A stretch of 64,000 nt of DNA, from the IMG/VR virus record IMGVR_UViG_3300045978_000284, positions 1 through 64,000 of that record. One strand, 5' to 3'. The translations under genes and the position numbers were made by a program. Within the stretch, counting starts at the first letter, position 1, and each line of letters opens with the position of its first letter. The notes beneath the pieces are model-generated. The model had not been told where the DNA came from. It ran no database searches and was given only the letters and a program-made list of their open reading frames with translations. Below, piece by piece: positions 1 to 64,000 of this stretch. Source of the DNA: a virus.

Positions 1-1
1 A

Positions 2-109
2 AAGATCGAGCGGCCCGCGGAGGCCGACACGGGCGCGATGATCGACGCCATCGCCAAGGCCCTCAAGCCCGGGATGTTGCCGGTGGAGTGGGAGAAGGTG
101 ATCGACTGA
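2..109 (+). CDS. C-terminal end of an unknown protein (5' truncated by the window)
   Basis: An open frame enters from the left edge and ends in TGA at 107-109. The 35 visible residues (ending VEWEKVID) are too few to assign a family. The stop overlaps the next start (TGATG), as elsewhere in this gene chain, which supports it as the tail of a real upstream gene. Confidence 0.55.
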   Translation, partial: KIERPAEADTGAMIDAIAKALKPGMLPVEWEKVID

Positions 110-270
110 TGACGCGCGAGGAGATCCGCGCGCGCATTCTCGCGGCGGATGCCCGGGTCGCGGCGGCCATGGCCGCCGCGTCCACCGAACGCGAGCGCCG
201 TGCCGTGATGGACCGGGCCCTTCCGAAGCGGAAGACCCGGGGGCCCAGTCTGAAGAGAAAGGCGACGTGA
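109..270 (+). CDS. small basic protein of unknown function (53 aa)
   Basis: ATG at 109 shares a base with the upstream stop, the usual arrangement in this genome. A GTG at 88 in the same frame would overlap the upstream gene more and is less likely. The product is Arg/Ala-rich, with a helical N-terminal half (EEIRARILAADARVAAAM) and a basic tail ending KRKAT. A nucleic-acid or protein-binding accessory role is possible, but no family is recognised. It lies one base upstream of the ParB-like gene and probably shares its transcript. Confidence 0.5.
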   Translation: MTREEIRARILAADARVAAAMAAASTERERRAVMDRALPKRKTRGPSLKRKAT

Positions 271-271
271 G

Positions 272-1174
272 ATGAACACCTATCGCGAGATCCCGGTGTC
301 CCTGATCGACCGCGATCCGGGCCAGCCCCGCAAGGTCTTCAAGACGGGCCCCCTGGAGGAGCTGGCCGAGAGCATCCGCCGCCATGGCGTCCTCCAGCCG
401 ATCAGCGTGGTCGAGCTGGGTGCCCGATTCAGGATCGTCATGGGCGAGCGCCGCTGGCGCGCCGCCCAGCTGGCGCAGATCGAGACCATGCCCTGCATCA
501 TCCGCACCCCGGACGAGATGCTGCGCGTGGCCCAGATCACCGAGAACCTGCTGCGCGCGGACATGGAGCCGCTCGACGAGGCGGCCGCCCTCCAGGAGCT
601 GCTCGACCAGGGGCACGACGCCGACGAGCTGGGCAAGAGCCTGGGGCGCAAGTGCACCCCGGGCCAGTGGGTGCTCGATAAGGTGGGCCTGCTGGGGCTG
701 GCGGCCGTGGTGAAGGACGCGCTGTCCTGCGGCGCGATCAACGTTGAGAAGGCCATGCGCCTGAGCCGCCTCAACATCGAGCACCAGCAACAGGTGTTCA
801 AGGCCCTCAAGGACGGCAAGATCGGTCCCAAGCGCGAGTTCGAGTTCATGGTCGACAAGCTGTGGGCCGCCGAGCACCAGGAGGTCCTCTTCGAGTTGCC
901 GCCGGAGCAGTCGGGCCAGGCGCTCAAGCGGATCGACGAGGCCATCGACCGGATGCTGAATTTCACGCGCGCCATGTTCCGGCGGGACGACGCTCGGGTT
1001 CTGGAATCCCTGATCGGCCTCGACGGCCTCGGCCCGAGGATCGAGAAGATCAGCGCCATCATGACCGAGCTGGCGCGCGTCCGCACGGCGCTCCAGCACG
1101 CGAAAGCTGGCAACGTCGCGGTGCAAGCGGGTCTGCTCGACAGCGTAGGCGGCGCGCCCGCGCGGCGGCGCTGA
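272..1174 (+). CDS. ParB/Spo0J-like nuclease-fold protein
   Basis: The 300-residue product begins with a ParB N-terminal domain. Residues about 6-20 carry a box I-like IPVSLIDRDPGQPRK, about 28-45 carry LEELAESIRRHGVLQPI, and about 58-64 carry the box II-type GERRWRAA. ITENLLRADMEPLDEAAAL follows, as in ParB/RepB/Sulfiredoxin-superfamily proteins, and the C-terminal half is helical. In this family the box II region binds CTP and the protein acts in partition or as a DNA-binding regulator. Phages also use stand-alone ParB domains as nucleases or methylase partners, so the exact role is inferred. The start follows a GA-rich, weakly Shine-Dalgarno-like stretch (GGCGACGTGAG). A second ParB-like gene lies near 12.9 kb. 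Confidence 0.85.
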   Translation: MNTYREIPVSLIDRDPGQPRKVFKTGPLEELAESIRRHGVLQPISVVELGARFRIVMGERRWRAAQLAQIETMPCIIRTPDEMLRVAQITENLLRADMEPLDEAAALQELLDQGHDADELGKSLGRKCTPGQWVLDKVGLLGLAAVVKDALSCGAINVEKAMRLSRLNIEHQQQVFKALKDGKIGPKREFEFMVDKLWAAEHQEVLFELPPEQSGQALKRIDEAIDRMLNFTRAMFRRDDARVLESLIGLDGLGPRIEKISAIMTELARVRTALQHAKAGNVAVQAGLLDSVGGAPARRR

Positions 1175-1176
1175 CC

Positions 1177-1398
1177 ATGCACCAGCATCGCGCCATCCTG
1201 GCCCAGCGGCGAACCCTGCCCTGGACAGGGTGCATCCTGAGGAGGTGGCACCCCGGCCAGTCACACGGCGGGGTGCTCTACCGCGACACCTGCCGCTGTG
1301 GGGCGACCCGCGACACCGAGGCGAATGGCGGCCGCCGGGATTCTGGGGAATGGCGCGGGCCCGAGCGGATTTACCCGGGCCGAGCTGCCACTCTATGA
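1177..1398 (+). CDS. small Cys-containing phage protein (73 aa)
   Basis: ATG at 1177 lies two bases after the ParB-like gene stop. The product has a C-terminal CRCGATRDTEANGG segment. Short phage proteins with a CxCGA…NG pattern are common, but their function is unknown. A metal-binding knuckle is possible, though only three cysteines are present. Its TGA overlaps the next ATG in an ATGA, which argues that both genes are translated as a chain. Confidence 0.6.
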   Translation: MHQHRAILAQRRTLPWTGCILRRWHPGQSHGGVLYRDTCRCGATRDTEANGGRRDSGEWRGPERIYPGRAATL

Positions 1399-1700
1399 GT
1401 CGCCACATCGTGGTCCACGACGGGACGGCCGGACGGCCGCCCCTGAGCCTGTCCTGCCTGATCTGTCAGGCGACCCTCGCCCCGAGCGTGCCCCTGCCAG
1501 CCGCGGAGTGGCTCGACTACGCGCGGGCGTTCTGGAAGGAGCACCGCCGCTGCCGCCGGCCTGTCCGCTGCGCCCGCTGCGGTGGACTGATCCCGGTGAC
1601 GAGCGCCGACCGCTACCGCGTCCATCGCTTCGCCGATCTCCGACGGGCCGGCCTGCGCTGTCCCAATTCCGGTCAACCCGTGAAAGGAACGACGGAATGA
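1395..1700 (+). CDS. zinc-ribbon-like small protein (101 aa)
   Basis: The start overlaps the preceding stop (ATGA). The product contains CLIC near residue 22, then CARCGG near residue 58 and a further Cys in CPNSG near residue 91. This spacing suggests one or two zinc knuckles. No catalytic motif is seen. It is one of several small Cys-rich proteins in this region, a type often found among phage host-takeover or counter-defence genes; that role is inferred from context only. Confidence 0.6.
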   Translation: MSRHIVVHDGTAGRPPLSLSCLICQATLAPSVPLPAAEWLDYARAFWKEHRRCRRPVRCARCGGLIPVTSADRYRVHRFADLRRAGLRCPNSGQPVKGTTE

Positions 1701-1918
1701 AACTGAACGAAGCCGATCTCTGCTTGAACCTGGAGTGCTCTGAAATCTTCAAGCGCCCGGACCGCGGCGTGCCGGTCTGCCCGTCCTGTACAGCGCGGCA
1801 GACCATTCCCCTCGCGGTCTTTCTGGACAGGAGGGGTCCCGACCGTGTCATTCGTGTGACGGACGAGGACCATCCATACGACGGCGTCGAGCCCGGACTT
1901 GCCCGGATCGATCCGTGA
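1697..1918 (+). CDS. small Cys-rich protein (73 aa)
   Basis: ATG overlaps the previous stop in ATGA and has a good ribosome site (AAAGGAACG) upstream. The cysteines in LCLNLECSEIF and VCPSCTARQ form two CxxxxxC/CxxC pairs that could hold one zinc. The C-terminal half is acidic. No family is recognised. A short gap with a palindrome separates it from the helicase gene. Confidence 0.6.
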   Translation: MKLNEADLCLNLECSEIFKRPDRGVPVCPSCTARQTIPLAVFLDRRGPDRVIRVTDEDHPYDGVEPGLARIDP

Positions 1919-1933
1919 TGGATGATATATCAT
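1899..1933 (+). promoter_or_regulatory. possible promoter with an overlapping 12-bp palindrome before the helicase gene
   Basis: A perfect palindrome, ATGATATATCAT, occupies 1922-1933, just upstream of the helicase ATG at 1940. TTGCCC (1899-1904) with an 18-base gap to TGATAT (1923-1928) resembles a sigma70-type promoter, using the same 18-base spacing as stronger candidates elsewhere in this window. The palindrome would overlap the -10, as expected for an operator. This is a prediction from sequence only. Confidence 0.3.
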
Positions 1934-1939
1934 AACGCC

Positions 1940-3508
1940 ATGAAGACGCTGCGACCCTACCAGGACACCGCGTACCGCAACACCCTGGCGGCCTGGGGGC
2001 GGGGCATTCCGAGAGTGCTCCTGGTCCTGCCCACAGGTGCTGGGAAGACGGTCGTGTTCGCGCGCCTGGCGGAAGCCATGCGGCAGTACGGACGTATCGT
2101 GGTGCTCGCTCACCGGGAGGAGCTGCTCGACCAGGCCGAAGAGAAGATCTCCGCGTGGACCGCGCTGCGGACGACCATCGAGCAGGGTGACCGCTACGGG
2201 GATCCAACGGCCGACGTGCTGATCGCCTCCGTGGCGAGCCTGCGCAGCGAGCGCCGGCGCCTGCGCTTCGACCCGGCGCACTACGGACTCATGATCGTGG
2301 ACGAGGCGCACCATGCCGTCGCGGACACCTACAAGACGGCGCTCCAGTACTTCGGCCCGCGCTTCCTCCTGGGCGTCACGGCGACGCCGGACCGCCTGGA
2401 CCGCAAGTCGCTGCGCGGCACGTTCGACGAGGTGGCCTTCACCTACGAGCTGCGCGAGGCCATCAAGGACGGCTGGCTGGCCCGGATCGTTCTGAAGAAG
2501 GCCGTCATCAAGGACCTGGATCTCTCGCAGGTGCGCACGACCGCCGGCGATCTGAACGAGGGCGAGCTGGAGGCCCAGCTGCTCAAGGAGACCGTGCGGA
2601 TGGAGATGGCCCGCGCGATCGCTGACCACGTGGCGCGCCGCAAGACCCTGGTCTTCGCCACCACGATCAACCACGCCGAGGCCCTGGCGGAGGCCATCCG
2701 CGAGTTCATGCCCGAGCCCGGTCGCGTGAACCACGTGTCGGGGCGCGATAGCGCGGACGCGCGCGCGACCAAGATCAGCCTCTTCCGCAAGGGGCTCACC
2801 CAGGTCCTGGTCAACTGCATGATCGCGACCGAAGGGTTCGACGAGCCCGCCATCGAGTGCGTGGCCCTCGGCCGCCCGACCGAAAGCCGGGCCCTGGCCT
2901 CGCAGATGATCGGCCGCGGCTCCCGGCTCTACTGCCCGCGGGGCTGCGTGGCGGCGTGCGGGCATCCCGAGGCCAAGACCAGCGTCCTGATCCTGGACTT
3001 CGCGGGCAACGCGGGCAAGCACCGCCTGGTGAACCCGGTCGACATCCTGGGCGGCGCCGAGGACGAGCGCATCCGCGAGATCGTGGCCCGCGCCGAGTCC
3101 AACGGTCAGGCGCTCGACGTCATGGAGGCCATCGACCAGGCCCACCTCGAGCTGGCCGCCCAGGCCCGCGCGAAGGCGCGTCTGGACTTCATCGAGGTCG
3201 ACCCGTTCGCCACCATCAGCGGCATCCTCCGGGTGAGCCCGGCGGCCGGCCGCTGGGGCGGCATCGAGGCGACCGACGCGCAGCTCGACACCCTGGAACG
3301 TGCGGGGCTCGGACGGGACATCGACCTGGACAAGGTCGACCGCGGCCAGGCGAGCGCGCTCATCGAGGCCATCATCGAGCGCCGCAAGGCTGGCCTCTGC
3401 ACCTACAAGATGGCGAAGGTCCTGGCGCGCGCCGGGCACGACCCGGACATGGACTACGAACCGGCCCGCGCGCTCATCGACGAGCTGGCCAAGACCTGGC
3501 GGCGCTGA
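1940..3508 (+). CDS. superfamily 2 DEAH-box helicase
   Basis: The 522-residue product has the full SF2 series: Walker A LPTGAGKT, motif Ia region VVLAHREELLDQ, motif II VDEAHH, motif III-type GVTATPDR, motif IV-type LVFATTINHAEALA, motif V IATEGFDEP and motif VI QMIGRGSR. A Cys/His patch (CPRGC…CGH) lies just after motif VI, and a helical C-terminal extension follows. Such phage helicases unwind DNA or remodel replication and recombination intermediates. I prefer ATG 1940 over the in-frame ATG at 1922 because the shorter form begins with the conserved LRPYQ start of these helicases and leaves the palindrome outside the gene. The neighbouring genes are small and unknown. Confidence 0.9.
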   Translation: MKTLRPYQDTAYRNTLAAWGRGIPRVLLVLPTGAGKTVVFARLAEAMRQYGRIVVLAHREELLDQAEEKISAWTALRTTIEQGDRYGDPTADVLIASVASLRSERRRLRFDPAHYGLMIVDEAHHAVADTYKTALQYFGPRFLLGVTATPDRLDRKSLRGTFDEVAFTYELREAIKDGWLARIVLKKAVIKDLDLSQVRTTAGDLNEGELEAQLLKETVRMEMARAIADHVARRKTLVFATTINHAEALAEAIREFMPEPGRVNHVSGRDSADARATKISLFRKGLTQVLVNCMIATEGFDEPAIECVALGRPTESRALASQMIGRGSRLYCPRGCVAACGHPEAKTSVLILDFAGNAGKHRLVNPVDILGGAEDERIREIVARAESNGQALDVMEAIDQAHLELAAQARAKARLDFIEVDPFATISGILRVSPAAGRWGGIEATDAQLDTLERAGLGRDIDLDKVDRGQASALIEAIIERRKAGLCTYKMAKVLARAGHDPDMDYEPARALIDELAKTWRR

Positions 3509-3600
3509 TGCGCCAGACCATCGTCGTCCCGCTGCGCTCGATGATCTGGATCCACGAACATCTGTGGGCGGCGATCTCGATCGACCATCGCCGCCGCTGA
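3508..3600 (+). CDS. very short ORF linking the helicase gene to the next gene (30 aa)
   Basis: ATG shares its first base with the helicase stop (TGATG), and the ORF ends in TGA, whose last base starts another ATG at 3600. The peptide contains VVPLRSMIWIHEHLW. It may be a small protein or only a translational relay that carries ribosomes to the next gene. There is no family match. Confidence 0.35.
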   Translation: MRQTIVVPLRSMIWIHEHLWAAISIDHRRR

Positions 3601-3749
3601 TGTCGCGGTGCACGACCTATTTCCCTGCGACCCGGTGCGCGTGCGGATTCTATGACGTGCGCTGGGTCTCGGGCCCCCTGGAGGTGGCTGATGCCCAAGA
3701 CCTATCTGGTGACGATGCGCGTGGAGGCGCCGTCCCACGCGACCACTGA
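3600..3749 (+). CDS. possible small Cys-containing protein (49 aa)
   Basis: It starts at an ATG overlapping the previous stop and has CACGF near residue 13, similar to the CxCG pattern of other small phage proteins here. However, its last 59 bases overlap the better-supported gene at 3691. One of the two may not be translated to its full length, so this call is weak. Confidence 0.3.
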   Translation: MSRCTTYFPATRCACGFYDVRWVSGPLEVADAQDLSGDDARGGAVPRDH

Positions 3750-3861
3750 GGACGTGCTCGGCCGCGTGGAGCAGACGCTCGAGGACCTGCCCGCGCGCTA
3801 TCACGTGGTGAGCGTAGAAGCCCGGCTGGTCTCCAGAGACGTGGAGGTCGTCCGCCTGTGA
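3691..3861 (+). CDS. small conserved-looking protein (56 aa)
   Basis: ATG is preceded by a clear GGAGGTG ribosome site. The product (starting MPKTYLVTMRVEAP) looks like a compact alpha/beta fold, with beta strands at both ends around a helix (LGRVEQTLEDL). It has no Cys and no catalytic motif. Codon use fits the neighbours. The function is unknown. Confidence 0.6.
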   Translation: MPKTYLVTMRVEAPSHATTEDVLGRVEQTLEDLPARYHVVSVEARLVSRDVEVVRL

Positions 3862-3896
3862 ACCTCGATCAACGGATCAAGATCTACTGAGCCGTG

Positions 3897-4136
3897 ATGG
3901 TAGGGTACGGCGTGACCGTACCGGAGGGCCGACTCCCGGTGACCAGCGTCGGATCCCGACGCGAAGCCAAGGCCCTGATCGTGGCCACCTGCAAACGCTC
4001 CGACGCCGGCGATGGCTACTACGCCCCGGAGCTGGCCCAGGAGCAGACGCTCGAGAATCTCTACGCCTTCAGCGCGCGGGTCGAAGCCATCCACGCCATG
4101 TACTTCGCCGACACCGATCGGTGCGACTGCAAGTAG
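3897..4136 (+). CDS. hypothetical protein (79 aa)
   Basis: I chose ATG 3897 over GTG 3894. The product has a beta-rich start (VGYGVTVPEGRLPVTSV) and a helical C-terminal half ending DRCDCK. No family is recognised. It is the last gene before the tRNA-His, which starts seven bases after its stop. Confidence 0.5.
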   Translation: MVGYGVTVPEGRLPVTSVGSRREAKALIVATCKRSDAGDGYYAPELAQEQTLENLYAFSARVEAIHAMYFADTDRCDCK

Positions 4137-4142
4137 GACCAT

Positions 4143-4219
4143 GGTGGCTGTAGCTCAGCGGGAAGAGCATCGGTCTGTGAAGCCGACGGTCGCGGGTTCG
4201 AGCCCCGCCAGCCACCCCA
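4143..4219 (+). tRNA. tRNA-His (anticodon GTG)
   Basis: A complete cloverleaf: acceptor GTGGCTG (4144-4150) pairs with CAGCCAC (4209-4215). The D-arm is GCTC/GAGC, the anticodon loop CTGTGAA carries GTG, the variable loop has 5 bases, and the T-arm is GCGGG-TTCGAGC-CCCGC. The extra G at 4143 (G-1) faces C73 at 4216, the hallmark recognised by histidyl-tRNA synthetase. CCA is encoded at 4217-4219. It may supplement host tRNA or serve as a recombination site. Confidence 0.95.
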
Positions 4220-4252
4220 TCCACCCCGTGCTACCGTAACGGCTGCTGACGT

Positions 4253-4346
4253 GGCGTGCTGCGAGCCGACACCGCGCGCTGGGTCTCCTCTTCTTCCCGG
4301 CCCGGCGGGCCCTGGGGATCGAGAGCCCTAATCCCGCCAGCACGCC
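4253..4346 (+). ncRNA. candidate structured RNA, unit 1
   Basis: GGCGTGCTG (4253-4261) pairs perfectly with CAGCACGCC (4338-4346), followed by ATTTTCTCT. Inside are GCTGGG/CCCGGC, GGCCC/GGGCC and GGGAT/ATCCC helices, giving a multi-branched fold of 94 bases. A shifted reading gives a tRNA-like acceptor ending GCCA, but no canonical T-loop is present. Whether it is transcribed is unknown. Confidence 0.3.
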
Positions 4347-4360
4347 ATTTTCTCTCGCAG

Positions 4361-4429
4361 CGTCGCCACCGGACGGGCCCGGCTCGTCTCTGTCTCGAAG
4401 CTGCGCGTGCCCCCCGGGAAGTGGCGACG
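4361..4429 (+). ncRNA. candidate structured RNA, unit 2
   Basis: CGTCGCCAC (4361-4369) pairs perfectly with GTGGCGACG (4421-4429) across 51 bases, with weaker internal pairing of the GGGC/GCCC type. The 69-base size is close to that of a tRNA, but no T-loop or anticodon arm is recognisable. Confidence 0.25.
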
Positions 4430-4479
4430 ATAACCTGGGGTCTTGACCGCGACGCCTCCCCCAGTGCTACCGTGAGGCT

Positions 4480-4558
4480 GCTGATCGCGTGCATGCGGCT
4501 ATGGTGTTGCCGCGGGGAGTCATTACCCCCACGTCGTTCGAATCGACAGCGCATCAGC
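4480..4558 (+). ncRNA. tRNA-like cloverleaf, possibly a degenerate tRNA with CAT in the anticodon loop
   Basis: A closing helix GCTGAT-(C)-GCG / CGC-ATCAGC (4480-4489 with 4550-4558) encloses three arms in tRNA order. These are a D-like arm GCGGC/GCCGC (4495-4513), an anticodon-like arm GGGG/CCCC (4514-4529) with CAT at 4521-4523 in its loop, and a T-like arm GTCG-TTCGAAT-CGAC (4533-4547) with a consensus T-loop. It lacks a canonical acceptor, a variable loop of normal length and a CCA end, so it is probably a decayed or highly derived tRNA. Confidence 0.35.
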
Positions 4559-4561
4559 TTG

Positions 4562-4661
4562 GAGAGGGCGAGGGCGGGCCGGAAAGCGCGGCACAGGGGT
4601 GCATCGGCCGGTCCCGTGAGGCGCCGCGCCTGTAATCGGGGAGTTCTCGTCCTGCCCTCTC
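4562..4661 (+). ncRNA. candidate long-hairpin RNA (100 nt)
   Basis: GAGAGGGC (4562-4569) pairs with GCCCTCTC (4654-4661). After one bulged G, AGGGCGGG (4571-4578) pairs with CTCGTCCT (4646-4653), two of the pairs being G-T. An inner GCGCGGC (4586-4592) pairs with GCCGCGC (4623-4629). The near-continuous 16-bp stem plus inner helix is far more pairing than expected by chance. No known RNA family was recognised. Confidence 0.4.
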
Positions 4662-4670
4662 GACTTCTGG

Positions 4671-4700
4671 TTGACTCCGGAGGCACTCCGGGCGGATAGT
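4671..4700 (+). promoter_or_regulatory. sigma70-like promoter upstream of the replication genes
   Basis: TTGACT (4671-4676), 18 bases, then GATAGT (4695-4700). The same 18-base spacing is found at 6656, 27047 and 42791. It would drive the initiator gene starting at 4838. A strong GC hairpin lies 19 bases downstream. Confidence 0.45.
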
Positions 4701-4718
4701 CGGTCCCTGAAAAGGAAC

Positions 4719-4740
4719 GGCCCGGGCGGGAACCCGGGCC
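4719..4740 (+). terminator. GC hairpin in the 5' leader of the replication operon
   Basis: GGCCCGGG and CCCGGGCC form a perfect 8-bp stem with a 6-base loop. No T-tract follows, so it could be a weak terminator, an attenuator or an mRNA-stabilising leader hairpin. Confidence 0.3.
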
Positions 4741-4837
4741 GACGGTCACCAGCCACCACGAATGGCTGAGAGCAGCTTTGGCTCAACCATCTTCGCAAAC
4801 CCTGGTGACCGGAGTCAAGCCCAAAAGGAGGGCACTC

Positions 4838-5944
4838 ATGGCCACCACGGCAGACAGGAAGTCCACGAATCGGCGCCGCCCTGACGTTGAAGCGCTCGGT
4901 CTGATCCGCGACGCCCAGCCCAGGGTGGGCTGGTGGTGGGCCCCGAACGCCATCTTCGATCTCAGGCTCAAGATCCATACCTTCGGGGTCTACTGCTACC
5001 TGCGCCGCCTCGCCGATCGAGACGGAGTCTCCTGGCCGAAACAGCGGACCATCGCGAACGCCCTGCAGCTCTCCCTGACGACGGTCAAGATCGCTCTGGC
5101 CGAGCTGGTCGAGCGCAAGCTGCTCCATATCGAGGGTGAACCGGGCCGTGTGGCCACTTACACGCTCCTGGCTGTACCCCAGGTGACCCATGAACCACCT
5201 AGCCGCGTTGCGACCCAGACGCGTGGCGGCTACCCAACAGGTGACGACCTAGACGCGCCGCGACTACCACCTAGGCGCGTGGCGGCTACAGAAGAAAACA
5301 CAGCGGAAGAAAAACCACTTGAGGCAGGACAGCCTACGGCTGGCCCGCCGCCGTTGGCGGCGAGCGCCCCGGCCGGCCGGATCCTAGAGCCTTTGACTGG
5401 AGGAGAAGTACCGCGCGCGCGCGCGCGCGAGACTACCCCCAGCCAAGGGGTACTCCTGCCCGACGAGGGGGTGGCCGGTACCAATGGCCACGCCGTGGGC
5501 CACGGGGCGGGCCCAGCCCAGCCCACGGCGACGCCTACGGCGGAAGCCTCGGACCCGGAGGAGGACCGTCCAGCCGACCAGGCAACGGCGGTCCGGGTAC
5601 TTTCCCACTGGCGCACGCTCTGGTTCGAGCACACCCGGCAGCCCTACAAGCCAGACGCCGAGGAGCGGCGACGCGGGCTACACAACCTGCGCCATCTCAT
5701 CGGCCGCCACGGGGAGGGGGAGGTCATCCGCTGCATGGAGTGGGCCTTCATGGCTGGCAAGAACATCTACTGGCCCACGGTGTCGGCGTTCGCCACGAGC
5801 GCCACGATCATGCGGATCCAGGCCGAGAGCTCCGCCTCCGGGCGCTCCACGTCCAAGACAGCCAACAACCACGCCAACATGATGGCCTTGGCAGATCGGC
5901 TCGAGCGCGAGGCCAAGACGATCGACGCGGAGGTGATTCGATGA
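4838..5944 (+). CDS. replication initiation protein, lambda O-like (winged helix domain)
   Basis: ATG 4838 follows a strong AAAGGAGGG site. Residues about 30-115 form a winged helix-turn-helix (SWPKQRTIANALQLSLTTVK, then LVERKLLHIEG), as in phage O-type initiators and related HTH replication proteins. Residues about 120-250 are a low-complexity Pro/Ala-rich linker encoded by DNA that carries iteron-like repeats. The C-terminal domain (about 255-368) is helical and contains GLHNLRHLIGRHGEGEV and FMAGKNIYWPTVSAFATS. Iterons inside the initiator gene and a downstream partner gene mirror lambda O/P. The protein would bind the origin and recruit a helicase or its loader. Its stop overlaps the next start. 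Confidence 0.75.
   Translation: MATTADRKSTNRRRPDVEALGLIRDAQPRVGWWWAPNAIFDLRLKIHTFGVYCYLRRLADRDGVSWPKQRTIANALQLSLTTVKIALAELVERKLLHIEGEPGRVATYTLLAVPQVTHEPPSRVATQTRGGYPTGDDLDAPRLPPRRVAATEENTAEEKPLEAGQPTAGPPPLAASAPAGRILEPLTGGEVPRARARETTPSQGVLLPDEGVAGTNGHAVGHGAGPAQPTATPTAEASDPEEDRPADQATAVRVLSHWRTLWFEHTRQPYKPDAEERRRGLHNLRHLIGRHGEGEVIRCMEWAFMAGKNIYWPTVSAFATSATIMRIQAESSASGRSTSKTANNHANMMALADRLEREAKTIDAEVIR
5198..5318 (+). repeat. iteron-like repeats and A-rich tract, candidate phage replication origin
   Basis: Four imperfect copies begin at 5198, 5214, 5248 and 5270. Their consensus is CC(T/C)AG, one base, CGCG, then a G/C-rich core ending GC(G/A)(G/A)CTACC; the first copy is shortened at its end. 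Three-base offsets keep the host gene open. An A-rich stretch (GAAGAAAACACAG…GAAGAAAAACC) follows at 5291-5318, unusually AT-rich for this genome. This order, initiator gene with internal iterons followed by an AT-rich unwinding region, is that of lambda ori. Confidence 0.5.
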
Positions 5945-6696
5945 GCCCCGAGGATACGCGCCCCTTCCTGGCCGCCCTAAGCCGAGCCGCCGAATATTTC
6001 AACGAGACCCTGAGTGAGAGCAAGGGCCAGATCTACTTCGAGGGGCTCAAGCTCCTGCCCCTGGAGGCGGTGCTCCGCGGGCTCGCCAAGGCGATGGAGG
6101 GCGCGCGCTTCATGCCGAAGATCGTGGACGTGGTCGAGGCCATTGAGGGCACCCGCGCGGACCGCGCGGAGCAGGCCTGGACGCGCTTCACGACGGCCGC
6201 GGCGTCCGCTGTGGGGGCCTACCAGTCCGTGGACTTCGAGGACCCGGCCCTGCACGCCACCATCCGCGAGATGGGAGGCTGGGCCTACAGCCGCGCCATC
6301 CTCGACGTGGACGAGGACCAGCTGGGGTTCGTGAAGCGTGACTTCCTCAGGCACTACGACCGCTTCCTGCGCCTTGGGACGGGCGACAACGGCCATCCGC
6401 TCCTGGGAATCCAGGCCATCGAGAACCGGCTGACCCGCCCGTCCTGGGACCACGCGCTCGATCACGTGGACGAGGTGCTCCAGATCGGCCCCGGCGGCTC
6501 CCTGGCCCTCCCGCCGGTGCCAGCCATGGCCGCGCTGCCGCCGGCGCTCGACCCGGAGCCGGAGGCGCCCCTGACGCCCGAGGAGAACCAGGCGCGCCTC
6601 CGGGAGCTGATCGCCGGGCTCGCCAAGCCATTGCCCGGCGACAAGATGCGGAGGCTTGACACGCGGAACGGTAACGACGTATCGTCAGCGCCATGA
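5941..6696 (+). CDS. probable replication partner protein, DUF6475-like (251 aa)
   Basis: It overlaps the initiator gene by ATGA. The N-terminal 110 residues are helical, with PLEAVLRGLAKAMEGARFMPKIVDVVEAIEG, a pattern I associate with phage proteins of the DUF6475 type found beside replication initiators. A Trp-rich middle part (IREMGGWAYSRAIL) and a Pro-rich tail follow. By position it is the analogue of lambda P (helicase loader), but no AAA+ motif is present, so this is inference. Its last bases contain the promoter at 6656. Confidence 0.6.
   Translation: MSPEDTRPFLAALSRAAEYFNETLSESKGQIYFEGLKLLPLEAVLRGLAKAMEGARFMPKIVDVVEAIEGTRADRAEQAWTRFTTAAASAVGAYQSVDFEDPALHATIREMGGWAYSRAILDVDEDQLGFVKRDFLRHYDRFLRLGTGDNGHPLLGIQAIENRLTRPSWDHALDHVDEVLQIGPGGSLALPPVPAMAALPPALDPEPEAPLTPEENQARLRELIAGLAKPLPGDKMRRLDTRNGNDVSSAP
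6656..6685 (+). promoter_or_regulatory. sigma70-like promoter inside the end of the replication partner gene
   Basis: TTGACA (6656-6661, perfect consensus), 18 bases, TATCGT (6680-6685). The -10 overlaps an imperfect palindrome, GACGTATCGTC. It lies just upstream of the short relay ORF and the small genes preceding the tRNA and the ATPase, and is probably an internal operon promoter. Confidence 0.5.
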
Positions 6697-6740
6697 ACCG
6701 GCGCACGTCAGCGTATCTGGCTGGACATGCGAAGCCATGA
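6693..6740 (+). CDS. 15-codon relay or leader ORF
   Basis: ATG overlaps the previous gene stop (ATGA) and its own TGA overlaps the next ATG (ATGA), so it bridges two genes exactly. The peptide contains SAYLAGHAKP. It would be the first ORF on a transcript from the promoter at 6656, consistent with a leader peptide. It may have no function beyond coupling translation. Confidence 0.35.
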   Translation: MNRRTSAYLAGHAKP

Positions 6741-7000
6741 AGCGTCTCACCTTCAAGGCCGGCGAGAAGCCCGAGGTCCAGGAGCTGCACATCCGCAACG
6801 CCCCCCGGGCGCTGGTCACGCGACTCCGGGTGCTCCTGGCCATGACCCCGACGGGGACGTCCTACGAGGCGGTCGTCATCGGCGCCCTGACGATCGGCCT
6901 GGCCTCGCTGGAGGCCCTGGCGCGGCCCCTGGATGGGGTCAGGATCGACCCACGCCCCGCGGACGCCAAGGCGATCGCGAAGAGTCTGGGGCTCGTATGA
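6737..7000 (+). CDS. small hypothetical protein (87 aa)
   Basis: ATG 6737 overlaps the relay ORF stop. The product reads MKRLTFKAGEKPEVQELHIRN, then a region resembling a ribbon-helix-helix or small antitoxin-like fold (ALVTRLRVLLAMTPTGTSYEA, then a helix). A DNA-binding role is possible, but no family is certain. It ends in ATGA with the next gene. Confidence 0.5.
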   Translation: MKRLTFKAGEKPEVQELHIRNAPRALVTRLRVLLAMTPTGTSYEAVVIGALTIGLASLEALARPLDGVRIDPRPADAKAIAKSLGLV

Positions 7001-7311
7001 ACTACCAGGCCGTGCACGAGCTGGCCGCGATGGAGGCCGCGTTCGCCGTGCTTCGTGTTCACTACCGAGACCTGGATCGGCTCGGCAACGCGATCCTGAC
7101 CACGCCCTCGACCATGATCCGCAAGGCCATGGGCGTGATGCAGCTCACCGAAGGTGATAGGCTGCGGCGCATCCGGGATTCGTCTAGAGTCCCAGCCGCA
7201 AGGCTGGGCGGTAGGACGCCGGGCCCCTCAGCCCGGAAACTGACGTTCGATCCGTCGATCCCGGACCAACCCCACCCACTCGCCAAACCATCCACAGGAG
7301 ACAACCGATGA
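6997..7311 (+). CDS. hypothetical protein whose 3' half overlaps a tRNA-like gene (104 aa)
   Basis: The start overlaps the upstream stop and the TGA overlaps the next ATG. The first 53 codons have the high third-position GC of the neighbours and encode a helical segment (ELAAMEAAFAVLRVHYRDL). From about 7157 codon use becomes irregular, and bases 7173-7268 fold as a tRNA. Either the gene was extended through an inserted tRNA, or only its 5' part is a remnant of a real gene. No family is recognised. Confidence 0.4.
   Translation: MNYQAVHELAAMEAAFAVLRVHYRDLDRLGNAILTTPSTMIRKAMGVMQLTEGDRLRRIRDSSRVPAARLGGRTPGPSARKLTFDPSIPDQPHPLAKPSTGDNR
7173..7268 (+). tRNA. tRNA-Glu-like (CTC) with an inserted hairpin in the D-loop and an 8-nt anticodon loop
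   Basis: Acceptor CCGGGAT (7173-7179) pairs with ATCCCGG (7258-7264), followed by A73 and an encoded CCA (7266-7268). The D-stem GTCT/GGAC (7182-7185, 7214-7217) encloses a 28-base loop containing a perfect hairpin, CCCAGCC-GCAA-GGCTGGG (7191-7208). Removing 21 bases leaves an ordinary D-loop (AGCGGTA). The anticodon stem CCGGG/CCCGG (7219-7223, 7232-7236) has an 8-base loop, CCCCTCAG, with CTC before A. The T-arm is TGACG-TTCGATC-CGTCG (7241-7257). The D-arm and position-8/9 sequence TCGTCTAG match bacterial tRNA-Glu. Confidence 0.75.
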
Positions 7312-7475
7312 AGGCAGCGAAGAAGGCCAAGCCGAACAAGCGCTGGGAAGTCACCATGATCCTGGAGGATCAGGAGCCGCGCCCGCCGGCGACCCGCCGC
7401 GGTGACATCAAGTCCTCGCTGGAGGAGGAGGCCCGAGGGATGGGTCTCGACGTCAAGAAGTCCACGGTGAAGTGA
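7308..7475 (+). CDS. small basic protein (55 aa)
   Basis: ATG 7308 is preceded by ACAGGAGACAACCG, a good ribosome site, and overlaps the previous stop. The N-terminus is Lys-rich (MKAAKKAKPNKRWEV), followed by a short strand and an acidic helix (SSLEEEARGMGLDV). No family is recognised. Its stop shares a base with the next mini-ORF. Confidence 0.55.
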   Translation: MKAAKKAKPNKRWEVTMILEDQEPRPPATRRGDIKSSLEEEARGMGLDVKKSTVK

Positions 7476-7540
7476 TGGGTGAGCCGGTGGTGCCCGAGGT
7501 TCTCCCGGGTCGCTCGGTGCAGCTGGGGCCCCGTGGCTAA
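7475..7540 (+). CDS. 21-codon relay ORF before the ATPase gene
   Basis: ATG shares a base with the preceding stop (TGATG), and its TAA lies just inside the ATPase gene, whose GTG start is at 7533. This placement suits translational coupling, since the ATPase start has only a weak GGGG ribosome site. The peptide itself (GEPVVPEVLPGRS) is probably incidental. Confidence 0.3.
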   Translation: MGEPVVPEVLPGRSVQLGPRG

Positions 7541-9188
7541 CATCCACCTCGGCTTCCAGCTGGGCACCGGTGAGCCGGTGTCCATTCCGCTGCACCACCT
7601 GGTCATCACCGGGCAAACTCAAGCCGCCGGAAAGACGACCGCGCTCGAGGGGCTCGTCTCCCGGGCGGCGGTCAAGGACCACCGCGCGCGCGCCCTCGCG
7701 TTCGTCACCAAGCGCGGCGAGGGCGCGTTCACCCAGGCCCGGAGGATCGGTCCGTACTTCCGGGACCAGGGCGGCTGGGAGTACGTCGCGTCGATCCTCG
7801 AAGCAAGCCGGGGCGAGAAGATGCGCTTCGAGCGCGCGTGGATCATCCGGGCCTCCGCCGGGGCCACCACGCTGCAGGCCGTCCAGGCCAACGTGAAGAA
7901 GCTGATGGCCGGCAGCAAGGGCATGAGCGCCGACGTGTACCTGACGCTCGATGCCTACCTGGACGTGGTGGTGCCGCAGATCGCCAAGGTGGACTGGGCG
8001 CGCACCGTGGATCTCCAGCCCGGCCTGAGCGTGATGGACCTGACCGGAATGCCGGTCGAGCTGCAGCACCTCGTGATCGAATCGACGCTTGGCTGGGTCC
8101 ACGAGCGGGAGCACGACACCATCGTCCTGATGCCCGAGGCGTGGAAGTTCATCCCCGAGGGTCGCAAGACGCCGGTCCGCCGCGCCGCGGAGTTCTACAT
8201 CCGCCAGGGGGCGGGGCTCGGCAACTACCTGTGGATCGACACGCAGGACATCGCCGGCGTGTGGAAGCTGATCCTGAAGTCGGTCCCGGTCTGGATCCTC
8301 GGCGTCCAGCGCGAGTGGAACGAAATCAAGCGGACGGTGGCGGAGATCCCCGAGGGTGTCGCCAAGCCAAAGCCGGGGGAGATCGCTGCCCTGGGTCTCG
8401 GCGAGTTCTTCGCGTGCTGGGGCACGACGGTTGTCCGGGTGTACGCCCAGCCGGCCTGGATGCCGCCCCAGCGGGCCCGCACGCACGCCATCGGGTCGCT
8501 GGTTGCCATTCCGGGGCGTCCAGAGGTCGCCGATGCCGTGATGCCACAGGAGGACCCGCGCATGTGCCAGGAACACGAGCGGCTCGCGAAGGAGTTGGAG
8601 TTGGTGAGTCGCGCGCTCAACACCGAGAAAACCCGCCATGCCGAAACGCACGCCCGCGCCGAGGAAGGGGCCCAGCGCGCCTACGCCGCGGACCAGCTCG
8701 CGGAGGCGATCACCAAGTTTCTCGGCGGGACGATGGGTGGCGGGATCGCGATCGACGAGGAGGCCATCGTGCGTCGGGTGCTTGCGAGGATCCCCGCCGG
8801 CGGGACGGTCGTCCAGGTGACGCCACCCGAAAAGCTGCGCCGGGACTTCCAGACGGCGGAGGTGGCCCGGCTGCTGGCCGAGATCGGCGCCATGACCAAG
8901 CTGGAGAAGTCGGTCCTGCGGCTCCTGGAGTCGACCGACGAGTACGTCGGGCAGCAGACCGTGGCGCTGCGGCTCGGGCGGGCGACAGGGGGCGGCTCGT
9001 GGGTGGATCTCGGCAAGGCGGTGAAGGGCCTGGCCGAGCGCCGCTACCTGGAGCTGAAGGACCGCACGGGGGTCCGGAAGAACCTGCACGCGCGGATCAC
9101 CGAGGACCTGGCCTTCTACAAGGCGATGCCGGCGGAGATCGACCAGACCTACCAGGCGGTGCTCCACGCGCTGGCGACGGAACCATGA
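7533..9188 (+). CDS. HerA/FtsK-type P-loop ATPase
   Basis: The 551-residue product has a Walker A motif, GQTQAAGKTT, near residue 28, after a short beta-rich N-terminus typical of HerA/VirB4/FtsK-like pumps. Walker B-like segments are LSVMDLTGMP and TIVLMPEAWKFIP, followed by an Asp/Gln sensor region (LWIDTQDIAG). Residues about 330-400 form a coiled coil, and the C-terminal part (LEKSVLRLLESTDEYVG) looks like a winged helix. Such proteins translocate DNA or pair with nucleases. GTG 7533 was chosen because upstream in-frame codons lack conservation. It could act in recombination, packaging support or defence. Confidence 0.7.
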   Translation: MANIHLGFQLGTGEPVSIPLHHLVITGQTQAAGKTTALEGLVSRAAVKDHRARALAFVTKRGEGAFTQARRIGPYFRDQGGWEYVASILEASRGEKMRFERAWIIRASAGATTLQAVQANVKKLMAGSKGMSADVYLTLDAYLDVVVPQIAKVDWARTVDLQPGLSVMDLTGMPVELQHLVIESTLGWVHEREHDTIVLMPEAWKFIPEGRKTPVRRAAEFYIRQGAGLGNYLWIDTQDIAGVWKLILKSVPVWILGVQREWNEIKRTVAEIPEGVAKPKPGEIAALGLGEFFACWGTTVVRVYAQPAWMPPQRARTHAIGSLVAIPGRPEVADAVMPQEDPRMCQEHERLAKELELVSRALNTEKTRHAETHARAEEGAQRAYAADQLAEAITKFLGGTMGGGIAIDEEAIVRRVLARIPAGGTVVQVTPPEKLRRDFQTAEVARLLAEIGAMTKLEKSVLRLLESTDEYVGQQTVALRLGRATGGGSWVDLGKAVKGLAERRYLELKDRTGVRKNLHARITEDLAFYKAMPAEIDQTYQAVLHALATEP

Positions 9189-9439
9189 CGCCGACCATCG
9201 AGTGCCCGCGCTGTCAGGGCACGGGACAGATTCTGGACCAGCGCGAGCTGGGTCGAGAGCTACGCGCGCTGCGCGTGGCGTCGCAGATGACCCTGCGCGC
9301 CATGTCCGAGCGGCTCGGCATCACGGCCACGTATCTGTGCGACCTGGAGCTGGGCCGCCGCGTCTGGTCACCCGGGAGGGTCCAGGAGTTCCGCGCCGTC
9401 TGTGGCGCCCGCGCCAACGGGGCCAGGAGGAAGCGATGA
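9185..9439 (+). CDS. XRE-family regulator with an N-terminal zinc knuckle (84 aa)
   Basis: It overlaps the ATPase gene by ATGA. CPRCQGTGQ at residues 7-15 is a DnaJ-type Cys knuckle. Residues about 22-70 form a Cro/C1 helix-turn-helix (LRALRVASQMTLRAMSERLG, then TYLCDLELGRR). It probably binds DNA as a transcriptional regulator. The single CxxC could form half of a zinc site in a dimer. Confidence 0.75.
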   Translation: MTPTIECPRCQGTGQILDQRELGRELRALRVASQMTLRAMSERLGITATYLCDLELGRRVWSPGRVQEFRAVCGARANGARRKR

Positions 9440-10062
9440 GGGTCAACGTGTATGCCGAGGAGCTGCCGGTGGAGCGGCGCGTCGAGGCCGTGTCCACCAT
9501 CGCGGAGACCGGGCGGACGTTCTTCGGGGCCCGGATCTATCTGCAGAGCGCGGCGGCGCTGCACGATCGAGCCGGGGACGACGACCGCTCGGCCATCACC
9601 TTCTGGGGCCCGCGCATCCGGGTCGCCGCCCTGCTGCGCGAGGCGGCCGACGTGCTCAGCGAGCATGTCAACAACGACGGGTGCTGGGAGCTCCGCGATG
9701 AGATCGTCAAGATTCTGGTCGGCACGACCTTCCATGTTGCCGGCGGGGTGCTCGATCAATGGGCCGGGCTGCAGGCCGACGAGATCATGTCGCACATCCG
9801 CCCGCTGGCCCAGGAAGTCAACCGGCTCCGCGCCTGGGTCGACGACCTCCAGGCGGGCATGTACATCAATTGCGTGTACTGCGGCCATCGCTACGGCCCG
9901 GATGACCGCGTGCCCGCCACCATGGCCGAGGCGCTCAAGGAGCACATCGAACAGTGCCCGTCGCACCCCATGTCCGCGCTCAAGGCTGAGCGAGATCGAC
10001 TGCTGCAGGAGCTGGCCGACGCGCAAGCCCTGGTGCGCTGGACGGGCCCATCGAAGCCATGA
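9436..10062 (+). CDS. phage protein with a C-terminal C2HC-like zinc finger (208 aa)
   Basis: It starts in ATGA with the regulator gene. The N-terminal part (TGRTFFGARIYLQSAAALH, then DDDRSAITFWGPR) resembles a phage family of unknown function that I have seen in other phage genomes. The middle is helical. CVYCGHRYGP and a later HIEQCPSH form a Cys2-His-Cys-type metal site near residues 137-175. Its role is unknown. Confidence 0.65.
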   Translation: MRVNVYAEELPVERRVEAVSTIAETGRTFFGARIYLQSAAALHDRAGDDDRSAITFWGPRIRVAALLREAADVLSEHVNNDGCWELRDEIVKILVGTTFHVAGGVLDQWAGLQADEIMSHIRPLAQEVNRLRAWVDDLQAGMYINCVYCGHRYGPDDRVPATMAEALKEHIEQCPSHPMSALKAERDRLLQELADAQALVRWTGPSKP

Positions 10063-10211
10063 CACCCGTTCGACGCACCACCATCCGCTGCCGCCGCTGT
10101 GGCTGGAGGACGTTCGCCGTCTATCGGGACGCGCTCGGGCGCGTGCGTGACGGCAAGGCGCAGCTGGCCCATCATCGCCGTGCCGTCCACGCCAAGACCC
10201 TTCACCCCTGA
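10059..10211 (+). CDS. C2H2-like mini zinc finger (50 aa)
   Basis: ATG overlaps the previous stop. The product has CRRCGWRTF followed by HHRRAVH, a CxxC…HxxxxH arrangement. Small single-finger proteins like this are common in this genome. Function unknown. Confidence 0.6.
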   Translation: MTPVRRTTIRCRRCGWRTFAVYRDALGRVRDGKAQLAHHRRAVHAKTLHP

Positions 10212-10221
10212 GGAGATCTCT

Positions 10222-10581
10222 ATGCGCAGCGCGATGCGGCCCGCGGCGATCCACGAGACGGCGCTTGGCGTGAGTCTGCCGGCCGGGCAGTGGGTCACGG
10301 TCCTGACGGTCGATCTCTCGGCCCATAGTCACGCCTCCTGGAGCGCCCGGAACGTGGGAGCGACCGTCATCACCGACTCGAAGCTCGAAGTGAGCCCGGT
10401 GGCCATGGACGCCCCGGACGAGGAGTGGTTCGATCATCCGCAGCAGGCCGCGAACCTGAGCAACATCGCGGTCGGTGCGTGGGGGACCGGATCGGGCTCG
10501 GAGGTCTCGTACCGCTACCATCGACTGCGGATGCGGTCGACGAGCGGCTCGATCGTCAACGCGTATGTGGACGCTCGGTGA
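10222..10581 (+). CDS. hypothetical protein (119 aa)
   Basis: A clear GAGGAGA ribosome site precedes ATG 10222. The product is beta-rich (WVTVLTVDLSAHSHASW, then ATVITDSKLEVSPVAMD) with repeated Ser/Thr and no Cys; it may be a small beta-sandwich. It lies next to the methyltransferase gene. No family is recognised. Confidence 0.55.
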   Translation: MRSAMRPAAIHETALGVSLPAGQWVTVLTVDLSAHSHASWSARNVGATVITDSKLEVSPVAMDAPDEEWFDHPQQAANLSNIAVGAWGTGSGSEVSYRYHRLRMRSTSGSIVNAYVDAR

Positions 10582-10597
10582 AGGACTCGTTGTTTCC

Positions 10598-12847
10598 ATG
10601 ACCACCCAGGATCGCGGCTCGATCTTCCTCGGCATCACCCCGGGCCCGGCACGGGAGTACCTGCTGAGACTCTTCGAGCGGGCTCGAGACCGCTACACCC
10701 GGGTCATCGTCCCCTGCGTCGGCCGCTTCGCCGGCCCGCTGATGGCCATTCGCGCCGGCTACCGACCCGACCAAGTCGAGGCCTCGGACATCTCGCTCTT
10801 CTCCAGCCTGATCGGCTACCTGGCCTCGGACCAGGACGTGCGCCAGCTCTACGTGCGCTCGACGGTGCCCGTGCCCGGCCTGACGGCGATCCTCGAGACC
10901 TCGGACGGCCTCGACTACGCGGCCGCGGCCATGGTGTGCCTCAAGATCGCGACCTTCAAGTCCAACAATGCCTACCAGGCGATGGTGCACGACGATCTCC
11001 GGCGCGACTGGGAGCGCCACTACGCCAAGGCCAGGAAGAACCTCCAGACGCTGGTGGCCGAGCTGAAGGGCATCACCTACCGGATGGCCGATCTCTTCGA
11101 CGAGATCGACCAGGCGCGCGAGGACGCGAGCACCATCGTCTTCTGTAACCCGCCCGCGTATAAATGCTTGGCGCCATCGCATCGCATCCTGACTGCCGAC
11201 CTGCGCTGGGTGCCCGCCGGCGATCTCCGCGTGGGGGATCAGCTGCTCGCGTGCGATGAGCGGCGGTCCTCGGGCCACCGGGCCCGCCACTTCCAGTGGT
11301 CGGTGGTGACGCGCTCGGAGCCTGGCCGAGCACAATGCGTTCGCGTCCACCTGGCCAACGGCGACACGATCACCTGCACAGCGGACCATCCCTGGCTCGG
11401 CAGCTGGCTCGTGCCAGGGCACCCCTTCACGTCACCGCGGTGGATCGAGGCGCAGGTTCTCGCCTCGGACCAGCTCTTCGCGGGCACGAGTAAGTACGGC
11501 ACCTATGTCGTCAAGCCCCTCGACGTCTGGGGCGAGCTTCATGGTTATGACGACGGCTGGCTGGCTGGGATGTACGACGGCGAGGGGCACGTGTCGCTGG
11601 GCACCGACCACGCTCAGGTGATGCTCTCCCAGAAGCCGGGCCAGCTGCTGGACCGGGCTCTCGAGCTGCTACGCGCCAGAGGCTTTTCCCCGGGCGTGCA
11701 ACTGGCGGAGAAGGCCCACGTCGCAGGGATCCATTCCCTGAACGAGACGCTGCGCTTGCTCGGCACCTTGCGCCCGGGTCGCCTCCTCGCCAATCTCCGC
11801 GCGAAGGACATCGGCCGCCAGACGCTGCGCATCCGCCGTTCTCACCCCCTCGTGCAGGTGGTCCAGGTAGAGCACATCGGCGAGCAGGACATCCAGTCGA
11901 TCACGACGTCGAGCGGCACCTACTTCGGCGAGGGCTACGCTCACCACAATTCCGGCTACTCCAAGCAGTTCGATACCCACGGGCTCCTGGAGTGGGCCGA
12001 GCCCGCGGTCGAGCAGTTCGATTCTTCGGGCGTGGCGCACGAGCGCATTCAGTACATGGCGGAGCGCTCGAAGGGGCTCGTGCTCTACTGGCGGATCAGC
12101 CAGATGATCGCGAACGACGTCTCCCGGGCCGTGTGGGCCTTGACCAAGCCAAACTTCACCGAGTACCTGCTCTGCAACCGACCGGAGGAGGCGCGCGCGC
12201 TGTCGGGCGGCACGGTGGTGTCGATGCCGAAGCTCGCCCTGTCCTCCCCCAACCATCCGGTGTGGGGCACCGCCGATGACCGGATCACGGCGGCGACGTC
12301 GGTGGCGATCGTCCAGACCGATCGGGAGACGGCGCTCTACTACCGGGATCTCTTCGCCCATGGCCTCGGGGCGACGGATGCCCGGCAGTTCTATCTCGTG
12401 CTCCTCGACAACAAGGTGTTCGGCGCGTTCGCGCTCCACCCGGAAAGTTTCTTCCGTGGCGAGCCCTATAAGTGGCAGGCCGAGGGCGACCCCGATCTCT
12501 ACCTCTTCGAGAACTTCGGCTTCAACGCCTCCAGCCCGCACTACTCGCGGCTGAACCGGCTGCTCATGATGTTCATCACGAGCGAGGGGTTCCGGGACTT
12601 CTGGCTGGCGCGCCGGCAGACGTGGTCCTTGTGGGACCCGGCGGGGATCACCACGGTGTGCCTGGCCAAGTACCCCGAGGTCAAGGTGAACCGGGGGATC
12701 CTCCAGCTCAAGACGCGCGAGCAGATGGAGGACGGCCGCTACCACCTGCACTACGCGACCAAGTGGCACCCGGGCTCGCTCCACGACCAGCTGGTGCGCT
12801 GGGTCGCCAAGCACGGCGCGATGAGCCTCGAACCGCAAGAGACATGA
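10598..12847 (+). CDS. DNA adenine methyltransferase / Mom-like DNA modification protein, interrupted by an intein
   Basis: The 749-residue precursor contains a 262-residue intein (residues 190-451); the spliced protein would be 487 residues. The N-extein has a SAM-binding-like segment (VIVPCVGRFAGP, then EASDIS). It ends NPPAYK, and the C-extein resumes SGYSKQFD, so the intein sits in the NPPY-type catalytic motif IV. The C-terminal domain (VFGAFALHPESFF, then YLFENFGFNASS and LNRLLMMFITSEGF) resembles GNAT-fold Mom proteins and phage putative antirestriction adenine methyltransferases. Such proteins modify phage DNA against restriction. The start ATG has only a distant GAAGGA upstream. Confidence 0.7.
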   Translation: MTTQDRGSIFLGITPGPAREYLLRLFERARDRYTRVIVPCVGRFAGPLMAIRAGYRPDQVEASDISLFSSLIGYLASDQDVRQLYVRSTVPVPGLTAILETSDGLDYAAAAMVCLKIATFKSNNAYQAMVHDDLRRDWERHYAKARKNLQTLVAELKGITYRMADLFDEIDQAREDASTIVFCNPPAYKCLAPSHRILTADLRWVPAGDLRVGDQLLACDERRSSGHRARHFQWSVVTRSEPGRAQCVRVHLANGDTITCTADHPWLGSWLVPGHPFTSPRWIEAQVLASDQLFAGTSKYGTYVVKPLDVWGELHGYDDGWLAGMYDGEGHVSLGTDHAQVMLSQKPGQLLDRALELLRARGFSPGVQLAEKAHVAGIHSLNETLRLLGTLRPGRLLANLRAKDIGRQTLRIRRSHPLVQVVQVEHIGEQDIQSITTSSGTYFGEGYAHHNSGYSKQFDTHGLLEWAEPAVEQFDSSGVAHERIQYMAERSKGLVLYWRISQMIANDVSRAVWALTKPNFTEYLLCNRPEEARALSGGTVVSMPKLALSSPNHPVWGTADDRITAATSVAIVQTDRETALYYRDLFAHGLGATDARQFYLVLLDNKVFGAFALHPESFFRGEPYKWQAEGDPDLYLFENFGFNASSPHYSRLNRLLMMFITSEGFRDFWLARRQTWSLWDPAGITTVCLAKYPEVKVNRGILQLKTREQMEDGRYHLHYATKWHPGSLHDQLVRWVAKHGAMSLEPQET
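11165..11950 (+). mobile_element. intein with a LAGLIDADG-type motif in the methyltransferase
   Basis: It begins at Cys1 (CLAPSHRILT, splicing block A) and has TADH in block B and GWLAGMYDGEG, a LAGLIDADG homing-endonuclease motif. It ends YAHHN followed by Ser as the +1 nucleophile. The length is 262 residues. Only one dodecapeptide motif is evident, so endonuclease activity is uncertain. The insertion point lies within the catalytic motif, the usual conserved target of inteins. Confidence 0.85.
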
Positions 12848-12861
12848 GACTCATGACGCAG

Positions 12862-12877
12862 CGTTCCACGTGAAACC
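12862..12877 (+). promoter_or_regulatory. parS-like centromere site immediately before a ParB-like gene
   Basis: CGTTCCACGTGAAACC matches the bacterial parS consensus (TGTTTCACGTGAAACA) at 13 of 16 positions, with the central CACGTGAAAC intact. It ends directly at the ATG of the ParB-like gene at 12878. It would be suited to binding by a ParB protein and to autoregulation of that gene. Confidence 0.5.
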
Positions 12878-13639
12878 ATGAGCAGCCTACCCAAGCCCGA
12901 GATGCTGCTGGCGCTGCCCGAGGGGTTCGAGATCTGGCGGATCGCCCCGGCGCTGTTGCGGGAGCAGGACAAGAACGCGCGGGTGCTGTCGTCGCCGATG
13001 TTCAAGAGCCTGGTGCGCAACGTCCAGGCCCGCGGGGCGCTGGAGTCGCTGCCCCTGGTGCATCGGGAGCACACGACCTTCTCAATCATCTCGGGGCACC
13101 ATCGGGTGCGCGCGGCGATCCAGGCGGAGCTGCCGACCATCATCGTCCTGGCCGACCCGATGGCGCGGACGCGCTCGGAGATCGTGGCCAAGCAGGTGGC
13201 TCACAACGCGATCCAGGGGAGCGACGACACCGAGGTCCTGCTCCAGCTGATCGATCAGATCATCGACGTGGATGCCCGCATCGAGGCGGCCATCACGCGC
13301 CAGGAGGTGGAGGATGCCGCGCGCCGGGCGGTGGCGGTCCAGGACATCAAGGTGTCGATGGATTGGAAGATCGTCACCTTCTCGTTCCTGCCGACCCAGG
13401 TGCGCGACCTGGAGCAGCTGTCGGCCCTGATCCCGGAGTCGTCGTTCCTTGGGGCGCTCCCCATTGACCAGTACGATGACTTCCGACGAACGATGCAGGC
13501 GCTGTCGAAGGCGGAGGAGATCCGCTCGGTGAGTGCCCTGATCTACCGGATGATCGAACTGACCAAGGCGCACCTGGAGGGCCTCCCGCCGGCGCCGCCT
13601 GCCGAGGAGCCGGCGAAGAAGAAGCGGGCGAAGCGATGA
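12878..13639 (+). CDS. ParB-like domain protein (253 aa)
   Basis: The N-terminal half has the ParB-fold order: PMFKSLVRNVQARGALESLPLV, then FSIISGHHRVRAA (the box II equivalent of GxRRxxA), then IVLADPM and a VAKQVAHNAIQGSDDTE segment equivalent to the Asn/Glu-rich helix. The C-terminal half is helical and ends in a basic KKKRAKR tail. It has a parS-like site at its start. It may regulate or partition phage DNA, or be a ParB-fold nuclease or enzyme. It is more divergent than the ParB at 272. No ParA is seen in the window. Confidence 0.65.
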   Translation: MSSLPKPEMLLALPEGFEIWRIAPALLREQDKNARVLSSPMFKSLVRNVQARGALESLPLVHREHTTFSIISGHHRVRAAIQAELPTIIVLADPMARTRSEIVAKQVAHNAIQGSDDTEVLLQLIDQIIDVDARIEAAITRQEVEDAARRAVAVQDIKVSMDWKIVTFSFLPTQVRDLEQLSALIPESSFLGALPIDQYDDFRRTMQALSKAEEIRSVSALIYRMIELTKAHLEGLPPAPPAEEPAKKKRAKR

Positions 13640-13890
13640 GGAAGAGCCGCGTGCAGTTCGCGCACGTTGAGCCCCGTGGTCGCGAGCCGATGACGGACGA
13701 TCGCGCACCATGGATCGCCCTGCGCGACCGCCAGGACGGGATCGACGGCCTGGCCGAGATGCGCTGTGACCGTTGCCAGACGCGGACGACCGTGCAGGCC
13801 GGCATCGAAGCAGAGCAATTCTCTGCGGTGATGACCACGTTTCTGCGGGTGCACCGGAAATGCCCGGACCTGTCGAGCCTCCGGTCGTAA
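13636..13890 (+). CDS. small zinc-finger-like protein (84 aa)
   Basis: ATGA overlap with the ParB-like gene. The product has CDRCQTRT and, about 30 residues later, HRKC, a CxxC…HxxC site. The rest is polar. Unknown function. Confidence 0.55.
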   Translation: MRKSRVQFAHVEPRGREPMTDDRAPWIALRDRQDGIDGLAEMRCDRCQTRTTVQAGIEAEQFSAVMTTFLRVHRKCPDLSSLRS

Positions 13891-14018
13891 CTCATGTCCC
13901 GGACCCATTCGGCTGGCTCCAGCCGGAGCCATGGTGCTGTCCACGGTGCGGGCTCGAGATCGTGACGAAGGACGCCTCGCCGCGCTGTGCGCGCTGCGGC
14001 CACAAGGAGACGGAATGA
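13860..14018 (+). CDS. rubredoxin-type zinc ribbon protein (52 aa)
   Basis: CPRCG and CARCG, 16 residues apart, make a four-Cys zinc ribbon. The start at 13860 overlaps the previous gene by 31 bases in another frame and is the nearest ATG. Overlapping or adjacent small zinc-ribbon genes are typical of this cluster. Function unknown. Confidence 0.5.
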   Translation: MPGPVEPPVVTHVPDPFGWLQPEPWCCPRCGLEIVTKDASPRCARCGHKETE

Positions 14019-14425
14019 CGAGGCTGCGGGTCTTCCAGAACTGGCTCCGGGACGTCCTCTTCGGAAAGCCGGTGGACCTGGTGTTCCCGGGCGATCCGGA
14101 TCCTGTGGAGACGGCGCTGGTGCTCTCCTGGGAGCTGGTGAACACGGTGCTGCGCGAGGGCGACGTGGGCTGCCCCGCGCACCGGCTGCCGCTGTCCCGC
14201 TGCATCGAGGACCATCGCGCGACGTTCCAGGAGTGGACCGAGCGGGCTGGGACGCCGCCGGAGGTGCCTGTAGACCCGTTGCTGGAAGAGGCCTGGGGCA
14301 TCATCGCCAACGCGGGCTGGGGCGACTGGTCCCGGGAGAGCCCGGAGTGGCAGGGCGCCGCGGCACGGTGGCGCAAGCGCTATCACGAACGGCTCGATGT
14401 GCCGCGACCGCTCCCGACCCCATGA
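14015..14425 (+). CDS. hypothetical protein (136 aa)
   Basis: ATGA overlap with the zinc-ribbon gene. The product is helical with a C-terminal LEEAWGIIANAGWGDWSRES, then WRKRYHERL, a pattern I recognise from small phage proteins of unknown role. It contains two Cys but no clear metal site. Confidence 0.55.
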   Translation: MTRLRVFQNWLRDVLFGKPVDLVFPGDPDPVETALVLSWELVNTVLREGDVGCPAHRLPLSRCIEDHRATFQEWTERAGTPPEVPVDPLLEEAWGIIANAGWGDWSRESPEWQGAAARWRKRYHERLDVPRPLPTP

Positions 14426-14724
14426 CGGTTCCCTCGAAGTGCCAGGCCTGCAAGGCGCCGGTGTCGTGGAAGCGGACGCCGGCGGGTCGCTTCATCGGCG
14501 TGGACCCCGACAAGCTCTCGTTGCGGCTGGTGCCGATCGAGCAGGCGACGCCGGACGAGATTGCCGCGGGTCGCCGGCGCACCATCGTGCTCGACACCCG
14601 CAAGTCCGAGCTCGAGATCGGGATCGAGCTGCCGTCCACGCTGGATCCGGGACGCCGGGCGATCGCCGTCTCGGGCTACGAGGCGCACTGGACGGTGTGC
14701 CCGGCCGCGAGGAGGGAGTCATGA
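14422..14724 (+). CDS. hypothetical Cys-containing protein (100 aa)
   Basis: ATGA-linked. It starts with CQACKAPVSWKRTPAGRF, a CxxC knuckle followed by a positively charged hairpin, and ends with a further Cys near the C-terminus. A zinc-stabilised nucleic-acid-binding fold is possible; no family is certain. Confidence 0.5.
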   Translation: MTVPSKCQACKAPVSWKRTPAGRFIGVDPDKLSLRLVPIEQATPDEIAAGRRRTIVLDTRKSELEIGIELPSTLDPGRRAIAVSGYEAHWTVCPAARRES

Positions 14725-14918
14725 CCATGCAGGAGTTCCTCGAGGTCACCGAGGGGGAGCCGCCGATCCAGCTGATCGACGGCCGCATGGGGCTCATCAC
14801 GAGCTGGACCGAGGAGCTCGTCCTGGTGACGATCCCCGGCGAGGAGAACCACGTCGAGCTGCCATGGGCCCGACTCGCGCATGTGGGCGGCGGCGCCTTC
14901 GCCGAGAGGCCGGCCTGA
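14721..14918 (+). CDS. small beta-rich protein (65 aa)
   Basis: ATGA-linked. The product (IQLIDGRMGLITSWTEELVLV) looks like a small SH3- or Tudor-like barrel of the type seen in phage accessory proteins. Function unknown. Confidence 0.45.
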   Translation: MTMQEFLEVTEGEPPIQLIDGRMGLITSWTEELVLVTIPGEENHVELPWARLAHVGGGAFAERPA

Positions 14919-15343
14919 TGCCACGCCCGAGCGGCGGTGAATGTGCGCGCCTCCCGTGCCTGACGGGCTTTCGCCGCGTCGGGCCGGACGAGGCCGCCCA
15001 CATACCCGGGCCGTGCTCCATCCTGGGGGTGCTGCTCATGGTGAACGAGGGTCGCGTCGTCGTGACCGACGAGGCGTGGATGGCTGGCGGTCAGCTGCTG
15101 GCGACCGACATTGGGTCGGAGACCGAGGTGGAGCTGACGGTGCAGGACGAGCCCCGTCTCCTGTCCTGCCCTGTGGCGCTGTCCATCGTGCGCGCGTGCG
15201 GAGGGAGGCTGCGGATCCCCTTCGACCTGCTCCGCCGCCGGTCTGATCGGAACCTGGTGATCTCGGCGTACCGCCGCTTTGCTCAGGCCGACACCGTCAT
15301 CACCCTGCGCCGGCGCCGGCCGCGCCAGGTCGCCACGCCATGA
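14918..15343 (+). CDS. hypothetical protein (141 aa)
   Basis: The stop/start shares one base (TGATG). The N-terminal part is Cys-containing; the middle is beta-rich (VNEGRVVVTDEAWMAGGQLLA) and the C-terminus is very basic (LRRRRPRQVATP). A nucleic-acid-binding role is conceivable. No recognised family. Confidence 0.45.
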   Translation: MPRPSGGECARLPCLTGFRRVGPDEAAHIPGPCSILGVLLMVNEGRVVVTDEAWMAGGQLLATDIGSETEVELTVQDEPRLLSCPVALSIVRACGGRLRIPFDLLRRRSDRNLVISAYRRFAQADTVITLRRRRPRQVATP

Positions 15344-15879
15344 AGGCGGTCTGGTTCGGCCCGGCGACCCGCATGTGGACGCACATCATTCCGAACGATG
15401 CCACGCTGTTCCAGCGGATGGCCCTGATCGGCGGTGAGCACGCCATGTCCGAGATGTGCCGGACGATCCTGCCCTCGGCGGGGTGCATGTGCGGCACCTA
15501 CCGGTTCCACCAGCTGGTGACCACGACGCTCATGATCCCGGCGGGCATCCGGTGGGGGCTCCACCTCGCCGGCGGGACCATGCCCTACACGCTCTACGAC
15601 TGCGCGTGCGGCCTGGCCGCGGCCTGGCACCGCTGGCCGACGTTCGAGGGCGACGCGCTGATCGTGGAGGACGACACGTTCTGGCTTCCGTATGGACCCG
15701 ACGCTGTCCCGAACCTGGAGGAGCTGCGCCAGCTGCGGACCACGCTGGTGGAGACGATGATCGCGATGGCCAGAGGCAGAGCCGCCTCCGGTGACGACTA
15801 CGGCCAGGACGAGGCGGATGGTGCTGCCTGCCGGGCCATGGCGAACGCGCTGCGGGCGGCCAGGAAGGACACCCCATGA
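15340..15879 (+). CDS. hypothetical protein (179 aa)
   Basis: ATGA-linked. It has scattered Cys and Met (EMCRTILPSAGCMCGTYRFH, then DCACGLAAAW), which could form a metal site, followed by a helical tail. No family recognised. Confidence 0.45.
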   Translation: MKAVWFGPATRMWTHIIPNDATLFQRMALIGGEHAMSEMCRTILPSAGCMCGTYRFHQLVTTTLMIPAGIRWGLHLAGGTMPYTLYDCACGLAAAWHRWPTFEGDALIVEDDTFWLPYGPDAVPNLEELRQLRTTLVETMIAMARGRAASGDDYGQDEADGAACRAMANALRAARKDTP

Positions 15880-16070
15880 GCGCGCGCCGCAAGCCGCTGA
15901 CCATCGTCTGCACGATCGACCAGTTCAAGGTCGGGGATCCCCCGCCCACGGGCTACCTGGACTGGTTCGAGTGGGCCTCCGTCCAGTCCCGGGCGGGCAT
16001 CCGCCAGGAGCGCCGCCGGTGCGGCCGGTGGCATTTCACCAACGAGCCCCCCTGCCGGGGTCACGCATGA
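15876..16070 (+). CDS. small basic protein (64 aa)
   Basis: ATGA-linked. The product includes GYLDWFEWASVQSRAGIRQ and CGRWHFTNEPPCRGH, a Cys/His-rich end. The pattern (…Q…C…) resembles other small phage zinc-finger proteins. Function unknown. Confidence 0.5.
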   Translation: MSARRKPLTIVCTIDQFKVGDPPPTGYLDWFEWASVQSRAGIRQERRRCGRWHFTNEPPCRGHA

Positions 16071-16402
16071 GCGCGCTCGTGCCCGAGATCCCGCCCGACC
16101 TGGTGGCTGACAAGCGCGTGGTGCTGGATCTGCTGGAGGACCTTCGCGCGGCCTGGGAGAAGATCCTGAACGACTACGCGGCGGGCCGGACCAGCGCCGG
16201 AAACCTCCAGACGGAACGCGGCGGGGTGCGCTACGTGGATGCCTGGCTGGCGCTCCACAACCTGTTCAAGCTCGGGCTCGACAACCTGGTGGCGGATGCA
16301 GGGCTGAAGGGCGAGCAGGCGTCCCTGGTCTACCTGGGTGCCGCCGAGACCTTCACGAGGGCGATGCGCAAGCGGGCCGACGAGGTCCTCAAGGAGGCCT
16401 GA
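16067..16402 (+). CDS. hypothetical helical protein (111 aa)
   Basis: ATGA-linked. Nearly all helix (LLEDLRAAWEKILNDYAAG and LGAAETFTRAMRKRADEVL), acidic, without Cys. It may be a small adaptor or inhibitor. No family recognised. Confidence 0.5.
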   Translation: MSALVPEIPPDLVADKRVVLDLLEDLRAAWEKILNDYAAGRTSAGNLQTERGGVRYVDAWLALHNLFKLGLDNLVADAGLKGEQASLVYLGAAETFTRAMRKRADEVLKEA

Positions 16403-16620
16403 TGTACCGCGTGCTGATCCAGTGCGACAACATCCCGGAGCACCGCCAAGAGATCCACTACGACGCCCCGAGCCTCGAGGACGCCCAGCGGTACGCCGGC
16501 CTCCTGGACGGGTCGAGCCCGCTCTACAAGTACCCGCCGCGGGAGGATCCGGACGCCCAGATCGGCCGGTGCGGGCTCTGCGGGTCGCTCTTCACCTGCA
16601 CGGTGCAGGAACCGACATGA
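16402..16620 (+). CDS. small CxxC protein (72 aa)
   Basis: The start shares a base with the preceding stop. A beta-alpha-beta N-terminus (YRVLIQCDNIPEHRQEIHY) is followed by CGLCGSLFTC near the C-terminus. Possible half zinc ribbon. Unknown function. Confidence 0.5.
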   Translation: MYRVLIQCDNIPEHRQEIHYDAPSLEDAQRYAGLLDGSSPLYKYPPREDPDAQIGRCGLCGSLFTCTVQEPT

Positions 16621-16817
16621 AGCGTCTCCGCGGGATCCACCTGCCCCAAGTGGGTGCGGCGCCCCAGATCCCGGTGTGGCAGGAGCCAGAGGGGGTCCGC
16701 ATCGACAACCTGGGGCCCTTCGGCCCGGACGCGGCGACCCGGCTCCGGGACTGGCTCACGCGCTACCTGGAGGGGCTCTACCACGAGGAGAAAGCCACAG
16801 AGCGAGGGACGCGATGA
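16617..16817 (+). CDS. hypothetical protein (66 aa)
   Basis: ATGA-linked. Short N-terminal strand region, then an amphipathic helix (ATRLRDWLTRYLEGLYHEE). No family recognised. Confidence 0.45.
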   Translation: MKRLRGIHLPQVGAAPQIPVWQEPEGVRIDNLGPFGPDAATRLRDWLTRYLEGLYHEEKATERGTR

Positions 16818-16966
16818 TGGGCCCCTGCCTCTGCGGCCACGCTCCGGAGGAGCATGCCGCCGGCGCTGACCGGCTGATCGAACCGGCGTGCCGCGGGCTG
16901 GTGACCTACGACGGCAAGGAGGAGCTGTGCCCCTGCGTGCACTACGAGGAGGACCGGGATGGCTGA
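16814..16966 (+). CDS. Cys/His-rich small protein (50 aa)
   Basis: ATGA-linked. CLCGHAPEEH followed by CRG and CPCVHY gives four to five Cys and His ligands, the pattern of small phage zinc-binding proteins. Function unknown. Confidence 0.55.
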   Translation: MMGPCLCGHAPEEHAAGADRLIEPACRGLVTYDGKEELCPCVHYEEDRDG

Positions 16967-17198
16967 TACCGTAACGCGACGGACGCGCTGTACCGACCCG
17001 ATCCCCCACCTCGGGGGCCGCGTGCGGATCGCCCCGCGACTCGGGCGGGACGGGCAGGTCTACATGAGCGACCCACGCTCGCCCTCGGGCACGGTGCTCG
17101 CCATCGCCGATGATGGCCGCCACGCGGTGCTCTGGGACGGCCTGGACCGGGTGGAGTGGCTGCGGGAAGTCATGCTGGTCGACACGTGCGATTCTTGA
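16959..17198 (+). CDS. hypothetical protein (79 aa)
   Basis: It overlaps the previous gene by 8 bases. Beta-rich (GRVRIAPRLGRDGQVYMSD, then GTVLAIADDGRHAVLWDG); it could be a small barrel. Function unknown. Confidence 0.5.
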   Translation: MADTVTRRTRCTDPIPHLGGRVRIAPRLGRDGQVYMSDPRSPSGTVLAIADDGRHAVLWDGLDRVEWLREVMLVDTCDS

Positions 17199-17212
17199 GG
17201 TGCCTGGGCTCC

Positions 17213-17650
17213 ATGACGCGACTCGCCATGGTCCTGGGTGTCGTCCTGGCTCTGACGGTGCCATGCTCCGCTCCGCCGGCCAGGGCGACCCACTCCGAAG
17301 CCTCCACGCCTGCTCCGCCCGATCCCGGGAACCTGCCGACCTGCTGGCCGCCCGGGATGGAGCCTGACGTCCTGATCACGGCACCCCTCTCGGGCTCGAC
17401 CGTCCGGGCGGCTCTGGTCACGCCCGTCGCGGTCAACCTCTCGGGCGGACTCACGGGGGTGGCCAAGATCACCCTGCACGTCAACGGAGCCCAGAAGGCG
17501 ACCGACCTCAGCTCGCCCTATGGCTTCTCCTGGAAGCCTGCGGGGTCCCTGGTGGGCACGGAACCGGTCCTGGAGGTGCGGGCCTGGAACAGCAAGGCCA
17601 TGGTGGTGGCCACGGACCGCATCACGGTCCTGGTCCTGGGGAGGGACTGA
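17213..17650 (+). CDS. secreted protein with an Ig-like domain (145 aa)
   Basis: The N-terminus is a Sec signal peptide: MTRLAMVLGVVLALTVPC with a likely cleavage near PARA-THS. After a Pro/Ser linker, residues about 50-143 form one immunoglobulin-like beta sandwich (VLITAPLSGSTV, then ITLHVNGAQ and VLEVRAWNSKA), resembling bacterial Ig-like domains. It would be exported to the periplasm or surface of infected cells, perhaps acting in superinfection exclusion or binding. It is the only clearly exported protein in this part of the window. The closest ribosome site is weak. Confidence 0.6.
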   Translation: MTRLAMVLGVVLALTVPCSAPPARATHSEASTPAPPDPGNLPTCWPPGMEPDVLITAPLSGSTVRAALVTPVAVNLSGGLTGVAKITLHVNGAQKATDLSSPYGFSWKPAGSLVGTEPVLEVRAWNSKAMVVATDRITVLVLGRD

Positions 17651-17859
17651 TGCCGCGATCTCCGGCCACGTTCAGGCTCGGTCGCTGCGGCTGGTGTCGT
17701 CGCTCGATCAAGAAGAATTATACCGGCGGGATGTGGGTCCATCGCCTCGATGGGCGCACGTGCCCGGGGTCCGGGCACACGGAAGGGGACGGCGAGATCC
17801 TCCGCAAGCGCCGCGAGGATCAGGCATCGGGATGCGCCGCCTGGGAACACCCGGCATGA
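17650..17859 (+). CDS. small zinc-knuckle protein (69 aa)
   Basis: The start shares a base with the preceding stop. LGRCGWCRRSIKK is followed by WVHRL and CPGSGH, giving a CxxC…H…C…H set. Basic overall. Function unknown. Confidence 0.5.
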   Translation: MPRSPATFRLGRCGWCRRSIKKNYTGGMWVHRLDGRTCPGSGHTEGDGEILRKRREDQASGCAAWEHPA

Positions 17860-17948
17860 GCCGCCGGAAGCGCCGGCAGTCGAGGAGCTTCGTGCTGGTA
17901 CCGGTCGGCGTCTGCTTCTGTTGCCGGGCGACGACGGGTGGTCCCTGA
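17856..17948 (+). CDS. very short Cys-containing ORF (30 aa)
   Basis: ATGA at the start, and the last base of its stop begins the next ATG. The peptide is basic at the N-terminus and ends with VCFCC. It could be a micro-protein or a relay ORF. Confidence 0.3.
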   Translation: MSRRKRRQSRSFVLVPVGVCFCCRATTGGP

Positions 17949-18115
17949 TGCAGAAACGCGAGCTGCGGCCGACTGTGAAGCGCCGCGCCACGGTCTGGTG
18001 GTGCGCCCCCTGCCAGCGCCGGGTCTCGAAGTTCAACGACGCCTGCCCGGCTGGACACCCGAGGCCTGGGCCGACGCTCGTGCCCCCGCCCGCCCCACCA
18101 CCTGCCACGCCATGA
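17948..18115 (+). CDS. zinc-ribbon mini-protein (55 aa)
   Basis: WWCAPCQRRVSKFNDACPAGH contributes three Cys and one His in a CxxC…CxxxH zinc site; a Pro-rich tail follows. Linked by overlap to both neighbours. Confidence 0.5.
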   Translation: MQKRELRPTVKRRATVWWCAPCQRRVSKFNDACPAGHPRPGPTLVPPPAPPPATP

Positions 18116-18303
18116 CCCTGATCACCACGGTCCTGATCGGCGCGGTGGTGTTCTTCGGAGGCCTGGCCCTCCTGGAGTGGCGCGCCGGCCGCACGCTGGA
18201 TGACCGTGATCGCCTGGAGGCCCACCGCCGGGCCCTGAAGTGCCTCCTCCTGGGATCGGTGGCCCTGGCCATCTGGGCCCTCGTCCACCTGGTGGTGGAG
18301 TGA
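18112..18303 (+). CDS. two-TM small membrane protein, holin-like (63 aa)
   Basis: ATGA-linked. Two hydrophobic stretches, residues about 4-22 (ITTVLIGAVVFFGGLALL) and about 44-61 (LLLGSVALAIWALVHLVV), flank a charged loop. This is the size and topology of class II holins, but no endolysin is adjacent, so the role is not established. Confidence 0.5.
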   Translation: MTLITTVLIGAVVFFGGLALLEWRAGRTLDDRDRLEAHRRALKCLLLGSVALAIWALVHLVVE

Positions 18304-18683
18304 AGAAGCGGCGCCGCGGCTACAAGCCGGTCCCCGCCTACCGGACGCGCCCGGGCTACCGGAGGTCGGAGTACGGCAACCGGATCAAACGCTGCCTGGA
18401 CTGCCTGCGCCGCACGAAGACGCTGGAGGACGCCCGCGCCCTCGGCGAGCGCGAGGGGTTCGTGACCACCACGCTGATCTGGTCCTACGCGCTCCGGGTC
18501 TTGTTCGACGCCCGCGAGACCCTCGGCGTGCCGGCCCCCTCGACCAAGCGCGGACCGCGTACCAAGCCGATTCCCGGTCGCCCGCCCTCGGGACGCCCCA
18601 AATGGAAATACACGCCGACCGGGCGCCCGATGGGTCGCCCGCGGAAGCCGCGTCCGCCTGATGGAGTGACAGGTGATGGCTGA
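18300..18683 (+). CDS. basic protein with AT-hook-like repeats (127 aa)
   Basis: A GTG start overlaps the upstream TGA. The N-terminal part is very basic with a CLDC pair. The C-terminal 40 residues contain several GRP cores (GRPPSGRPKWK, then GRPMGRPRKPRP), like AT-hooks that bind the minor groove of DNA. It lies directly upstream of the terminase genes, so a packaging or DNA-binding role is possible but unproven. Confidence 0.5.
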   Translation: MKKRRRGYKPVPAYRTRPGYRRSEYGNRIKRCLDCLRRTKTLEDARALGEREGFVTTTLIWSYALRVLFDARETLGVPAPSTKRGPRTKPIPGRPPSGRPKWKYTPTGRPMGRPRKPRPPDGVTGDG

Positions 18684-19467
18684 GAGCCAGCCCGAATACG
18701 CCATGGAGGAGTCCGGGCCCACGGCGCTGCCGGCCGATGTGCTGACCGGCCCCCGAGGAAAAGGCGAGGATGCGCACGCTAAACGCCTGCAAATACAGAT
18801 CGAAACGCGCGAGCAGAATCAGCGCAAGTTTGGCTGGAAGTACCCTTACGTTCGCTGGCCCAAACCGCCGAAGAAAGAACCCAAGAGAGGACGGCGCAGC
18901 CAGTTCGATGAGTTTGTCGCTCAGGAACTCATAGCATCGCGCTCGGTTGGCTTGCCGTTCGGCGACTGCGCGAGGATCGTCGGCATCTCGCGTCGGACGC
19001 TGATGGGCTGGATGACGAAGGGCCGGCGCACGCAAGAGGAGCCGCTCTACTCGTTCCAGCTCGCCATGCGCGGCGCCTTCGCCAAGTGGAAGCGCTCGCT
19101 CCTGGCTGCGGCCACGCGCGAGGCGCTCGCGGAGGGCGGCGGTAAACTCGCGCTGGAGATGCTGGCGCGCATTGATGCCCAGCATTTCGGCCGGAAAGAC
19201 GCGCTCCGGGTGCAGCCGGTGAGCCCGGAGGATGATGTATCATGGCCGGCGCCACCGGCGCTGGGGGAGGTGATCGAGGCCAGTGTCGACGACGGAAGCA
19301 GCGGCAGTCTCCCGGCCATCGTTGAGCAGCATGCGCAGGCGTTTGGCGACCACGATGCCCGCGAACTCGCTAGCGCTCTGGCTCTGGTGTCGAAACGTAA
19401 TGGGGTTCAGAATCCCCCTGGCCCCGATCTGCCCGGACCACGTATCACCATTCGCCGCACTGAGTGA
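18676..19467 (+). CDS. terminase small subunit-like DNA-binding protein
   Basis: ATG 18676 (GTG 18673 is also possible). Residues about 75-120 form a helix-turn-helix (DCARIVGISRRTLMGWMT), followed by helices (FQLAMRGAFAKWKRSLLA) like those of TerS proteins. This gene lies immediately before the large subunit. Small subunits bind the packaging site and regulate the motor. The frame stays open to 19467, overlapping TerL by 185 bases; the last ~60 residues may be a disordered tail or a non-essential extension. Confidence 0.65.
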   Translation: MAESQPEYAMEESGPTALPADVLTGPRGKGEDAHAKRLQIQIETREQNQRKFGWKYPYVRWPKPPKKEPKRGRRSQFDEFVAQELIASRSVGLPFGDCARIVGISRRTLMGWMTKGRRTQEEPLYSFQLAMRGAFAKWKRSLLAAATREALAEGGGKLALEMLARIDAQHFGRKDALRVQPVSPEDDVSWPAPPALGEVIEASVDDGSSGSLPAIVEQHAQAFGDHDARELASALALVSKRNGVQNPPGPDLPGPRITIRRTE

Positions 19468-21934
19468 CGCCTTCTTTCGTGGGCACCGAACGGCGGTCTG
19501 GATCGCCAACCGCTCGGGGGCCAAGACGCGGATGTTCTCGATCCTGCACCACCTCAACAGCGTCTTTCATCGCTCGCACCGGACGGTGCACGGGGCGACG
19601 ATCGAGCGCCAGGCCGATCTCTGCAAGGAGTACCTGGACGAGTACCTCGACGAGGGCACGCCGCTCTTCGACGTCATGGGGCGCAAGCGGCTCACGGGGC
19701 GCACGCGCCGCTACAAGACGCGCTCGACCATCCGCTTCCTGCCCGGCACGCTCAAGAGTTTCTCGGGACCGAAGGGGCAGACGGTGGTGATCGACGAGGC
19801 GGACGCGATGGAGTGGCGGAACATCCAGCAGGCGCTGGGCATGCTGCACTCCGAGCCGGACATGGAGTCGATGCTGATCTTCGGGTCGACTCGGGAGCGG
19901 CCCTACGGGGCGATGCAGCGCCTGGTCGACAAGTCGCTGCGCCCGGCGGGCGGCGAGGACATCGTGGTCCACCCGTGGATCTGGTGCATTTTCGAGGTGA
20001 TGCAGCCCTGCCGGACGCGCTCGAAGGCGTGTCCGCTCTGGGAGCGCTGCGAGCACGGGGCCCTCTGCCAGAACGAGCTGGGGTTCGTCCCGGTCTCGGA
20101 CGTGATCCAGAAGGCCGCCCTGGCAGACGACGAGATCTGGGACACGCAGTACCGGTGTTGTCCATGGGAACAGCGGGTGACGACAAATGAGGGCGACATC
20201 GAGATCGGTCGCATCGTCGACGCTCGCCTGCCGGTGAAGGTCAAGTCGCTGGACCTCATGACTGGCAGGGCGGTTTGGAAGCCGGTCACGGGATGGTTCT
20301 ATAACGGGCCGCACGAGGGCGAGTGGTTGCGGGTTCACACGTCTCCCCGGACGACGCACCCTCGCTCGCGCCAGACCGTGACAACTCCTGACCATCTCTG
20401 GATCCTCGCGGACGGCTCGAAGTGCCGGGCCGACGAACTGCGCGAGGGTGATCAGGTTTTGCTCGAATCCCCCGTCCTGACGCCCCGGCAGGAGCAGATT
20501 GTCCGTGGAATGCTCCTGGGCGACGGCCATATCCGGGGAGGTCGCCAGCCGAACGCGCTGTCCTTTGCTCAGCATGTCGATTCTCCCCTCACGGACTGGC
20601 TCAAGGAGGCTCTGGCGCCGCTCCTGTTCTCGCAGGATCGCCGATACAAGAACACGAGGTTCATCGAAACGGCGACGTGGCCGGTCTTTGCTCGCTGGCG
20701 TCAGGTGTTCTACCGTCACCCGCTTCGCGGACACAAGTGCACGCCGTTAAAGGAAGTTGCTCAGGCGGACGAGTTGGCGCTGGCAATCTGGTACCTCAGC
20801 GACGGCGATACCGCCCAGCGTCCCGGCGATCTATTTCTCTCACTCGGTGTGCGAGCGACGCTCGACGAGGCCGCTGTGATCGCCGAATGCCTCCGCCAGC
20901 GCTGGGGCCTTGATGCTGTCGCGCGTCGCGTCAGAGCCCGAGAAAGCGGAATTGCCTTGCGCCGTGCCTCCTGGGAGATCCTCACATCGCTCGTGGCGCC
21001 TTACCTCGAACTGGGGCTCGGTCGCAAGCTGTGGGTGGCCAAGCCCGAGCTGGGGGAGGGATATGAAGGGGCGGTGACGGTACGAGTCGCCAAGATCGAG
21101 CGATTTGTCCCGCCGCGGGCGGACCGCCGCCGCCGTCGCGACGTGGGACGCTACGACATCGAAGTAGCGGACACGCACACCTTCTTCGCCGGCGGAGTCC
21201 TCATCTCGAATTGCAAACGACCCGCGCGCCACGGGCTGGTGTACGACACCTTCGACGAGTCGGTGCACATCAACGACCAGCTCGCCGAGTACCGTCCGCT
21301 CTACCCGGTGGAGATCAGCTGCGACTGGGGCTACGGGGATCCGGCGGCGGTGCTGTTCTTCCAGCGCGATCGGGGGCGTCGCTGGCAGTTCGACGAGATC
21401 TACGGCTCGCGGATGAGCCTGCCGACCCTGTGGGGCAAGGTCCTGGAGGTGCGCCAGCGCTACGGGGGCTTTCCCATCATGCAGGGCTGGGGCGATCCGG
21501 AAGGCGCCCAGGAGAACCTGTTCTTCCGGGCCCAGCTGCGCCAGCTCTGCGGCGGCCGCTTCCTCTCCAGCTATCCCAGCCTCGAACCCCACCAGCGGGC
21601 GGCCGGGCTCGTCAAGGAGCGCATCAAGGCGGTGCGCCTGGAGCTGCGGGACGGCCAGCACCGTCCCTGCTTTCACATCCACTCCCGCTGCCGGTGGACG
21701 ATCGCCGAGTTCAAGACGTACCACCTCGGCGAGCGCGGGGAAGATCTCGAGGGGCGGATGATCTACGACGACACCCCGGTTGACCAGGACAACCACGCCA
21801 TGGACTCGATTGCCCGCTATGTGTGGGCGACCCGCTACCGGGCGGGCGTCATGGCCTCCATCGCCGAGATTCATCCGACCCAGCGCACCCCGGCCAGTGG
21901 CCCGCCGATGCGGCCCATGACGGCGCGGTGGTAG
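19283..21934 (+). CDS. terminase large subunit (TerL), interrupted by an intein
   Basis: The 883-residue precursor splices to about 531 residues. The ATPase part has CPDHVSPFAALSDAFF, a Walker A variant ANRSGAKT, and Walker B VVIDEADAM, with coupling segment FGSTRERPYGA. The nuclease part (RNase H fold) has ISCDWGYGDPA, GWGDPEGAQEN and DNHAMDSIA, carrying the expected Asp residues. The intein lies in the junction after DTQYR, and the extein resumes CKRPARHG. The start is GTG 19283, preceded by GAGGCCA and GGAGG. TerL pumps and cuts DNA at the portal vertex. Confidence 0.85.
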   Translation: MSTTEAAAVSRPSLSSMRRRLATTMPANSLALWLWCRNVMGFRIPLAPICPDHVSPFAALSDAFFRGHRTAVWIANRSGAKTRMFSILHHLNSVFHRSHRTVHGATIERQADLCKEYLDEYLDEGTPLFDVMGRKRLTGRTRRYKTRSTIRFLPGTLKSFSGPKGQTVVIDEADAMEWRNIQQALGMLHSEPDMESMLIFGSTRERPYGAMQRLVDKSLRPAGGEDIVVHPWIWCIFEVMQPCRTRSKACPLWERCEHGALCQNELGFVPVSDVIQKAALADDEIWDTQYRCCPWEQRVTTNEGDIEIGRIVDARLPVKVKSLDLMTGRAVWKPVTGWFYNGPHEGEWLRVHTSPRTTHPRSRQTVTTPDHLWILADGSKCRADELREGDQVLLESPVLTPRQEQIVRGMLLGDGHIRGGRQPNALSFAQHVDSPLTDWLKEALAPLLFSQDRRYKNTRFIETATWPVFARWRQVFYRHPLRGHKCTPLKEVAQADELALAIWYLSDGDTAQRPGDLFLSLGVRATLDEAAVIAECLRQRWGLDAVARRVRARESGIALRRASWEILTSLVAPYLELGLGRKLWVAKPELGEGYEGAVTVRVAKIERFVPPRADRRRRRDVGRYDIEVADTHTFFAGGVLISNCKRPARHGLVYDTFDESVHINDQLAEYRPLYPVEISCDWGYGDPAAVLFFQRDRGRRWQFDEIYGSRMSLPTLWGKVLEVRQRYGGFPIMQGWGDPEGAQENLFFRAQLRQLCGGRFLSSYPSLEPHQRAAGLVKERIKAVRLELRDGQHRPCFHIHSRCRWTIAEFKTYHLGERGEDLEGRMIYDDTPVDQDNHAMDSIARYVWATRYRAGVMASIAEIHPTQRTPASGPPMRPMTARW
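20156..21211 (+). mobile_element. intein with LAGLIDADG endonuclease in TerL
   Basis: The 352-residue insert starts at Cys1 (CCPWEQRVTTNEG aligns with splicing block A, placing Val at position 8) and has TPDH in block B. It has two dodecapeptide motifs, GMLLGDGH and AIWYLSDGD, and ends with block F/G YDIEVADTHTFFAGG…ISN before Cys+1. With two motifs it could encode an active homing endonuclease. Confidence 0.9.
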
Positions 21935-21943
21935 AGGAGTCTC

Positions 21944-22276
21944 ATGCAGGAGAACGGACAGCCGAACCAGGAGATCACCCCGGAACAGCGGCGCGCGGAC
22001 TGGTTCAGGGCGATGACCGAGGCGATCCCGGGGCCCCGCGGGATGCCGGTCCTTGCGGCGATGGTGCTGCGGCTCGACGTCGACCAGTTCCTGCAGATCG
22101 ACGGGGTGGCGGATCTCAACCTCGGGATCATGGTGCTCCGCCGGGCGCTCCAGATGCTGGAGGACCAGCGCTACCTGAACCTGGTCAACGCCGCGGTGGA
22201 CACGTCAGTCGCCCGGGCCTCCCTGATCGTCCGCCCCGAGATACCGGGACGATGGCCACCCCACCCGGGCCGCTGA
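21944..22276 (+). CDS. hypothetical protein (110 aa)
   Basis: A GAGGAG ribosome site precedes ATG 21944. The middle part (LAAMVLRLDVDQFLQIDGV, then LNLGIMVLRRALQML) is helical and hydrophobic, possibly for protein interaction. The C-terminus overlaps the nuclease gene. No family recognised. Confidence 0.5.
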   Translation: MQENGQPNQEITPEQRRADWFRAMTEAIPGPRGMPVLAAMVLRLDVDQFLQIDGVADLNLGIMVLRRALQMLEDQRYLNLVNAAVDTSVARASLIVRPEIPGRWPPHPGR

Positions 22277-22815
22277 AGGTCGTACCGACCGACCTGGAGC
22301 GCCTCGCCAAGCGCCCGGAGGCCGCGATCGTGCGGGCGATCCTGGGCTACCTGCGCCTGCGGGGCGACACGTTCCCGCTCAGGATGAACACGGGGGCCCG
22401 GACGGACGTCGGCAAGGACGGCACATTCCGGTTCACCCGGTTCAATGAACCAGGGACGCCCGACATCATCGCGGTGATGGCGCCCTGGGGGCGCATGCTC
22501 GCCATCGAGGTCAAGACGCCGACCGGCACCACGAACCCGCGGCGGCTGGCGCTCCAGGAGGGCTTCCTGCGGGCCATCCGGGAGCGGAACGGGATCGCGT
22601 TCTTCGCTTCCAGCGTGGACGAGGTGCGCGCGCAGCTGCCGGACCCTCTGGTGCTCCCGGGGCTCGGGCGGAAGCTGGAGGCGCTCGCCCGGGCGCTGCT
22701 GTCGGTCGACTCGAAGGACCCGGCGCTCCTGGATCTCCTCCGCCGCACGTCGGGCAGCATCGTGCAGCTCACTCGTCACCTGTGGAGCGATGGCGCCCCA
22801 GCGGAGGTCCCATGA
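22252..22815 (+). CDS. VRR-NUC domain nuclease (187 aa)
   Basis: Residues about 75-125 have GTPDIIAVM, then AIEVKTPTG and a downstream Gln in RLALQEGFLRAI, the D…ExK…Q series of VRR-NUC/PD-(D/E)XK nucleases. Such phage enzymes are linked to recombination or DNA processing and often lie near replication or terminase genes. The start overlaps the preceding gene by 25 bases. Confidence 0.75.
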   Translation: MATPPGPLKVVPTDLERLAKRPEAAIVRAILGYLRLRGDTFPLRMNTGARTDVGKDGTFRFTRFNEPGTPDIIAVMAPWGRMLAIEVKTPTGTTNPRRLALQEGFLRAIRERNGIAFFASSVDEVRAQLPDPLVLPGLGRKLEALARALLSVDSKDPALLDLLRRTSGSIVQLTRHLWSDGAPAEVP

Positions 22816-23009
22816 ACGTGTTCGAGATGTCCAAGCAGGAGCGCCTCCGGCGCCTGGGCCTGGTGGTCTCCCGCCCGGAGATGCCGAACCTCGGTCCCAG
22901 TGAGGATCTCGTCGTCCTGCAGTCCCGGGTCGAGATGCTCGAAGCCACGATCCGGGTCCAGCGCGAGGACCTGGCCTTCCTGTCCCAGATGGTGCGGACG
23001 CTGATCTGA
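22812..23009 (+). CDS. small coiled-coil protein (65 aa)
   Basis: ATGA-linked to the nuclease gene. The C-terminal half is a predicted amphipathic helix (LQSRVEMLEATIRVQREDLA). It may be a dimerising partner. Function unknown. Confidence 0.5.
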   Translation: MNVFEMSKQERLRRLGLVVSRPEMPNLGPSEDLVVLQSRVEMLEATIRVQREDLAFLSQMVRTLI

Positions 23010-23016
23010 GGCGGCC

Positions 23017-23805
23017 ATGAGCAACCACGGCGCGTATTGCGCGTGTCTGTCCTGTCGATCGGGGAGAGCGCAGCGGGTATCGACGTCGACGAACGGACCC
23101 GTCGCCTTGGCTGGAAAGCCGTCCCCGCAGGAGGTGGCCAAGACACCTCGACCTGAACAACTGGATCTCTCACGGCTCCCGGATTTCGCGACGGCCAAGC
23201 TGCCGGCGGTCTACCAGCAGGCCACGGCGTCCCTGGAGAAGTGCGTCCGGATCGACGAGTGTGCCGACTGGGCGAACAAGGCTCAAGCGTTAGCGAGTTA
23301 CGCGAGGCAGGCCAAGGACGACGAGCTGCGCAAGGCCGCCGACCAGATCCAGGCCAGGGCAGTCCGGCGATGCGGGGAGCTGCTGAAGGAGATCGAGAGC
23401 GCCAGTGGGGCCCGGACAGATCTGAATCAACCTCGGTCCGGCGCCGGACCGAGGTTAAAGCCACAGAAACAAAGGAAAGCTGTTGGCACGAAGTTTGGCA
23501 GGGCGCAGGCCGCCCGAGCCGCTGGCATGTCGCCCCGCCAGCAGAAGACCGCTCTCCAGGTGGCCAGCATTCCCAAGGCCGAGTTCGAGGCGGCCGTGGA
23601 GTCCGAGAACCCGCCAACGGTGACCGAGCTGGCCAGGCGAGGCACCAAGCCCAGCGACACACCCGCGGCTACCCCACGCTGGGTTGCCCGGGAAGCGGCC
23701 GGACGGCTCCGGAAGGCGGTTGATCTGGAGATGACGCGCTGGGGGTGCAGGGACCGATCGGCACTCGCCGCTGTGCTTGAGTCGCTTATCAAGAGCATTG
23801 AGTGA
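23017..23805 (+). CDS. hypothetical protein (262 aa), plasmid/phage type
   Basis: It starts with CACLSCRSGR, then carries helical segments (RRCGELLKEIES, GTKFGRAQAARAAGMS, KTALQVASIPKAEFEAAVE). I associate this series with proteins of unknown role in plasmids and prophages, somewhat ParB-linker-like. Its codon use is slightly less GC-biased than its neighbours, hinting at recent transfer. It has no catalytic motif. Confidence 0.55.
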   Translation: MSNHGAYCACLSCRSGRAQRVSTSTNGPVALAGKPSPQEVAKTPRPEQLDLSRLPDFATAKLPAVYQQATASLEKCVRIDECADWANKAQALASYARQAKDDELRKAADQIQARAVRRCGELLKEIESASGARTDLNQPRSGAGPRLKPQKQRKAVGTKFGRAQAARAAGMSPRQQKTALQVASIPKAEFEAAVESENPPTVTELARRGTKPSDTPAATPRWVAREAAGRLRKAVDLEMTRWGCRDRSALAAVLESLIKSIE

Positions 23806-23826
23806 AGGTCTAGCAAGGAGAGCGCC

Positions 23827-24318
23827 ATGAAGGACAAGAAGCCGAAGCCGGCCTGGATCATCCTGGAGAGCGCCGCCGAGATCGGTGCGGCGCTGATCAA
23901 GGACCGCCTGAATCCGTTCAACCACCTGGAGCGGGCCCGCATCCTGTACCTGGGCAAGCCGAGCAAGGAGTACATCGGCGGCGACGTCCAGGAGGGCGCC
24001 AACCGGCCGTCGACCGAGGCTGAGGGGCTCGTGGCGCTGGCCTGCAGCCACCAGCCGTTCTCGTATGTCCTGGAGATCCCGCTGGGGCTGTGGGATGCGC
24101 TGGCCCAGAAGGACCGCGAGGCCTTCATCTTCCACAAGCTCTGCCACCTGGACGGGCTCGACATCGAGAATGGTGTCTGGGGGGTCAGGAAGGGCCACGA
24201 CGTCAACGAGTTCACCGCGGTGCTCGCCAAGTACGGCCCCTGGCTCGCGCCGATCCGGGAGTTCCTGCGGACCGGCCGCCAGCTCGAGCTGGACTTCGAT
24301 GATGCCGGCCCCCGTTGA
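23827..24318 (+). CDS. phage putative metallopeptidase domain protein (163 aa)
   Basis: The C-terminal half has HKLCHLDG near residue 100, the HxxxH zinc motif. About 25 residues later come RKGHDVNEFTAVLAKYG, the third His and the conserved tail of the phage putative metallopeptidase family (PF18894-like). The N-terminal part (ARILYLGKPSKE) matches the usual start of these proteins. A clear AAGGAGA site precedes the ATG. The enzyme is predicted to bind zinc; its substrate is unknown. Confidence 0.75.
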   Translation: MKDKKPKPAWIILESAAEIGAALIKDRLNPFNHLERARILYLGKPSKEYIGGDVQEGANRPSTEAEGLVALACSHQPFSYVLEIPLGLWDALAQKDREAFIFHKLCHLDGLDIENGVWGVRKGHDVNEFTAVLAKYGPWLAPIREFLRTGRQLELDFDDAGPR

Positions 24319-24556
24319 CCTTGAGCACCTACGGCTCTTCCGGGCCCTCTGCGATCGCGTGCATGTCGGGGAGACCTTCACGGTCCAGGAGCTGGGCCCG
24401 CCTCCCGATGCGACCAGCTGGCTCGGGGCCATCCTCGAAGCGGTGGGCAAGGGGATGCTCATGACGCTCGGCCGGGAGCGGGCGCAGCCGCGCCCGGGCG
24501 ACCCTCCCTCCCGGGAGAGAAGGCTCACGGTGACGCGATGGAAACGACTCAAGTAA
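24299..24556 (+). CDS. hypothetical protein (85 aa)
   Basis: It overlaps the metallopeptidase gene by 20 bases (ATGATG start). A helical core (LEHLRLFRALCDRVHVGE) is followed by a basic tail (RRLTVTRWKRLK). No family recognised. Confidence 0.45.
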   Translation: MMPAPVDLEHLRLFRALCDRVHVGETFTVQELGPPPDATSWLGAILEAVGKGMLMTLGRERAQPRPGDPPSRERRLTVTRWKRLK

Positions 24557-25158
24557 CCCCGCCGTCGATCCTCGCCCTCGAACTCTGCGCGCGCCGGCAT
24601 GCGCGCAAGCTGCCGGTGATCCTGGAGCTCGGGTGGGAGCTGCGCGGGCTCGACCGCTACCTGGTGATGCGCTGCGACAGCGGGATCATCGAGGAGAGCT
24701 GGGATGCCTCGACCGGGCTCCTGATGCGGGTCAACGAGGACGTCCTCCGGCAGAACGTCCGGGGCCCCGAAGAAGGGTATCTGCCGGCGATCGGCGCGAA
24801 GGCGGTGGTGACCCCGATCCTGCGCCCGTTCTATCGCCGCGGGTGGCTGATGGACCTCTGGCGCAGGAGACCGCCGGCTGTCCCGCCGACAGCAACCCTC
24901 CATGCCGGGATGCTCTGGCGCGACGTGCCCGGGGCCGATCCATCATCGGTCTGGCACCTCCAGCTCCGGGCCTACTGCCGGTGGCATCCCGAGATGCCGC
25001 TCTGGTTCTACCCCTGGCCGGCGGGACCGCTCGACACCTCCGACGTCACGCCCATCACGCGGCTCGGGCCCGGGATCGGGGCGGCGGTGTGCCGGGTGTG
25101 CGATCGCTACTACTTCGGGGCGGCCGCGGGCCTGCTCGACCGACCGGGGCGCCCATGA
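24538..25158 (+). CDS. hypothetical protein (206 aa)
   Basis: It overlaps the previous gene by 19 bases. Mixed alpha/beta, Trp-rich (WELRGLDRYLVMRCD, then WYLQ-like repeats and MPLWFYPWPAG), with a CRVCDRYYFG knuckle near the end. No family recognised. Confidence 0.45.
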   Translation: METTQVTPPSILALELCARRHARKLPVILELGWELRGLDRYLVMRCDSGIIEESWDASTGLLMRVNEDVLRQNVRGPEEGYLPAIGAKAVVTPILRPFYRRGWLMDLWRRRPPAVPPTATLHAGMLWRDVPGADPSSVWHLQLRAYCRWHPEMPLWFYPWPAGPLDTSDVTPITRLGPGIGAAVCRVCDRYYFGAAAGLLDRPGRP

Positions 25159-25397
25159 ACGCCGAAGACTACACGGGCTATCTCGTCAGGGCCTGGACAC
25201 TCACGCGTGAGCTGGAAGATCTCCCCCTCGCCGCGATGATCTACCTGGCCGACAAGGCGGACACGGTCGGTCCCTTCGTCGATCCGACGCTCTACCAGGA
25301 GAAGGGCCGAAGCCTCGGCGAGGATCTCAGAATGCTGCGCGCGCTTCGGAATGCCCAGGTGGCCCTCGCCGAGCTGAAGGCGACGGTGAGAGCATGA
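25155..25397 (+). CDS. hypothetical helical protein (80 aa)
   Basis: ATGA-linked. The product is helical (DLPLAAMIYLADKADT, then LRMLRALRNAQVALAELKA). Unknown function. Confidence 0.45.
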   Translation: MNAEDYTGYLVRAWTLTRELEDLPLAAMIYLADKADTVGPFVDPTLYQEKGRSLGEDLRMLRALRNAQVALAELKATVRA

Positions 25398-26005
25398 AGC
25401 GCTCGCCCCTGAAACGATCGGCCCTCCCGATGAAACGATCGGCCCATCCCCTGAAACGCCGGGTGCCCATGGCCGAGGCGTCGAAGCAGCGGATAGCAGC
25501 CGGCGGGCCCCTGGCGCTGGGCCGGCCGTCGCTCTCGAAGAGCGGCTACGCCACGCTCAAGCGCATGATCCGGGCGCGCGCGGGAGGCTTGTGCGAATTC
25601 TGCGGGTCGCCCGGAGTGGACCTCGACCACGTCGTGTTCCGATCCCAGGGCGGGGCGGACAGCTGGGAGAACTGCTATCTGTCGTGCCGGCATCACAACC
25701 TGCGCCGGCACTTCGGCTTCCACGAGGGCCGTCTCGTCGTGCGCGCCATGGGCGACGGCACGTTCCAGGGCATGGTCGCCTGGAACAAGCTGCGGGACGG
25801 GTTGACGTGGGTCCATCCCGACGCCGAGGTGCGCGACCGCGGCATCTTCCAGTACTGGCAGGGCGGCGCCAAGGTCTTCGGGCGTCCGCCAACGCCCACT
25901 GAGCGCGCGAAGCTGGACCGACTGGACAAGCGCGAAGCGTTGGCGGTCGACAAGAAGGCTGCGGCGCCCGGGCGCCGATCCCTATACGGAGGAGACGATG
26001 GCTGA
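25394..26005 (+). CDS. HNH endonuclease (203 aa)
   Basis: After a Lys/Arg-rich N-terminus with a tandem repeat (KRSPLKRSALPMKRSAHPLK), residues about 70-105 contain CEFCG, DLDHVVFRSQGG, WENCY and CRHHN, the zinc-binding HNH core. The C-terminal part is basic. Phage HNH enzymes assist packaging or act as free-standing homing endonucleases; this one lies about 3.5 kb after TerL. ATGA-linked at both ends. Confidence 0.8.
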   Translation: MKRSPLKRSALPMKRSAHPLKRRVPMAEASKQRIAAGGPLALGRPSLSKSGYATLKRMIRARAGGLCEFCGSPGVDLDHVVFRSQGGADSWENCYLSCRHHNLRRHFGFHEGRLVVRAMGDGTFQGMVAWNKLRDGLTWVHPDAEVRDRGIFQYWQGGAKVFGRPPTPTERAKLDRLDKREALAVDKKAAAPGRRSLYGGDDG

Positions 26006-26300
26006 GGAAGAGGAGGGACGTCGGATCGCTGCGCTGACCGTGGACTCGCGCCTGCTCGTAGCGGCCCTGGGCTTCCCGGAGGGCACCCAGATCATCGGGG
26101 CAGAGTGGGACTGGGCTGCTCGTCAGACGCGCCTCTACATCGAATCGCCGAAGCTCGCGCCGGTCCGGGATGGCGATCGGGCACCCGACATCGTGGCGGC
26201 GGTCCACGTCGAGACGGACGAGAACGGCCGTGAGCGCTACACGGTCCTGCTGCCCGAAGGTTCCTCCGCCGCCAAGCTCCTGCTCGGCACGCCCGGATGA
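25998..26300 (+). CDS. hypothetical protein (100 aa)
   Basis: It overlaps the HNH gene by 8 bases. The product has an alternating strand pattern (GTQIIGAEWDWAARQTRLYI, then RYTVLLPEG). Possibly a small beta sandwich. Unknown function. Confidence 0.45.
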   Translation: MAEEEEGRRIAALTVDSRLLVAALGFPEGTQIIGAEWDWAARQTRLYIESPKLAPVRDGDRAPDIVAAVHVETDENGRERYTVLLPEGSSAAKLLLGTPG

Positions 26301-26683
26301 CAGCCGCCGAGCGCTTCGCAGCGGCGCTGACGAGCGCCGGCCTCCCCCTGCGAGCCCCGCCGGCGGGCGATGAGATCCCGGGCGACCACATCGTCGACCC
26401 GTTGAACCTGGATCCGACCCAGCTGCCGCCAGAGACCCGCATCCTGCCCCTGGCGCGCGCCGCCGGCTGGGACGCAGGCAGCGTGCTCAAGCTCACCCAG
26501 GCCCTGATCGAGCAGGACAGCATCGGGCACGAGGACGTCTGGGAGCTCTACGAGGCGGACACGATCGGCGAGATCCTCCAGCTGATCGAGCGACGGTACC
26601 CGGCCCCGGCGGGTGCGATCCCGGACGAGGAGGACGGCTTTCACGACGAGAAGCGGGAGAGGGCCGATGGCCAAGCGGATTGA
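26297..26683 (+). CDS. hypothetical acidic protein (128 aa)
   Basis: ATGA-linked. It has a Pro-rich N-terminal half and a helical acidic C-terminal half (DVWELYEADTIGEILQLIE). Unknown function. Confidence 0.45.
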   Translation: MTAAERFAAALTSAGLPLRAPPAGDEIPGDHIVDPLNLDPTQLPPETRILPLARAAGWDAGSVLKLTQALIEQDSIGHEDVWELYEADTIGEILQLIERRYPAPAGAIPDEEDGFHDEKRERADGQAD

Positions 26684-27050
26684 TCCTTTGCCGTCGTTCC
26701 CGGAGCGGACGATGACGATCGCGGGCGGCAGCGTGCTGACGGACCAGGAGATCTCGGACCTCATCGCCACGGCGGACGAGCGCAAGCGCCGCGGGGAAAC
26801 GTGGATCCAGGTGGACACCACCGAGGAGGGCTGGCGCCTGATCGTGCCGAACACGATGAAGCTCACGCGCCAGGAAGCGGTCATGATCCTGTCCCGCGCC
26901 AACGAGGCCAAGGAGCACGCGCACTCGACCTTCGAGCTGGCCTTCCAGGATGGCCACATCGTCGCCAACCGGCTGGCGTTCTCGAACCGCGGGATGAACG
27001 GGGCCCCGTCGCTCATTCTGGGCGGCACGCGGCGCCCCCAGCAGTTTTGA
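26667..27050 (+). CDS. hypothetical protein (127 aa)
   Basis: It overlaps the previous gene by 17 bases. Residues about 45-90 (KRRGETWIQVDTTEEGWRL) and a helix (ATADERKRRG) suggest an alpha/beta fold. It is the last gene before the late promoter. No family recognised. Confidence 0.45.
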   Translation: MAKRIDPLPSFPERTMTIAGGSVLTDQEISDLIATADERKRRGETWIQVDTTEEGWRLIVPNTMKLTRQEAVMILSRANEAKEHAHSTFELAFQDGHIVANRLAFSNRGMNGAPSLILGGTRRPQQF

Positions 27051-27076
27051 TCGCGGCGCGGGGGATGGGGTAGGAT
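27047..27076 (+). promoter_or_regulatory. sigma70-like promoter before the portal operon
   Basis: TTGATC (27047-27052), 18 bases, TAGGAT (27071-27076). It lies in a non-coding interval directly after a gene stop. A leader of about 100 bases and a terminator hairpin follow. The same promoter-leader-terminator design appears at 42791-42908. Confidence 0.5.
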
Positions 27077-27177
27077 CAGCGGCAGCGGCGCGGGCCGCGG
27101 ATATGCCGGCTGGCGGGCCGGTGAGAGCAGCCGACGCGGCCTGCCCGCACCACAGAGCTGACGCGCAGAGCGAGGCT

Positions 27178-27203
27178 CGGGACCCGAGGTCCCGGGCCAT
27201 TTT
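27178..27203 (+). terminator. intrinsic terminator or attenuator upstream of the portal gene
   Basis: CGGGAC (27178-27183) pairs with GTCCCG (27189-27194) around CCGAG, followed by GGCCATTTT. The upstream leader contains GCTGACGCGCAGAGCGAGGC, closely matching the leader of the terminator at 42878. As it lies between a promoter and the portal gene, it may limit read-through or end a small RNA. Confidence 0.5.
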
Positions 27204-27221
27204 CATGTCTGGGGGCCACGC

Positions 27222-30200
27222 ATGATCGGGGACTGGATCAAGCGCATCACGGGCCGGCACGAGCCGACCGGACGGCCGGTGATCCAGATCGTTCCGAGCG
27301 GTCAGCCGCCCACTCCGCTCCCGGGCGCCGCGACGGGCTACATCCCTCGGACCGCGGTCCCGTCGGAAGGTGGTCCACTCGCGGTCGAGAAGGAGCAGGT
27401 TCGTCTCTTCGCCGAGCGTCGCGAAGAGCTGAAGCGGTTCGGGCGCTACGAGCTCGGGGTGACGGGCACGCCGGTCTATGGCGGTCAGATCCTGACCGAG
27501 CCGAACCCGGACATGGCGTTCCCGAAGAGCCTGGCCACGTTCGACAAGATGCGTCGGACCGATGGCCAGGTGCACGCGGCGCTCCTGATCATCATGCTGC
27601 CGATCCTCTCGCTCGACTGGGCCATCGAGCCCTACGCGGAAATCGACGAATCGACCAGCACGCCAAAGGAGGTCACGCCCCTCGATCGCCAGGCGGCGGA
27701 CTTCATCCGGAAGGATCTCCTGGAAGGCTTCCAGCCCTTCAAGCACGTGCTCCGCGAGGTGCTCGGGATGATCTGGGCCGGCTTCTGGATCCTCGAAAAG
27801 ATCTACGAGGTCCGGGAGGACGGCCTGGTGCATCTGCACAAGCTCGGCACGCGCCTGCCCCAGACGATCTTCCGGTGGGGCGTGCGGCGCAACGGCGAGC
27901 TGGAGTTCGCCGTCCAGCGCGGCGTCGATCCCTCGACGGGCGGGACGATCGAGCAGACGCTCCCGGCCGAGGACATTCTGATCTTCGTCAACAACCAGGA
28001 AGGGGCGGACTGGCAGGGCCAGTCGGTGCTGCGCTCGGCCTACAAGCACTTCGAGATGAAGGACTGGCTCTACCGGATCGGCGTGATCAACGTCGAGCGC
28101 GGCGGAGGGTTCCCGGTGCTCTCGCTCCCGGAGGGGATGAACGACCAGGACCTCCAGGCCGCCCGGGACGTGGGCGAATCGATCCACGTGCACGAGCGGG
28201 CCTACGTGCTGGAGCCCCACGGGTGGCGCTTCCGGCTGGAGGGGACGACCTCGCGCATCGGCGACGTCATGGCCCAGGTCGAGCACCACGACCGGATGAT
28301 CTCGGTGAACGTGCTCGCGCAGTTCCTGGCGGCGACCGGCGGCGAGCTGGCGGGCCGCGGGTCGACGGCCGAGTACATGGACATGTTCCTGATGGCCGAG
28401 GAGGTGGTCATCGCGAACATCGAAGAGGTGTTCAACTCCGGCCTCGTCCGCCAGCTGGTGGACTACAACTTCCGGGTCGAGCCCGGGCACTACCCGAAGC
28501 TCAAGGCGCAGAACGTCCGCGGGTTCAACGTGCGGCGCATGGGCATCGTGCTGCGCACCATGGTCGATGGCCGCCTGATCACCCCGGACGAGCCCCTCGA
28601 AGAGTTCCTGCGCGAGGCGATGGGCTTGCCGCGAGCCGATCTCGATACCCGGCGCGACCCGATGGCCCAGATGATGGCCGCCGGTGGCCAGGGAGGGGAC
28701 CTCGGGGGCCTCGGGGCTCTCCTGGGGCTGGGTGGCGGTCCAAAGAAGCCAGGCGGTCCGGGTGGGCCCCCGACGCCGGGTGCCCCCACGCAGTCGAAGC
28801 TGGGCAAGCCAGGGCCGGAGACGGGTGTGCCGACCCAGGCCGCCAAGGCTGATCCCGTGTCGCCGATCCCGGGCGAGAATCCACTGCTGCCCTCCGACAA
28901 CCCGAAATGGCAGCAGAAGGAGGCGCTGCTCGCGGAGCGTGCGGAGGACGACGAGTGCATCTGGCGCACGATCGGCGGCAACCCGGTCTGCATCAAGGCT
29001 GGGCATGGCGGACACCGTGAGGGCCAGCGACCCTATCGCCACTCCTCCGGGCAAACTCCCGTGTCGAGCTTCGCGAGCGACCAGCCAAAGGGCCGCGCAG
29101 GACAGGACGAACGGGAGAACCTGCGCTGGCTGACCAGGCCCAGCGACTATGACATCGGTCGCACGTCGGACCGCTTTACCGTCGAGCACGGTCCGTTGCG
29201 CGTGGATGGCGTCATTGGTGACCGGGGCGGCACGCGGACGGCGGACATCAGGGTGTCAAACATGGAAAAGGTCGCGCCGTTCCCGTCCGGCGCCGAGCTG
29301 CCAGATCAATCCATGCCGCCAGTGGCGGCGAGCACCGTCGATCCTGGGAGCATGAGGGCGCTCCTGCGCGAGGTGCAGGCCGAGCTGGTCAAGCGCGGCG
29401 TCTCCCAGGCGATCTTGCCGCAGCCGGATAAGTCCTGGCGCGTCCCGCGCAAGATCCTTGATCGCCTCGGGGCCACGAAGGTCGACATCCCATTCCGCAC
29501 CCCTTCGCCCAAGGAGAAAGCCATGCGCCGGGACCTGGGAATCCCGGCCCCGACAGACGCCGACCGGGGCTCGCTCGTCAAGACCGAGTCCATGAAGGCC
29601 CTCGCTGAGATCTCCGATGAGGACTTCGCGCTGGGCGAGCTGGGCGAGTTCGTCAGCTCGACGGAGCTGCGCATCCCGGAGTGGGAGACCGAGCTGGCGC
29701 GCTACGCGGCCGCAATCCCCGCCGCGGATCTCGCCCAGGACGGTGTGGTCGGAAAGCACCACGTCACCCTGAAGTACGGGCTGGCCACGTCGAACGCGGA
29801 GGACCTGCGTCGGCTCGCGGCATCCCTGCCGACCATGACGCTGCGCCTGGGGGCCACGATGGTCTTCCCCAAGCCCGAGGCGGACATCCTGGTGATGCGG
29901 GTGTTCGGCGAGGGCCTGGAGGAGGCGCATGAGCAGATCCAGCGGTACACGCCCTGCCAGGAGGACGAGCAGCCGTACCTGCCGCACGTGACCCTGGCGT
30001 ATCTCAAGCCAGGCGCCGGCGTTCGCTACGCAGGAGATCCGGCGCTCGCGGGTCGGGCGGCGATCGCCACGGAGCTGTGGTTCCGCCCCTCGACGACCTC
30101 GAAGCTCCCGGACCAGGCGCTCCCGCTGGGCGTCGAGGACATGCAGCTCGCCGGGATCGAGGAGGCCTGGGCCAAGCCGCTGATGATCTCGCGCCCGCTC

Positions 30201-30995
30201 CGCCCACTCGAGCGCGCGGTCAATCTCCACGAGATCGACCGGCGCTGCAAGCTGACGGCGACCCGCATGCTCCAGACGGTGCGCCCGATCGGCCGCCAGA
30301 TGGCCGAGGCGATGGTGAAGGCCTGCCGGGAGTGCGGCGAGGACAACATCCAGTCCCTCATGGACTACCGGGTGCCGCTGCAGGGCAAGATGGCCTCGGC
30401 GTGCAAGACCTACCTCGCGGACATGTTCGACTTCGGGCAGGCCCAGGTGCGCGAAGAGCTGGCCCGGCAGCACCGCCAAGCGCAGAACCCGGAGAGCGAT
30501 CTCCTGCTGGCGGAGCCGCCGCGGCCCATCGACAACGAGAAGCGCGCCCGGGACGTCATCAACCTGAAGGCCGACCTGCTCTCGCGGCGCTGGGCGGAGC
30601 GCCTCAAGGAATCCGCCATGAACGTGATGCTGGCGGCCGCGCGCAGCGGGATGCCCCCGGGCGAGGCCGCGCAGCGCATCCAGGAGGCCGCGGACGAGAT
30701 CACCGATCGCTCGTCGCGCCAGCTCGTGATGAACACGCTCGGGGACGCCTTCGGCCTCGGGCGCCAGGTGGAGGCCCACCGGCAGCGCGACTACATCGGC
30801 GAGGCCGAGTACTCCGCGATCCTCGACGAGAACACCTGTGACCCGTGCCGTCAGCTCGACGGACGCACGGGGCAGCTGGACGAGCCGGCGATGCAGGTGC
30901 CGAACCCGAACTGCGCCGGCGAGCGCTACGGCTCGAGCTGTAGGTGCGTTCTCGTTTTTAGATATCGTGGACCATCCGGGGGCAGTGGGTCATGA
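27222..30995 (+). CDS. portal protein (DUF935 type) fused to a Cys/His module, a 2H phosphoesterase and a MuF domain
   Basis: The 1257-residue protein has a Mu gp29/DUF935 portal core at about 60-480 (LTEPNPDMAFPKSL, then GGGFPVLSLPEG and LAGRGSTAEYMDMF). A Gly/Pro-rich linker follows, then a Cys/His module (C579, C590, H595, H598). A domain at about 600-780 shares LLRE…AILP and ILDRL with the protein at 39451. Next comes a two-histidine phosphoesterase (H847-V-T, H922-V-T) similar to 2'-5' ligase/Acb1 anti-CBASS enzymes. Finally there is a MuF-type region (about 1016-1250) with YSAILDENTCDPC. It would sit at the portal vertex. The 3' end overlaps an antisense gene by 70 bases. Confidence 0.8.
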   Translation: MIGDWIKRITGRHEPTGRPVIQIVPSGQPPTPLPGAATGYIPRTAVPSEGGPLAVEKEQVRLFAERREELKRFGRYELGVTGTPVYGGQILTEPNPDMAFPKSLATFDKMRRTDGQVHAALLIIMLPILSLDWAIEPYAEIDESTSTPKEVTPLDRQAADFIRKDLLEGFQPFKHVLREVLGMIWAGFWILEKIYEVREDGLVHLHKLGTRLPQTIFRWGVRRNGELEFAVQRGVDPSTGGTIEQTLPAEDILIFVNNQEGADWQGQSVLRSAYKHFEMKDWLYRIGVINVERGGGFPVLSLPEGMNDQDLQAARDVGESIHVHERAYVLEPHGWRFRLEGTTSRIGDVMAQVEHHDRMISVNVLAQFLAATGGELAGRGSTAEYMDMFLMAEEVVIANIEEVFNSGLVRQLVDYNFRVEPGHYPKLKAQNVRGFNVRRMGIVLRTMVDGRLITPDEPLEEFLREAMGLPRADLDTRRDPMAQMMAAGGQGGDLGGLGALLGLGGGPKKPGGPGGPPTPGAPTQSKLGKPGPETGVPTQAAKADPVSPIPGENPLLPSDNPKWQQKEALLAERAEDDECIWRTIGGNPVCIKAGHGGHREGQRPYRHSSGQTPVSSFASDQPKGRAGQDERENLRWLTRPSDYDIGRTSDRFTVEHGPLRVDGVIGDRGGTRTADIRVSNMEKVAPFPSGAELPDQSMPPVAASTVDPGSMRALLREVQAELVKRGVSQAILPQPDKSWRVPRKILDRLGATKVDIPFRTPSPKEKAMRRDLGIPAPTDADRGSLVKTESMKALAEISDEDFALGELGEFVSSTELRIPEWETELARYAAAIPAADLAQDGVVGKHHVTLKYGLATSNAEDLRRLAASLPTMTLRLGATMVFPKPEADILVMRVFGEGLEEAHEQIQRYTPCQEDEQPYLPHVTLAYLKPGAGVRYAGDPALAGRAAIATELWFRPSTTSKLPDQALPLGVEDMQLAGIEEAWAKPLMISRPLRPLERAVNLHEIDRRCKLTATRMLQTVRPIGRQMAEAMVKACRECGEDNIQSLMDYRVPLQGKMASACKTYLADMFDFGQAQVREELARQHRQAQNPESDLLLAEPPRPIDNEKRARDVINLKADLLSRRWAERLKESAMNVMLAAARSGMPPGEAAQRIQEAADEITDRSSRQLVMNTLGDAFGLGRQVEAHRQRDYIGEAEYSAILDENTCDPCRQLDGRTGQLDEPAMQVPNPNCAGERYGSSCRCVLVFRYRGPSGGSGS

Positions 30996-31762
30996 ACCAG
31001 CTGGCCATCCCCGCGCATAACGACCCACGCTCTTGGGCGGCGCACGATCCGGGCGATCGCTGCGGCAGCCTCCTCCGTCAGGCCAGTGGAGCCGATCCAG
31101 ACGTAGCAGCATCGCCAGCCCATGGCATTGAGCGCCGCGACCCGCCGCTGGATCTTCGGTATTCGACGCGGGTTCGAGTTGGCAGCGTGCACCTCGATGT
31201 CCAGGGCACCGATTGCCAGGTCAAGGTTGTAGGGCCCCACCGCGCGCTGCGGCTGAACGCGCAAGCCGAGGTGCCCGAGCATGATCTCCAGCTCGGTCTC
31301 CCAGCGGCCCCGCTTCCGCAGACTCCGCGCTGCGGTTCGGGCGCCGTTCGCCCGCGCCGTCTCGGTGTGTGCCCCTGCGGTCAAGGCGGCTCTAGCCGCG
31401 GTGTCCATCCGGCTCAGCCGGAGACGCAGGCTCGCCGAGCGGCCTCGGCGCGCCACGCCCGCGATGCGGAGCAGCCGAGCGACCACAAGCCGGCCGACGC
31501 CAAAGGCTTCTGCCAAGGCTTTCTCCGACTCGCCAGCCCGGTACCGAGCCAGAACCGCGTCGCGGATGTCGGCGTGGCGATCGGCATGTGCCATGAGGAG
31601 GGCCTCACGACGCGGGCGCGCCGTCACCCCGGCCAGACCAAGGTATCGCTGGATCGACGCAACGCTCACCCTCAGTTGGGTGGCCACCTGGGTATAGCTC
31701 AGGCCGCCCTGATAGAGCTCAGCCGCGAGTGCTTCAAGGTCTGGGCGGCGGGGCCGTGGCAT
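30926..31762 (-). CDS. free-standing VSR-like (DUF559-type) homing endonuclease, antisense
   Basis: This is the only convincing minus-strand gene. The 278-residue product has two helix-turn-helix units (about 10-45, GGLSYTQVATQLRVSVASIQ; about 65-105, GESEKALAEAFGVGRLVVAR). A basic linker and a nuclease domain (about 155-235) follow, with ETELEIMLGHLG, YNLDLAIGALDIEVH and RRVAALNAMGWRCCYVW. This resembles the VSR/EDxHD fold of I-Bth0305I-type homing enzymes. It is inserted tail-to-tail against the portal fusion gene, overlapping its last 70 bases. ATG 31762 is preferred to an in-frame ATG at 31798. Its product may cut intron-less or gene-less alleles. Confidence 0.7.
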   Translation of the reverse strand: MPRPRRPDLEALAAELYQGGLSYTQVATQLRVSVASIQRYLGLAGVTARPRREALLMAHADRHADIRDAVLARYRAGESEKALAEAFGVGRLVVARLLRIAGVARRGRSASLRLRLSRMDTAARAALTAGAHTETARANGARTAARSLRKRGRWETELEIMLGHLGLRVQPQRAVGPYNLDLAIGALDIEVHAANSNPRRIPKIQRRVAALNAMGWRCCYVWIGSTGLTEEAAAAIARIVRRPRAWVVMRGDGQLVHDPLPPDGPRYLKTRTHLQLEP

Positions 31763-31796
31763 GCGTAGAGATATATCACAACAGGAGGTCAAGCCC

Positions 31797-32639
31797 ATGG
31801 TGACGGAAATGCTGGTGCAGGCGCAGCCCCAGATCGTGATGCCCCGGACGATCTACCAGGCCGATTGCTGGGAGCACTTCCACCCGCTCCGCCTGGGCGA
31901 GTACCGCTGCTCGACGCCAGGCGGCGACTGTCCGCTCGTGAAGGCCCGGGCGGCGGTGCGGTGGCACCTGAAGTGGTCGGAGGTCTACCACAACATCGTG
32001 GTGACGGCGGGCCTGAACCACGTCATGTCTCGGCTCATGCGGTCCTCGGCCGTGGGCGGGGCCACCCTGGGCTACAACGACGGCCGCCGGCTGCCGACCG
32101 CCTGGATCGCCTCGACCGCGTACTCGGTGGGCGACGTCGTGCGGCCGACTGGGGCCTCGGCCCAGGATCCGAACAACCGCTTCTTCGTCTGCCAGGTGGC
32201 GGGCACCTCGGCGGGCTCGCAGCCGACCTGGCCGAACACCGCGGGCGGCACGGTCACCGACAACACCGTCACGTGGGCAGAGGGAAGCCAGTGGTACATC
32301 GGTCTCGTGAACGGGCCGACGGAAACCGACTACAACCCGGCCGACACGATGGCCTCGCACGCCGGGTGGACGGAGAACGTGACCTACTCGAACACGACCC
32401 GGGTGGCCTACATTCCGGGTGCGGTGTCGGCGGGCTCGTGCAACAACTCCGGGAACCTGGCGGCGTTCAACATCAACGGCAGCGCCACGATTTCGGGCTC
32501 GTTCCTGACCGACATCCAGACCAAGGGCGGCACCGCCGGACTGCTCTACGGTGTCGGGGCCTACACGGGCGGCGATAGGTCGCTGACGGGGGGCGATACC
32601 CTCAACGTCACAGTGACTACGAGCGCCACGTCGGCATAG
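31797..32639 (+). CDS. virion protein with carbohydrate-binding-like segment (280 aa)
   Basis: ATG 31797 is preceded by ACAGGAGGT. Residues about 105-165 (WIASTAYSVGDVVRPTG, then FFVCQVAGTSAGSQPTW) match the CBM5/12-like modules of phage virion and fibre proteins. The following part (WYIGLVNGPTETDYNPADTM, then WTENVTYSNTTRVAY) is a common phage motif of unknown function. The protein probably lies on the capsid or tail surface. A GATATATC palindrome precedes it at 31770-31777. Confidence 0.6.
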   Translation: MVTEMLVQAQPQIVMPRTIYQADCWEHFHPLRLGEYRCSTPGGDCPLVKARAAVRWHLKWSEVYHNIVVTAGLNHVMSRLMRSSAVGGATLGYNDGRRLPTAWIASTAYSVGDVVRPTGASAQDPNNRFFVCQVAGTSAGSQPTWPNTAGGTVTDNTVTWAEGSQWYIGLVNGPTETDYNPADTMASHAGWTENVTYSNTTRVAYIPGAVSAGSCNNSGNLAAFNINGSATISGSFLTDIQTKGGTAGLLYGVGAYTGGDRSLTGGDTLNVTVTTSATSA

Positions 32640-32648
32640 GAGGCAGGG

Positions 32649-33026
32649 ATGCGACAGGAGACCGTCGAGAAGGATGGCAAGACGTCGACCGTGTGCGTGG
32701 TGGAGGCCGGCGAGGAGGACCGCGTGTGGCTCTTCGTCGATGCGGAGGGCCAAGAGGTCAGCCGGCTGAACGTTCCCGCGGGCCAGGCGGCGACGGTGAA
32801 GATGCCGCAGGGCTCGAAGCGCGAGAAGAACGCGGAGGGCTGGGAGCGCACGGTGCCGGTGCCGACCGTGGCGATCCTGGCCCCCGTGGAGACGGGTGCG
32901 GCCGCGGAGAAGCTCCTGGCCCAGACCGATCTGCCCCCGGGCTACGAGCTGATCCGGCTCTCGCACGGGGTGGTTCTGCTGCCGCCAAACGGGCAGGGGT
33001 GGAAGCTGCCGCCCAAGGGGGCCTGA
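32649..33026 (+). CDS. hypothetical protein (125 aa)
   Basis: A GGAGGCAGGG site precedes the ATG. The product has repeated short strands (VAILAPVETGAAAEKLLAQ, then YELIRLSHGVVLLPPN). Unknown virion-region protein. Confidence 0.45.
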   Translation: MRQETVEKDGKTSTVCVVEAGEEDRVWLFVDAEGQEVSRLNVPAGQAATVKMPQGSKREKNAEGWERTVPVPTVAILAPVETGAAAEKLLAQTDLPPGYELIRLSHGVVLLPPNGQGWKLPPKGA

Positions 33027-33027
33027 G

Positions 33028-33210
33028 ATGGACATCTCGATCGCCGTCATCTGCGCCCTGATCCTGGTGGCGGCGTTCCTGCTCACGCACTTCATCCCGA
33101 TGCCTTCCTGGGTGGCAGGGATCCTCTGGGGGCTGGCGGTGCTGGCCATCATCGTCATCGTCACGCGCGCCCTCGGGATCCGAACGGGTCTTGCCATGCT
33201 CACCCTGTGA
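33028..33210 (+). CDS. small two-TM membrane protein (60 aa)
   Basis: Two hydrophobic stretches, MDISIAVICALILVAAFLLT and WVAGILWGLAVLAIIVIVT, are separated by a short Pro-containing turn. Holin-sized. It is in the virion gene block rather than a lysis cassette, so the role is open. Confidence 0.5.
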   Translation: MDISIAVICALILVAAFLLTHFIPMPSWVAGILWGLAVLAIIVIVTRALGIRTGLAMLTL

Positions 33211-33222
33211 GGCCCTAGATCC

Positions 33223-34107
33223 GTGTGGACGATCCCGAACGACGACGGGAGCGCGCAGGCCCAGTACCAGTCCCAGCTCGACAGCGTGGACCTGGAGATC
33301 CTGGTCCGCGCGCTGGGCGGGTCCGCGCGCGCCGGCGTGGTGACGGGGTGCGCGGTCAATGCCCAGGGCTCCCCGAACATGACCGTGCAGGTGACCGCGG
33401 GCCTCGTCCAGTTCGGGAATATCCTGAAGCCGATCACGGCCAAGACCGTCACCATCACCACCGCGCACGCGACCCTGCCCCGCTTCGATCTGATCGAGGT
33501 CAACGCGTCGGACGCCGGCTTCGCCCGGGAGGGGACGCCGGCAGTCTCGCCACGGTTCCCGTTCCCGGACACCGACCGGGTGGTGCTGGCCTCGGTGTTC
33601 GTGCCGGCCGCGATCTCGTCGATCGCCCAGGACAAGATCGTCGACAAGCGCGCCGGGGTGCCGGGGGTGGTCGTCAACCCGCGCCTCGCCGATCTCGCCA
33701 AGACGTCGGACAACACGATTGCGACCGATTCCGCGTTCTCGGCGCCCATGGCCGCGCAAGGGAAGTACCTGCTGATCCTCAAGATCTGGTACAACACGGC
33801 AGCGAATCCGGACTTCAAGTGGCGTCTGATTGGCCCGGCCTCGCCGGCGGCGATCAATCTCAACGGCCAGTACGTGATCCCCAACGCCACCCAGCTGGTC
33901 GCCCCGTTTCGCATGACGGCCTACTCCACGTCGGACGAGACCATCCTGTCCGGCGCGACGGGCGAAGGCTGGCTGCTCGTCGAGGGGTACATCGAGAACG
34001 GTCTCAACGCGGGATTCCTCGAGTTCCAGTGGGCGCAGAACACCTCGAACGCCACGGCCACCACGGTGCGCGGGGCGAGCTATCTGCAGCTGATTCCGGT
34101 GGGCTGA
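33223..34107 (+). CDS. phage tail-fibre/appendage-type protein (294 aa)
   Basis: GTG 33223 starts a product with a beta-rich layout (TVQVTAGLVQFGNILKP, then DFKWRLIGPAS). The C-terminal half shares LLILKIWYN, GEGWLLVEG and FLEFQWAQN with the next gene. The pair are tandem paralogues, probably baseplate or fibre-adjacent virion proteins. No enzymatic motif. Confidence 0.5.
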   Translation: MWTIPNDDGSAQAQYQSQLDSVDLEILVRALGGSARAGVVTGCAVNAQGSPNMTVQVTAGLVQFGNILKPITAKTVTITTAHATLPRFDLIEVNASDAGFAREGTPAVSPRFPFPDTDRVVLASVFVPAAISSIAQDKIVDKRAGVPGVVVNPRLADLAKTSDNTIATDSAFSAPMAAQGKYLLILKIWYNTAANPDFKWRLIGPASPAAINLNGQYVIPNATQLVAPFRMTAYSTSDETILSGATGEGWLLVEGYIENGLNAGFLEFQWAQNTSNATATTVRGASYLQLIPVG

Positions 34108-34108
34108 G

Positions 34109-35020
34109 ATGTCGCTGACCATCCCGAACGACGAGACGACCTGGCTCAGCGAAGCCTTCTCCCTGCCCCAGGCAGTCGATTTCGCGATCCTGGCCGCGGC
34201 GTGCGGCCCCCGGCCCACGGGCGTGCTGTGGGGCTGCCGCGCCTACTGGGATGGGTCATCGACGATCCACGTGGACCCGGGCACCGTCCTGCTGGACGGG
34301 GCCTTTGCCATGACGCCGACCACCCCCGTGGATTGCACCAGCGACGTGCTCAGCCGGATTGATCTCATCCAGGTCATTCCCGTCGCGGAAAGCGTCGCGT
34401 CGGTCCAGATCAAGAGCGGGGCCTACTCCGAGACGCCGCGCGCGCCCCTGCCGGACCCGGGGTGCGCCGGTGTGGCGGTGGTCTATGTGCCGGGCAAGGT
34501 GAATGACTACTTCCCGCCGCTCGGGCCCGAGTTCGTGCTCGACAAGCGCGTCTTTCTGCCCGGCACGGTCCGGCGATCCAAAAAGGTCGACGAGAGCCGG
34601 TCGACTCTGACGGCGACCGACGATGACTACCTGGCCCTGCCGATCCCGAAGGGTCACGTGACCCATGTCACGATCAAGGTCTGGTACAACACCAACGCGA
34701 CCGCGGACTTCATCTGGTCCCTCGTGCTGCGGGACGGGAACGGGGTGTCATTCGCGCCGCCCACCGTGCTGGTGAACTACCAGTACACCCGGCCGACCGT
34801 GGTGACCCTCGTGGCGCCGGTGTTTTCATCGTCGCTCCCGTCGGGCATAAGCGTGAATGCGTCGGGGACGGGCGACGCCTGGCTTCTGATCGACGCGGCG
34901 ATCGGCGGGGACGCCACGCGCGACGGCGTCCTGAAGTTTCAGTGGGCCACGACCGGGGCCGGCGCGGCGATTCTGCGCGGGTCGAGCTACGCGATTGCGC
35001 GGGGCCAGGGCTGGGCCTGA
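34109..35020 (+). CDS. paralogous tail-fibre/appendage-type protein (303 aa)
   Basis: It starts 2 bases after its paralogue ends. Shared anchors are IPND near the start, IKVWYNTNATADF, GDAWLLIDA and LKFQWATTG. The copies have diverged mainly in their N-terminal halves, which may bind different ligands. Probably structural. Confidence 0.5.
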   Translation: MSLTIPNDETTWLSEAFSLPQAVDFAILAAACGPRPTGVLWGCRAYWDGSSTIHVDPGTVLLDGAFAMTPTTPVDCTSDVLSRIDLIQVIPVAESVASVQIKSGAYSETPRAPLPDPGCAGVAVVYVPGKVNDYFPPLGPEFVLDKRVFLPGTVRRSKKVDESRSTLTATDDDYLALPIPKGHVTHVTIKVWYNTNATADFIWSLVLRDGNGVSFAPPTVLVNYQYTRPTVVTLVAPVFSSSLPSGISVNASGTGDAWLLIDAAIGGDATRDGVLKFQWATTGAGAAILRGSSYAIARGQGWA

Positions 35021-36018
35021 TGTGGCTGCCCATCCAGCCGTTCACGCTGCGCGGCATCAACTCCACGGTGGGGCACCCGGACGGCGGGTACCGGGTCCGA
35101 TCGTGGGGCTGCCCGTACCCCACGCTGCTCTGGTGTTCCACCGCCTCCCCGCTCGGCACGACGCACCAGGCCCGGCTGCCGGACATGACCCCGGGGATCA
35201 CCTGGCTCCTGGCGGTGCTGACCCAGCCGCGCGTGTCGATCACGTGGCCCGCGGCGCCGAACGGCCCCTGGACCTCGCTGCTGACCGGCGACGCGCATGG
35301 CGTGGCCTCGCGACTGGCGATGGCGATGCGGACGGCGAGCGGGGCCGAGTCCAAGTTCGTGACCTACACGACGTCGGCCTCGGCGCGCTGCATGGCAATC
35401 GCGATCGCCATGACCGGCCTCTACCCGGGCTCGACGCCCGAGTTCCAGGTCGGCTGGGACGAGTTCGTGGCGGCTCCCCCGTACCCGAGCCTCACGCCGT
35501 CGTGGGGGGTGGAGGGGGAGCGGACGACCTGGCTCGCGTTCACCGGGACCGTGGACGCCGACAACGACCTGCCCTTCCATCACGCGCTGGAGGATGCGCT
35601 CCGCATCCGCGCCATCCTGATCGACCCCACGGATCGTCACGAGCAGCTGGATCTGTGCCGGCTCGATCAACCACTCGCCACCTGGACTCCGTCGGCGCTC
35701 CTGTCATCCTCCTCCGGCCTGCTGCTTGAGTGCACGGCGGTCACGATGGCGCTCAGGGCCAATACGACGGCCTGCGAGTTCACCGCGGCCTCGAGCATCG
35801 ACGGGCGGATCCGGTTGACCCTGTTCCTGCACCAGCTGACCGGCAAGGTCCTCACCATGCGGCTCATCAACGGGCACACGGTGAGCCGGAAAGCCACGGT
35901 GAGTGGGCCCGGGGGGAGCTACGAGGTGACGGCCGCACCCGGGGCCACGGAGACGCTCGACATCTCGGCGGGACTGCTCTCGCTGGACAACATCAGCTAT
36001 GGGACGAGCCAGGCCTGA
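35020..36018 (+). CDS. virion-region protein of unknown function (332 aa)
   Basis: The start shares a base with the preceding stop. Ser/Thr- and Trp-rich with strands throughout (WGCPYPTLLWCSTASPLG, then GLLLECTAVTMALRAN). The C-terminal SGPGGSYEVTAAPGATET is typical of an adhesin-like beta domain. No family recognised. Confidence 0.45.
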   Translation: MWLPIQPFTLRGINSTVGHPDGGYRVRSWGCPYPTLLWCSTASPLGTTHQARLPDMTPGITWLLAVLTQPRVSITWPAAPNGPWTSLLTGDAHGVASRLAMAMRTASGAESKFVTYTTSASARCMAIAIAMTGLYPGSTPEFQVGWDEFVAAPPYPSLTPSWGVEGERTTWLAFTGTVDADNDLPFHHALEDALRIRAILIDPTDRHEQLDLCRLDQPLATWTPSALLSSSSGLLLECTAVTMALRANTTACEFTAASSIDGRIRLTLFLHQLTGKVLTMRLINGHTVSRKATVSGPGGSYEVTAAPGATETLDISAGLLSLDNISYGTSQA

Positions 36019-36711
36019 ATGGCCTTCGGCGATGTCCTCATCCTCGCGGAGAACACCAACACCTCGCAGCTCACCGCCTATCCCACGTCCAGCTATACGC
36101 CGACCGCGGGCCGGCTCATCGTGGCCGGGACGCTGATCACGGCCAGCAGCGCGCCGGGTACGCCCACGCTCACTGGGAACGGGCTCACGTGGTCGCTCAT
36201 CGACGAGATCGGCTACAGCACGCTGGCGGCGCCCACCAAGCTCCTGAGCGTCTTCCAGGCCCCGGTGATCTCACCGTCGTCCGGGGCGTGCGAGATCGCC
36301 AGCAGCAGCGGGACGCTCACGTCCTGCACGTGGTCGATCGTCGAGCTCGACCTGGCCGCGCTCGTGGGCGGGATTGTCCAGGCCCAGAAGGCCGGTAGCG
36401 ACGTGACCCAGACCTCCGCGCTGGTCCCCATGAACCCGTTCGCGGATGCCGGCAACCTGGCGCTGGCGTTCTCGGTCCTGAACAACCAGCAGGCCCAGAC
36501 CGAGCGCCCGAACTGGAACCGCATCAGCGATCTGCCGGGCACCGCGCCGGCGACGGGGTTTCTCTCGCAGTACTTCCTGGGTGACGATGGGGACGCCAGC
36601 GCCTCATGGGGCTCGGTCACGCGGTGGGCTATGATCGCCCTCGAAATCAAGGCCCAGGTGGCGCCGGCCCAGGTGTGGCGTCGACAGGTCCCGATGATGC
36701 TGATGCGGTAG
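36019..36711 (+). CDS. surface-type jelly-roll protein (230 aa)
   Basis: It directly follows the previous stop. Residues about 25-190 (TAGRLIVAGTLITASSAPG, then GNGLTWSLIDEIGY and CTWSIVELDLA) form the repeating strand pattern of phage proteins that bind receptors or decorate heads. The C-terminus (VWRRQVPMMLMR) resembles the short conserved tails of other phage virion proteins. Confidence 0.5.
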   Translation: MAFGDVLILAENTNTSQLTAYPTSSYTPTAGRLIVAGTLITASSAPGTPTLTGNGLTWSLIDEIGYSTLAAPTKLLSVFQAPVISPSSGACEIASSSGTLTSCTWSIVELDLAALVGGIVQAQKAGSDVTQTSALVPMNPFADAGNLALAFSVLNNQQAQTERPNWNRISDLPGTAPATGFLSQYFLGDDGDASASWGSVTRWAMIALEIKAQVAPAQVWRRQVPMMLMR

Positions 36712-36726
36712 GAAAGGACGAGGGCT

Positions 36727-37209
36727 ATGGGACGCATGTATCGACTGCCGATGCCGGCGATCGCGATCACCGCCCAGCAGGATTTCTATGAGATCCAGTC
36801 GCCGACCGATGCCGTGACCAAGGTGCACCGGATCATCCTGAGCCAGCTGACGGAGGTCGGCGACGCCCAGGAAGAGCAGCTGTCGATCCGCGTGAACCGC
36901 GGGACGGGCACCGTCACGAGCGGCAGCGGCGGAACGACCCTGACCCCGCAGCCCATCGAGGCGGGCGACGTCGGCTACGGGGGCGTCGTGGAGATCAACA
37001 ACACGACGAAGATGGCCGTCGGAACGGGCACGCTCGTCAACCTCGGCGAGTACTCCTGGAACGTGCGCATGGAGCGGGACTTCGTGTATACCCCGGAAGG
37101 GCGCGAGGTCATCTCGCCCGGCAGTCGGCTGACGTTCGAGCTGGCCACGACGCCGGCGGATCCCATCACGGTCAAGGGCACGGTCGAGATCGAGGAGGTG
37201 GGCGGATGA
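36727..37209 (+). CDS. conserved phage virion-region protein (160 aa)
   Basis: A GGAAAGGACGAGGG site precedes the ATG. MGRMYRLPMPAIAITAQQDF at the start and VKVHRIILSQLTE-type segments (here TKVHRIILSQLTE) are features I have seen in a small phage protein family of unknown function. Strand-rich, probably structural. Confidence 0.5.
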   Translation: MGRMYRLPMPAIAITAQQDFYEIQSPTDAVTKVHRIILSQLTEVGDAQEEQLSIRVNRGTGTVTSGSGGTTLTPQPIEAGDVGYGGVVEINNTTKMAVGTGTLVNLGEYSWNVRMERDFVYTPEGREVISPGSRLTFELATTPADPITVKGTVEIEEVGG

Positions 37210-37682
37210 GCTGGAAGGGGACGGTCCTGACGCCCGAGACGGTGCCCCCGGCCATCCGGGCGGACCTGATGCGCAAGGCCAACCGCCGCCACCCGCGCGA
37301 TCCCGCGGCCGCGATGGCCGCCCACGAGGTGCTCGTGGCCGAGTATGCCCAGGCGCACAACGAGCGCTTCCGTGTCGTGGCGTATGACGGCGAGGTGCCG
37401 GTGATCGCCGAGGAACTGGAGGCGCGAACGCTCAAGCGCCTCTCGCCGAAGGCGCGGCGGATCGCCACGGCCCTGCTCCTGAGCACGCCCGACGTGCGGG
37501 CGGAAGCGCTCGGGGCCTTCGAGGCCTCGGGCGCGCTGCGCTCGGTCCTGGAGCCCGTGCCGGCCGCTGCGGCTGAGAGCGCCCCGCCACAGGCACCACC
37601 GCCGCCGCCCCCATCCCGCCAGCCGGCGCCAGCCTCCAGCCGTCCATCGCATACGCCGCCTGGACGCTCGACCCGGCGGTAG
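37206..37682 (+). CDS. hypothetical protein with Pro-rich tail (158 aa)
   Basis: ATGA-linked. A helical N-terminal half (AIRADLMRKANRRHPRD, then EELEARTLKRLSPKARRIA) is followed by a low-complexity tail of Pro, Ala and Ser. Unknown function. Confidence 0.45.
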   Translation: MSWKGTVLTPETVPPAIRADLMRKANRRHPRDPAAAMAAHEVLVAEYAQAHNERFRVVAYDGEVPVIAEELEARTLKRLSPKARRIATALLLSTPDVRAEALGAFEASGALRSVLEPVPAAAAESAPPQAPPPPPPSRQPAPASSRPSHTPPGRSTRR

Positions 37683-37691
37683 CCCCGTCGC

Positions 37692-39080
37692 GTGTCGACC
37701 GGGGTCTTCCGGCGCTATCCGCGGCGGTACCCGCGGGCCTGGATTGCCGGCGCGCCGGCGGGCGGCGTGGTCTCGGCGTCGATCGACTACGGCCTGACCG
37801 CGGCGGTGCCGGCAGCGACCACGGCGATCGCAGGGAAGTCGATCGCGTACGGGGTGGTCGTCAACGCCCCGGCTTCGGCCAGTGCCGTGCGCGCCGCGGC
37901 CCTGCCGCTCGGGGTGATCGAGGCGCTCGGCCTGGGCCGCGTCCTGTCGGCCGGCGCATCGCTCTCGCTGACGACCGTGGAGGGGCTCGTGCTCGCGGCG
38001 AGCCGCACCGCGGCCGCCGCGCTGGCGCTGGGCGTCACGGAAGCGCTGACGCCGACCGCGGGCCTCCTGGCGGTGGCGTCGCTGACCCTCGGCACCCAGA
38101 CGGCCCTGATCCTGAACGGGCTTCCGCCGGGGGCGAGTCTGGACCTCGGGATCACGACCGGGCTGGCCCAGAGCGCGGGCCTCCTGGCGGTGGCCTCGAT
38201 GCCGTTCGGGGTCACGGGCGCGATGGCCCCGGCCCCGCAGACCACACGCGAGGGGACCCTCGCCCTGTCGGTCGAGATCGGGTTGGTCCAGGTTGGCGCC
38301 GCGGTCCTCCAGGCGGCGCTCGGGCTCGGGCTGACGTCGCTCCAGAGCCAGCAGGCCGGCACGGTCGCCTCGGCCCTGATCACCTACCCCGTGCTGGAGC
38401 AGCTTGGCCTGGTGGCGGGCGGGAGCCTCATGGCAGCCCAGACGCTGGCCGCGGTGATGGGGTTCACCCCGGCCGCCGCGCCGAGCGGTGTGAGCGTCCT
38501 CGAGCTGGGTACGCAGCTCGCCCTGACCCTGCCGGCGCCGAACGCGATCATGGCGGCGATCCTGTCCATGGGGGTGCAGCATGGGATGGCGCTGGCGGGC
38601 GGCGCGATGCTGCAGGCGCTGCAGGCCCTGGGGATCACGACGGCGTTCCTGCCCGAGCCGGCGGGCGGGACCCAGCAGGCGCCGCTGACGCTGTCGCTCA
38701 CGACGGACCTGGCGCTCGCGGCCTCCCGCGTGTCGGCGGCGCTCCTCAGCCTGACGTCGATCCCGGCGCTGTCTCCGGATGCTCAGCACCAGCTCGGGCG
38801 CGCGCTGGCCCTGACGATCCAGCAGGAGCTGGCCCTGCACACGCAGACGGCGCAGTCGGCGCTGATCCAGTACGGGCTGACGGCCAGCCAGGTGCAGCTC
38901 GGCGGGATGGTCCACCAGGCGGTGATGAGCCTGGCGGCGTCGCTCGTGCTGGCCCAGAACGGGGCGCTGTTCTCGGCGATCGGCCACCGCATCCGCTTCA
39001 CGGGCGAGCAGATGCGGGCGGCCACCATGACGGGCGAGTCGATGGGCGGCGCGTCGCCGAAAGGGGAACGATTGGTATGA
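37692..39080 (+). CDS. Ala/Leu/Gly-rich repeat protein (462 aa)
   Basis: GTG start. After a basic N-terminus, the protein consists of about 15-18 degenerate repeats with a period near 20-25 residues, of the form (A)LxLGhxxxLxxxAGxLxAA (for example SLTLGTQTALILNG, then ASLDLGITTGLAQSAGLL). Charged residues are rare. Such repeats could form a solenoid, a fibre shaft or a membrane-associated layer. A short C-terminal cap follows (RIRFTGEQMRAATMTGESM). No family recognised. Confidence 0.5.
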   Translation: MSTGVFRRYPRRYPRAWIAGAPAGGVVSASIDYGLTAAVPAATTAIAGKSIAYGVVVNAPASASAVRAAALPLGVIEALGLGRVLSAGASLSLTTVEGLVLAASRTAAAALALGVTEALTPTAGLLAVASLTLGTQTALILNGLPPGASLDLGITTGLAQSAGLLAVASMPFGVTGAMAPAPQTTREGTLALSVEIGLVQVGAAVLQAALGLGLTSLQSQQAGTVASALITYPVLEQLGLVAGGSLMAAQTLAAVMGFTPAAAPSGVSVLELGTQLALTLPAPNAIMAAILSMGVQHGMALAGGAMLQALQALGITTAFLPEPAGGTQQAPLTLSLTTDLALAASRVSAALLSLTSIPALSPDAQHQLGRALALTIQQELALHTQTAQSALIQYGLTASQVQLGGMVHQAVMSLAASLVLAQNGALFSAIGHRIRFTGEQMRAATMTGESMGGASPKGERLV

Positions 39081-39454
39081 GGCCCAACTCCTACTGGCAC
39101 AGTACCGAGCGGACGACGGGGGCGTACACGGTGAAGGCCCTGAAGGACGAGGACGGGATCGTCCTGACGAGCCTCGATACCCTGACCCTCTCGGTGTGGG
39201 ATCTCAAATCGGGCGCGATCATCAACGGGCGCGACCGGCAGGACGTGCTCAACCAGAACGACGTGACGTTCAATGGGGACGGCTCTCTGCTCTGGCGCGT
39301 CCAGGCCGCCGACCGGCCGATCCTGGACGACACGCAGGACTGGGAGGACCACGTCGCCATGTTCGAGTTCACCTATGCGGGCGGGGGGCGAACCGGCCAC
39401 TGGGTGCTCCAGGACCGGATCGACAATCTCCAGAAGGTGCCGGCGACGCCGTGA
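39077..39454 (+). CDS. small virion-type protein (125 aa)
   Basis: ATGA-linked. Beta-rich (GAYTVKALKDEDGIVL, then LTLSVWDLKSGAII and GSLLWRVQAAD), similar in feel to phage proteins with Ig-like folds. Unknown function. Confidence 0.5.
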   Translation: MRPNSYWHSTERTTGAYTVKALKDEDGIVLTSLDTLTLSVWDLKSGAIINGRDRQDVLNQNDVTFNGDGSLLWRVQAADRPILDDTQDWEDHVAMFEFTYAGGGRTGHWVLQDRIDNLQKVPATP

Positions 39455-42400
39455 GCGCGAAGTGGGACGTGGTTCTGGCCGAGCGCCTGCTGGCGGACAA
39501 AGAGCGCTCGGGCATCGAGGCGTTCATGCGCGGCACCGGGCGAAAGCGCGGCGGCGGCGAACAGGGTGGCGGCGGTGGTGACGAGGACGACGGAGACTGC
39601 AAGTGGGTCACCATCCGCGGTAACCCCGTCTGCCTGACGCCGGGTCATGGTGGCCACCGGAAGGGCGAGTCCATCGCGAAGTCCCAGGCGGCCTACTCCG
39701 ATGTACCCACGGGGAAGGGGGGCCGCGTGCGCGCGGTGTCCCGGATCTGGAACCCGACCGCCGAGAACACCTGGCGGGGCTCCGGTGCCGTGACACCGAA
39801 GTGGCCCAAGGGCGTCGAGCCCGGAAGAGTGCTCGACCGCTTCCGCTTCAACACGACGTCGATGTCCGCTTCCGGCCACATCGAGGAGGACGAGAACCAA
39901 CGCAAGCGGGCCGTCATCCACGAGGTGGTCAACGACACGCCGAGCCTCCTGACGTCGCAGGAGCGGCGAAACCAGCCGACCGGATCCTACCCGTCGCGCG
40001 CCGGCGAATCCCGCACCCTGCTCCGCGAGCTGATGGTCAGCCTGCGCGACAAGGGGGTGCGGGAGGCCATCCTGCCCCCCAGGGTGGTCGGGGCGGGCGC
40101 CGAGCCGTGGATGGCGTACCAGTCCACGCGCGGGGACAAGCCGTACCCGCGGAGCTGGCCCGGAATGAGCGTGCAGTTCGGCCGCGCCGAGCCCAGGCCA
40201 GGAGTCGTGGCGGGTCCAGGCCTCGGCGATGCGACGGCGCGCCCGGTTCCGCCCCATCGCATCCTCGATCGCCTCAAGGCCAAGCCGGTCACGGACGCGG
40301 GCGGCAAGATCACGGGCTACCGGGTGAACGTCGAGGAGATGCAGTACCTCTGCGAGATGGCATGGCCCGAGGATCGCGTCCTGGCGGATCCGGAGCGGCG
40401 GCGCGTGGTGGCCGCCTTCGACTTCGACGGCACGCTGGCCCAGTACCAGGGGTGGGGCGACGGGACACCGGGCGATCCGATCCCGGGCATGCGCGAGGTC
40501 ATCGACCAGCTGCAGGCCGCCGGCGCCGAGGTCCTGATCTTCTCGACGCGGGATGCCGACCAGATCCGGGCCTGGCTCACGAAGCACGAGTGGCCGGCCC
40601 TGGAGGTGACGAACAAGAAGCACCCGCGGATCACGGTGTACATCGACGACCGGGCCCTCGAGTACGAGCCCGAGACGCTCGACACCCTGGCCGTCCGGGT
40701 CATGAACTTCCGCCCGTGGTGGCAGACGGTCGACCACCAGCTGGCGGACGAGGACGACGACTGCACCTGGATCACGATCGACGGCCGCCACATCTGCATC
40801 CAGCCCAAGCACGCCTGGCATGACCGGACGCCGCGCGTGAAAGTCAGCCGCGCGCCGCACTGGCGACGTGAGCCGATCGAGGGCAAGCGCATCAGCTGGT
40901 CCCAGCAGGGGAAGATGGGGGAGCGCCTGGCGATCGCGCATCTCAAGCGCCTTGGGTTCCGGGACGCGCGGCCGGCCACGAAGATCTCGAACTTTCCCGT
41001 CGACCTGGTGCACGGGGACACCCTGGTCGAGGTCAAGACGGGGCTCGCCAGCAACACGCAGAAGAGCCAGCACTGGCGGACCACGATCGGCGAGCCCGGC
41101 AAGGCGGAGCGGCGCTGGCTGCGCGAGCTGGACCGGGACAAGAAGCTCCGGTGGAACGCCGAGAAGATGCGCCAGATCCATCTCCGCAAGCAGGCGGTCG
41201 TGAAGGCGCTCTCGCGCGAGCTGGGCCGTCCGATCAAGACGGAGACCGTCGCGCTCATCCTCGACCCGGGCCGGCGCAAGGCCGACGTGTACCGCTTCGA
41301 GGGCTTCCCCAGGCGCGTGGGATGGCGCTCGCCCACGGCCCAGCAGGGCTACGTGACCACCTACGACTACAAGCTGAGCGAGGACCTGTGGGACGTACCG
41401 GCCCCGCCGCTGCGGCCGGACGTCTACGAACTCGCCGAGCCCGAGGCGGAGCCCGCTGATCCGGAGACGGTCGATGACGAGGCCGACGACGACGCGGACT
41501 GGCCGTCCTGGGTGCCGCTGGGCGTGCGCGCCGAGGTCGAGGGTGCGCTGTCGCGCTGGAGCCGCGACGTCGAGAAGGCGATCGCGAAGGAGGACAGCCG
41601 GTCGCTCGCCGAGGAGGACGACGACGAGTGCATCTGGCGCATGATCGGGGGCCACCCGGTCTGCATCCGCGCGAGCCACGCGGAGCACGGCCGCGGCGAG
41701 CGACCGGACCGTGGGGCCCCCCGGGAGACCCGGCGGTTCCGCTCCGAGACCACCCCACGCGCCCCGAAGCCCCCGGCGAAGGGCATCAACCCGGAGCCCT
41801 TGACCACCCGGGTGGCGAGCCCTCGGCTCTTCAGCCCGGTTGCCCGGGCGGTGCCGCTGGGCCATCGCTACGGGGAAAAGCCGTCCGGCGACCCGGAGGG
41901 CCACCTGAACTCGGTGTTCCGCGTGACGCTGGAGAACGGCAACGACGCGGTGTGGAAACCGGCCGCCGGCGAGCACAGCGCGTTCTCCGGCGCCGATCCC
42001 GCCAAGCTGAAAGGATTCACGCAGGACCTCCGGGCGTTCGGCCAGCCAGGCACCTACTGGAAGCGCGAGGTGGCGGCCTCCCGGATCGCCCGGGCGGTGG
42101 GCATGGAGGACCTGGTGCCGTCCACCGACCCGGCCTCGTTCGGCACCGAGCACGGGGCGCTTCAGACGTTCCAGCGCGGGGTGAGCCCCATGACCCTCGG
42201 GCGCGATCTCTACGGCAAGCGGCTCGAGGACGTCGAGCGCGCGGTGCTGTACGACGCGGTCATCGGGAACTTCGACCGCCACTTCGGCAACTGGCTGGTG
42301 GCCCCCACCGGCAAGCTGATCCTGATCGACCATGGCCACGCCTTCCCGCGCACCCAGGTCGTGAAGCACCCGGGGGACCTCCGGGAAGGTCTCCGGGCAG

Positions 42401-42594
42401 GCGGCGAAATGAACCGCGAGATCCCGGAGGCCGTGAAGGAGCCCTGGAAGAAGATCGAGAGCCAGCTCCCGACGCTCCTGCGGGGTCTTTCGTCGGCCAC
42501 CATCAAGACGACGCGGCAGCGGCTCGGCCTCGCCCTCAAGCCAGGCCAGACGTGGATCGGCCTGCGGCGCGACCTGGAGCGGCCGTTCAAGTAG
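39451..42594 (+). CDS. multi-effector protein: HAD phosphatase, PD-(D/E)XK nuclease and PI3K/HipA-like kinase, each behind a Cys/His module
   Basis: GTG start, 1047 residues. Module 1 (C50, C61, H66, H69) leads into a domain shared with the portal fusion (LLREL…AILPP), then a HAD-type domain with DFDGTL (324-329) and IFSTRDAD. Module 2 (C438, C449, H454, H457) leads into a restriction-fold nuclease with D518, E527 and K529 (FPVDLV, then VEVKTG). Module 3 (C727, C738, H743, H746) leads into a kinase-like domain with D942, H944 and N947 (DRHFGNW) and IDHG with D960. The layout resembles polyvalent or MuF-type effector proteins packaged with phage DNA. Its exact location and targets are inferred. 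Confidence 0.75.
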   Translation: MSAKWDVVLAERLLADKERSGIEAFMRGTGRKRGGGEQGGGGGDEDDGDCKWVTIRGNPVCLTPGHGGHRKGESIAKSQAAYSDVPTGKGGRVRAVSRIWNPTAENTWRGSGAVTPKWPKGVEPGRVLDRFRFNTTSMSASGHIEEDENQRKRAVIHEVVNDTPSLLTSQERRNQPTGSYPSRAGESRTLLRELMVSLRDKGVREAILPPRVVGAGAEPWMAYQSTRGDKPYPRSWPGMSVQFGRAEPRPGVVAGPGLGDATARPVPPHRILDRLKAKPVTDAGGKITGYRVNVEEMQYLCEMAWPEDRVLADPERRRVVAAFDFDGTLAQYQGWGDGTPGDPIPGMREVIDQLQAAGAEVLIFSTRDADQIRAWLTKHEWPALEVTNKKHPRITVYIDDRALEYEPETLDTLAVRVMNFRPWWQTVDHQLADEDDDCTWITIDGRHICIQPKHAWHDRTPRVKVSRAPHWRREPIEGKRISWSQQGKMGERLAIAHLKRLGFRDARPATKISNFPVDLVHGDTLVEVKTGLASNTQKSQHWRTTIGEPGKAERRWLRELDRDKKLRWNAEKMRQIHLRKQAVVKALSRELGRPIKTETVALILDPGRRKADVYRFEGFPRRVGWRSPTAQQGYVTTYDYKLSEDLWDVPAPPLRPDVYELAEPEAEPADPETVDDEADDDADWPSWVPLGVRAEVEGALSRWSRDVEKAIAKEDSRSLAEEDDDECIWRMIGGHPVCIRASHAEHGRGERPDRGAPRETRRFRSETTPRAPKPPAKGINPEPLTTRVASPRLFSPVARAVPLGHRYGEKPSGDPEGHLNSVFRVTLENGNDAVWKPAAGEHSAFSGADPAKLKGFTQDLRAFGQPGTYWKREVAASRIARAVGMEDLVPSTDPASFGTEHGALQTFQRGVSPMTLGRDLYGKRLEDVERAVLYDAVIGNFDRHFGNWLVAPTGKLILIDHGHAFPRTQVVKHPGDLREGLRAGGEMNREIPEAVKEPWKKIESQLPTLLRGLSSATIKTTRQRLGLALKPGQTWIGLRRDLERPFK

Positions 42595-42790
42595 CGCGTC
42601 ACGCGCCCGTCACGGTTCCGGGCTCACTAAGCGATGGGCGGGTAAGGCCGCTGAGCGAGACACCTGCGGACGCGGGCCGGGACGCGCCCACCCCGGCGAT
42701 TCACGCGCAGGACCGCGGCGCCCCGAGGACGGCGCTGGTGGTGTGGTCATGAGCGGCGAGCGCGTGCGGTACGGTCTCGCAGGAGGGAAG

Positions 42791-42820
42791 TTGACGTCAC
42801 GCTAGCCCGCATGCGATAAG
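42791..42820 (+). promoter_or_regulatory. sigma70-like promoter before the head-assembly operon
   Basis: TTGACG (42791-42796), 18 bases, GATAAG (42815-42820). It lies in the largest late-region gap, about 250 bases upstream of the gene at 43066, and is followed within 60-90 bases by a strong terminator. Confidence 0.55.
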
Positions 42821-42877
42821 GTCAATCAACGCGCTCCCGGCTGTGACCGGGGGCGGCATGGCTGACCCGCAAAGGGA

Positions 42878-42908
42878 GGCCCGACGCGTCGTCGTCGGGC
42901 CTTTCTCT
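42878..42908 (+). terminator. rho-independent terminator
   Basis: GGCCCGAC (42878-42885) pairs perfectly with GTCGGGCC (42894-42901) around an 8-base loop, followed by TTTCTCTT. Immediately upstream is GCTGACCCGCAAAGGGAGGC, matching the leader before the terminator at 27178. It may end a short RNA from the promoter at 42791 or transcription from upstream. Confidence 0.75.
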
Positions 42909-43065
42909 TGTCTGGTCCTGACAACGATTCGCACGGCTCGACCCAGCGCCCGGAGTCATGACCCGGGCGCCGGCGAAATGCCGGGACACCGAGGGGCGGT
43001 TTCTGGTGCACCAGCCAGGAACCGCCCTTCTGTGTTCTGGGGCCGGGGTCAGAGGGAGAGCAGGC

Positions 43066-43746
43066 ATGATCAAGCCGTTCAAGGGACTGGCGCTCTTCGG
43101 TCGCATCCGGACTCGCCGCGGCGAGGTCGCAACGTTCCCGGGCGCGCGCGCCTTCAACATTCTTCGGGTCACGGGCGTCGTGGCGGATCCGGAGACGATC
43201 ACCATCGGCGCCGATGTGTACGAGATCGACCTGGCGGCCGACGGCGTGACGGCCGGACGCATTCAGGTGGTTCCGGCCACGAACTCGGCGGACAACTTCC
43301 TCACGGCGTTCGCGGCCAAGGTCAACCAGAGCGGCCAGGGGATCGCCGGCGCCGGTGTCGAGGCGGTGCGCGCGCTCAAGATCAGCGCCACGGAGGTCGC
43401 CGTCTTCACGGCGACGCCGCGGGTGTCGACCATGGCGCTCGCCGAGAGCATGACGAACGGCGCCTGGGACTCGGCGGCCCTGCGCGGCGGCCTGGCCACC
43501 TCGGAGCGCCGGATGTTCATGGACGCCCGGGTCCCGACGGCCGGCGAGGTGACGGCGGGCACGATGCACTTCGTCCTGGACTTCACGCCGCGCGCGGTGG
43601 GGATCAACGTCGTGGTCACCTCGACGGGGGTCATCAAGGCCTGGGACGGCGGCCGCGTCCTGGCGGCCGGCCTGCTCACCCTCAACAACGCCGGATCCGT
43701 GGACTGGGCCGCCACCGACACGGTCCACGTCCTGGCCATGGAGTAG
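43066..43746 (+). CDS. virion-region hypothetical protein (226 aa)
   Basis: ATG 43066 has AGAGGGAGAG upstream. The product is strand-rich (TITIGADVYEIDLAADG, then FLTAFAAKVNQSGQGI), resembling a phage protein family of unknown function. It is the first gene of the head-assembly block. Probably structural. Confidence 0.55.
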   Translation: MIKPFKGLALFGRIRTRRGEVATFPGARAFNILRVTGVVADPETITIGADVYEIDLAADGVTAGRIQVVPATNSADNFLTAFAAKVNQSGQGIAGAGVEAVRALKISATEVAVFTATPRVSTMALAESMTNGAWDSAALRGGLATSERRMFMDARVPTAGEVTAGTMHFVLDFTPRAVGINVVVTSTGVIKAWDGGRVLAAGLLTLNNAGSVDWAATDTVHVLAME

Positions 43747-43754
43747 CCGAGGGC

Positions 43755-44036
43755 GTGAGCGTCGGAGGTCTGGATGCCGCAGAGCTGGCCCGCGAGCTGG
43801 CGCCGCTCAACCCGAGGATCTCGGTGGGCATTCGCCAGGGGGGCGCGGAGGGCAAGGGCAAGCGCATGCCATATGACAAGCTGAGCGGCCTGCCGGACCA
43901 CGTGCGCAAGCGCGGCAAGACGGCCAGCAAGCGCTGGCGGGCGATCTTCAACAGCGTGTTCGCGAAGGACGGCGAGGCGAAGGCCTTCGCGGCGGCCAAC
44001 GCCTCGCTGGATGACCCGCATTCCGGGCACACCTGA
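43755..44036 (+). CDS. ChaB-domain-like protein (93 aa)
   Basis: GTG 43755, or a later ATG at 43866. Residues from about 45 onward (LPDHVRKRGKTASKRWRAIF, then ANASL) match the ChaB-like domain common in phage head gene clusters. The function of the domain is not established. It lies immediately before the protease gene. Confidence 0.6.
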   Translation: MSVGGLDAAELARELAPLNPRISVGIRQGGAEGKGKRMPYDKLSGLPDHVRKRGKTASKRWRAIFNSVFAKDGEAKAFAAANASLDDPHSGHT

Positions 44037-44042
44037 GACCGC

Positions 44043-45806
44043 ATGCTGAGCGACCGGATCGGTCGCGTGATCGAGGGGTACGAGCTCTCAACGTCGCTCT
44101 TCGGGGAGCCGAAGTCGAAGCTCCTGCTCTTCCCGCGCGGCCAGTTCGATCATCCGAAGTACGGCAAGATGACCTTCGACGACGAGTTCTTCGACGAGGT
44201 CGTCGCCAACTACAAGAACAAGGTGCTCGGCCGGACCGAGCCCTACATCGACTTCGACCACCAGAAGGGCCGCGCGGCCGCGTGGATCCGCGAGCTGTCG
44301 GTCGATCCCGATGGCCTGTGGGCCTCGCGCGTCGACTGGACGCCCGCCGGCGAGACGGCGGTGCGCTCGGGCGAGTACCGCTACGTGTCGCCCTGGTGGG
44401 GCTCCGTGTCCGACGCGGCGAACGGCGAGACCTACGATCGCGTGCTGCGCGGGGCCGGGCTCACGAACGTCCCCTATCTGAAGCAGCTTCCGCCGGTGGC
44501 CCAGGACGCGGTCCTTGAGGAGAGCGAGCCGCTGGTCGAGCTGATGCTCAGCGAGTTCCTGCTCGCGGGCAACCCGTACCGGGCGGCCGATGGGACGTTC
44601 ACCGACGCGGCCCACGACGTCGGCGGTGGCGGTGTCGGTGGTGGTGGCGGCAAGGGCGGCGGCGCCGGGCCCGCTGCGGTCAAGGTCTCGCGCAGCGCGG
44701 CCCGGGGCGCCCAGATCGGCTGGGACCTCGGGCGCCTCTTCGGCTCCACGAAGCTCTCCGGGGCAGCGGCGACCGGCATCGGGATCGCGGCCGGTCTCGG
44801 GTCGCTGGCCGCGGCGAATCCGGATGCGGCCATGAAAGTGGCGGGCCTGGCGAAGGCCCTCGGCTCGCGTGTCATGCGTCACGGGCCGGCGATCGCTGGA
44901 ACCGTCCTGGCCGGCGCGGGCATGCTCGGGCTGTCGCGCGTCGGCCGGCCCCCCGCGCCAGGGCGACAGTCACCGGCCGAGCTTGAAGTCGGCGCGGCCA
45001 TGGCGCGGCAGGGCTTGCTCCCGCCCGCGGCTCCCGGTGGCGCTCCCGCGAAGCCAGCGCTGGGAGCTCTGGCGACCGGGAAAATCCAGAACGCCAAGGC
45101 CGTGCTGCGCGAGGTGCTCTCGCGCTATCGCTCGATGCCCCTCAAGCCGGAGGCGCCCGCCGCTCCAGCGGCGCCCGCCGAACCGCCCTACACGTCCTGG
45201 GTCGAGCGGCAGATCGCGTCGGGCGAGAAGGGCTCGCGAGGCACGCGGCGGCTGCGCAAGGGCGGCGGCGTCGGCTACCAGGGCGGCCGCAACGTGCGCC
45301 TCGACGACGTGCTCGCCACGTTCCGGGAGTTCCGCCTGGCGGATGAGGAGGACGACGCCCTGGAGGCCATCGACGTCGATGCCATCCCGGACGATCTCGC
45401 CGAGGCGATCCTGAAGATGCTGCAGGCCTACGTGGAGCGCGAAGAGAAGGCGCTCTCCGAGCGGCTGCATCGCACGCTGACCGGCCAGGCGCTCGCCGAT
45501 GGCGACCCGGAGGACGAGGACGAGGAAGAGGACGAGGACGAGGACGAGGACGAGGATCTCGAGTCCCTGCCGAACCGGGTGCGCGCAGCCTGGAACGCGA
45601 TGTACCCGATGGGCATCTCCATGAACGGCGCGCGCCATCCCTACCTCACCAAGATCTTCGAGGAGCACGTGATCGCGGAGGACGGCGAGCGGCCGAACAC
45701 GTGGTGGCAGATTCCGTGGCGAGAGGTCGGCCCACAGATCGTCTTCGACATGGCGGCCCGCATCCCGGTCCACCAGGTGTGGCTGCCTGCGGGAGCGACC
45801 GCATGA
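44043..45806 (+). CDS. Mu I-like prohead protease with extended C-terminus (587 aa)
   Basis: Residues about 25-150 carry the phage Mu I/protease pattern: FDHPKYGKMTFDDEFF, DFDHQKGRAAAWIREL, then WTPAGETAVRSGEYRYVSPW. In that family the N-terminal part is the maturation protease and an internal start makes the scaffold. After residue 180 comes an NPYRAADGTFTDAAHDVGG module, Gly/Ala-rich hydrophobic segments, an acidic run of Asp/Glu and a C-terminal domain (WWQIPWREVGPQIVF). The long extension is unusual; it may act as an internal virion protein. Confidence 0.7.
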   Translation: MLSDRIGRVIEGYELSTSLFGEPKSKLLLFPRGQFDHPKYGKMTFDDEFFDEVVANYKNKVLGRTEPYIDFDHQKGRAAAWIRELSVDPDGLWASRVDWTPAGETAVRSGEYRYVSPWWGSVSDAANGETYDRVLRGAGLTNVPYLKQLPPVAQDAVLEESEPLVELMLSEFLLAGNPYRAADGTFTDAAHDVGGGGVGGGGGKGGGAGPAAVKVSRSAARGAQIGWDLGRLFGSTKLSGAAATGIGIAAGLGSLAAANPDAAMKVAGLAKALGSRVMRHGPAIAGTVLAGAGMLGLSRVGRPPAPGRQSPAELEVGAAMARQGLLPPAAPGGAPAKPALGALATGKIQNAKAVLREVLSRYRSMPLKPEAPAAPAAPAEPPYTSWVERQIASGEKGSRGTRRLRKGGGVGYQGGRNVRLDDVLATFREFRLADEEDDALEAIDVDAIPDDLAEAILKMLQAYVEREEKALSERLHRTLTGQALADGDPEDEDEEEDEDEDEDEDLESLPNRVRAAWNAMYPMGISMNGARHPYLTKIFEEHVIAEDGERPNTWWQIPWREVGPQIVFDMAARIPVHQVWLPAGATA

Positions 45807-47719
45807 GCCTCCGGACGACCCTCGCCGAGCACACCCTGGCCAACCCCTACCGGGACGAGGGCGGTCGGTTCACGACAGAGTCACAAGACACGGGTGGACG
45901 CACTGGGGGCGCGGCGAAAGGCGAGGGGCGCCTCGCCAAGACCGCCAAGCGCGTCGCGAAGGCGGCGGGGGCAGCACTGGATCTCCCGGAGGCCGAAACC
46001 CGGACGATCAGCGCCGATAGAGCGGCGGTGGGGAAGGCGATCAAGAGAGGCATCGGGCACGGTGTGGTGACCGGCCTGGTGCTCGGTCGGCGCGCCGGGC
46101 TCGTAACTGGAGCTGCGGAGGCCGTGACGCAGCTCTCCAAAGCGCCGAAGCTCCGGCGCACCGTCGACCGCGCCCTCCGCACAGTCAGTCGGGGCGCCAT
46201 CAACCTGGGGCCCAAGGGTGTCGGCCAGCTGATCAATGGCCTGGTCCTCACGGGAAGCCTCGCGTACTCGGCCTACCAGATCTACAAGGGGCTGCAGTCG
46301 CTGCGGCCCCCCGGGCCGAGTCGTCAGCTGGCCGAACCCGATGTGGCCGATCGGGAGTCGTTCGAGGCTGTGCCGGAGGTGATCTGGAAGGCCCTCCTGT
46401 CGGCCCTCAAGGACTACACCAAGCATGGCGATGGCGATCGCCTGCAGCGGGACCTGGCCGCCATCGCGCCGGCCCAGTCCGAGCTATCGGAGACCCTGCA
46501 GGAGTACGCGCTGGCGAACCCGTACCGAGATCGAGAGGGCAAGTTCACCACCGAGGCCGGCGACACGGGCGGCGGCGGGCGCGGTGCAAAGACCGAGAGG
46601 CCGCGCGCGCGCAAGCGCGGCCTGGGCGGTGAATCGGTATCCGAAAGCCTGAAGGTCGGTGCCGCCACTGGCGCGACGATGGCCGTCGGCAGCGCGTTCG
46701 CCATGCCGCCGTTGCATGCGGTTGGGGCCGGCGGCCTCTCGGGGGTCGGGGCGGCGGCCTGGAATATCGGGAAGAGCCCGAAAGGCCGCGCCGCCGTCGC
46801 CAAGACCGTGCGCACGCTGAGCAACGGTGCCATCAAGATCGGCCCCAAGGCCGTGGGCCGCATCCTGAAAGGCGTTAGCGTGGCGGCCACTCTCGGGGGC
46901 AGCGCCGTGGCCATGCACGCGCTCTACAAGGCGATGGGTGGCGGAGGGGATCTCCTCGGAACCTTCCGCGACGAGCTGGCCAAGCCGGGAGGGCCCCGGG
47001 GCGGCCCGGCCCCGTTCTCCCCCTACGGTGGGAACGTGGTGAAAGAGCCCACCTATACGGGAGGAGGTCGTCCCCCCGATCCACCCGATCCGACCATTCG
47101 CCGACCGGGCGACACGGCGGCGGTCGAGTACCGGGGCAAGACGTTCTATGGGAAGACCGAGGACGACGCCATGAACAAGCTCAGGCGAGCCCAGCTCCCC
47201 GAGCAGGGCGCATTCGTCGGAGACACGTCGACCATCTTCCGCGGAACCTCCGGGAAGCCACTCGCCCCCGGCCTCGGCATCGTCGGCTACCCGAAGACCA
47301 GGGAGGAAGCCGCGGCGCGCACGCAGGCATTCCGGAGCACGGTGTATGGAGGCCAGAAGTTCACATCCAAGTCGAAGCCGATCCCGACGCTCGAGCCGCC
47401 CAAGGCGCGGTTGGGTGGCCTCCTGGGTCCGCCGCGCGTGGACACGCTCGAAGACCTGCTGAAGCGCCCCGGCTTCAAGCTGGCCGAGCCGGACGCGCCG
47501 GACGATCTGCCCGAACCGCTCCTGAAGGCCATGGTGTCGGCCCTCCAGGACTACGCGAAGCACGAGGACGCCGACCGTCTCCGGCGGGATCTCGCGGCGA
47601 TCCAGGCGCGCGTGGACGCGGCCGCGGACCAGACGGAACCCGCACTGTCAGAACCTTCCATCGGCGAGGTCCTGGGCCAGCAGGCCCGGAGAAGCCTGCT
47701 CGCCGCGATCGCCCACTGA
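45803..47719 (+). CDS. internally duplicated NPYR-module protein (638 aa)
   Basis: ATGA-linked to the protease gene. Two tandem copies of one module (starting near residues 13 and 235) share NPYRDxxGxFTTExxDTGG, then a Gly/Ala-rich segment, then GAIxxGPKxVGxxhxG before a hydrophobic stretch (SLAYSAYQIYKGL; SAVAMHALYKAM). Each ends in LxSALxDYxKHxDxDRLxRDLAAI. The protease gene carries a third version. The hydrophobic, glycine-rich parts could interact with membrane during DNA entry. No enzyme motif is seen. Confidence 0.55.
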   Translation: MSLRTTLAEHTLANPYRDEGGRFTTESQDTGGRTGGAAKGEGRLAKTAKRVAKAAGAALDLPEAETRTISADRAAVGKAIKRGIGHGVVTGLVLGRRAGLVTGAAEAVTQLSKAPKLRRTVDRALRTVSRGAINLGPKGVGQLINGLVLTGSLAYSAYQIYKGLQSLRPPGPSRQLAEPDVADRESFEAVPEVIWKALLSALKDYTKHGDGDRLQRDLAAIAPAQSELSETLQEYALANPYRDREGKFTTEAGDTGGGGRGAKTERPRARKRGLGGESVSESLKVGAATGATMAVGSAFAMPPLHAVGAGGLSGVGAAAWNIGKSPKGRAAVAKTVRTLSNGAIKIGPKAVGRILKGVSVAATLGGSAVAMHALYKAMGGGGDLLGTFRDELAKPGGPRGGPAPFSPYGGNVVKEPTYTGGGRPPDPPDPTIRRPGDTAAVEYRGKTFYGKTEDDAMNKLRRAQLPEQGAFVGDTSTIFRGTSGKPLAPGLGIVGYPKTREEAAARTQAFRSTVYGGQKFTSKSKPIPTLEPPKARLGGLLGPPRVDTLEDLLKRPGFKLAEPDAPDDLPEPLLKAMVSALQDYAKHEDADRLRRDLAAIQARVDAAADQTEPALSEPSIGEVLGQQARRSLLAAIAH

Positions 47720-47735
47720 GGAGAGGAGGCCAACG

Positions 47736-48509
47736 ATGGGCAAGTTGCTCGTTCAGCTGCGCAAGGATCTCGCCCTCGCCGAGGACGCGACGGTCGTCGA
47801 GGTCATGGACCACATGGGCCGCATGCTCGCGGACGACATGACCGAGGAGGAGAAGAAGAAGGCCGAGGAAGAGGCCGCCGCCGCCAATGCGGCGAAGAGC
47901 GCCGAGGAGGAGGCCAAGAAGGAAGAGGACAAGGAGATGTCGGAGGTGCGCGCGCTGCTCAAGATCGCCAAGCCGAAGCCGGGCGCGATCCTGACGGCGG
48001 TGCGGACTCTCACGACGTCGGCCTCCGACCACGTGCTCTCGGAGACCGCGCTGGGCCGCGAGCTTGCCGAGCTGCGCCTGTCCCACAAGGAGCTGTCAGA
48101 TCAGGTCGAGGAGCTGCGCCCCGCGGCCGCGGAAGCGACGCGCCTGGCGGCCGAGGCGAAGGCCACCAAGAAGGCCACCTTCTTCGATCGCCAGCTCCAC
48201 GAGGGCAAGCTGAAGCCGGCGGAGCGGTCGTTCTATGAGGCCCAGTACGACCTCAACGAGGACGCGGTGGTCAAGTTCTTCGGCGAGCGCAAGCCGGAGA
48301 TCAAGCTCGGCCAGTGGCCGTCGGTCAATCGCCCGGTCGAGGAGCCCGCGGCCGGGGATCCGCGCGAGCGGGTGCTGGCCGAGGCGCAGAAGCTCGCCCT
48401 CGCCGAGAAGATTCCGCTCGACCAGGCCGTGCACCGCGTGACGGCCCAGGACCACGAGCTGGCCGAATCGGTGCGGGGCATGTACGGCCCGGCGGGCGTC
48501 CGCCGGTAA
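47736..48509 (+). CDS. probable scaffold protein (257 aa)
   Basis: A strong GGAGAGGAGGCC site precedes the ATG. Highly charged and helical with a long coiled coil (MTEEEKKKAEEEAAAANAAK) and a C-terminal part (KLKPAERSFYEAQYDLNEDA, then LAEAQKLALAEKIPLDQAV). The latter matches the C-terminal half of Mu I/scaffold families. It lies between the protease and the decoration and capsid genes, the usual scaffold position. Confidence 0.6.
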   Translation: MGKLLVQLRKDLALAEDATVVEVMDHMGRMLADDMTEEEKKKAEEEAAAANAAKSAEEEAKKEEDKEMSEVRALLKIAKPKPGAILTAVRTLTTSASDHVLSETALGRELAELRLSHKELSDQVEELRPAAAEATRLAAEAKATKKATFFDRQLHEGKLKPAERSFYEAQYDLNEDAVVKFFGERKPEIKLGQWPSVNRPVEEPAAGDPRERVLAEAQKLALAEKIPLDQAVHRVTAQDHELAESVRGMYGPAGVRR

Positions 48510-48542
48510 TCATCCGGCTCAGCCGGGGAAGGAGGAACCACC

Positions 48543-48947
48543 ATGACGGCAGGAATGGGCACTCTGGCGAACCCTTCGGTGGGGAACGCCAACGTCGACC
48601 TCAGCGGGTCGGTGTACCGCTTCGTCAAGCGGCTCAGCACGGGGCTCATCGACCTGACGACGGCCGCGGCCGATCTCCCGGTCGGCGTGCTGTTCAACAA
48701 GCCCAAGGCGGGTGAGGCGGTCAACTGCTTCACGGTCGACGGGGGCATCGTCAAGATGATCTGGGACGGGGTGGCGGGCACGCCCCTGGTCCCGGGCGTC
48801 GCGTTGAAGCTCTCGGCGGCCTCGCCGGGCGCGGTGACGCCCACGGTGACGGCCACCGACAAGGTGGTGGCCGTGCTCGAGGACGCCAACGGCGCCACCG
48901 CGGTCGGTCACGTCATCACGGCTCAGCTCAAGGGCGGCACGCTGTAA
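48543..48947 (+). CDS. capsid decoration protein (DUF2190 type, 134 aa)
   Basis: GGAAGGAGG ribosome site. The product has the DUF2190 pattern of short strands and conserved Pro/Gly (DLPVGVLFNKPKAGEAVNCF, then GVALKLSAASPG). These proteins stabilise mature capsids. Directly upstream of the major capsid gene. Confidence 0.75.
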   Translation: MTAGMGTLANPSVGNANVDLSGSVYRFVKRLSTGLIDLTTAAADLPVGVLFNKPKAGEAVNCFTVDGGIVKMIWDGVAGTPLVPGVALKLSAASPGAVTPTVTATDKVVAVLEDANGATAVGHVITAQLKGGTL

Positions 48948-49010
48948 CGCCCTCGTGCCGGCGGCCCCCGACGCCGGCACGCACCCAGGGGAGAAAGTTG
49001 AGGCGCACGA

Positions 49011-49952
49011 ATGCCTCCGGCACGGCTCGACCCACGTGATGTGCGTATCGACCCGCTGCTGTCGTCGATCTCGGTGGCGTATGTGAACCGGGCCTACATC
49101 GCCCCGGGGATCGCGCCGGTCATCCCGAGCGACCTCGACGGCGGTCGGTACACGGAGTACAACCAGGCGGACTGGTTCCGGAACGAAGCGTCCAAGCGCG
49201 CGGCCGGCACGCGCTCGCGACGCGGCGAGTACGGGATCACCTTCTCGACCTACTTCTGCGAGGAAGTGGCGTTCTCGCGGGAAATCCCGGACGAGATCCG
49301 GCAGAACGCGATGCAGCCGATCCGTCCCGACACCGACGCCACCAACTACGCCACGGACAAGGTCATGCTGGCGAAGGAGGTGCGGGTCGCCACCAAGATG
49401 CGGACGGCGGCCAACTGGCCCGGCTCGGTGGCCCTGACCGGCACCAACCGCTGGAACGACTACGCGAACAGCGATCCCATCTCTGACGTCGAGGCGGGGA
49501 TCGACCTGATCCACGGCCGCACGGGGTACGACGTCAACACGATGGTCCTGCCCCATCCGGTGTGGAAGAAGCTCAAGCATCACCCGGACATCATCGACCG
49601 CATCAAGTACAGCCAGCGCGGCTTCGTGAACGTGGAGCTGCTGCAGGAGCTGTTCGAGGTCGAGCGGATCATGGTGGCCAAGCCCGTGTACACCCAGAGC
49701 AACGAAGGGCTGGCGGCCGGCGCCGAGACCTACCAGTACGTGTGGGGCAAGGACGTCTGGCTCGGCTACATCACGGGCAATCCGGGCATCCAGGAACCGA
49801 CGGCGATGTACCAGTTCGTGAGCGGCCAGCGGGCCACGCGCACCTGGCGGGAAGAGCCCGAGCACCAGGACGTGGTCGAGGCCTACGAGAAGGTGGACGA
49901 GAAGGTGATCAGCCAGCTGCTGGGCTATCTGATCGCCACCGCGATCGACTAG
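49011..49952 (+). CDS. major capsid protein (313 aa)
   Basis: ATG 49011 with TTGAGG upstream. The size, position after protease, scaffold and decoration genes, and features such as YVNRAYIAPGIAPVIPSDL, then YDVNTMVLPHPVWKKLKHH and YVWGKDVWLGYI match the HK97-fold major capsid family of phages of this type. The product builds the icosahedral shell. Confidence 0.8.
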   Translation: MPPARLDPRDVRIDPLLSSISVAYVNRAYIAPGIAPVIPSDLDGGRYTEYNQADWFRNEASKRAAGTRSRRGEYGITFSTYFCEEVAFSREIPDEIRQNAMQPIRPDTDATNYATDKVMLAKEVRVATKMRTAANWPGSVALTGTNRWNDYANSDPISDVEAGIDLIHGRTGYDVNTMVLPHPVWKKLKHHPDIIDRIKYSQRGFVNVELLQELFEVERIMVAKPVYTQSNEGLAAGAETYQYVWGKDVWLGYITGNPGIQEPTAMYQFVSGQRATRTWREEPEHQDVVEAYEKVDEKVISQLLGYLIATAID

Positions 49953-50028
49953 CAGCACCGCGCTTCAGGCGGGCGCAGGATCTGCGGACAGGGGACCGTC
50001 CGTTCCCGCCTCGCGCAGGAGAGACACG

Positions 50029-50628
50029 ATGCAGATGCTGGTGACGAAGGACATGACGGCCGCCGGGGTGCGGTACAAGGCCGGCGACCTGTTCAACGTG
50101 CTGGGGGTGCAGCATCGCCAGTTCTTCGGCGACAGCCTGATGCCCATCACGGACCCGGATCTCATCAAGGCCGCCCGGCTCGGCCAGAACTGGTACACGG
50201 TGGTCGCCCCGTTCCGATGGGCGCGCCACGACTACGCGGCGGGCGATCTGATGCGCGTCGAGGAGCGCTCGATGCTGCGGCGCCTGCCCAAGACCGAGGA
50301 CGGCCAGTCGAGCGTGCGCCCCGCGACGGGCGACGAAGTGGTCGCGTGGTACCGTCGGATCCAGGCCACAGGAGCGCTCCCAGAGGACACGGGGGCACGG
50401 GATGCCGGATTCGACGCGACCGGCGAGGACGACGACGAAGACGACGCGGGCCCGCCCCTCGTGGCCTCCGGGCGCATCGACGCGGAAACGCAGCCGGGTG
50501 AGCCCGACGACGACGAGGACGACGACGAGGACGACGACGACGAGGACGAGGACGACGGGGGCACGGTGACTCAGCCGCCGCCGCCGGCCCCGGCCGGTCG
50601 TTCCAGGGGGCGACGAGGGCGCCACTGA
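50029..50628 (+). CDS. head-region protein with a highly acidic tail (199 aa)
   Basis: A GCAGGAGAG site precedes the ATG. Residues 1-100 (MTAAGVRYKAGDLFNVLGV, then WYTVVAPFRWARHDYAAGD) contain two similar small beta units, like short barrel domains. A run of Asp/Glu (about 165-185) precedes a basic Arg-rich end. It is probably a head-completion or connector-associated protein. Confidence 0.5.
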   Translation: MQMLVTKDMTAAGVRYKAGDLFNVLGVQHRQFFGDSLMPITDPDLIKAARLGQNWYTVVAPFRWARHDYAAGDLMRVEERSMLRRLPKTEDGQSSVRPATGDEVVAWYRRIQATGALPEDTGARDAGFDATGEDDDEDDAGPPLVASGRIDAETQPGEPDDDEDDDEDDDDEDEDDGGTVTQPPPPAPAGRSRGRRGRH

Positions 50629-51131
50629 TGCGCTACTGCGAGATCCAGGACGTCCAGGCGCTGCGGACGAACCACCCCATCACCCCTTCGTCCAAGCCCT
50701 CGACCAACGACGTCCAGACGATCATCGAGAACCTCACCTCCCGGGTGAACGGGCGGCTCTCGTCGGCGGGATACATCGTGCCGATCACCGGACCCGCGTC
50801 GCTGGAGTACCTGCGCTCGATGGTGGCGTTCGGCGCCGCCGGGATCATCCAGGACTCCCAAGCCGCCGGGATCGCGCCGGAGCTGCATGGCGTCAACGTC
50901 GAGAATCGCTACTGGAACACCTTCGAGGTCATGCTCGAGGAGTCGGTCAGCGTCGACGGGGTGCTGTCGGACGCGCCGCGCGGCCAGGGCGAATCGAGCG
51001 CCGGCGCCAACGGGCGGCCGCTGCCAGAGAGCTTCTTCACGCGCTACCCGGACGCCAACCCGGACTCGGGCCAGTTCGGCCGCCTCTCGGGGACCGCGGT
51101 CAACCGCTTCCAGATCGGGAAGCAATACTGA
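50628..51131 (+). CDS. head-tail connector protein (gp6/gp36-like, 167 aa)
   Basis: The start shares a base with the preceding stop. A helical protein (MRYCEIQDVQALRTNHPIT, then VQTIIENLTSRVNGRL) of the adaptor type that joins portal and tail. Position between capsid and morphogenesis genes supports the assignment. Confidence 0.65.
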   Translation: MRYCEIQDVQALRTNHPITPSSKPSTNDVQTIIENLTSRVNGRLSSAGYIVPITGPASLEYLRSMVAFGAAGIIQDSQAAGIAPELHGVNVENRYWNTFEVMLEESVSVDGVLSDAPRGQGESSAGANGRPLPESFFTRYPDANPDSGQFGRLSGTAVNRFQIGKQY

Positions 51132-51583
51132 TGCTGGAGATCGCGTTCACCACCAAGGGCGAGGATCCGGCGGCGTTCGTGCTCCGCTTCGAGCGGACGA
51201 CGGAGCGCGTGGTCAACTTTCGCCCGGCCTTCATGGAGATCGCCCGGGCCCACGGGCTCTACATGGACGAGGTGTTCACGACCGAGGGGCGGACCGGCCT
51301 CGGCCAGTGGCGGGAACTAACTCCGAGCTACTCGAGGTGGAAGGAGCGGGCCTACCCGGGGATGCCGATCGGCACGCGCACGGGCGATCTGCGCCGCGAC
51401 GCCGGGCGCGCGGTGATGGCGGGGTCTAACCGGATCCTCATGGGCCCCCAGGCGGTGGCCTACGCGCCCTTCTTCAACGCGGAGCGTCCCTTCCTGCCGA
51501 TCAATGAGCGCCAGGAGCGCATGTACCGGGAGATCTTCCGGCGTCACGTGCTGGACGCCATCCACGGGGCCCGAGGTGCCTGA
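51131..51583 (+). CDS. phage virion morphogenesis protein (Mu gpG-like, 150 aa)
   Basis: The start shares a base with the preceding stop. It contains WRELTPSYSRWKERAYPGMP, then TGDLRRDAGRAV, the conserved core of the phage virion morphogenesis family (PF05069-type). Members act at the head-tail interface or in tail completion. Confidence 0.75.
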   Translation: MLEIAFTTKGEDPAAFVLRFERTTERVVNFRPAFMEIARAHGLYMDEVFTTEGRTGLGQWRELTPSYSRWKERAYPGMPIGTRTGDLRRDAGRAVMAGSNRILMGPQAVAYAPFFNAERPFLPINERQERMYREIFRRHVLDAIHGARGA

Positions 51584-52074
51584 TGCCGCCCCGCATGTTC
51601 GAGGCGATCGCCACGAGCCTCCGGGACCTGCTGGTGGCCGAGCTACCGGCCCAGATCGACGCGCTCAACGCGGACCGGGCCGACGACATCGTGCTCGACC
51701 ACATCAAGGACGTGATCATCGGGGAGCGCCTGGCCCTCAACTGGCCGGCGCTCTGGGTGCACGTCGATCGCTCCCGGGTGCCGTCCGATCGGCCGGACAT
51801 GCGCCAGCTCGGGCTGGAGGGTGTGGGGGACTGGGTCTACATGGCGAGCGTCGCCATCGCGGTCACGGATCCCGACAACCCGGACAACCTGCGGCTGCGC
51901 CTCTACCGCTACGCCGAAGCCTTGGCCCTGATCGTCCGGGAGCACATGTACCACCAGACCGGGTGGTACTTCGCGCTCGGCATGGACATCTCGCTGAGCA
52001 CGGCCGGGTGGGTGCGCCAGTCGCTCTGGCGACAAGACGTCCAGTTGCAGGTGGAAATCCACCGCGCTGACTAG
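51583..52074 (+). CDS. tail terminator or completion-like protein (163 aa)
   Basis: The start shares a base with the preceding stop. An alpha/beta protein (MFEAIATSLRDLLVAELPAQ, then LNWPALWVHVDRS and QVEIHRAD) with the layout and position of tail terminator proteins that cap the tail tube. Confidence 0.55.
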   Translation: MPPRMFEAIATSLRDLLVAELPAQIDALNADRADDIVLDHIKDVIIGERLALNWPALWVHVDRSRVPSDRPDMRQLGLEGVGDWVYMASVAIAVTDPDNPDNLRLRLYRYAEALALIVREHMYHQTGWYFALGMDISLSTAGWVRQSLWRQDVQLQVEIHRAD

Positions 52075-52083
52075 GAGGAGACC

Positions 52084-52287
52084 ATGCCCCCGTTCAACCC
52101 TGGCGATCAGGTGACGGTCCCGAGCGGACCCGAGGTGCTGACGGTCGTTCCCTCGAAGCCTGGTGATCCCGCGGGATACGTCCGGGTGGACGTGCGCGCG
52201 GCCGATCCGGCGTCACCGCCCTACGAAGGCCCGGACACCGGGCCGCATGCGCTCTACGCGGAAGGCGACGTCACCCCCAGCCCCTAA
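52084..52287 (+). CDS. small Pro-rich protein (67 aa)
   Basis: AGGAGGAGACC ribosome site. Strand/turn-rich (VPSGPEVLTVVPSKPGDPAG), no Cys; a short SH3/KOW-like fold is possible. Unknown tail-region protein. Confidence 0.45.
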   Translation: MPPFNPGDQVTVPSGPEVLTVVPSKPGDPAGYVRVDVRAADPASPPYEGPDTGPHALYAEGDVTPSP

Positions 52288-52314
52288 CGAGACGCGACCG
52301 AGGAGGAAGAACCT

Positions 52315-53289
52315 ATGGCGGCGCCTGCCGTTCCGCTAGTCGAACGAAGGACCATCGCGCTCAAGATCGAGACGGTGTACGGCACGGACGTCTTCGCGGG
52401 GACCGTGACCCTGGCGGACGTGATGGAAGCCTACGAGATCATGCCCGAGAGCGGACCGCAGAACGTCGACATCCCGACGATGGGCGGTCTTCTGACGAAC
52501 CTCGGGTCGGTGCCCGGAACGCGGATCGGTCAGGTCAGCTTCGCCATGATGCTGCGCGGCGGCGGGTCGGCCTACAGCACGACCGTCAAGCCCGCGGTGG
52601 ATGTCGCCCTCCGGGCGTGCGGCATGCTGGGGACGTTCTCGGCCACGCCGACCCCGAACTGGGTCTACACCCCGAAGTCCACGGGCTTCGAGGCGGTCAC
52701 CTGTTACGTGATGAACGAGTACGGCCCGACCGTGAAGCTGACCGGTGCCTTCGGGAGCGGCCAGATCATGTTCTCGATGGGGCGGCCGGTCATCATGCGG
52801 GTCACCCTGCAGGGGATCTACACGACGGAAACGGACACCCCGACCATCGTGACCAAGGCGGTGAGCACGTCGCCGGCCTGGCCGACGTTCCTGAACGCGG
52901 CCGCGGTGTGGGGGGCTTACAGCCCCGTCCTGGCGAACGCGAGCCTCAACTTCGGCAACTCGCTCGACGTCATCGAGTCGGCCAACAACGCGGCGGGCAT
53001 CGCCGGCGTCATCTTCGGCACGCGTCGCCCATCGGGCTCCATCGACCCAGCGGTGACCGTGCGGGGCGCCAGCGGCTTCGACTTCATCGCGGACTGGGAA
53101 GCGGCCACGCCGCGCCTGGTGGCCTGGGGCACCAACGGTGTGCAGTACCAGCGCTGCAAGGTGGAAGCCCCGCGGGCCGTCATCCGGTCGCGGCCCTGGA
53201 TCGCGCGAGGCACGAAGGCGGCCTGGCAGCTCGGCTTCGACTGCACGCCGAATCTCGGCGATGACGATTATAAGATCACCTTTGATTGA
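52315..53289 (+). CDS. tail tube protein (324 aa)
   Basis: A strong GAGGAGGAAG site precedes the ATG. The product (IALKIETVYGTDVFAGTVTL, then SFAMMLRGGGSAYS and TPNWVYTPKST) matches phage major tail tube families. Position before the tail chaperones and tape measure supports it. Confidence 0.7.
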   Translation: MAAPAVPLVERRTIALKIETVYGTDVFAGTVTLADVMEAYEIMPESGPQNVDIPTMGGLLTNLGSVPGTRIGQVSFAMMLRGGGSAYSTTVKPAVDVALRACGMLGTFSATPTPNWVYTPKSTGFEAVTCYVMNEYGPTVKLTGAFGSGQIMFSMGRPVIMRVTLQGIYTTETDTPTIVTKAVSTSPAWPTFLNAAAVWGAYSPVLANASLNFGNSLDVIESANNAAGIAGVIFGTRRPSGSIDPAVTVRGASGFDFIADWEAATPRLVAWGTNGVQYQRCKVEAPRAVIRSRPWIARGTKAAWQLGFDCTPNLGDDDYKITFD

Positions 53290-53318
53290 CTACTGAGTAC
53301 TTTTCGCTTGACTAAGCG

Positions 53319-53438
53319 ATGAGCGACAAAGAGCGCGAGGGCCCGTTCCGCCGGCTGTTCTCCGCCTGCATCCGCGGGACGGCTGCCCTCCTGCGGTGGA
53401 TCGCGGGTCGGTCGGGCGAGAAGCCGAAGGACGGCTGA
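53319..53438 (+). CDS. micro-protein with a single hydrophobic helix (39 aa)
   Basis: The ATG follows the tail-tube gene with no obvious ribosome site. The product (FRRLFSACIRGTAALLRWIA) has one amphipathic or hydrophobic helix flanked by charged ends. It could be a small membrane peptide linked to the following lipoprotein. A TTGACT-18-GACTAA pair at 53286-53315 lies directly upstream but too close to the ATG to serve it. Confidence 0.35.
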   Translation: MSDKEREGPFRRLFSACIRGTAALLRWIAGRSGEKPKDG

Positions 53439-53450
53439 AATGGCCGGGCC

Positions 53451-53648
53451 ATGGTGGTGGCCTCGATCCTCGCGGCGCTGCTGCTGACGGGGTGTGGCGT
53501 ACACTTGGCGAGCGACGCCGAGTCGTCGGTCGTCTCGGCGTGCGGCAACATTCACATGGCGCATCGGCTCCTGATCGAGAAGGGGACCGTCGTGCGGATC
53601 ACGCAGTCGTGCTCGGTCATCATCGAGCAGCAGCGCGACGAGCCGTGA
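53451..53648 (+). CDS. small lipoprotein (65 aa)
   Basis: MVVASILAALLLTGCG is a lipoprotein signal with a lipobox (LLTGC), so the mature protein would start at Cys15 and be lipid-anchored. The mature part has two more cysteines and a strand-rich end (GTVVRITQSCSVIIEQQ). Candidates are an outer-membrane spanin-like partner, an immunity (superinfection exclusion) protein or a virion lipoprotein. Its place between tail tube and chaperone genes is unusual. Confidence 0.6.
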   Translation: MVVASILAALLLTGCGVHLASDAESSVVSACGNIHMAHRLLIEKGTVVRITQSCSVIIEQQRDEP

Positions 53649-53736
53649 CGATCAGGGGGCTCATCGTCGCCGCCGGTCTGCACAGCTGAAACTGCCAGTA
53701 CCATAGGCGCGACCGAAGGGCATCTGGAGGCCATCT

Positions 53737-54402
53737 GTGAGTGATACGACGAACGGACTGCCGCCCGGCGCGGTCGTCCTCACCGAGGAGATGTTCGACA
53801 AGACCTGGCACGAGTGGGTCCGCCTGCCAGGCCTGAGCGCGCGCGTGTCCAGGATGACCACCACCCAGCTGCTGCTGCGCGGGTTCCTGCGACCGCCGCG
53901 CGAGTGGGACCCGGTCGAGGTCGAGCGCGTGAAGGTGCTCGCCCTGGCCGCCCGACCGCCGATCGAGGAGGGCGCCGAGACCGAACCGGTGGAGGAGAAC
54001 GAGCTGCTGGAGGCTCGCGCCCAGGAGCTCCGCCGGGACGGCGTGCACGTCGAGATCGGCATGGTGGGCTTTGCCGAGGTCGTGTCCTTCCAGCCCGTGA
54101 TCCCGGGCTCCGAGGCGTGGCCGCCAGAGCATCGCCAGCAGCTGGCCGGCCAGTGGTTTCAGGCCCAGCCGCCCGAGGTCCAGGAGGCCCATCTGGAGGC
54201 ACTCCTGCAGGCGCAGTACCGGATGGTGTCGGCGGGACTCCTGACGCCGCAACTCCGGCCCGACCAGGTGGTGCGCTACAAGGACGACGCGTTCTACCTC
54301 GCAGCGCGGATCGCCGACCTGTCGGGGGTGGGGTTCGGGGCTCCCGCGGCCGAGCCCGCCGCGCCGGCCCCCGACCCTGGACGAGACGCCCCGGACGCCT
54401 GA
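53737..54402 (+). CDS. tail assembly chaperone, upstream frame (221 aa)
   Basis: GTG 53737 with CTGGAGGCC upstream. The product is helical (EEMFDKTWHEWVRLPGLS, then VQEAHLEALLQAQYRMV) with a flexible Ala/Pro-rich end, the composition of G-type tail chaperones. The frame ends at 54402, where the +1 frame continues with a well-conserved-looking protein. Expression of a fused GT-type product by frameshift is likely. Confidence 0.6.
   Translation: MSDTTNGLPPGAVVLTEEMFDKTWHEWVRLPGLSARVSRMTTTQLLLRGFLRPPREWDPVEVERVKVLALAARPPIEEGAETEPVEENELLEARAQELRRDGVHVEIGMVGFAEVVSFQPVIPGSEAWPPEHRQQLAGQWFQAQPPEVQEAHLEALLQAQYRMVSAGLLTPQLRPDQVVRYKDDAFYLAARIADLSGVGFGAPAAEPAAPAPDPGRDAPDA
54367..54373 (+). other. candidate +1 programmed frameshift site (GCCCCCG)
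   Basis: In the upstream frame the codons are GCC CCC GAC. Slipping one base forward on CCC would join PAAPAP to TLDETPRTPDGWYELPFRS and continue into the second chaperone frame. The second frame is open across the whole overlap, and its internal ATG at 54452 lacks a ribosome site. The exact slip point within the overlap is not determined. Confidence 0.4.
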
Positions 54403-54451
54403 CGGCTGGTACGAGCTGCCCTTCCGGTCGCGCCGGTTCGGGCAGCCCGTC

Positions 54452-54913
54452 ATGGTCCGTCTCCGCGAGGTCTCCGTCGACGAGCTGCTCGAGGCGGGGA
54501 TGCCGGACCAGGTGTGCGATCCCTACGGGGTGACCTACCGGGCCATGGATGCCGACGAGCAGGTGGCGCTGCGCCTGTCCTGGGAGCACTGGATGAACCG
54601 GCTCCTGGCCACCGCCATCGAGGAACCCGCTTTCCTGCGCGACGAGCGGAAGATCAACCTGATGGGCCCGGACCGGGATCGGGTCGGCTACGCGATGCTG
54701 CGCCGCTGGGGGATCCTCTCGGACACGCCCGGGCGGCTCGATACGACGATGAAGCGCCGCCACTTCCTCGGCATGGTGCAGCGGTTCTCGCTCCGGATGC
54801 GCATGCTCCCGACGGACGTGCTCGCCATGCCGGCCAGCAAGTTCTGGCGAAACTACCTGATCCTGTTCGGCGACTTCGGGTCTCCCGACGAGGAGGTGAT
54901 GCGCGGTGCCTGA
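54452..54913 (+). CDS. tail assembly chaperone, downstream frame (at least 153 aa)
   Basis: Annotated from the only ATG, but coding character extends upstream to about 54374 (GWYELPFRSRRFGQPVMV), so the native product is probably a fusion with the preceding frame. Content such as LRLSWEHWMNRLLATAIEEP and RHFLGMVQRFSLRMRML is typical of the T part of tail chaperones. These chaperones coat the tape measure during tail assembly. Confidence 0.6.
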   Translation: MVRLREVSVDELLEAGMPDQVCDPYGVTYRAMDADEQVALRLSWEHWMNRLLATAIEEPAFLRDERKINLMGPDRDRVGYAMLRRWGILSDTPGRLDTTMKRRHFLGMVQRFSLRMRMLPTDVLAMPASKFWRNYLILFGDFGSPDEEVMRGA

Positions 54914-57900
54914 CGAACGGCTGATGTACGAGGTGCAGGCCACCTGGCGGGACAACGCCACCCAGGGCATCCGCGAGTTCCAGCAGCAGCTCGCCACCAC
55001 GACGAAGAACACCGTCGACTGGATGGCGACGACGCGAGATGCCATCCCGATCGCCGGGCAGCTCCAGCAGCGATGGAACGAGGTCGCGCTGGCGATGCGC
55101 AACGTGGCGCCGTCGATCGCCCAGACCATGACCAACCTGACGTCGCTGCACGGCGTCATCCAGCTGGGGGCCCGGCTGATCACAGACCGGATCACCGCGA
55201 CCAACAAGGCCGCGGAGAGCCAGGCTCAGTGGAACATCTCGATTCGCAGCATGACGATGGACGCGTTCGAGGCGGAGCTGGCCTCGGCCAACCGCTCACT
55301 CGAAGAGTTCACGGTCCGCAGCGAGAGCTTCCTCGGGCGCCTGGTCAACGCCTGGACCGATGCCAAGAAAAAGTTCCAGGAAGGCCAGACGACCCGCGAA
55401 CAGTTCCAGGCCGCCCAGCAACAGTTCAACGAAGCGTTTACCCTACGCGAGCTACCGCAGCTGCAGATCCGCGACCAGCTGGAGATGCTCGCCATCCAGC
55501 GACGCATGGCCGAGGCCAAGCGGGACGCATCCCGGACCGAGCAGGAAGCCGCCCAGCACGAGCGGGAGCGCGTGCTCATCATGCGCCAGCAGCGCGAGCT
55601 GCAGCTCGAGCTGGAGCGGATCGAGCTGCGCCGCCAGATCGCCGCCTCCCAGGCCATGGGGCAGACGGCCCGAGCAGAGTACTACCAGGGGCGCCTGGCT
55701 CGGGTGGACCAAGCGGGGGTCGCCGCCCAGCAGATCGAGGATCTCGAACGCCAGCCGCGACGCGGCACCGTGACGGGCACGGGCACGGTCAGCTTCCGGG
55801 AAGGCCGCCAGCTGATCGCGCCGGCGGTCGCCGCGCTGGCGCCCGAGTTTGCCGGCCCGGTCTTCCAGGGCGCCCAGGCCCTGCGCCTCGGCGGCTTCGT
55901 CGCGGCCTCGGGAGCGATGGGCGCCGGCATCGCCCTCGGTGCGATCGGCGTCGGCGTGACGGCGCTCGCCGCGTACATGAACGCCGCGAACGAGGCGGCG
56001 CAGGCGCAGGCCGCGCTGAACCTCGCGGTCCGCTCCTTCGATGTGAGCGGGCTCCATTCCCAGCTGCGCTCGCTCCACGGGGACCTGGAGCTGATCGACG
56101 TCCGTGCGGAGTCGATCACCGGGCACTTCGTCAACATGAGCGCGGCGTTCTACAAGTTCCTGACCGGCATGCCCACGGAGCGCGAGCTGTTCGTCCAGCG
56201 CGCAGCCGCGCTGTCGGCGATTTTCGCCGAGACCGAAGGAGCGGCCGCGACGGCGCGGGCCAACCAGGCGATCATCGGCGGCCAGCAGGCCGGCGTCGGG
56301 GCCCAGCTCGAGGAGGCCCGCTTCCGTCGTGGCCTGGCGGTGTCCCCGGGGGCGATCGCGGGAGCCGTCGGGGTGGAGCGCGGCCTCATGCAGCGCCAGA
56401 CCGAGCTGGAGGTGCAGAGCCTCAACGAACAGCTGCGGGAGCTCGAAGCGCAGCGGCGCAGCCGCCTGAAGCCCATCGAGGATCTCATCCGTCGCTTCGA
56501 GAACATCCCGGGCGGCGACATGGGCGAGCGCGCCGGCCAGATGAGCCGCGACATCGAGGCGCGCCTCAGGTGGGAGATGCGCACCGGCTTCCGGGACCCC
56601 GCGCTCCCGCGATTGAGGGAAGAGCAGCAGACCATGGCGCGGGCCGCCAGAGCGGGCGGGCTCGAACAGCTGCGCACATCGGCGGAGGAAGAGTTCGAGG
56701 GCCGGCGCCAGCAGCTCATCATGCAGCGCGCCGCCGTCGAAGAGCGCGGGGCGACGGCGCGGCGCGGGCTCGACATCGAGCTGCAGCTGGGCAATCTCCA
56801 GCGCATCCAGGAGGGTCTGCAAAGCATCATCTCGGCGCGCACGCTCCTGTCGCAAGGCACCATCGAGGGAGCCCGCTACGAGCGCGGCCGCGCCATCATC
56901 CCCCAGGACATCGAGCGCGCCGGGGCCATCGAACGCGCGGAGATCGTCCAGACGCTGGACCTCGAATCGTGGACGCTCAGGAATCAGCTCACCCAGCTCG
57001 ACGAGGAGCGAAAACTCCGCGGCAGCGAACCCTACGGTCGCCGCGAGGCGCTCGAAACCCAGCTCGACGCCCTGGCCCGCCGCCGGCTGAACGTCCTGCA
57101 GCAGTTCGACGACCGCCTCCAGGCCGAGCGCCAGGCCATGATCGAGGCCATCCGGGTCCGGGAACAGCAAGGCGAGCTGCTGCTCGACTCCGCGCTCTAC
57201 GGTGCGGTGAGCCCCCTGGCCCAGCAGCAAGCGGAGGAATACGGCCAGCGGATCATGGCCGGCCAGGAGCTGCAGCGCACCTACAACCTGCCGGCCATCA
57301 TGGAGCAGCTGCAGGGGCGCATCCCGGAGGCCTTGCGCGAGCGCCTGGGGCGCGCCGCGCCGGCGATCGCCCCGATGGAGATCTCCCAGATCCAGCGCGA
57401 GATGGACTTTCGCGCCCAGCAGGAGCAGTACCGCCTGGCGGGACGCGACCGCGAGATCCAGGCCCGTCAGGAGCAGTTCCAGGCGCTCTACCAGATGGGC
57501 CAGATCACACAGCCCGAGATGTCCCGCGCCGAGATCGCCGGCATGGCGGAGCAGGTCGACGTCCTCACCGACCGCATCCGCGAGCTGAACCGCCAGCGCG
57601 ACGCGCTTGCCGACACCAGCCAGAACCAGGCCCAGCGGGAAGCGCTCGTGGAGGAGACGCGCAAGACCACCGCCGAGATCGAGCGGCTCTACCGGGACAT
57701 GATCGTGTCGATCAAGGAAGTGGGGGACCAGGAGGACCCCTTCGCCGGCGTCATCAAGGGCCTCCAGGACGTGGCCTCCGGCGCCGAACAGTGGGGCACC
57801 CGGATGCGCTCGATCGTGCAGGGCACGGCGTCCGACCTGGGCGGCTTCATGTCGAACAGCTTCTTCACCGTGGTGGACGAGGGATTCAAGGGGCTCGGGC

Positions 57901-60635
57901 CGCTGGCCGAGCAGGCGGGGCGCGCCATCGTCACGCGCTTCCTCTCGGCATTCGCAGAGGCCCAGCTCTCGGATCTCGCCAAGATGTTCCTGGGCCAGGG
58001 AGCCGCCCGCGGCTTCCCGACGCTGACGAGCATCGCCCCGTCGGGTGCCGCCGACGGCGGGGCTCCCACCACAGGCGGCATCCTCCCGGCGGCGGCGGCG
58101 ATCGCGCCCTTCGTGTCGAGTGGTCCGATCGCGCATCCGGCCGAGCCCTCGAGGCCGACGGGTGTCAGCGTACCCGCTGCGGTCCCGGCCGTCCCGGCGG
58201 AGCCCGTCGAGATTCCGGAGCCCGTCGCGATCCCCGCCGAACCCGCGGAGCCCGTCGAGATTCCGGAGCCCGTCGCGCTGCCCGCGCCGCCCATCGGCGT
58301 TGTCCAGCTTCCGCATCTTCTCGCGATTCCAGCCGATCCTCTGGCGCCCATCGACATCCCGGAGCCCATCGCCCTGCCCTCCGGCCCCCTGCTGCCGATC
58401 GAGATCCCGGAACCCATCGCGATTCCGTCGGATCCGCTCGTGCCGATCGAGATCCCCGCGCCCATCGCGCTCCCGGCGGGCCCGCTCCTCCAGGTCGAGG
58501 TCCCGGAGCCGATTGCGCTCCCGGCGGAGCCGGTCGATCTGACCGCGATGCCATCCGTGGCCACGGTGGCGCCGCCGCTGCTGCCAGAGTTCGTGGCCTT
58601 GTCGCCCGCGCCGACCCAGACGCCGCTTGGGTTGGCGGGTCAGATTGGCCAGCTCGCCCGCATCCTCACGGGCGGCCTCGTGGGAGGTCAGCGCCAGCCG
58701 ATCGCCGTCCCGCCTGACCTGATCAGCGCCTTGGTCCTGCCCGGAGCGGCCGTGCCAGGCGCGCAGGCCGTCTCCGGCCCCATGGAGCCGATGGGGCAAG
58801 GCTTCGCCTTCCCAGACGTCAGCCAGTACAGCTTCGGACTGGGCCGCGTCACGGCGCCACAGGTGGGGACCCCCGTCGTCCCTCGTGCACCGGCCACTGG
58901 GTTCTCGGGATTCGTCGAGGGGCTGGGAACGTCGGTGCGCGGGTTCCTCGGCACGCCGATCTCGCAGTTCTTCGGCGGCGGGACGTCCGCGGCCGCCCAG
59001 GCGCGGCAGCTCCAGAGCATGGACGCGTTCGCCACGTTCGACGAGATGGGCACGGCGATGCCCTCCCAGACACCTGGGTTCCAGTCCATGACGCGGTTCG
59101 GCGAGTTCGGCGAGATCACGCCTTCGGTGTCGGCCGCCGGCGCTGGGAGTGGCTTCGACCTGACCGCGGCGCTGCAGTCGCTGACCGTGGGCCAGGGGCT
59201 CGGCCTCGCGCTCTCCTCGGTGACCTTCGGTGTCGGCCTCTACTCGGCCTACCAGTCGGGATCGCCCCTGGCGGGCACGATCACGGGCGGGCTCTCTGGC
59301 GCGGCCCTGGGCGGCCAGCTGGCGGCCACGGGCCTCGTCCCGGTGGCCAGCTCGACGGCCGGCGCGATCGGGGCGGGCGTGGGCGCCGCGGCGGGGCTCG
59401 CGCTGGCGCTCGCCGGTCGGGCCAAGACGAAGCAGGAAAAGCGAACAGCTATCAACCGGACGCGGCGCATGGGGGCCTATGCCACGGGAGCCGCGCGCCT
59501 CGTCCGCCGTCTGGCGCAGGGGCTGGACGAGGCGGTCGACCGGGCGAACGAGGAGGTCCAGAACGCCGCGAAGAACGCCACCCTGGCGAAGCCGGTCGCG
59601 GTGCTCGACGAGTATCTACGGACGCACGTCGTCGGCGATCTGGGCGACCCCGGCTACACCATGACCAACGGGTGGAAGACCTTCGGCGGCACGATGAAGG
59701 GCATCACGGGCGAGATCCAGTACGGCCAGGCGATCGCTTTCAAGGACCCGCTGCCGAAGGGGTGGGGCATCCGCCCGGGCGGCCGCGTGATCGACCCGGA
59801 CCCGAGGTTCGATGTCATCCTGCACGAGGCCGACCTCGGGGCCGGCACGCCCCCCACAGAGTTCTGGGGCTACGCGGACGCCGGCGACGTGGTCACGGTG
59901 CTGGCTGAATACGTCCGGGTGCGGGAGAGGTTTCAGGAGATGCAGGACCGACTCGACCTGGAAGCGGCGGGCGACCGCCTGACGGCAGCGGCGGAAGCGG
60001 CGGACGAACACGTGGCGGCCATGGCCAAGCTCGCCTATGGTCAGCCGCGCGCGGCGGCGATCTTCTTCGAGTCGCTCCGGGGCGGCCAGGTGGCCGGACT
60101 GCCCCTCGGCGGCGTGATCCGGAAGCTCGCCCAGCTCAACCTGGCCGGTCGCTTCGGGCAGGACTGGCCGGTCGATGCCGAGCTGCAGGGCCTCGCGGAC
60201 GACGAGCGCCTGGGTCCCGCGGTGGATGTGCCGGACTCGTTCATCGCGGCGGACAATCTGGGGCGCCTCCGGTCGATCGTGGAGGGCGCCCGCCGCGGGC
60301 GCGAACAGCTGGACGAGGCAGACGCGGACCTGCGCGCCCAGTTCCAGGAAATCGGTGAAAAGGCCCCCATCGCCTATGATGAACGCTCGACCGTGGGGGG
60401 CGTGACCAGGCGGACGTACTTGCCGTTCCAGGCGCGGCCGGGCGGACCGGCCGACGACGTGTATGAAGCGCCCCGGGGCCAGCAGTTCCTCGTCAGCGGC
60501 CAGCAGCTCGGCTCGCTCGGACTCACGGACGATCAGGTGTCGGATCTGATCAAGCACATCCGCGAAGTGGCAGGCCGCCGGGGCATGGTGATGGACCTCG
60601 GGTCAGATGATTTCATGATGACCGGCCTCGGCTGA
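54906..60635 (+). CDS. tail tape measure protein (1909 aa)
   Basis: GTG start overlapping the chaperone frame by 8 bases. Residues 1-1050 are mainly helical coiled coil with many Gln, Arg and Glu, interrupted by a hydrophobic stretch near 330-370 (ASGAMGAGIALGAIGVGVTA). Residues about 1095-1215 are about ten proline repeats of the form PIEIPEPIAIPxxPL. A second glycine-rich hydrophobic region lies near 1430-1510. The C-terminal part is globular. Length sets the tail length, and the hydrophobic parts could help DNA cross the membrane. By residue count the tail would be very long. Confidence 0.85.
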   Translation: MPDERLMYEVQATWRDNATQGIREFQQQLATTTKNTVDWMATTRDAIPIAGQLQQRWNEVALAMRNVAPSIAQTMTNLTSLHGVIQLGARLITDRITATNKAAESQAQWNISIRSMTMDAFEAELASANRSLEEFTVRSESFLGRLVNAWTDAKKKFQEGQTTREQFQAAQQQFNEAFTLRELPQLQIRDQLEMLAIQRRMAEAKRDASRTEQEAAQHERERVLIMRQQRELQLELERIELRRQIAASQAMGQTARAEYYQGRLARVDQAGVAAQQIEDLERQPRRGTVTGTGTVSFREGRQLIAPAVAALAPEFAGPVFQGAQALRLGGFVAASGAMGAGIALGAIGVGVTALAAYMNAANEAAQAQAALNLAVRSFDVSGLHSQLRSLHGDLELIDVRAESITGHFVNMSAAFYKFLTGMPTERELFVQRAAALSAIFAETEGAAATARANQAIIGGQQAGVGAQLEEARFRRGLAVSPGAIAGAVGVERGLMQRQTELEVQSLNEQLRELEAQRRSRLKPIEDLIRRFENIPGGDMGERAGQMSRDIEARLRWEMRTGFRDPALPRLREEQQTMARAARAGGLEQLRTSAEEEFEGRRQQLIMQRAAVEERGATARRGLDIELQLGNLQRIQEGLQSIISARTLLSQGTIEGARYERGRAIIPQDIERAGAIERAEIVQTLDLESWTLRNQLTQLDEERKLRGSEPYGRREALETQLDALARRRLNVLQQFDDRLQAERQAMIEAIRVREQQGELLLDSALYGAVSPLAQQQAEEYGQRIMAGQELQRTYNLPAIMEQLQGRIPEALRERLGRAAPAIAPMEISQIQREMDFRAQQEQYRLAGRDREIQARQEQFQALYQMGQITQPEMSRAEIAGMAEQVDVLTDRIRELNRQRDALADTSQNQAQREALVEETRKTTAEIERLYRDMIVSIKEVGDQEDPFAGVIKGLQDVASGAEQWGTRMRSIVQGTASDLGGFMSNSFFTVVDEGFKGLGPLAEQAGRAIVTRFLSAFAEAQLSDLAKMFLGQGAARGFPTLTSIAPSGAADGGAPTTGGILPAAAAIAPFVSSGPIAHPAEPSRPTGVSVPAAVPAVPAEPVEIPEPVAIPAEPAEPVEIPEPVALPAPPIGVVQLPHLLAIPADPLAPIDIPEPIALPSGPLLPIEIPEPIAIPSDPLVPIEIPAPIALPAGPLLQVEVPEPIALPAEPVDLTAMPSVATVAPPLLPEFVALSPAPTQTPLGLAGQIGQLARILTGGLVGGQRQPIAVPPDLISALVLPGAAVPGAQAVSGPMEPMGQGFAFPDVSQYSFGLGRVTAPQVGTPVVPRAPATGFSGFVEGLGTSVRGFLGTPISQFFGGGTSAAAQARQLQSMDAFATFDEMGTAMPSQTPGFQSMTRFGEFGEITPSVSAAGAGSGFDLTAALQSLTVGQGLGLALSSVTFGVGLYSAYQSGSPLAGTITGGLSGAALGGQLAATGLVPVASSTAGAIGAGVGAAAGLALALAGRAKTKQEKRTAINRTRRMGAYATGAARLVRRLAQGLDEAVDRANEEVQNAAKNATLAKPVAVLDEYLRTHVVGDLGDPGYTMTNGWKTFGGTMKGITGEIQYGQAIAFKDPLPKGWGIRPGGRVIDPDPRFDVILHEADLGAGTPPTEFWGYADAGDVVTVLAEYVRVRERFQEMQDRLDLEAAGDRLTAAAEAADEHVAAMAKLAYGQPRAAAIFFESLRGGQVAGLPLGGVIRKLAQLNLAGRFGQDWPVDAELQGLADDERLGPAVDVPDSFIAADNLGRLRSIVEGARRGREQLDEADADLRAQFQEIGEKAPIAYDERSTVGGVTRRTYLPFQARPGGPADDVYEAPRGQQFLVSGQQLGSLGLTDDQVSDLIKHIREVAGRRGMVMDLGSDDFMMTGLG

Positions 60636-62821
60636 TGCCGGTCGCCGACGTCGAGTACTTCGGGTTCGGCGCGGTCACGCCGGGGGGCACCGGCCAGTCG
60701 GAGTTCCACGTCACGAACCTCAATTCGAGCGGTCCGGGCTCGCTGCGCGATGCGGTGTCGGCGAGCAACCGCTTCATCGTCTTCGACGTCGCGGGCGAGA
60801 TCCCGGTGCTCTCGGGTCCCGGGGAGAACGAGATCCGGGTCCTGGGCGACCACATCACCATCGCGGGCGAGACCGCGCCCCAGCCTGGCATCACTATCAC
60901 CGGGCGCGGCATCATCATGCGCGGTGACCTCGGAGCCCACGACGTGATCTGTCGCTACCTGCGGATCCGGAACGTCCTGTTCGACTGCATGCAGCTCTTC
61001 CGGGGGGCGTACAACATCGTCCTGGACCATCTCTCGCTCCGGCGCGCGGACGACGGCGCGTGCGACATCTCCGGGGACGCTCAGAGCAACGACCCGTCCA
61101 GGACCACCTACAACGTCACCCTGAGCAACTGCTTCCTGCACACCGGGTCGACCAGCAACAAGACCCAGCTCATCGGCTACCGGTCCAAGCGGATCTCGGT
61201 CTGGCGCAACCTCTACCGCGGCAACCAGCGGAACCCCCAGTACAAGTGGAACCCCACGGACTCGGAGTTTCTCGAGGACCCCCAGGTCGTCATGGGACCT
61301 CCGCCGGACGATACCTGCCTCGACTTCCGGAACAACCTGATCTGGGAGTGGGTGACGCAGGGCAGCTGGCTGCACCACGAGGGGCTCGGCAACTTCGTCG
61401 GCAACTACTACAGCGCGCCCAGCCGACCCAAGAGCGACCAGGTGCACGCCCTGACCATCGGGGACCCCGACCTCATCACCGGCACGGCGACGGATCGCCG
61501 CGAGGGGTTTGCCTTCTGCTATGAGAACTTCTCGGCGGACAACCTCAGCTTCGAGCTCGACTCCCGCGGGAACAAGGCCACCCCGTACCCCACGACAGAG
61601 CTCCCGATCCTGGATCCCTGGGCCTCCGCGTCCCTGGTACGCCAGTCCGCTGGCGTGGTGCCCGTCTTTCCCCGCGATGCCGAGGAGCAGGCCATCGTCG
61701 ATTCGATCGTCCTGCAGGGGCGCCCGCGCCAGCCGGTCGTCCAGATCATCCCGACCTTCGCGGCGAGCCGGGCCCGGTGGAACGGCATCACGTTCGATCT
61801 CCCGGAGCGCACGGTGGAGGCCGCGCCGGCGATCACGGCCATCCGGGGCGTCAACGCGCTGCAGAGCGGGCATCGCGAGTACCTCTTCTCGCGTTACGAC
61901 TACACGGCGCGCGTCGATCTCCTGCTGGAGAGCCCGGAGTACCAGGCGTTCCGGATGTTCTGGGAGCAGACGGCCGGACCCGGGGGCGCGTTCGAGTTCT
62001 GGCTCGATCGCTGGGTGGGCAGCGCGTGGAGCTTCGAGCGCACGCTGGCGGACCAGAACGGCCTGGTGCTGACCATGCGGAATGCCCCCAGCCGGATCCC
62101 CTACGCCGAGGTGGGCGAGGGGCGAGGCGTGGTCCTGAGCGGCAACCGAGACCTGAGCGTCTTCACGGCCCAGGCCTCTGCGCCACAGCCCACGAACTAC
62201 GACGACCCGTTCGATTATCGCGAGGGCATCGTGGCGGTGCGCGTGCGACCGGCCTTCGCGGCAATGGACAGCTCCACGCGGGTCTTCGTGGACACCGAGG
62301 AGAGCCTGTCGCCGCCCGGTTCGAACCGGCTCCTGCTCTGGAAGACCGCGGACAACCACGTGCGCTTCGATGTCTGGGACGGCACAGGCCTGAACCGCCG
62401 CGTGTACCACGTCCTCACGCCCGGCGTGGATACGTGGGAGGCCGGCCAGGGGCTCGAGCTGGTGGCGCGCTGGGGCGCGGACGGTACCCTGACGGCGTGG
62501 TACGCGGTGGATGCCGGCACGTTCATCAAGATGGAGCAGCTGGACGTGACGGGGAACGGCTTGATGTCGGCGCTCCCGCCACGACTCCTGATCGGGGCCC
62601 GCAACGACCAGAGCGGTCGCGCGGCCGGGACCTACGAGAGCGTCACGTTCTGGAAGCGCGCCTGGTCGGGGGACACGCCGTGGCGCCTGTTCGCGGCGCG
62701 CCGCCCCGTGTGGCGCAACTACTACGGCCGCGGTGAGCTGCTCTCGGCGGAGTTCGAGCCCGACCGTCCCGTGCTCAGCCGCCACCTCTGGCGCGTGACC
62801 GTCAACCTGCGCTCGGTATGA
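60635..62821 (+). CDS. pectate-lyase-like beta-helix fused to a distal-tail-type domain (728 aa)
   Basis: The start shares a base with the preceding stop. Residues 1-290 have the right-handed beta-helix sequence of pectate-lyase-like domains: SGPGSLRDAV, RFIVFDVAGEI, HITIAGETAPQPGITITGRG, CRYLRIRN and LDHLSLRRADDGACD. Residues about 410-728 match the next protein (YLFSRYDYTARVDLLLESPE, then LADQNGLVL) and contain a LamG-like sandwich. It may be a tail-tip enzyme that degrades capsule or polysaccharide. Catalytic residues were not verified. Confidence 0.65.
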   Translation: MPVADVEYFGFGAVTPGGTGQSEFHVTNLNSSGPGSLRDAVSASNRFIVFDVAGEIPVLSGPGENEIRVLGDHITIAGETAPQPGITITGRGIIMRGDLGAHDVICRYLRIRNVLFDCMQLFRGAYNIVLDHLSLRRADDGACDISGDAQSNDPSRTTYNVTLSNCFLHTGSTSNKTQLIGYRSKRISVWRNLYRGNQRNPQYKWNPTDSEFLEDPQVVMGPPPDDTCLDFRNNLIWEWVTQGSWLHHEGLGNFVGNYYSAPSRPKSDQVHALTIGDPDLITGTATDRREGFAFCYENFSADNLSFELDSRGNKATPYPTTELPILDPWASASLVRQSAGVVPVFPRDAEEQAIVDSIVLQGRPRQPVVQIIPTFAASRARWNGITFDLPERTVEAAPAITAIRGVNALQSGHREYLFSRYDYTARVDLLLESPEYQAFRMFWEQTAGPGGAFEFWLDRWVGSAWSFERTLADQNGLVLTMRNAPSRIPYAEVGEGRGVVLSGNRDLSVFTAQASAPQPTNYDDPFDYREGIVAVRVRPAFAAMDSSTRVFVDTEESLSPPGSNRLLLWKTADNHVRFDVWDGTGLNRRVYHVLTPGVDTWEAGQGLELVARWGADGTLTAWYAVDAGTFIKMEQLDVTGNGLMSALPPRLLIGARNDQSGRAAGTYESVTFWKRAWSGDTPWRLFAARRPVWRNYYGRGELLSAEFEPDRPVLSRHLWRVTVNLRSV

Positions 62822-63900
62822 TTCTCCCGTTCCAGCCGACCTTCTCGTACCCGCGGATCCGCTGGACGCCCCAGGGGACCTCGACGGCGATCCTGCTCGA
62901 TCTCGCCGAACAGGCCACGGAGCACTCGGCGAGCACGACCTCCCAGCGATCGACCAACATCGTCCAGGGCGGCAAGGGGGAGTACCTCTTCGCGCGGAAT
63001 GAAGAGATCCAGCGCGTGGCCTTCTTCTTCGAGGATGCGGACTACATGGCCCTGCGCACATTCTTCGAGACCCATGGCGGTCTGGGGCGGCCCTTCGAGC
63101 TGTGGGTGGACCGCTATCAGGGCAGCGTCTGGCACTTCGAGTGGAGCCTGGCGGACCAGAACGGCCTCACCTGGTCGCCCGTCGGATTCACGCCGAGCGT
63201 GGCGTCCTACGAGTGGGCGTTCCGGGGCCGCGGCATTCGGCTGGCCACCTCGCAGTACCTCACGATGAACTCCGTCCAGTCGACCGCCACACCGAACCGG
63301 ACGGGCTATGACGATCCCCTGATCAAAGAAGAGGGCATCGTCGTGGTCGACTGCAAGCCCTCATTCCCGTCCGGGGACGGTGTCCAGCACTCGTTCTTCC
63401 AGGCCTACACCAGCCCGGACACTGGGAAGAACGCGATCTATTTCTTCAAGGACACGAGCAATTTCCTGAACTGGTATTTCTTCGACGCAGCCGGCGTCGA
63501 CAAGCGCCGCTTTGCCGCGGCCGTGTGGAATACCAACGAACGGCTGACGCTCGTCGGACGCTGGACCGCAACGGGCGATCTCTCGGCCTGGTTCTCGGTC
63601 AACGGGGCGTCGTTCCAGGAGTTCACGGGCGCGGCCGGAGCGGGCACGGGGATCCTGTCGACGCAGCCGGCGACCCTCGACGTCGGCGGCACGGCCGAGG
63701 GCCTCTATGACTCGCTGGCGATCTTCAAGTTCGCCTGGCCCAACGATGCGCCGTACCGGGTCCTGGCCAACCACTTCCCGGCGTACCGCAACTACTGGCC
63801 CTATGCCGAGCTGGTGACTAACGAGTTCAACCCGCAGCGCGTGTACAAGACGCGGCACCTGTGGTCCTGGTCGCCGCTCATCCGCAACGGCGCGGCCTGA
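62818..63900 (+). CDS. distal-tail-type protein with LamG-like domain (360 aa)
   Basis: ATGA-linked. Residues 1-120 (FSYPRIRWTPQGTSTAILL, then EYLFARNEEIQRVAFFFE and FELWVDRYQGSVWHFEW) are a distal-tail-like domain. Residues about 125-330 (YDDPLIKEEGIVVVDCKPSF, then LVGRWTATGDLSAWFSVNG) form a laminin-G-like sandwich. It is a tandem paralogue of the C-terminal half of the previous gene. It probably forms the tail tip. Confidence 0.6.
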   Translation: MILPFQPTFSYPRIRWTPQGTSTAILLDLAEQATEHSASTTSQRSTNIVQGGKGEYLFARNEEIQRVAFFFEDADYMALRTFFETHGGLGRPFELWVDRYQGSVWHFEWSLADQNGLTWSPVGFTPSVASYEWAFRGRGIRLATSQYLTMNSVQSTATPNRTGYDDPLIKEEGIVVVDCKPSFPSGDGVQHSFFQAYTSPDTGKNAIYFFKDTSNFLNWYFFDAAGVDKRRFAAAVWNTNERLTLVGRWTATGDLSAWFSVNGASFQEFTGAAGAGTGILSTQPATLDVGGTAEGLYDSLAIFKFAWPNDAPYRVLANHFPAYRNYWPYAELVTNEFNPQRVYKTRHLWSWSPLIRNGAA

Positions 63901-64000
63901 TGCGGCGCGAATCCTCACGGTACCGCCTGGAGCGCCAGCGGATGGCCACCCGCCCGGTGGCCTTCGTCGTCTTCAGCGTGGTCCCGAACATGCTCGACCA
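63900..64000 (+). CDS. start of an unknown tail-tip gene (3' truncated by the window)
   Basis: The start shares a base with the preceding stop. The 33 visible residues include YRLERQRMATRPVAFVVFSV. The order of genes suggests another tail-tip or hub protein, but there is too little sequence to say. Confidence 0.5.
   Translation, partial: MRRESSRYRLERQRMATRPVAFVVFSVVPNMLD

What the first reader, a model, noticed from the sequence alone, without database searches (positions are those of the whole stretch)
7173..7268. tRNA-Glu-like gene with a 21-base hairpin inserted in the D-loop and an expanded anticodon loop
All helices of a tRNA with encoded CCA are present, and the body matches tRNA-Glu. 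However, a perfect 7-bp hairpin with a GCAA tetraloop interrupts the D-loop, and the anticodon loop is 8 bases (CCCCTCAG). Bacterial tRNAs are not known to me to carry D-loop inserts like this. Possible roles: resistance to host anticodon or tRNA-cleaving nucleases, a decoy, a removable intron-like insert, or a +1 frameshift suppressor reading a four-base codon.
Basis: seen in the sequence. Interest (0 to 1): 0.78.

Follow-up and report, generated by a model that had tools for sequence, protein, structure and literature searches.

The report
Phage five-armed tRNA-Glu-like RNA
A bacterial virus carries a glutamate transfer-RNA gene that keeps every helix of a normal tRNA but has an extra hairpin arm in its D-loop and a malformed anticodon loop, and similar oddities turn up in unrelated large phages but not in bacteria, so it is probably a virus-adapted tRNA or tRNA mimic rather than an ordinary tRNA.

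Summary
At 7173-7268 of a 108-kb phage record lies a complete tRNA-Glu-shaped sequence. It has a 7/7 acceptor stem, D, anticodon and T stems, T-loop TTCGATC and encoded CCA. Its 28-nt D-loop contains a perfect 7-bp GCAA hairpin, and its anticodon loop is CCCCUCAG (8 nt, or 6 nt closed by C-G). ARAGORN and Rfam miss it. A covariance model built only from ordinary bacterial tRNA-Glu finds it at E=8e-10, and a cloverleaf descriptor finds no match in 200 shuffled strands.

It is not unique. D-loop inserts occur in Glu-like tRNAs of several unrelated phage lineages, including next to GOLLD RNAs and in 636- and 735-kb phages. A pattern scan of 85,000 prokaryote genomes found no bacterial D-loop hairpin. 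The closest analogue (LR756504, 308513-308601) has both anomalies and belongs to a nine-copy family beside a normal tRNA-Glu. In eight of those copies the acceptor stem covaries.

Best reading: a tRNA-Glu derivative kept for its tRNA shape, with ordinary decoding impaired or lost. The likeliest role is resisting or decoying host tRNA-targeting defences; this role is inferred, not shown. An intron or a general four-base decoder is unlikely. A pseudogene remains possible.

The parts
7173..7179 (+). acceptor stem, 5' strand CCGGGAT
   Evidence: pairs 7/7 with 7258-7264
7182..7185 (+). D stem 5' strand GTCT (G10 U11 C12 U13)
   Evidence: pairs with GGAC 7214-7217
7186..7213 (+). 28-nt D-loop AGAGTCCCAGCCGCAAGGCTGGGCGGTA
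   Evidence: normal bacterial tRNA-Glu D-loops in alignment A2 are 8-9 nt
7189..7209 (+). 21-nt insert between positions 16 and 18 (alpha region), leaving A14 G15 A16 and G18 G19 U20 A21 in place
   Evidence: cmsearch alignment shows the extra bases here
7191..7208 (+). perfect 7-bp hairpin with GCAA tetraloop, the fifth arm
   Evidence: pair probabilities 0.97-1.00; only such + strand hairpin in 108 kb
7214..7217 (+). D stem 3' strand GGAC
7219..7223 (+). anticodon stem 5' strand CCGGG
7224..7231 (+). anticodon loop CCCCTCAG (8 nt, or 6 nt closed by C7224-G7231); CUC at 7227-7229, no U33
7232..7236 (+). anticodon stem 3' strand CCCGG
7237..7240 (+). 4-nt variable loop AAAC (A46, no base 47)
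7241..7257 (+). T arm TGACG-TTCGATC-CGTCG
7258..7264 (+). acceptor stem 3' strand ATCCCGG
7265..7268 (+). discriminator A73 and encoded CCA
6656..6685 (+). sigma-70-like promoter match TTGACA-18-TATCGT upstream
   Evidence: 10 of 12 matches, shuffles mean 0.0; consensus match only
6997..7311 (+). 104-aa ORF that reads in frame through the tRNA-like gene; coding signature stops near 7170
   Evidence: codon-position GC 0.67/0.41/0.86 before the gene, 0.61/0.67/0.70 across it
7308..7475 (+). next small ORF, start overlaps the stop of the previous one (ATGA), 39 nt after CCA

Best explanation
It is a phage tRNA-Glu derivative with a fifth arm. SHOWN: the sequence can form a full cloverleaf plus a 7-bp GCAA hairpin in the alpha region of the D-loop. 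The positions for the tRNA elbow are all present (U8-A14, G15-C48, G18-U55, G19-C56, U54-A58), as are an encoded CCA and the GluRS D-helix elements. The anticodon arm is 18 nt instead of 17 and lacks U33. Analogous RNAs recur in unrelated phages. INFERRED: it is transcribed with the operon, cut out by RNase P and kept as a stable tRNA-shaped RNA with the hairpin protruding from the elbow, and it does not decode GAG like an ordinary tRNA. MOST LIKELY ROLE (speculative): it stands in for, or acts as bait for, host enzymes that attack tRNAs. Both altered places, the anticodon loop and the elbow, are surfaces that such enzymes touch, while the acceptor/T/elbow core that other factors read is kept.
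For: All 21 cloverleaf stem pairs are standard, although the nearest of 26 bacterial tRNA-Glu differs on both sides at 9 pairs. CM hit E=7.8e-10. D-loop inserts recur in phage Glu-like tRNAs: L062/L070/L074/L080, L068, L073, L076, L088 and W02:308513, with L072 and L066 weaker. Most of these also have non-standard anticodon loops (4, 5, 6 or 8 nt). The anticodon hairpin C[NNYUCR]G is shared with nine paralogs in LR756504, which also has a normal tRNA-Glu, with L072 and L084, and with the cultured phage BDU-MI-1 (L083). In eight LR756504 paralogs the acceptor stem is 100% paired with three covarying pairs, and the anticodon stem is 75% paired. Phage tRNAs with changed anticodon loops evading nucleases are known (PMC10264068), phage tRNAs evading retrons too (PMC11555353), and the anticodon nuclease RloC preferred tRNA-Glu when overexpressed (PMC2610378).
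Against: No expression, charging or infection data. No host or host nuclease is known. No close relative shows that this particular insert is conserved. Unlike the anticodon-less forms, it still shows CUC-A, so some decoding may remain. The T stem is poorly paired in the LR756504 paralogs, so part of that family may be decaying.
Confidence: 0.4

Rival explanations
1. A functional decoding tRNA-Glu(CUC) that tolerates a hairpin in the variable alpha region and an extra loop base; it simply supplies Glu-tRNA for the very common GAG codon.
For: All tertiary positions and GluRS D-helix elements are kept, CUC-A is present, CCA is encoded; GAG is 50 per 1000 codons in the phage. A cultured phage has an annotated tRNA-Glu with a similar loop.
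Against: No U33 and an 18-nt anticodon arm; the C-G-closed 6-nt loop is favoured by energy. None of the bacterial tRNA-Glu in A2 has such a loop.
Confidence: 0.22
2. A tRNA pseudogene: a tRNA-Glu gene disrupted by a 21-nt insertion and a base insertion, without function.
For: Two departures from the norm in one gene; similar decayed copies sit beside intact ones in other phages (L068 13002-13075); no relative conserves this insert.
Against: Every stem pair is intact and 9 of 21 pairs differ on both sides from the nearest sampled tRNA-Glu without one broken pair. The same two departures recur together in an unrelated phage (W02:308513).
Confidence: 0.2
3. A processing signal: the tRNA shape recruits RNase P and 3' processing enzymes to cut the polycistronic transcript (tRNA punctuation), so the anticodon and D-loop are free to change.
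For: It lies between two ORFs, 39 nt before the next start codon. GOLLD-linked analogues lie about 145 nt after the GOLLD match. The acceptor stem is the best kept helix.
Against: Cutting would leave the upstream ORF without a stop codon. It would not explain the elaborate D-arm hairpin or the shared C[NNYUCR]G hairpin.
Confidence: 0.1
4. A +1 frameshift suppressor that reads a four-base codon such as GAGG with its 8-nt loop.
For: The 8-nt loop is the hallmark of known +1 suppressor tRNAs (own knowledge).
Against: 188 of 537 in-frame GAG codons in 19 phage ORFs are followed by G, in 16 of 19 ORFs, so efficient reading would wreck phage proteins. C7224-G7231 can close the loop to 6 nt.
Confidence: 0.05
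5. The hairpin is an intron-like insert that is removed from the RNA.
For: Archaeal tRNAs have D-loop introns; one such candidate was recovered by the same scan (L057).
Against: Only 21 nt, a closed perfect hairpin with no bulge-helix-bulge visible; no Rfam intron match; encoded CCA; portal relatives are phages of bacteria.
Confidence: 0.03

Closest known systems
Bacterial tRNA-Glu
   Same: Cloverleaf, D-helix identity elements, missing base 47, T arm, CCA
   Different: 28-nt D-loop with a hairpin; 18-nt anticodon arm without U33
Glu-like paralog in huge phage LR756504.1, 308513-308601
   Same: D-loop hairpin plus C[NNYUCA]G anticodon hairpin
   Different: Hairpin lies after G18G19 (beta region), AT-rich, no encoded CCA, weaker T stem
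Phage tRNAs with altered anticodon loops that evade anticodon nucleases (PMC10264068)
   Same: Phage tRNA with changed anticodon loop
   Different: Those are mutations in ordinary cloverleafs; the held text of the paper has no mention of D-loop inserts (term search)
GOLLD-associated phage tRNAs (PMC12286853, PMC6582537)
   Same: The L062 family of D-loop-insert Glu-like tRNAs lies beside GOLLD RNA
   Different: No GOLLD or ROOL in this phage
Archaeal tRNAs with D-loop introns
   Same: Extra sequence in the D-loop (L057)
   Different: Here a short closed hairpin in a phage of probably bacterial host

Membership tests
tRNA-Glu | cloverleaf with 7/4-5/5/5 bp stems, T-loop TTCRANY | tested here: met
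tRNA-Glu | 7-nt anticodon loop with U33 and YUC anticodon | tested here: not met
   loop CCCCTCAG, C instead of U33
tRNA-Glu | D-loop of normal size | tested here: not met
   28 nt against 8-9 nt in A2
tRNA-Glu | charging with glutamate | not testable with these tools
   identity elements U11-A24, U13-G22, A46, no base 47 are present (sequence; own knowledge of their role)
+1 frameshift suppressor tRNA | 8-nt anticodon loop | tested here: inconclusive
   8 nt by count, but it can close to 6 nt
+1 frameshift suppressor tRNA | reads a four-base codon | not testable with these tools
   indirect argument against from 188 GAG-G sites
intron-containing tRNA | group I/II or bulge-helix-bulge intron | tested here: not met
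   no Rfam intron match; fold shows a closed hairpin
tRNA-Sec / allo-tRNA | long D stem, acceptor-T branch of 8/5 or 9/3 type, long variable arm | tested here: not met
   4-bp D stem, 7/5 branch, 4-nt variable loop
GOLLD/ROOL-linked RNA | adjacent GOLLD or ROOL RNA | tested here: not met
   none in the 108-kb record
anticodon-nuclease-evading phage tRNA | resists cleavage by a host tRNase | not testable with these tools
   no host or nuclease known

The most novel reading that the evidence does not exclude
Large phages carry an unrecognised class of tRNA-Glu-shaped RNAs, often with an extra D-loop arm and a 4- to 8-nt anticodon hairpin that cannot decode normally. They work outside translation as baits or shields against tRNA-targeting defence, or as RNA scaffolds. 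Annotation tools miss or mislabel them.
Probability: 0.3. Interest if true: 0.85.

Novelty: new variant of a known kind. Interest (0 to 1): 0.62.

Why it matters
[quoted passage not shown] A phage tRNA with a fifth arm, with parallels in unrelated phages, would widen what counts as a tRNA. It also gives a concrete system for asking why phages carry tRNAs: decoding, nuclease evasion, or tRNA-shaped bait. Standard tools miss this gene and several analogues, so the class is probably under-counted.

Tried and rejected
(1) Close relatives: pattern and BLAST searches found none, and the related phages reached through neighbouring genes gave no tRNA by ARAGORN in the stretches fetched. (2) Pattern scan of genome contigs: 36 stretches, nearly all an ordinary tRNA-Glu with a chance GTCTAG upstream. 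Exceptions: N-masked L030, L038 and L040; a partial internal duplication in Pseudomonas brassicacearum L033; partial duplication L055; archaeal D-loop insert L057. (3) GOLLD/ROOL link for this phage: absent. (4) Hairpin as a repeated mobile element: only one copy in the window. (5) Four-base decoding: in-frame GAGG too common. (6) Closest host tRNA by BLAST: only short weak matches in 249 genomes. (7) L058 and L075 looked like D-inserts by pattern but are ordinary or ambiguous. (8) Literature searches for phage tRNAs with D-loop inserts returned nothing relevant.

Full report
OBSERVATION. The window is the first 64 kb of a 108,431-base virus record. At 7173-7268 (+) the sequence reads as a complete tRNA: acceptor CCGGGAT/ATCCCGG, U8 C9, D stem GTCT/GGAC, G26, anticodon stem CCGGG/CCCGG, variable loop AAAC, T arm TGACG-TTCGATC-CGTCG, A73 and CCA. 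The D-loop is 28 nt and contains CCCAGCC-GCAA-GGCTGGG. The anticodon loop is CCCCUCAG. ARAGORN, Rfam at gathering threshold and a relaxed local Rfam scan miss it.

IS IT CHANCE? No. A cloverleaf descriptor run on both strands of the whole record returns only tRNA-His (4144), this gene and tRNA-Pro (70833), and nothing in 200 shuffled strands. The fold energy z-score is -3.7. A covariance model (R1) built from 24 ordinary bacterial tRNA-Glu, none with an insert, gives 44.1 bits, E=7.8e-10. Its alignment shows two departures: a 23-nt stretch where the model has 4 positions in the D-loop, and one extra base in the anticodon loop. Of 26 bacterial tRNA-Glu compared, the nearest differs on both sides at 9 of 21 stem pairs, and all 21 pairs remain standard in the phage gene. 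Most of that divergence may predate the insert.

ANATOMY. Reading by standard tRNA position, the insert (21 nt, 7189-7209) sits between base 16 and G18, in the alpha region where D-loop length normally varies. A14, G15, G18, G19 and all T-loop partners are present, so the elbow can form with the hairpin pointing out (inference). U11-A24, U13-G22, A46 and the missing base 47 are features that E. coli GluRS reads (own knowledge). The anticodon arm is 18 nt instead of 17. It can be drawn as an 8-nt loop or as a 6-bp stem with a 6-nt loop CCCUCA closed by C7224-G7231; the second is 3.4 kcal/mol better. There is no U33. The gene lies among + strand phage genes: ParB-like, helicase, replication initiator, a putative ATPase-like protein (my reading of the sequence, no family match), Mu-type portal. 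A good sigma-70-like site lies 0.5 kb upstream. The ORF 6997-7311 is open straight through the gene, but its coding signature ends near 7170.

RELATIVES OF THE FEATURE. No close relative of the gene was found. I then searched for the feature itself. In 84,980 prokaryote genomes a tRNA-Glu pattern with a 12-42-nt D-loop gap gave 36 stretches, none a bacterial tRNA with an inserted D-loop hairpin. One is an archaeal D-loop insert and one a partial duplication in P. brassicacearum. As a control, the same pattern with normal spacing hits 75 of 150 genomes of one phylum, so the scan had power, though only for this D-arm consensus. In viral contigs similar patterns recovered real D-loop-insert Glu-like tRNAs. 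L062/L070/L074/L080 have 41-42-nt D-loops. L068 has 27 nt with hairpin TCCACTTTAAAGTGGA. L076 has 20 nt with a normal UUC loop. L073 has 17 nt. L072 (37 nt) and L066 (UUCG hairpin) are weaker because their T or acceptor stems are imperfect. Model R1 scores the L062 family, L068, L073 and L076 at 51-64 bits. The D-arm pattern of other isotypes also gave inserted forms: L059, L060, L061.

GOLLD LINK. The L062-family genes in the three loci that hold enough upstream sequence (L062, L070, L080) follow a GOLLD RNA (RF02032, 282-294 bits) by about 145 nt. In this family two T-stem pairs change on both sides while all 25 pairs stay standard; with four sequences this is modest evidence. GOLLD RNAs are known to lie near or enclose tRNA genes (PMC12286853, PMC6582537). 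The window phage has no GOLLD or ROOL.

HUGE PHAGES. In LR756501.1 (735 kb) three neighbouring Glu-like genes have 4-nt anticodon loops, one with a UUCG hairpin in its D-loop. In LR756504.1 (636 kb) there is a normal tRNA-Glu (221649-221722) and, in addition, nine Glu-like paralogs, eight of them in four pairs, all with an anticodon hairpin C[UUUUCA]G or C[UAUUCA]G. Eight aligned copies show acceptor stems 100% paired with three pairs changed on both sides, an invariant C-G closing the 6-nt loop, covariation in the anticodon stem, and a poor T stem; overall covariation exceeds all 500 shuffles and all slid controls. The ninth, 308513-308601, also has a D-loop hairpin. It is the closest analogue of the window gene: both departures, different sequence, hairpin in the beta rather than the alpha region. 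The C[NNYUCR]G anticodon hairpin occurs without a D-loop insert in viral contig L084 and in the cultured Bradyrhizobium phage BDU-MI-1 (L083). So the two departures are separable, and each recurs.

MECHANISM. What is shown is structure, recurrence and, in analogous families, compensatory change. What is inferred is that the RNA is made, matured by RNase P and kept. What is proposed is that its anticodon loop no longer decodes normally and that the tRNA shape serves another purpose. In most D-loop-insert Glu-like genes the anticodon loop is abnormal (4, 5, 6 or 8 nt; L076 is the clear exception, and the L062 family has 7 nt but with the UUC shifted), and in LR756504 the family exists beside a normal tRNA-Glu. 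Phage tRNAs are known to escape host tRNases by anticodon-loop changes (PMC10264068) and to counter retron effectors (PMC11555353), and the anticodon nuclease RloC favoured tRNA-Glu when overexpressed (PMC2610378). A shield or bait against tRNA-targeting defence is therefore the role I find most likely, at about 0.4. A working tRNA-Glu(CUC), a pseudogene and a processing signal are the main rivals.

LIMITS. Pattern scans see only one D-arm consensus. IMG/VR contigs are mostly metagenomic. The same phage was seen in a second sample (L018, 100% over the portal end), but the stretch fetched does not reach the gene. Host is unknown; the best-scoring portal relatives listed are phages of Arthrobacter and Gordonia. 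No expression data exist.

Noticed in passing
L089/L111/L113/L116/L120/L121 (LR756504.1): A 636-kb phage carries nine Glu-like tRNA paralogs, mostly in pairs (GGCGTGT type plus GGCCC type), besides a normal tRNA-Glu; 6-nt anticodon loops.
   Followed up: yes
L088 (LR756501.1 228317-229200): Three Glu-like tRNA genes with 4-nt anticodon loops (UUAU, UUAC, UGUA), so no anticodon; one with a UUCG hairpin in the D-loop.
   Followed up: partly
L068 12407-13075 (-): Tandem array of six Glu-derived tRNA-like genes with varied D-loops, most with short anticodon loops, and one with extra hairpins in the variable region.
   Followed up: partly
L085 311-435 and L091 (mycobacteriophages Bactobuster, Leogania): Unannotated tRNA-like RNA upstream of the lysin A gene with normal acceptor, D and T arms but an anticodon arm of about 60 nt; paired changes between the two phages.
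   Followed up: partly
L086, L093 (Enterococcus Saphexavirus), L087 (Lactococcus phage LW81): Unannotated tRNA-like sequences with expanded anticodon arms.
   Followed up: no
L061 7953-8052, 8271-8441, 12830-12990: A 140-kb phage, close to its tmRNA gene, has tRNA-like genes of 101, 172 and 162 nt, one with a D-loop insert and an 8-9-bp anticodon stem.
   Followed up: no
L070 4384-4486; L104 903-1030: Phage tRNAs with inserts in the anticodon arm (104 and 129 nt); the second is conserved in two phages (G001, G008).
   Followed up: no
L033 267-376: Pseudomonas brassicacearum tRNA-Glu whose D-loop holds a partial internal duplication including an anticodon arm.
   Followed up: no
window 6997-7311: A 104-aa ORF runs in frame through the tRNA-like gene and its stop overlaps the next start (ATGA); RNase P cutting would leave it without a stop.
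   Followed up: partly
window 27222-30995: One 1257-aa ORF combines Mu-type portal, 2'-5' RNA ligase-like and Mu F-like domains.
   Followed up: no
window 10475-12847 and 19283-21934: Intein-like sequence within a DAM-like/GNAT protein, and a LAGLIDADG domain inside the large terminase.
   Followed up: no

What the first reader, a model, noticed from the sequence alone, without database searches (positions are those of the whole stretch)
39451..42594. One phage protein carries three different enzyme domains, each behind the same Cys/His header
The sequence shows three copies of a short module (DD-x-C-x-W-x-x-I-x-G-x-x-(V/I)-C-(I/L) with two downstream His, about 20 residues) at residues 50, 438 and 727. 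They precede a shared unknown domain plus HAD phosphatase (DFDGTL), a PD-(D/E)XK nuclease (D518, E527, K529) and a PI3K/HipA-like kinase (DRHFGNW, IDHG). Known precedents are polyvalent proteins and MuF-linked polymorphic effectors of phages. The use of a repeated metal-binding-type header as a tag or joint between effectors is, to my knowledge, undescribed. It suggests effectors injected with the DNA to modify host nucleotides, DNA and proteins.
Basis: partly seen in the sequence, partly recalled or inferred. Interest (0 to 1): 0.87.

Follow-up and report, generated by a model that had tools for sequence, protein, structure and literature searches.

The report
Repeated hairpin tag heading phage effectors
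A phage protein carries three enzyme-like domains, each behind the same short hairpin-shaped tag, and plain versions of that tag stand before head-associated enzymes in many unrelated phages, which suggests an undescribed label for cargo that phages load into their heads.

Summary
ORF 39451-42594 (1047 aa) has the Cys/His header at residues 50, 438 and 727. All four match one pattern; shuffled sequence gives none.
The header is the Cys/His variant of a wider tag, WVTINGxHVLI. Viral contigs show it N-terminally, internally and C-terminally, up to five times per phage. It follows portals of several families and precedes ADP-ribosyltransferase, zeta toxin, 2H, topoisomerase and kinase domains. 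Relatives of this protein's own nuclease-like and kinase domains stand behind Cys-less tags in other phages; its HAD, 2H and kinase set recurs in another phage behind a different header (GGQFA type). AlphaFold models the tag as an isolated beta-hairpin on a flexible linker.
Kinase identity is well supported (PI4K-II fold), HAD by homology, and the PD-(D/E)XK nuclease by motifs only (fold search inconclusive).
Best guess, about 45%: a head-docking or loading tag working like T4's capsid targeting sequence. Zinc binding, virion location, injection and enzyme activity are untested. Fused effectors are known (polyvalent proteins); I found no description of the tag.

The parts
39451..42594 (+). Three-effector protein (1047 aa), GTG start overlapping the upstream stop
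39598..39657 (+). Header 1 (CKWVTIRGNPVCLTPGHGGH)
   Evidence: tag HMM 28.5 bits (this copy is among the model's training rows)
39805..40077 (+). Unknown domain shared with the portal insert (30% identity over about 90 residues)
   Evidence: pairwise E 7e-7
40363..40758 (+). HAD phosphatase-like domain (DFDGTL, FSTR, IDDR motifs)
   Evidence: PHROG 1238 E 5e-12; relative in L096 E 2e-21; Pfam HAD hits below cut-off
40762..40821 (+). Header 2 (CTWITIDGRHICIQPKHAWH)
   Evidence: found by an HMM made from Cys-less tags only (13.6 bits)
40888..41430 (+). PD-(D/E)XK nuclease-like domain (GE491, D518, E527-V-K529)
   Evidence: (L020 relative E 3e-40); fold search inconclusive
41629..41688 (+). Header 3 (CIWRMIGGHPVCIRASHAEH)
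41764..42594 (+). PI3/PI4-kinase-like domain (GNFDRHFGNW, IDHG)
   Evidence: Pfam PF00454 above cut-off; 12-member alignment; best fold match PI4K-II alpha E 3e-7
27222..30995 (+). Portal-[header]-2H phosphoesterase-MuF fusion (1257 aa)
27537..28505 (+). Mu-type portal domain
   Evidence: PF06074 E 8e-33
28956..29015 (+). Header 4, inside the portal-MuF protein (CIWRTIGGNPVCIKAGHGGH)
29139..29420 (+). Copy of the shared unknown domain
29760..30017 (+). 2H phosphoesterase with two HVT motifs (LigT/Acb1-like)
   Evidence: PF13563 E 6e-7; relatives L085, L101
30648..30953 (+). MuF domain
   Evidence: PF04233 E 2e-8
44043..45806 (+). Mu I-like head maturation protease
   Evidence: PF10123 E 1e-17, PHROG 328
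44571..44603 (+). Second header type in the protease (NPYRAADGTFT)
45842..45874 (+). Second header type, copy 1 in the next ORF (NPYRDEGGRFT)
46517..46549 (+). Second header type, copy 2 in the next ORF (NPYRDREGKFT)

Best explanation
The header is a short autonomous beta-hairpin tag (WVTI - turn - xHVLI). It marks proteins for the inside of the phage head by binding a head or scaffold component during assembly. The cargo behind it is then carried in the virion and delivered with the DNA. This phage uses a Cys/His, probably zinc-stabilised, version. It has strung three tag-plus-enzyme cassettes (HAD phosphatase, PD-(D/E)XK-type nuclease, PI4K-like kinase) into one protein and put a fourth (2H phosphoesterase) into the portal-MuF protein. 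Shown here: the repeats, their hairpin prediction, recurrence before unrelated enzymes and in head-module genes of many phages, and reuse of the same enzymes behind different headers. Inferred: binding partner, zinc, encapsidation, injection and enzyme action. The enzymes would plausibly counter host defence signals or modify host nucleic acids and proteins early in infection.
For: Four header copies in two head-module proteins and none elsewhere in 108 kb. About 60 viral loci carry the Cys-less form. An HMM from Cys-less tags recovers header 2, L001 and L085, plus tags that do not fit the search pattern, with no hit of 8 bits or more in reversed or shuffled ORFs. Upstream of tags: portals of several Pfam families and MuF. 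Downstream: ART, zeta toxin, topoisomerase, YkuD, 2H, kinases. Neighbours of stand-alone tagged ORFs: 18 of the top 25 PHROGs are head or packaging, against 3 of 25 in a control. Nuclease and kinase relatives stand behind Cys-less tags in L020/L093 and L065/L098. In L041 a portal-like ORF is followed by four tagged ORFs. Tags are more alike within a phage than between phages (0.51 vs 0.37, 0 of 5000 permutations). Tags also occur at extreme C-termini, which fits docking. T4 precedent: 10-19-residue N-terminal capsid targeting sequences (PMC9026906).
Against: No virion proteome, binding partner or infection data. Most kinase relatives carry no WVTI tag; some have MuF or portal fusion or a GRF/GGQF-type header instead. 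One of the four copies sits in the portal-MuF protein, which is a head part already, so a targeting tag would be redundant there. The same tag occurs with unrelated portal families, so a single conserved phage partner is not obvious. Within-phage similarity could come from duplication.
Confidence: 0.45

Rival explanations
1. The header marks a processing joint: the head maturation protease (or another peptidase) cuts next to it and frees the individual effectors in the prohead or after delivery.
For: A Mu I-like protease lies 1.4 kb downstream. Three of four headers are preceded within 12 residues by LA(E/D) plus an acidic run, reminiscent of the L-x-E sites of T4-type proteases. T4 targeting peptides are also cut. 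Polyvalent proteins are thought to be processed (PMC5512222).
Against: Tags stand at the N-terminus of stand-alone small ORFs and at extreme C-termini, where cutting would release nothing. The LA(E/D) run was noticed after the fact and, by eye, is not general in other phages. Conservation lies in a predicted hairpin, not an extended site.
Confidence: 0.22
2. The header is a structural or folding element (hairpin or zinc-knuckle cap) that helps effectors fold, or refold after passing through the tail, with no targeting role.
For: Predicted as an independent hairpin; four conserved Cys/His in the window copies suggest stability.
Against: The same enzymes exist without any tag when fused to MuF or portal. 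Cargo folds are unrelated. C-terminal positions and the head-module bias are unexplained.
Confidence: 0.18
3. The protein acts in the producing cell during late expression and is neither packaged nor injected.
For: No virion data exist. For ORF 39451 itself, gene position is the only link to the head.
Against: The same cargo families and tag are fused to portal and MuF proteins, which are virion components.
Confidence: 0.1
4. The repeats are relics of DNA recombination that shuffles cassettes; the conserved peptide is a by-product.
For: Within-phage copies resemble each other; cargo is visibly shuffled.
Against: Of 9-16 identical residues per pair of window copies, 2-6 use different codons. 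The motif is conserved as protein across very distant phages. Whole-header DNA identity is only about 70%.
Confidence: 0.05

Closest known systems
Polyvalent proteins (Iyer et al. 2017, PMC5512222)
   Same: Several unrelated enzyme domains in one phage polypeptide; 2H and other domains fused to MuF or portal; virion-gene context; predicted injection.
   Different: I found no description of a repeated header between domains in the parts read. The PI4K-like kinase is not the kinase type described there. No zincin peptidase found here.
T4 capsid targeting sequences of IPI-IPIII (PMC9026906)
   Same: Short peptide shared by otherwise unrelated head cargo of one phage; T4 Alt has propeptides at both ends.
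   Different: No sequence likeness seen; T4 peptides are terminal and cut off; the present tag is a predicted hairpin, often internal and repeated; no loading shown.
MuF polymorphic toxins (Jamet et al. 2017, PMC5576092)
   Same: Effector domains attached to a head component.
   Different: ORF 39451 has no MuF domain; in ORF 27222 the effector lies before MuF; no immunity gene was looked for.
PI4K-II / SCO1664-MSMEG_1954 / CtkA kinase group
   Same: DRH..N and I-D-H/N-G motifs; best fold matches.
   Different: Phage head-linked fusion; substrate unknown.
Anti-CBASS Acb1 / LigT 2H phosphoesterases
   Same: Two HVT motifs; weak Pfam Acb1 match in the portal insert and above-cut-off match in L085.
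   Different: Activity untested; inserted between portal and MuF.

Membership tests
Polyvalent proteins | At least two domains of disparate activity in one polypeptide of a phage or mobile element | tested here: met
   HAD, PD-(D/E)XK-like and PI4K-like domains in one ORF
Polyvalent proteins | Genomic context of virion/packaging genes | tested here: met
   Between portal-MuF and head protease/major head protein
Polyvalent proteins | Delivered into the host with the DNA | not testable with these tools
   needs virion proteomics or a translocation assay
MuF polymorphic toxins | MuF domain N-terminal to a C-terminal toxin | tested here: not met
   No MuF in ORF 39451; ORF 27222 has MuF at its C-terminus
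T4-type capsid targeting sequence | Terminal peptide shared by cargo proteins of one phage | tested here: inconclusive
   Shared within phages, and terminal in L041, L073 and L079, but mostly internal in the window
T4-type capsid targeting sequence | Needed for head incorporation and removed by the head protease | not testable with these tools
   needs genetics or mass spectrometry
PI3/PI4-kinase fold | Catalytic D-R-H-x-x-N and metal-binding I-D-H/N-G; kinase fold | tested here: met
   PF00454 above cut-off; motifs kept in 12 sequences; PI4K-II fold match E 3e-7 although TM only 0.47
PD-(D/E)XK nuclease | Motif E...D-x(8)-E-x-K | tested here: met
   E491, D518, E527, K529 conserved in L020/L093
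PD-(D/E)XK nuclease | Nuclease core fold | tested here: inconclusive
   Two-sequence AlphaFold model pLDDT 60; best match BglII, E 0.19
HAD phosphatase | DxD nucleophile motif and acidic motif IV, homology to HAD families | tested here: met
   PHROG 1238 E 5e-12, L096 relative; DFDGTL...IDDR; Pfam below cut-off
Zinc-binding module | Four metal ligands bind zinc | not testable with these tools
   Two Cys and two His kept in 4 of 4 window copies; metal not shown

The most novel reading that the evidence does not exclude
Tailed phages with unrelated portals share an undescribed 'cargo code': short headers (WVTINGxHVLI hairpin, its Cys/His variant, and NP..GRF/GGQF types) that mark any protein for loading into the head and delivery. 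Effector genes are built as interchangeable header-plus-enzyme cassettes, in separate ORFs or strung into one protein.
Probability: 0.35. Interest if true: 0.88.

Novelty: new variant of a known kind. Interest (0 to 1): 0.72.

Why it matters
Head-packaged phage effectors are usually recognised only when fused to portal or MuF. A sequence tag that predicts which proteins are loaded would let injected effectors be found by pattern alone, turn many unknown phage ORFs into testable anti-defence candidates, and could serve as a general loading tag for phage heads. It also makes a specific question testable: what do phages with unrelated portals share that recognises the same twelve residues?

Tried and rejected
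First Cys pattern had a spacing error and found nothing; corrected. Cys pattern in genome contigs gave three chance matches in very short frames; several viral matches were also chance. Short-peptide tblastn against phages gave nothing convincing. tblastn of the whole protein found only HAD relatives. No nuclease relatives in the phage collection. One kinase relative, Myxococcus phage Mx1, without header analysis. Cys-less tag pattern in 396 bacterial genomes of one phylum: none. Text searches for the tag and related themes found no description; the first returned only word fragments. The idea that the header is purely a metal motif was rejected because the widespread form has no Cys. DNA-level repeat was rejected because codons differ.

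Full report
WHAT WAS CHECKED. ORF 39451-42594 on the + strand (GTG start overlapping the stop of the upstream gene) encodes 1047 aa. One pattern, C-x-W-x2-(I/V)-x-G-x2-(V/I)-C-x-x3-H-x2-H, finds four sites in the window and none in 100 dinucleotide shuffles. The fourth is at residue 579 of ORF 27222-30995, a protein with a Mu-type portal domain, a 2H phosphoesterase and a MuF domain. The window is the first 64 kb of a 108,431-base virus record; no further header lies in the other 44 kb. L004, L006 and L007 are pieces of a 27-kb contig that carries the same sequence and are not independent.

THE ENZYME DOMAINS. The C-terminal third is a PI3/PI4-kinase-like domain: Pfam PF00454 above cut-off (E 2e-9), D-R-H-x-G-N-W and the following D-x-G kept in twelve relatives, and a 12-sequence AlphaFold model whose best solved match is PI4K-II alpha (Foldseek E 3e-7, TM 0.47). 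The middle third has the order of PD-(D/E)XK motifs (GE491, D518, E527-V-K529), all kept in a 42%-identical relative; its model is weak and the fold search was inconclusive, although BglII ranks first at E 0.19. The first third ends in a HAD phosphatase-like domain (PHROG 1238 E 5e-12; Pfam HAD models only at E 0.03) with a clear relative in L096 (E 2e-21). Before it lies an unknown domain shared with the portal insert. The portal insert's 2H domain keeps two HVT motifs and has relatives in L085 and L101.

THE HEADER IS A VARIANT OF A WIDER TAG. A search of viral contigs for W(I/V)TI-x-G-x-H(I/V) gave 64 stretches. Most matches lie in long reading frames, after an acidic run and before a Gly- or Lys-rich linker. 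W, T, I, G and H are fixed there by the search pattern; Gly at -2 (35 of 65) and Asp/Glu at +12 (43 of 65) are not, and are informative. An HMM made only from Cys-less tags recovers window header 2 (13.6 bits), L001 and L085, and tags that do not fit the search pattern in L020, L035, L041 and L065; reversed and shuffled ORFs give no hit of 8 bits or more. L085/L086 carry C-D-W-K-T-I-N-G-T-H-V-C-I, a direct bridge between the forms. The complete Cys/His form was found only in this phage, with a near variant in L001 (HSH instead of HxxH). In 396 bacterial genomes of one phylum the Cys-less pattern gave no match.

POSITION AND PARTNERS. Tags occur near N-termini, internally and at extreme C-termini (L073 and L079 end in WVTINGNHVLI-xx just before an ORF with a terminase-like GGYGSGKT motif). 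Of 29 segments upstream of tags, several are portals of different Pfam families or MuF. The 48 downstream segments include ADP-ribosyltransferases, zeta toxin, topoisomerase I, YkuD, 2H, two kinase types and a head protease. Neighbours of 30 N-terminally tagged ORFs match mainly head and packaging PHROGs (18 of the top 25, by my count of the printed list); a control set around chance matches shows 3 of 25. The control is small and counts families, not members. In L041 a portal-like ORF (my reading of its sequence) is followed by four consecutive ORFs with N-terminal tags, and L035 has five tags in four ORFs.

THE SAME CARGO BEHIND DIFFERENT HEADERS. L020/L093 is a chain of His-phosphatase, tag, ART-like (by eye), 2H, tag and a relative of this protein's nuclease-like domain (E 3e-40). 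L098 is a chain with a GRW-type header before an ART-like domain (by eye), tags, zeta toxin, another tag and a relative of this protein's kinase. A kinase profile containing no tag drew 22 loci, one of them the window's own sequence: kinase fused to MuF (L099, L100), to minor capsid protein 2 (L106), to portal plus 2H behind NPNHLPAGSPEGGQFTSG (L101), and 2H plus HAD plus kinase in one protein behind a GGQFA header (L096). Most of these kinases lack the WVTI tag. So at least two header families exist; the window phage also uses the second one (NPYRD..GRFT), three times, in the head protease and the next ORF, and L101's contig uses it in four ORFs.

HOW IT MOST LIKELY WORKS. In both AlphaFold models the tag is an isolated beta-hairpin, joined to the enzyme by a low-confidence linker, so it looks like a separable module. 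Portability, position at any place in the chain, head-module context and greater similarity within than between phages (0.51 vs 0.37; 0 of 5000 permutations; duplication could also cause this) favour a docking or loading tag. The known precedent is T4, whose internal proteins share 10-19-residue targeting peptides (PMC9026906). Processing at the joint is the main rival: LA(E/D) precedes three of four headers, but terminal tags do not fit cutting. Binding partner, zinc, encapsidation, injection and activity are not shown.

NOVELTY. Fusions of 2H, ART and other enzymes to portal, MuF and head protease, and their likely injection, are published (PMC5512222, PMC9503650). I did not find the header in the papers searched, which exclude most subscription journals. 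I therefore rate it a new variant of polyvalent head effectors whose new element is the header; the broader reading, a shared cargo code, I hold at 35%.

Noticed in passing
44571-44603, 45842-45874, 46517-46549: A second header type, NPYR(D/A)..G(R/K/T)FT, in the head protease and twice in the next ORF, before hydrophobic glycine-rich segments.
   Followed up: partly
protease ORF 44043-45806 from about residue 432; ORF 45803-47719 from about residues 176 and 560: A recurrent unit '(R/K/Q)LA(E/D)...KA...AL.DY.KH.D..RL.RDLAAI', clear twice in ORF 45803 and looser in the protease; an alignment attempt failed on coordinates.
   Followed up: no
L101:1675-6723: Portal gene interrupted by a Hint/intein-like segment (PF13403, E 4e-4, below cut-off) and fused to 2H, a GGQF header and a kinase.
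   Followed up: no
L096:3244-6612: 2H, HAD and kinase in one protein behind GGQFA-type headers: the same cargo trio as this phage, suggesting the three work together.
   Followed up: partly
L041 (contig of 50,752 bases): A portal-like ORF followed by four small ORFs that share an N-terminal tag but differ downstream; an identical tag match lies near each end of the contig.
   Followed up: partly
L108:1351-6717: Mu-portal-like protein with many TSHGG / GHGxxH repeats before the kinase domain.
   Followed up: no
4144-4219: tRNA-His gene (anticodon GTG) on the phage.
   Followed up: no
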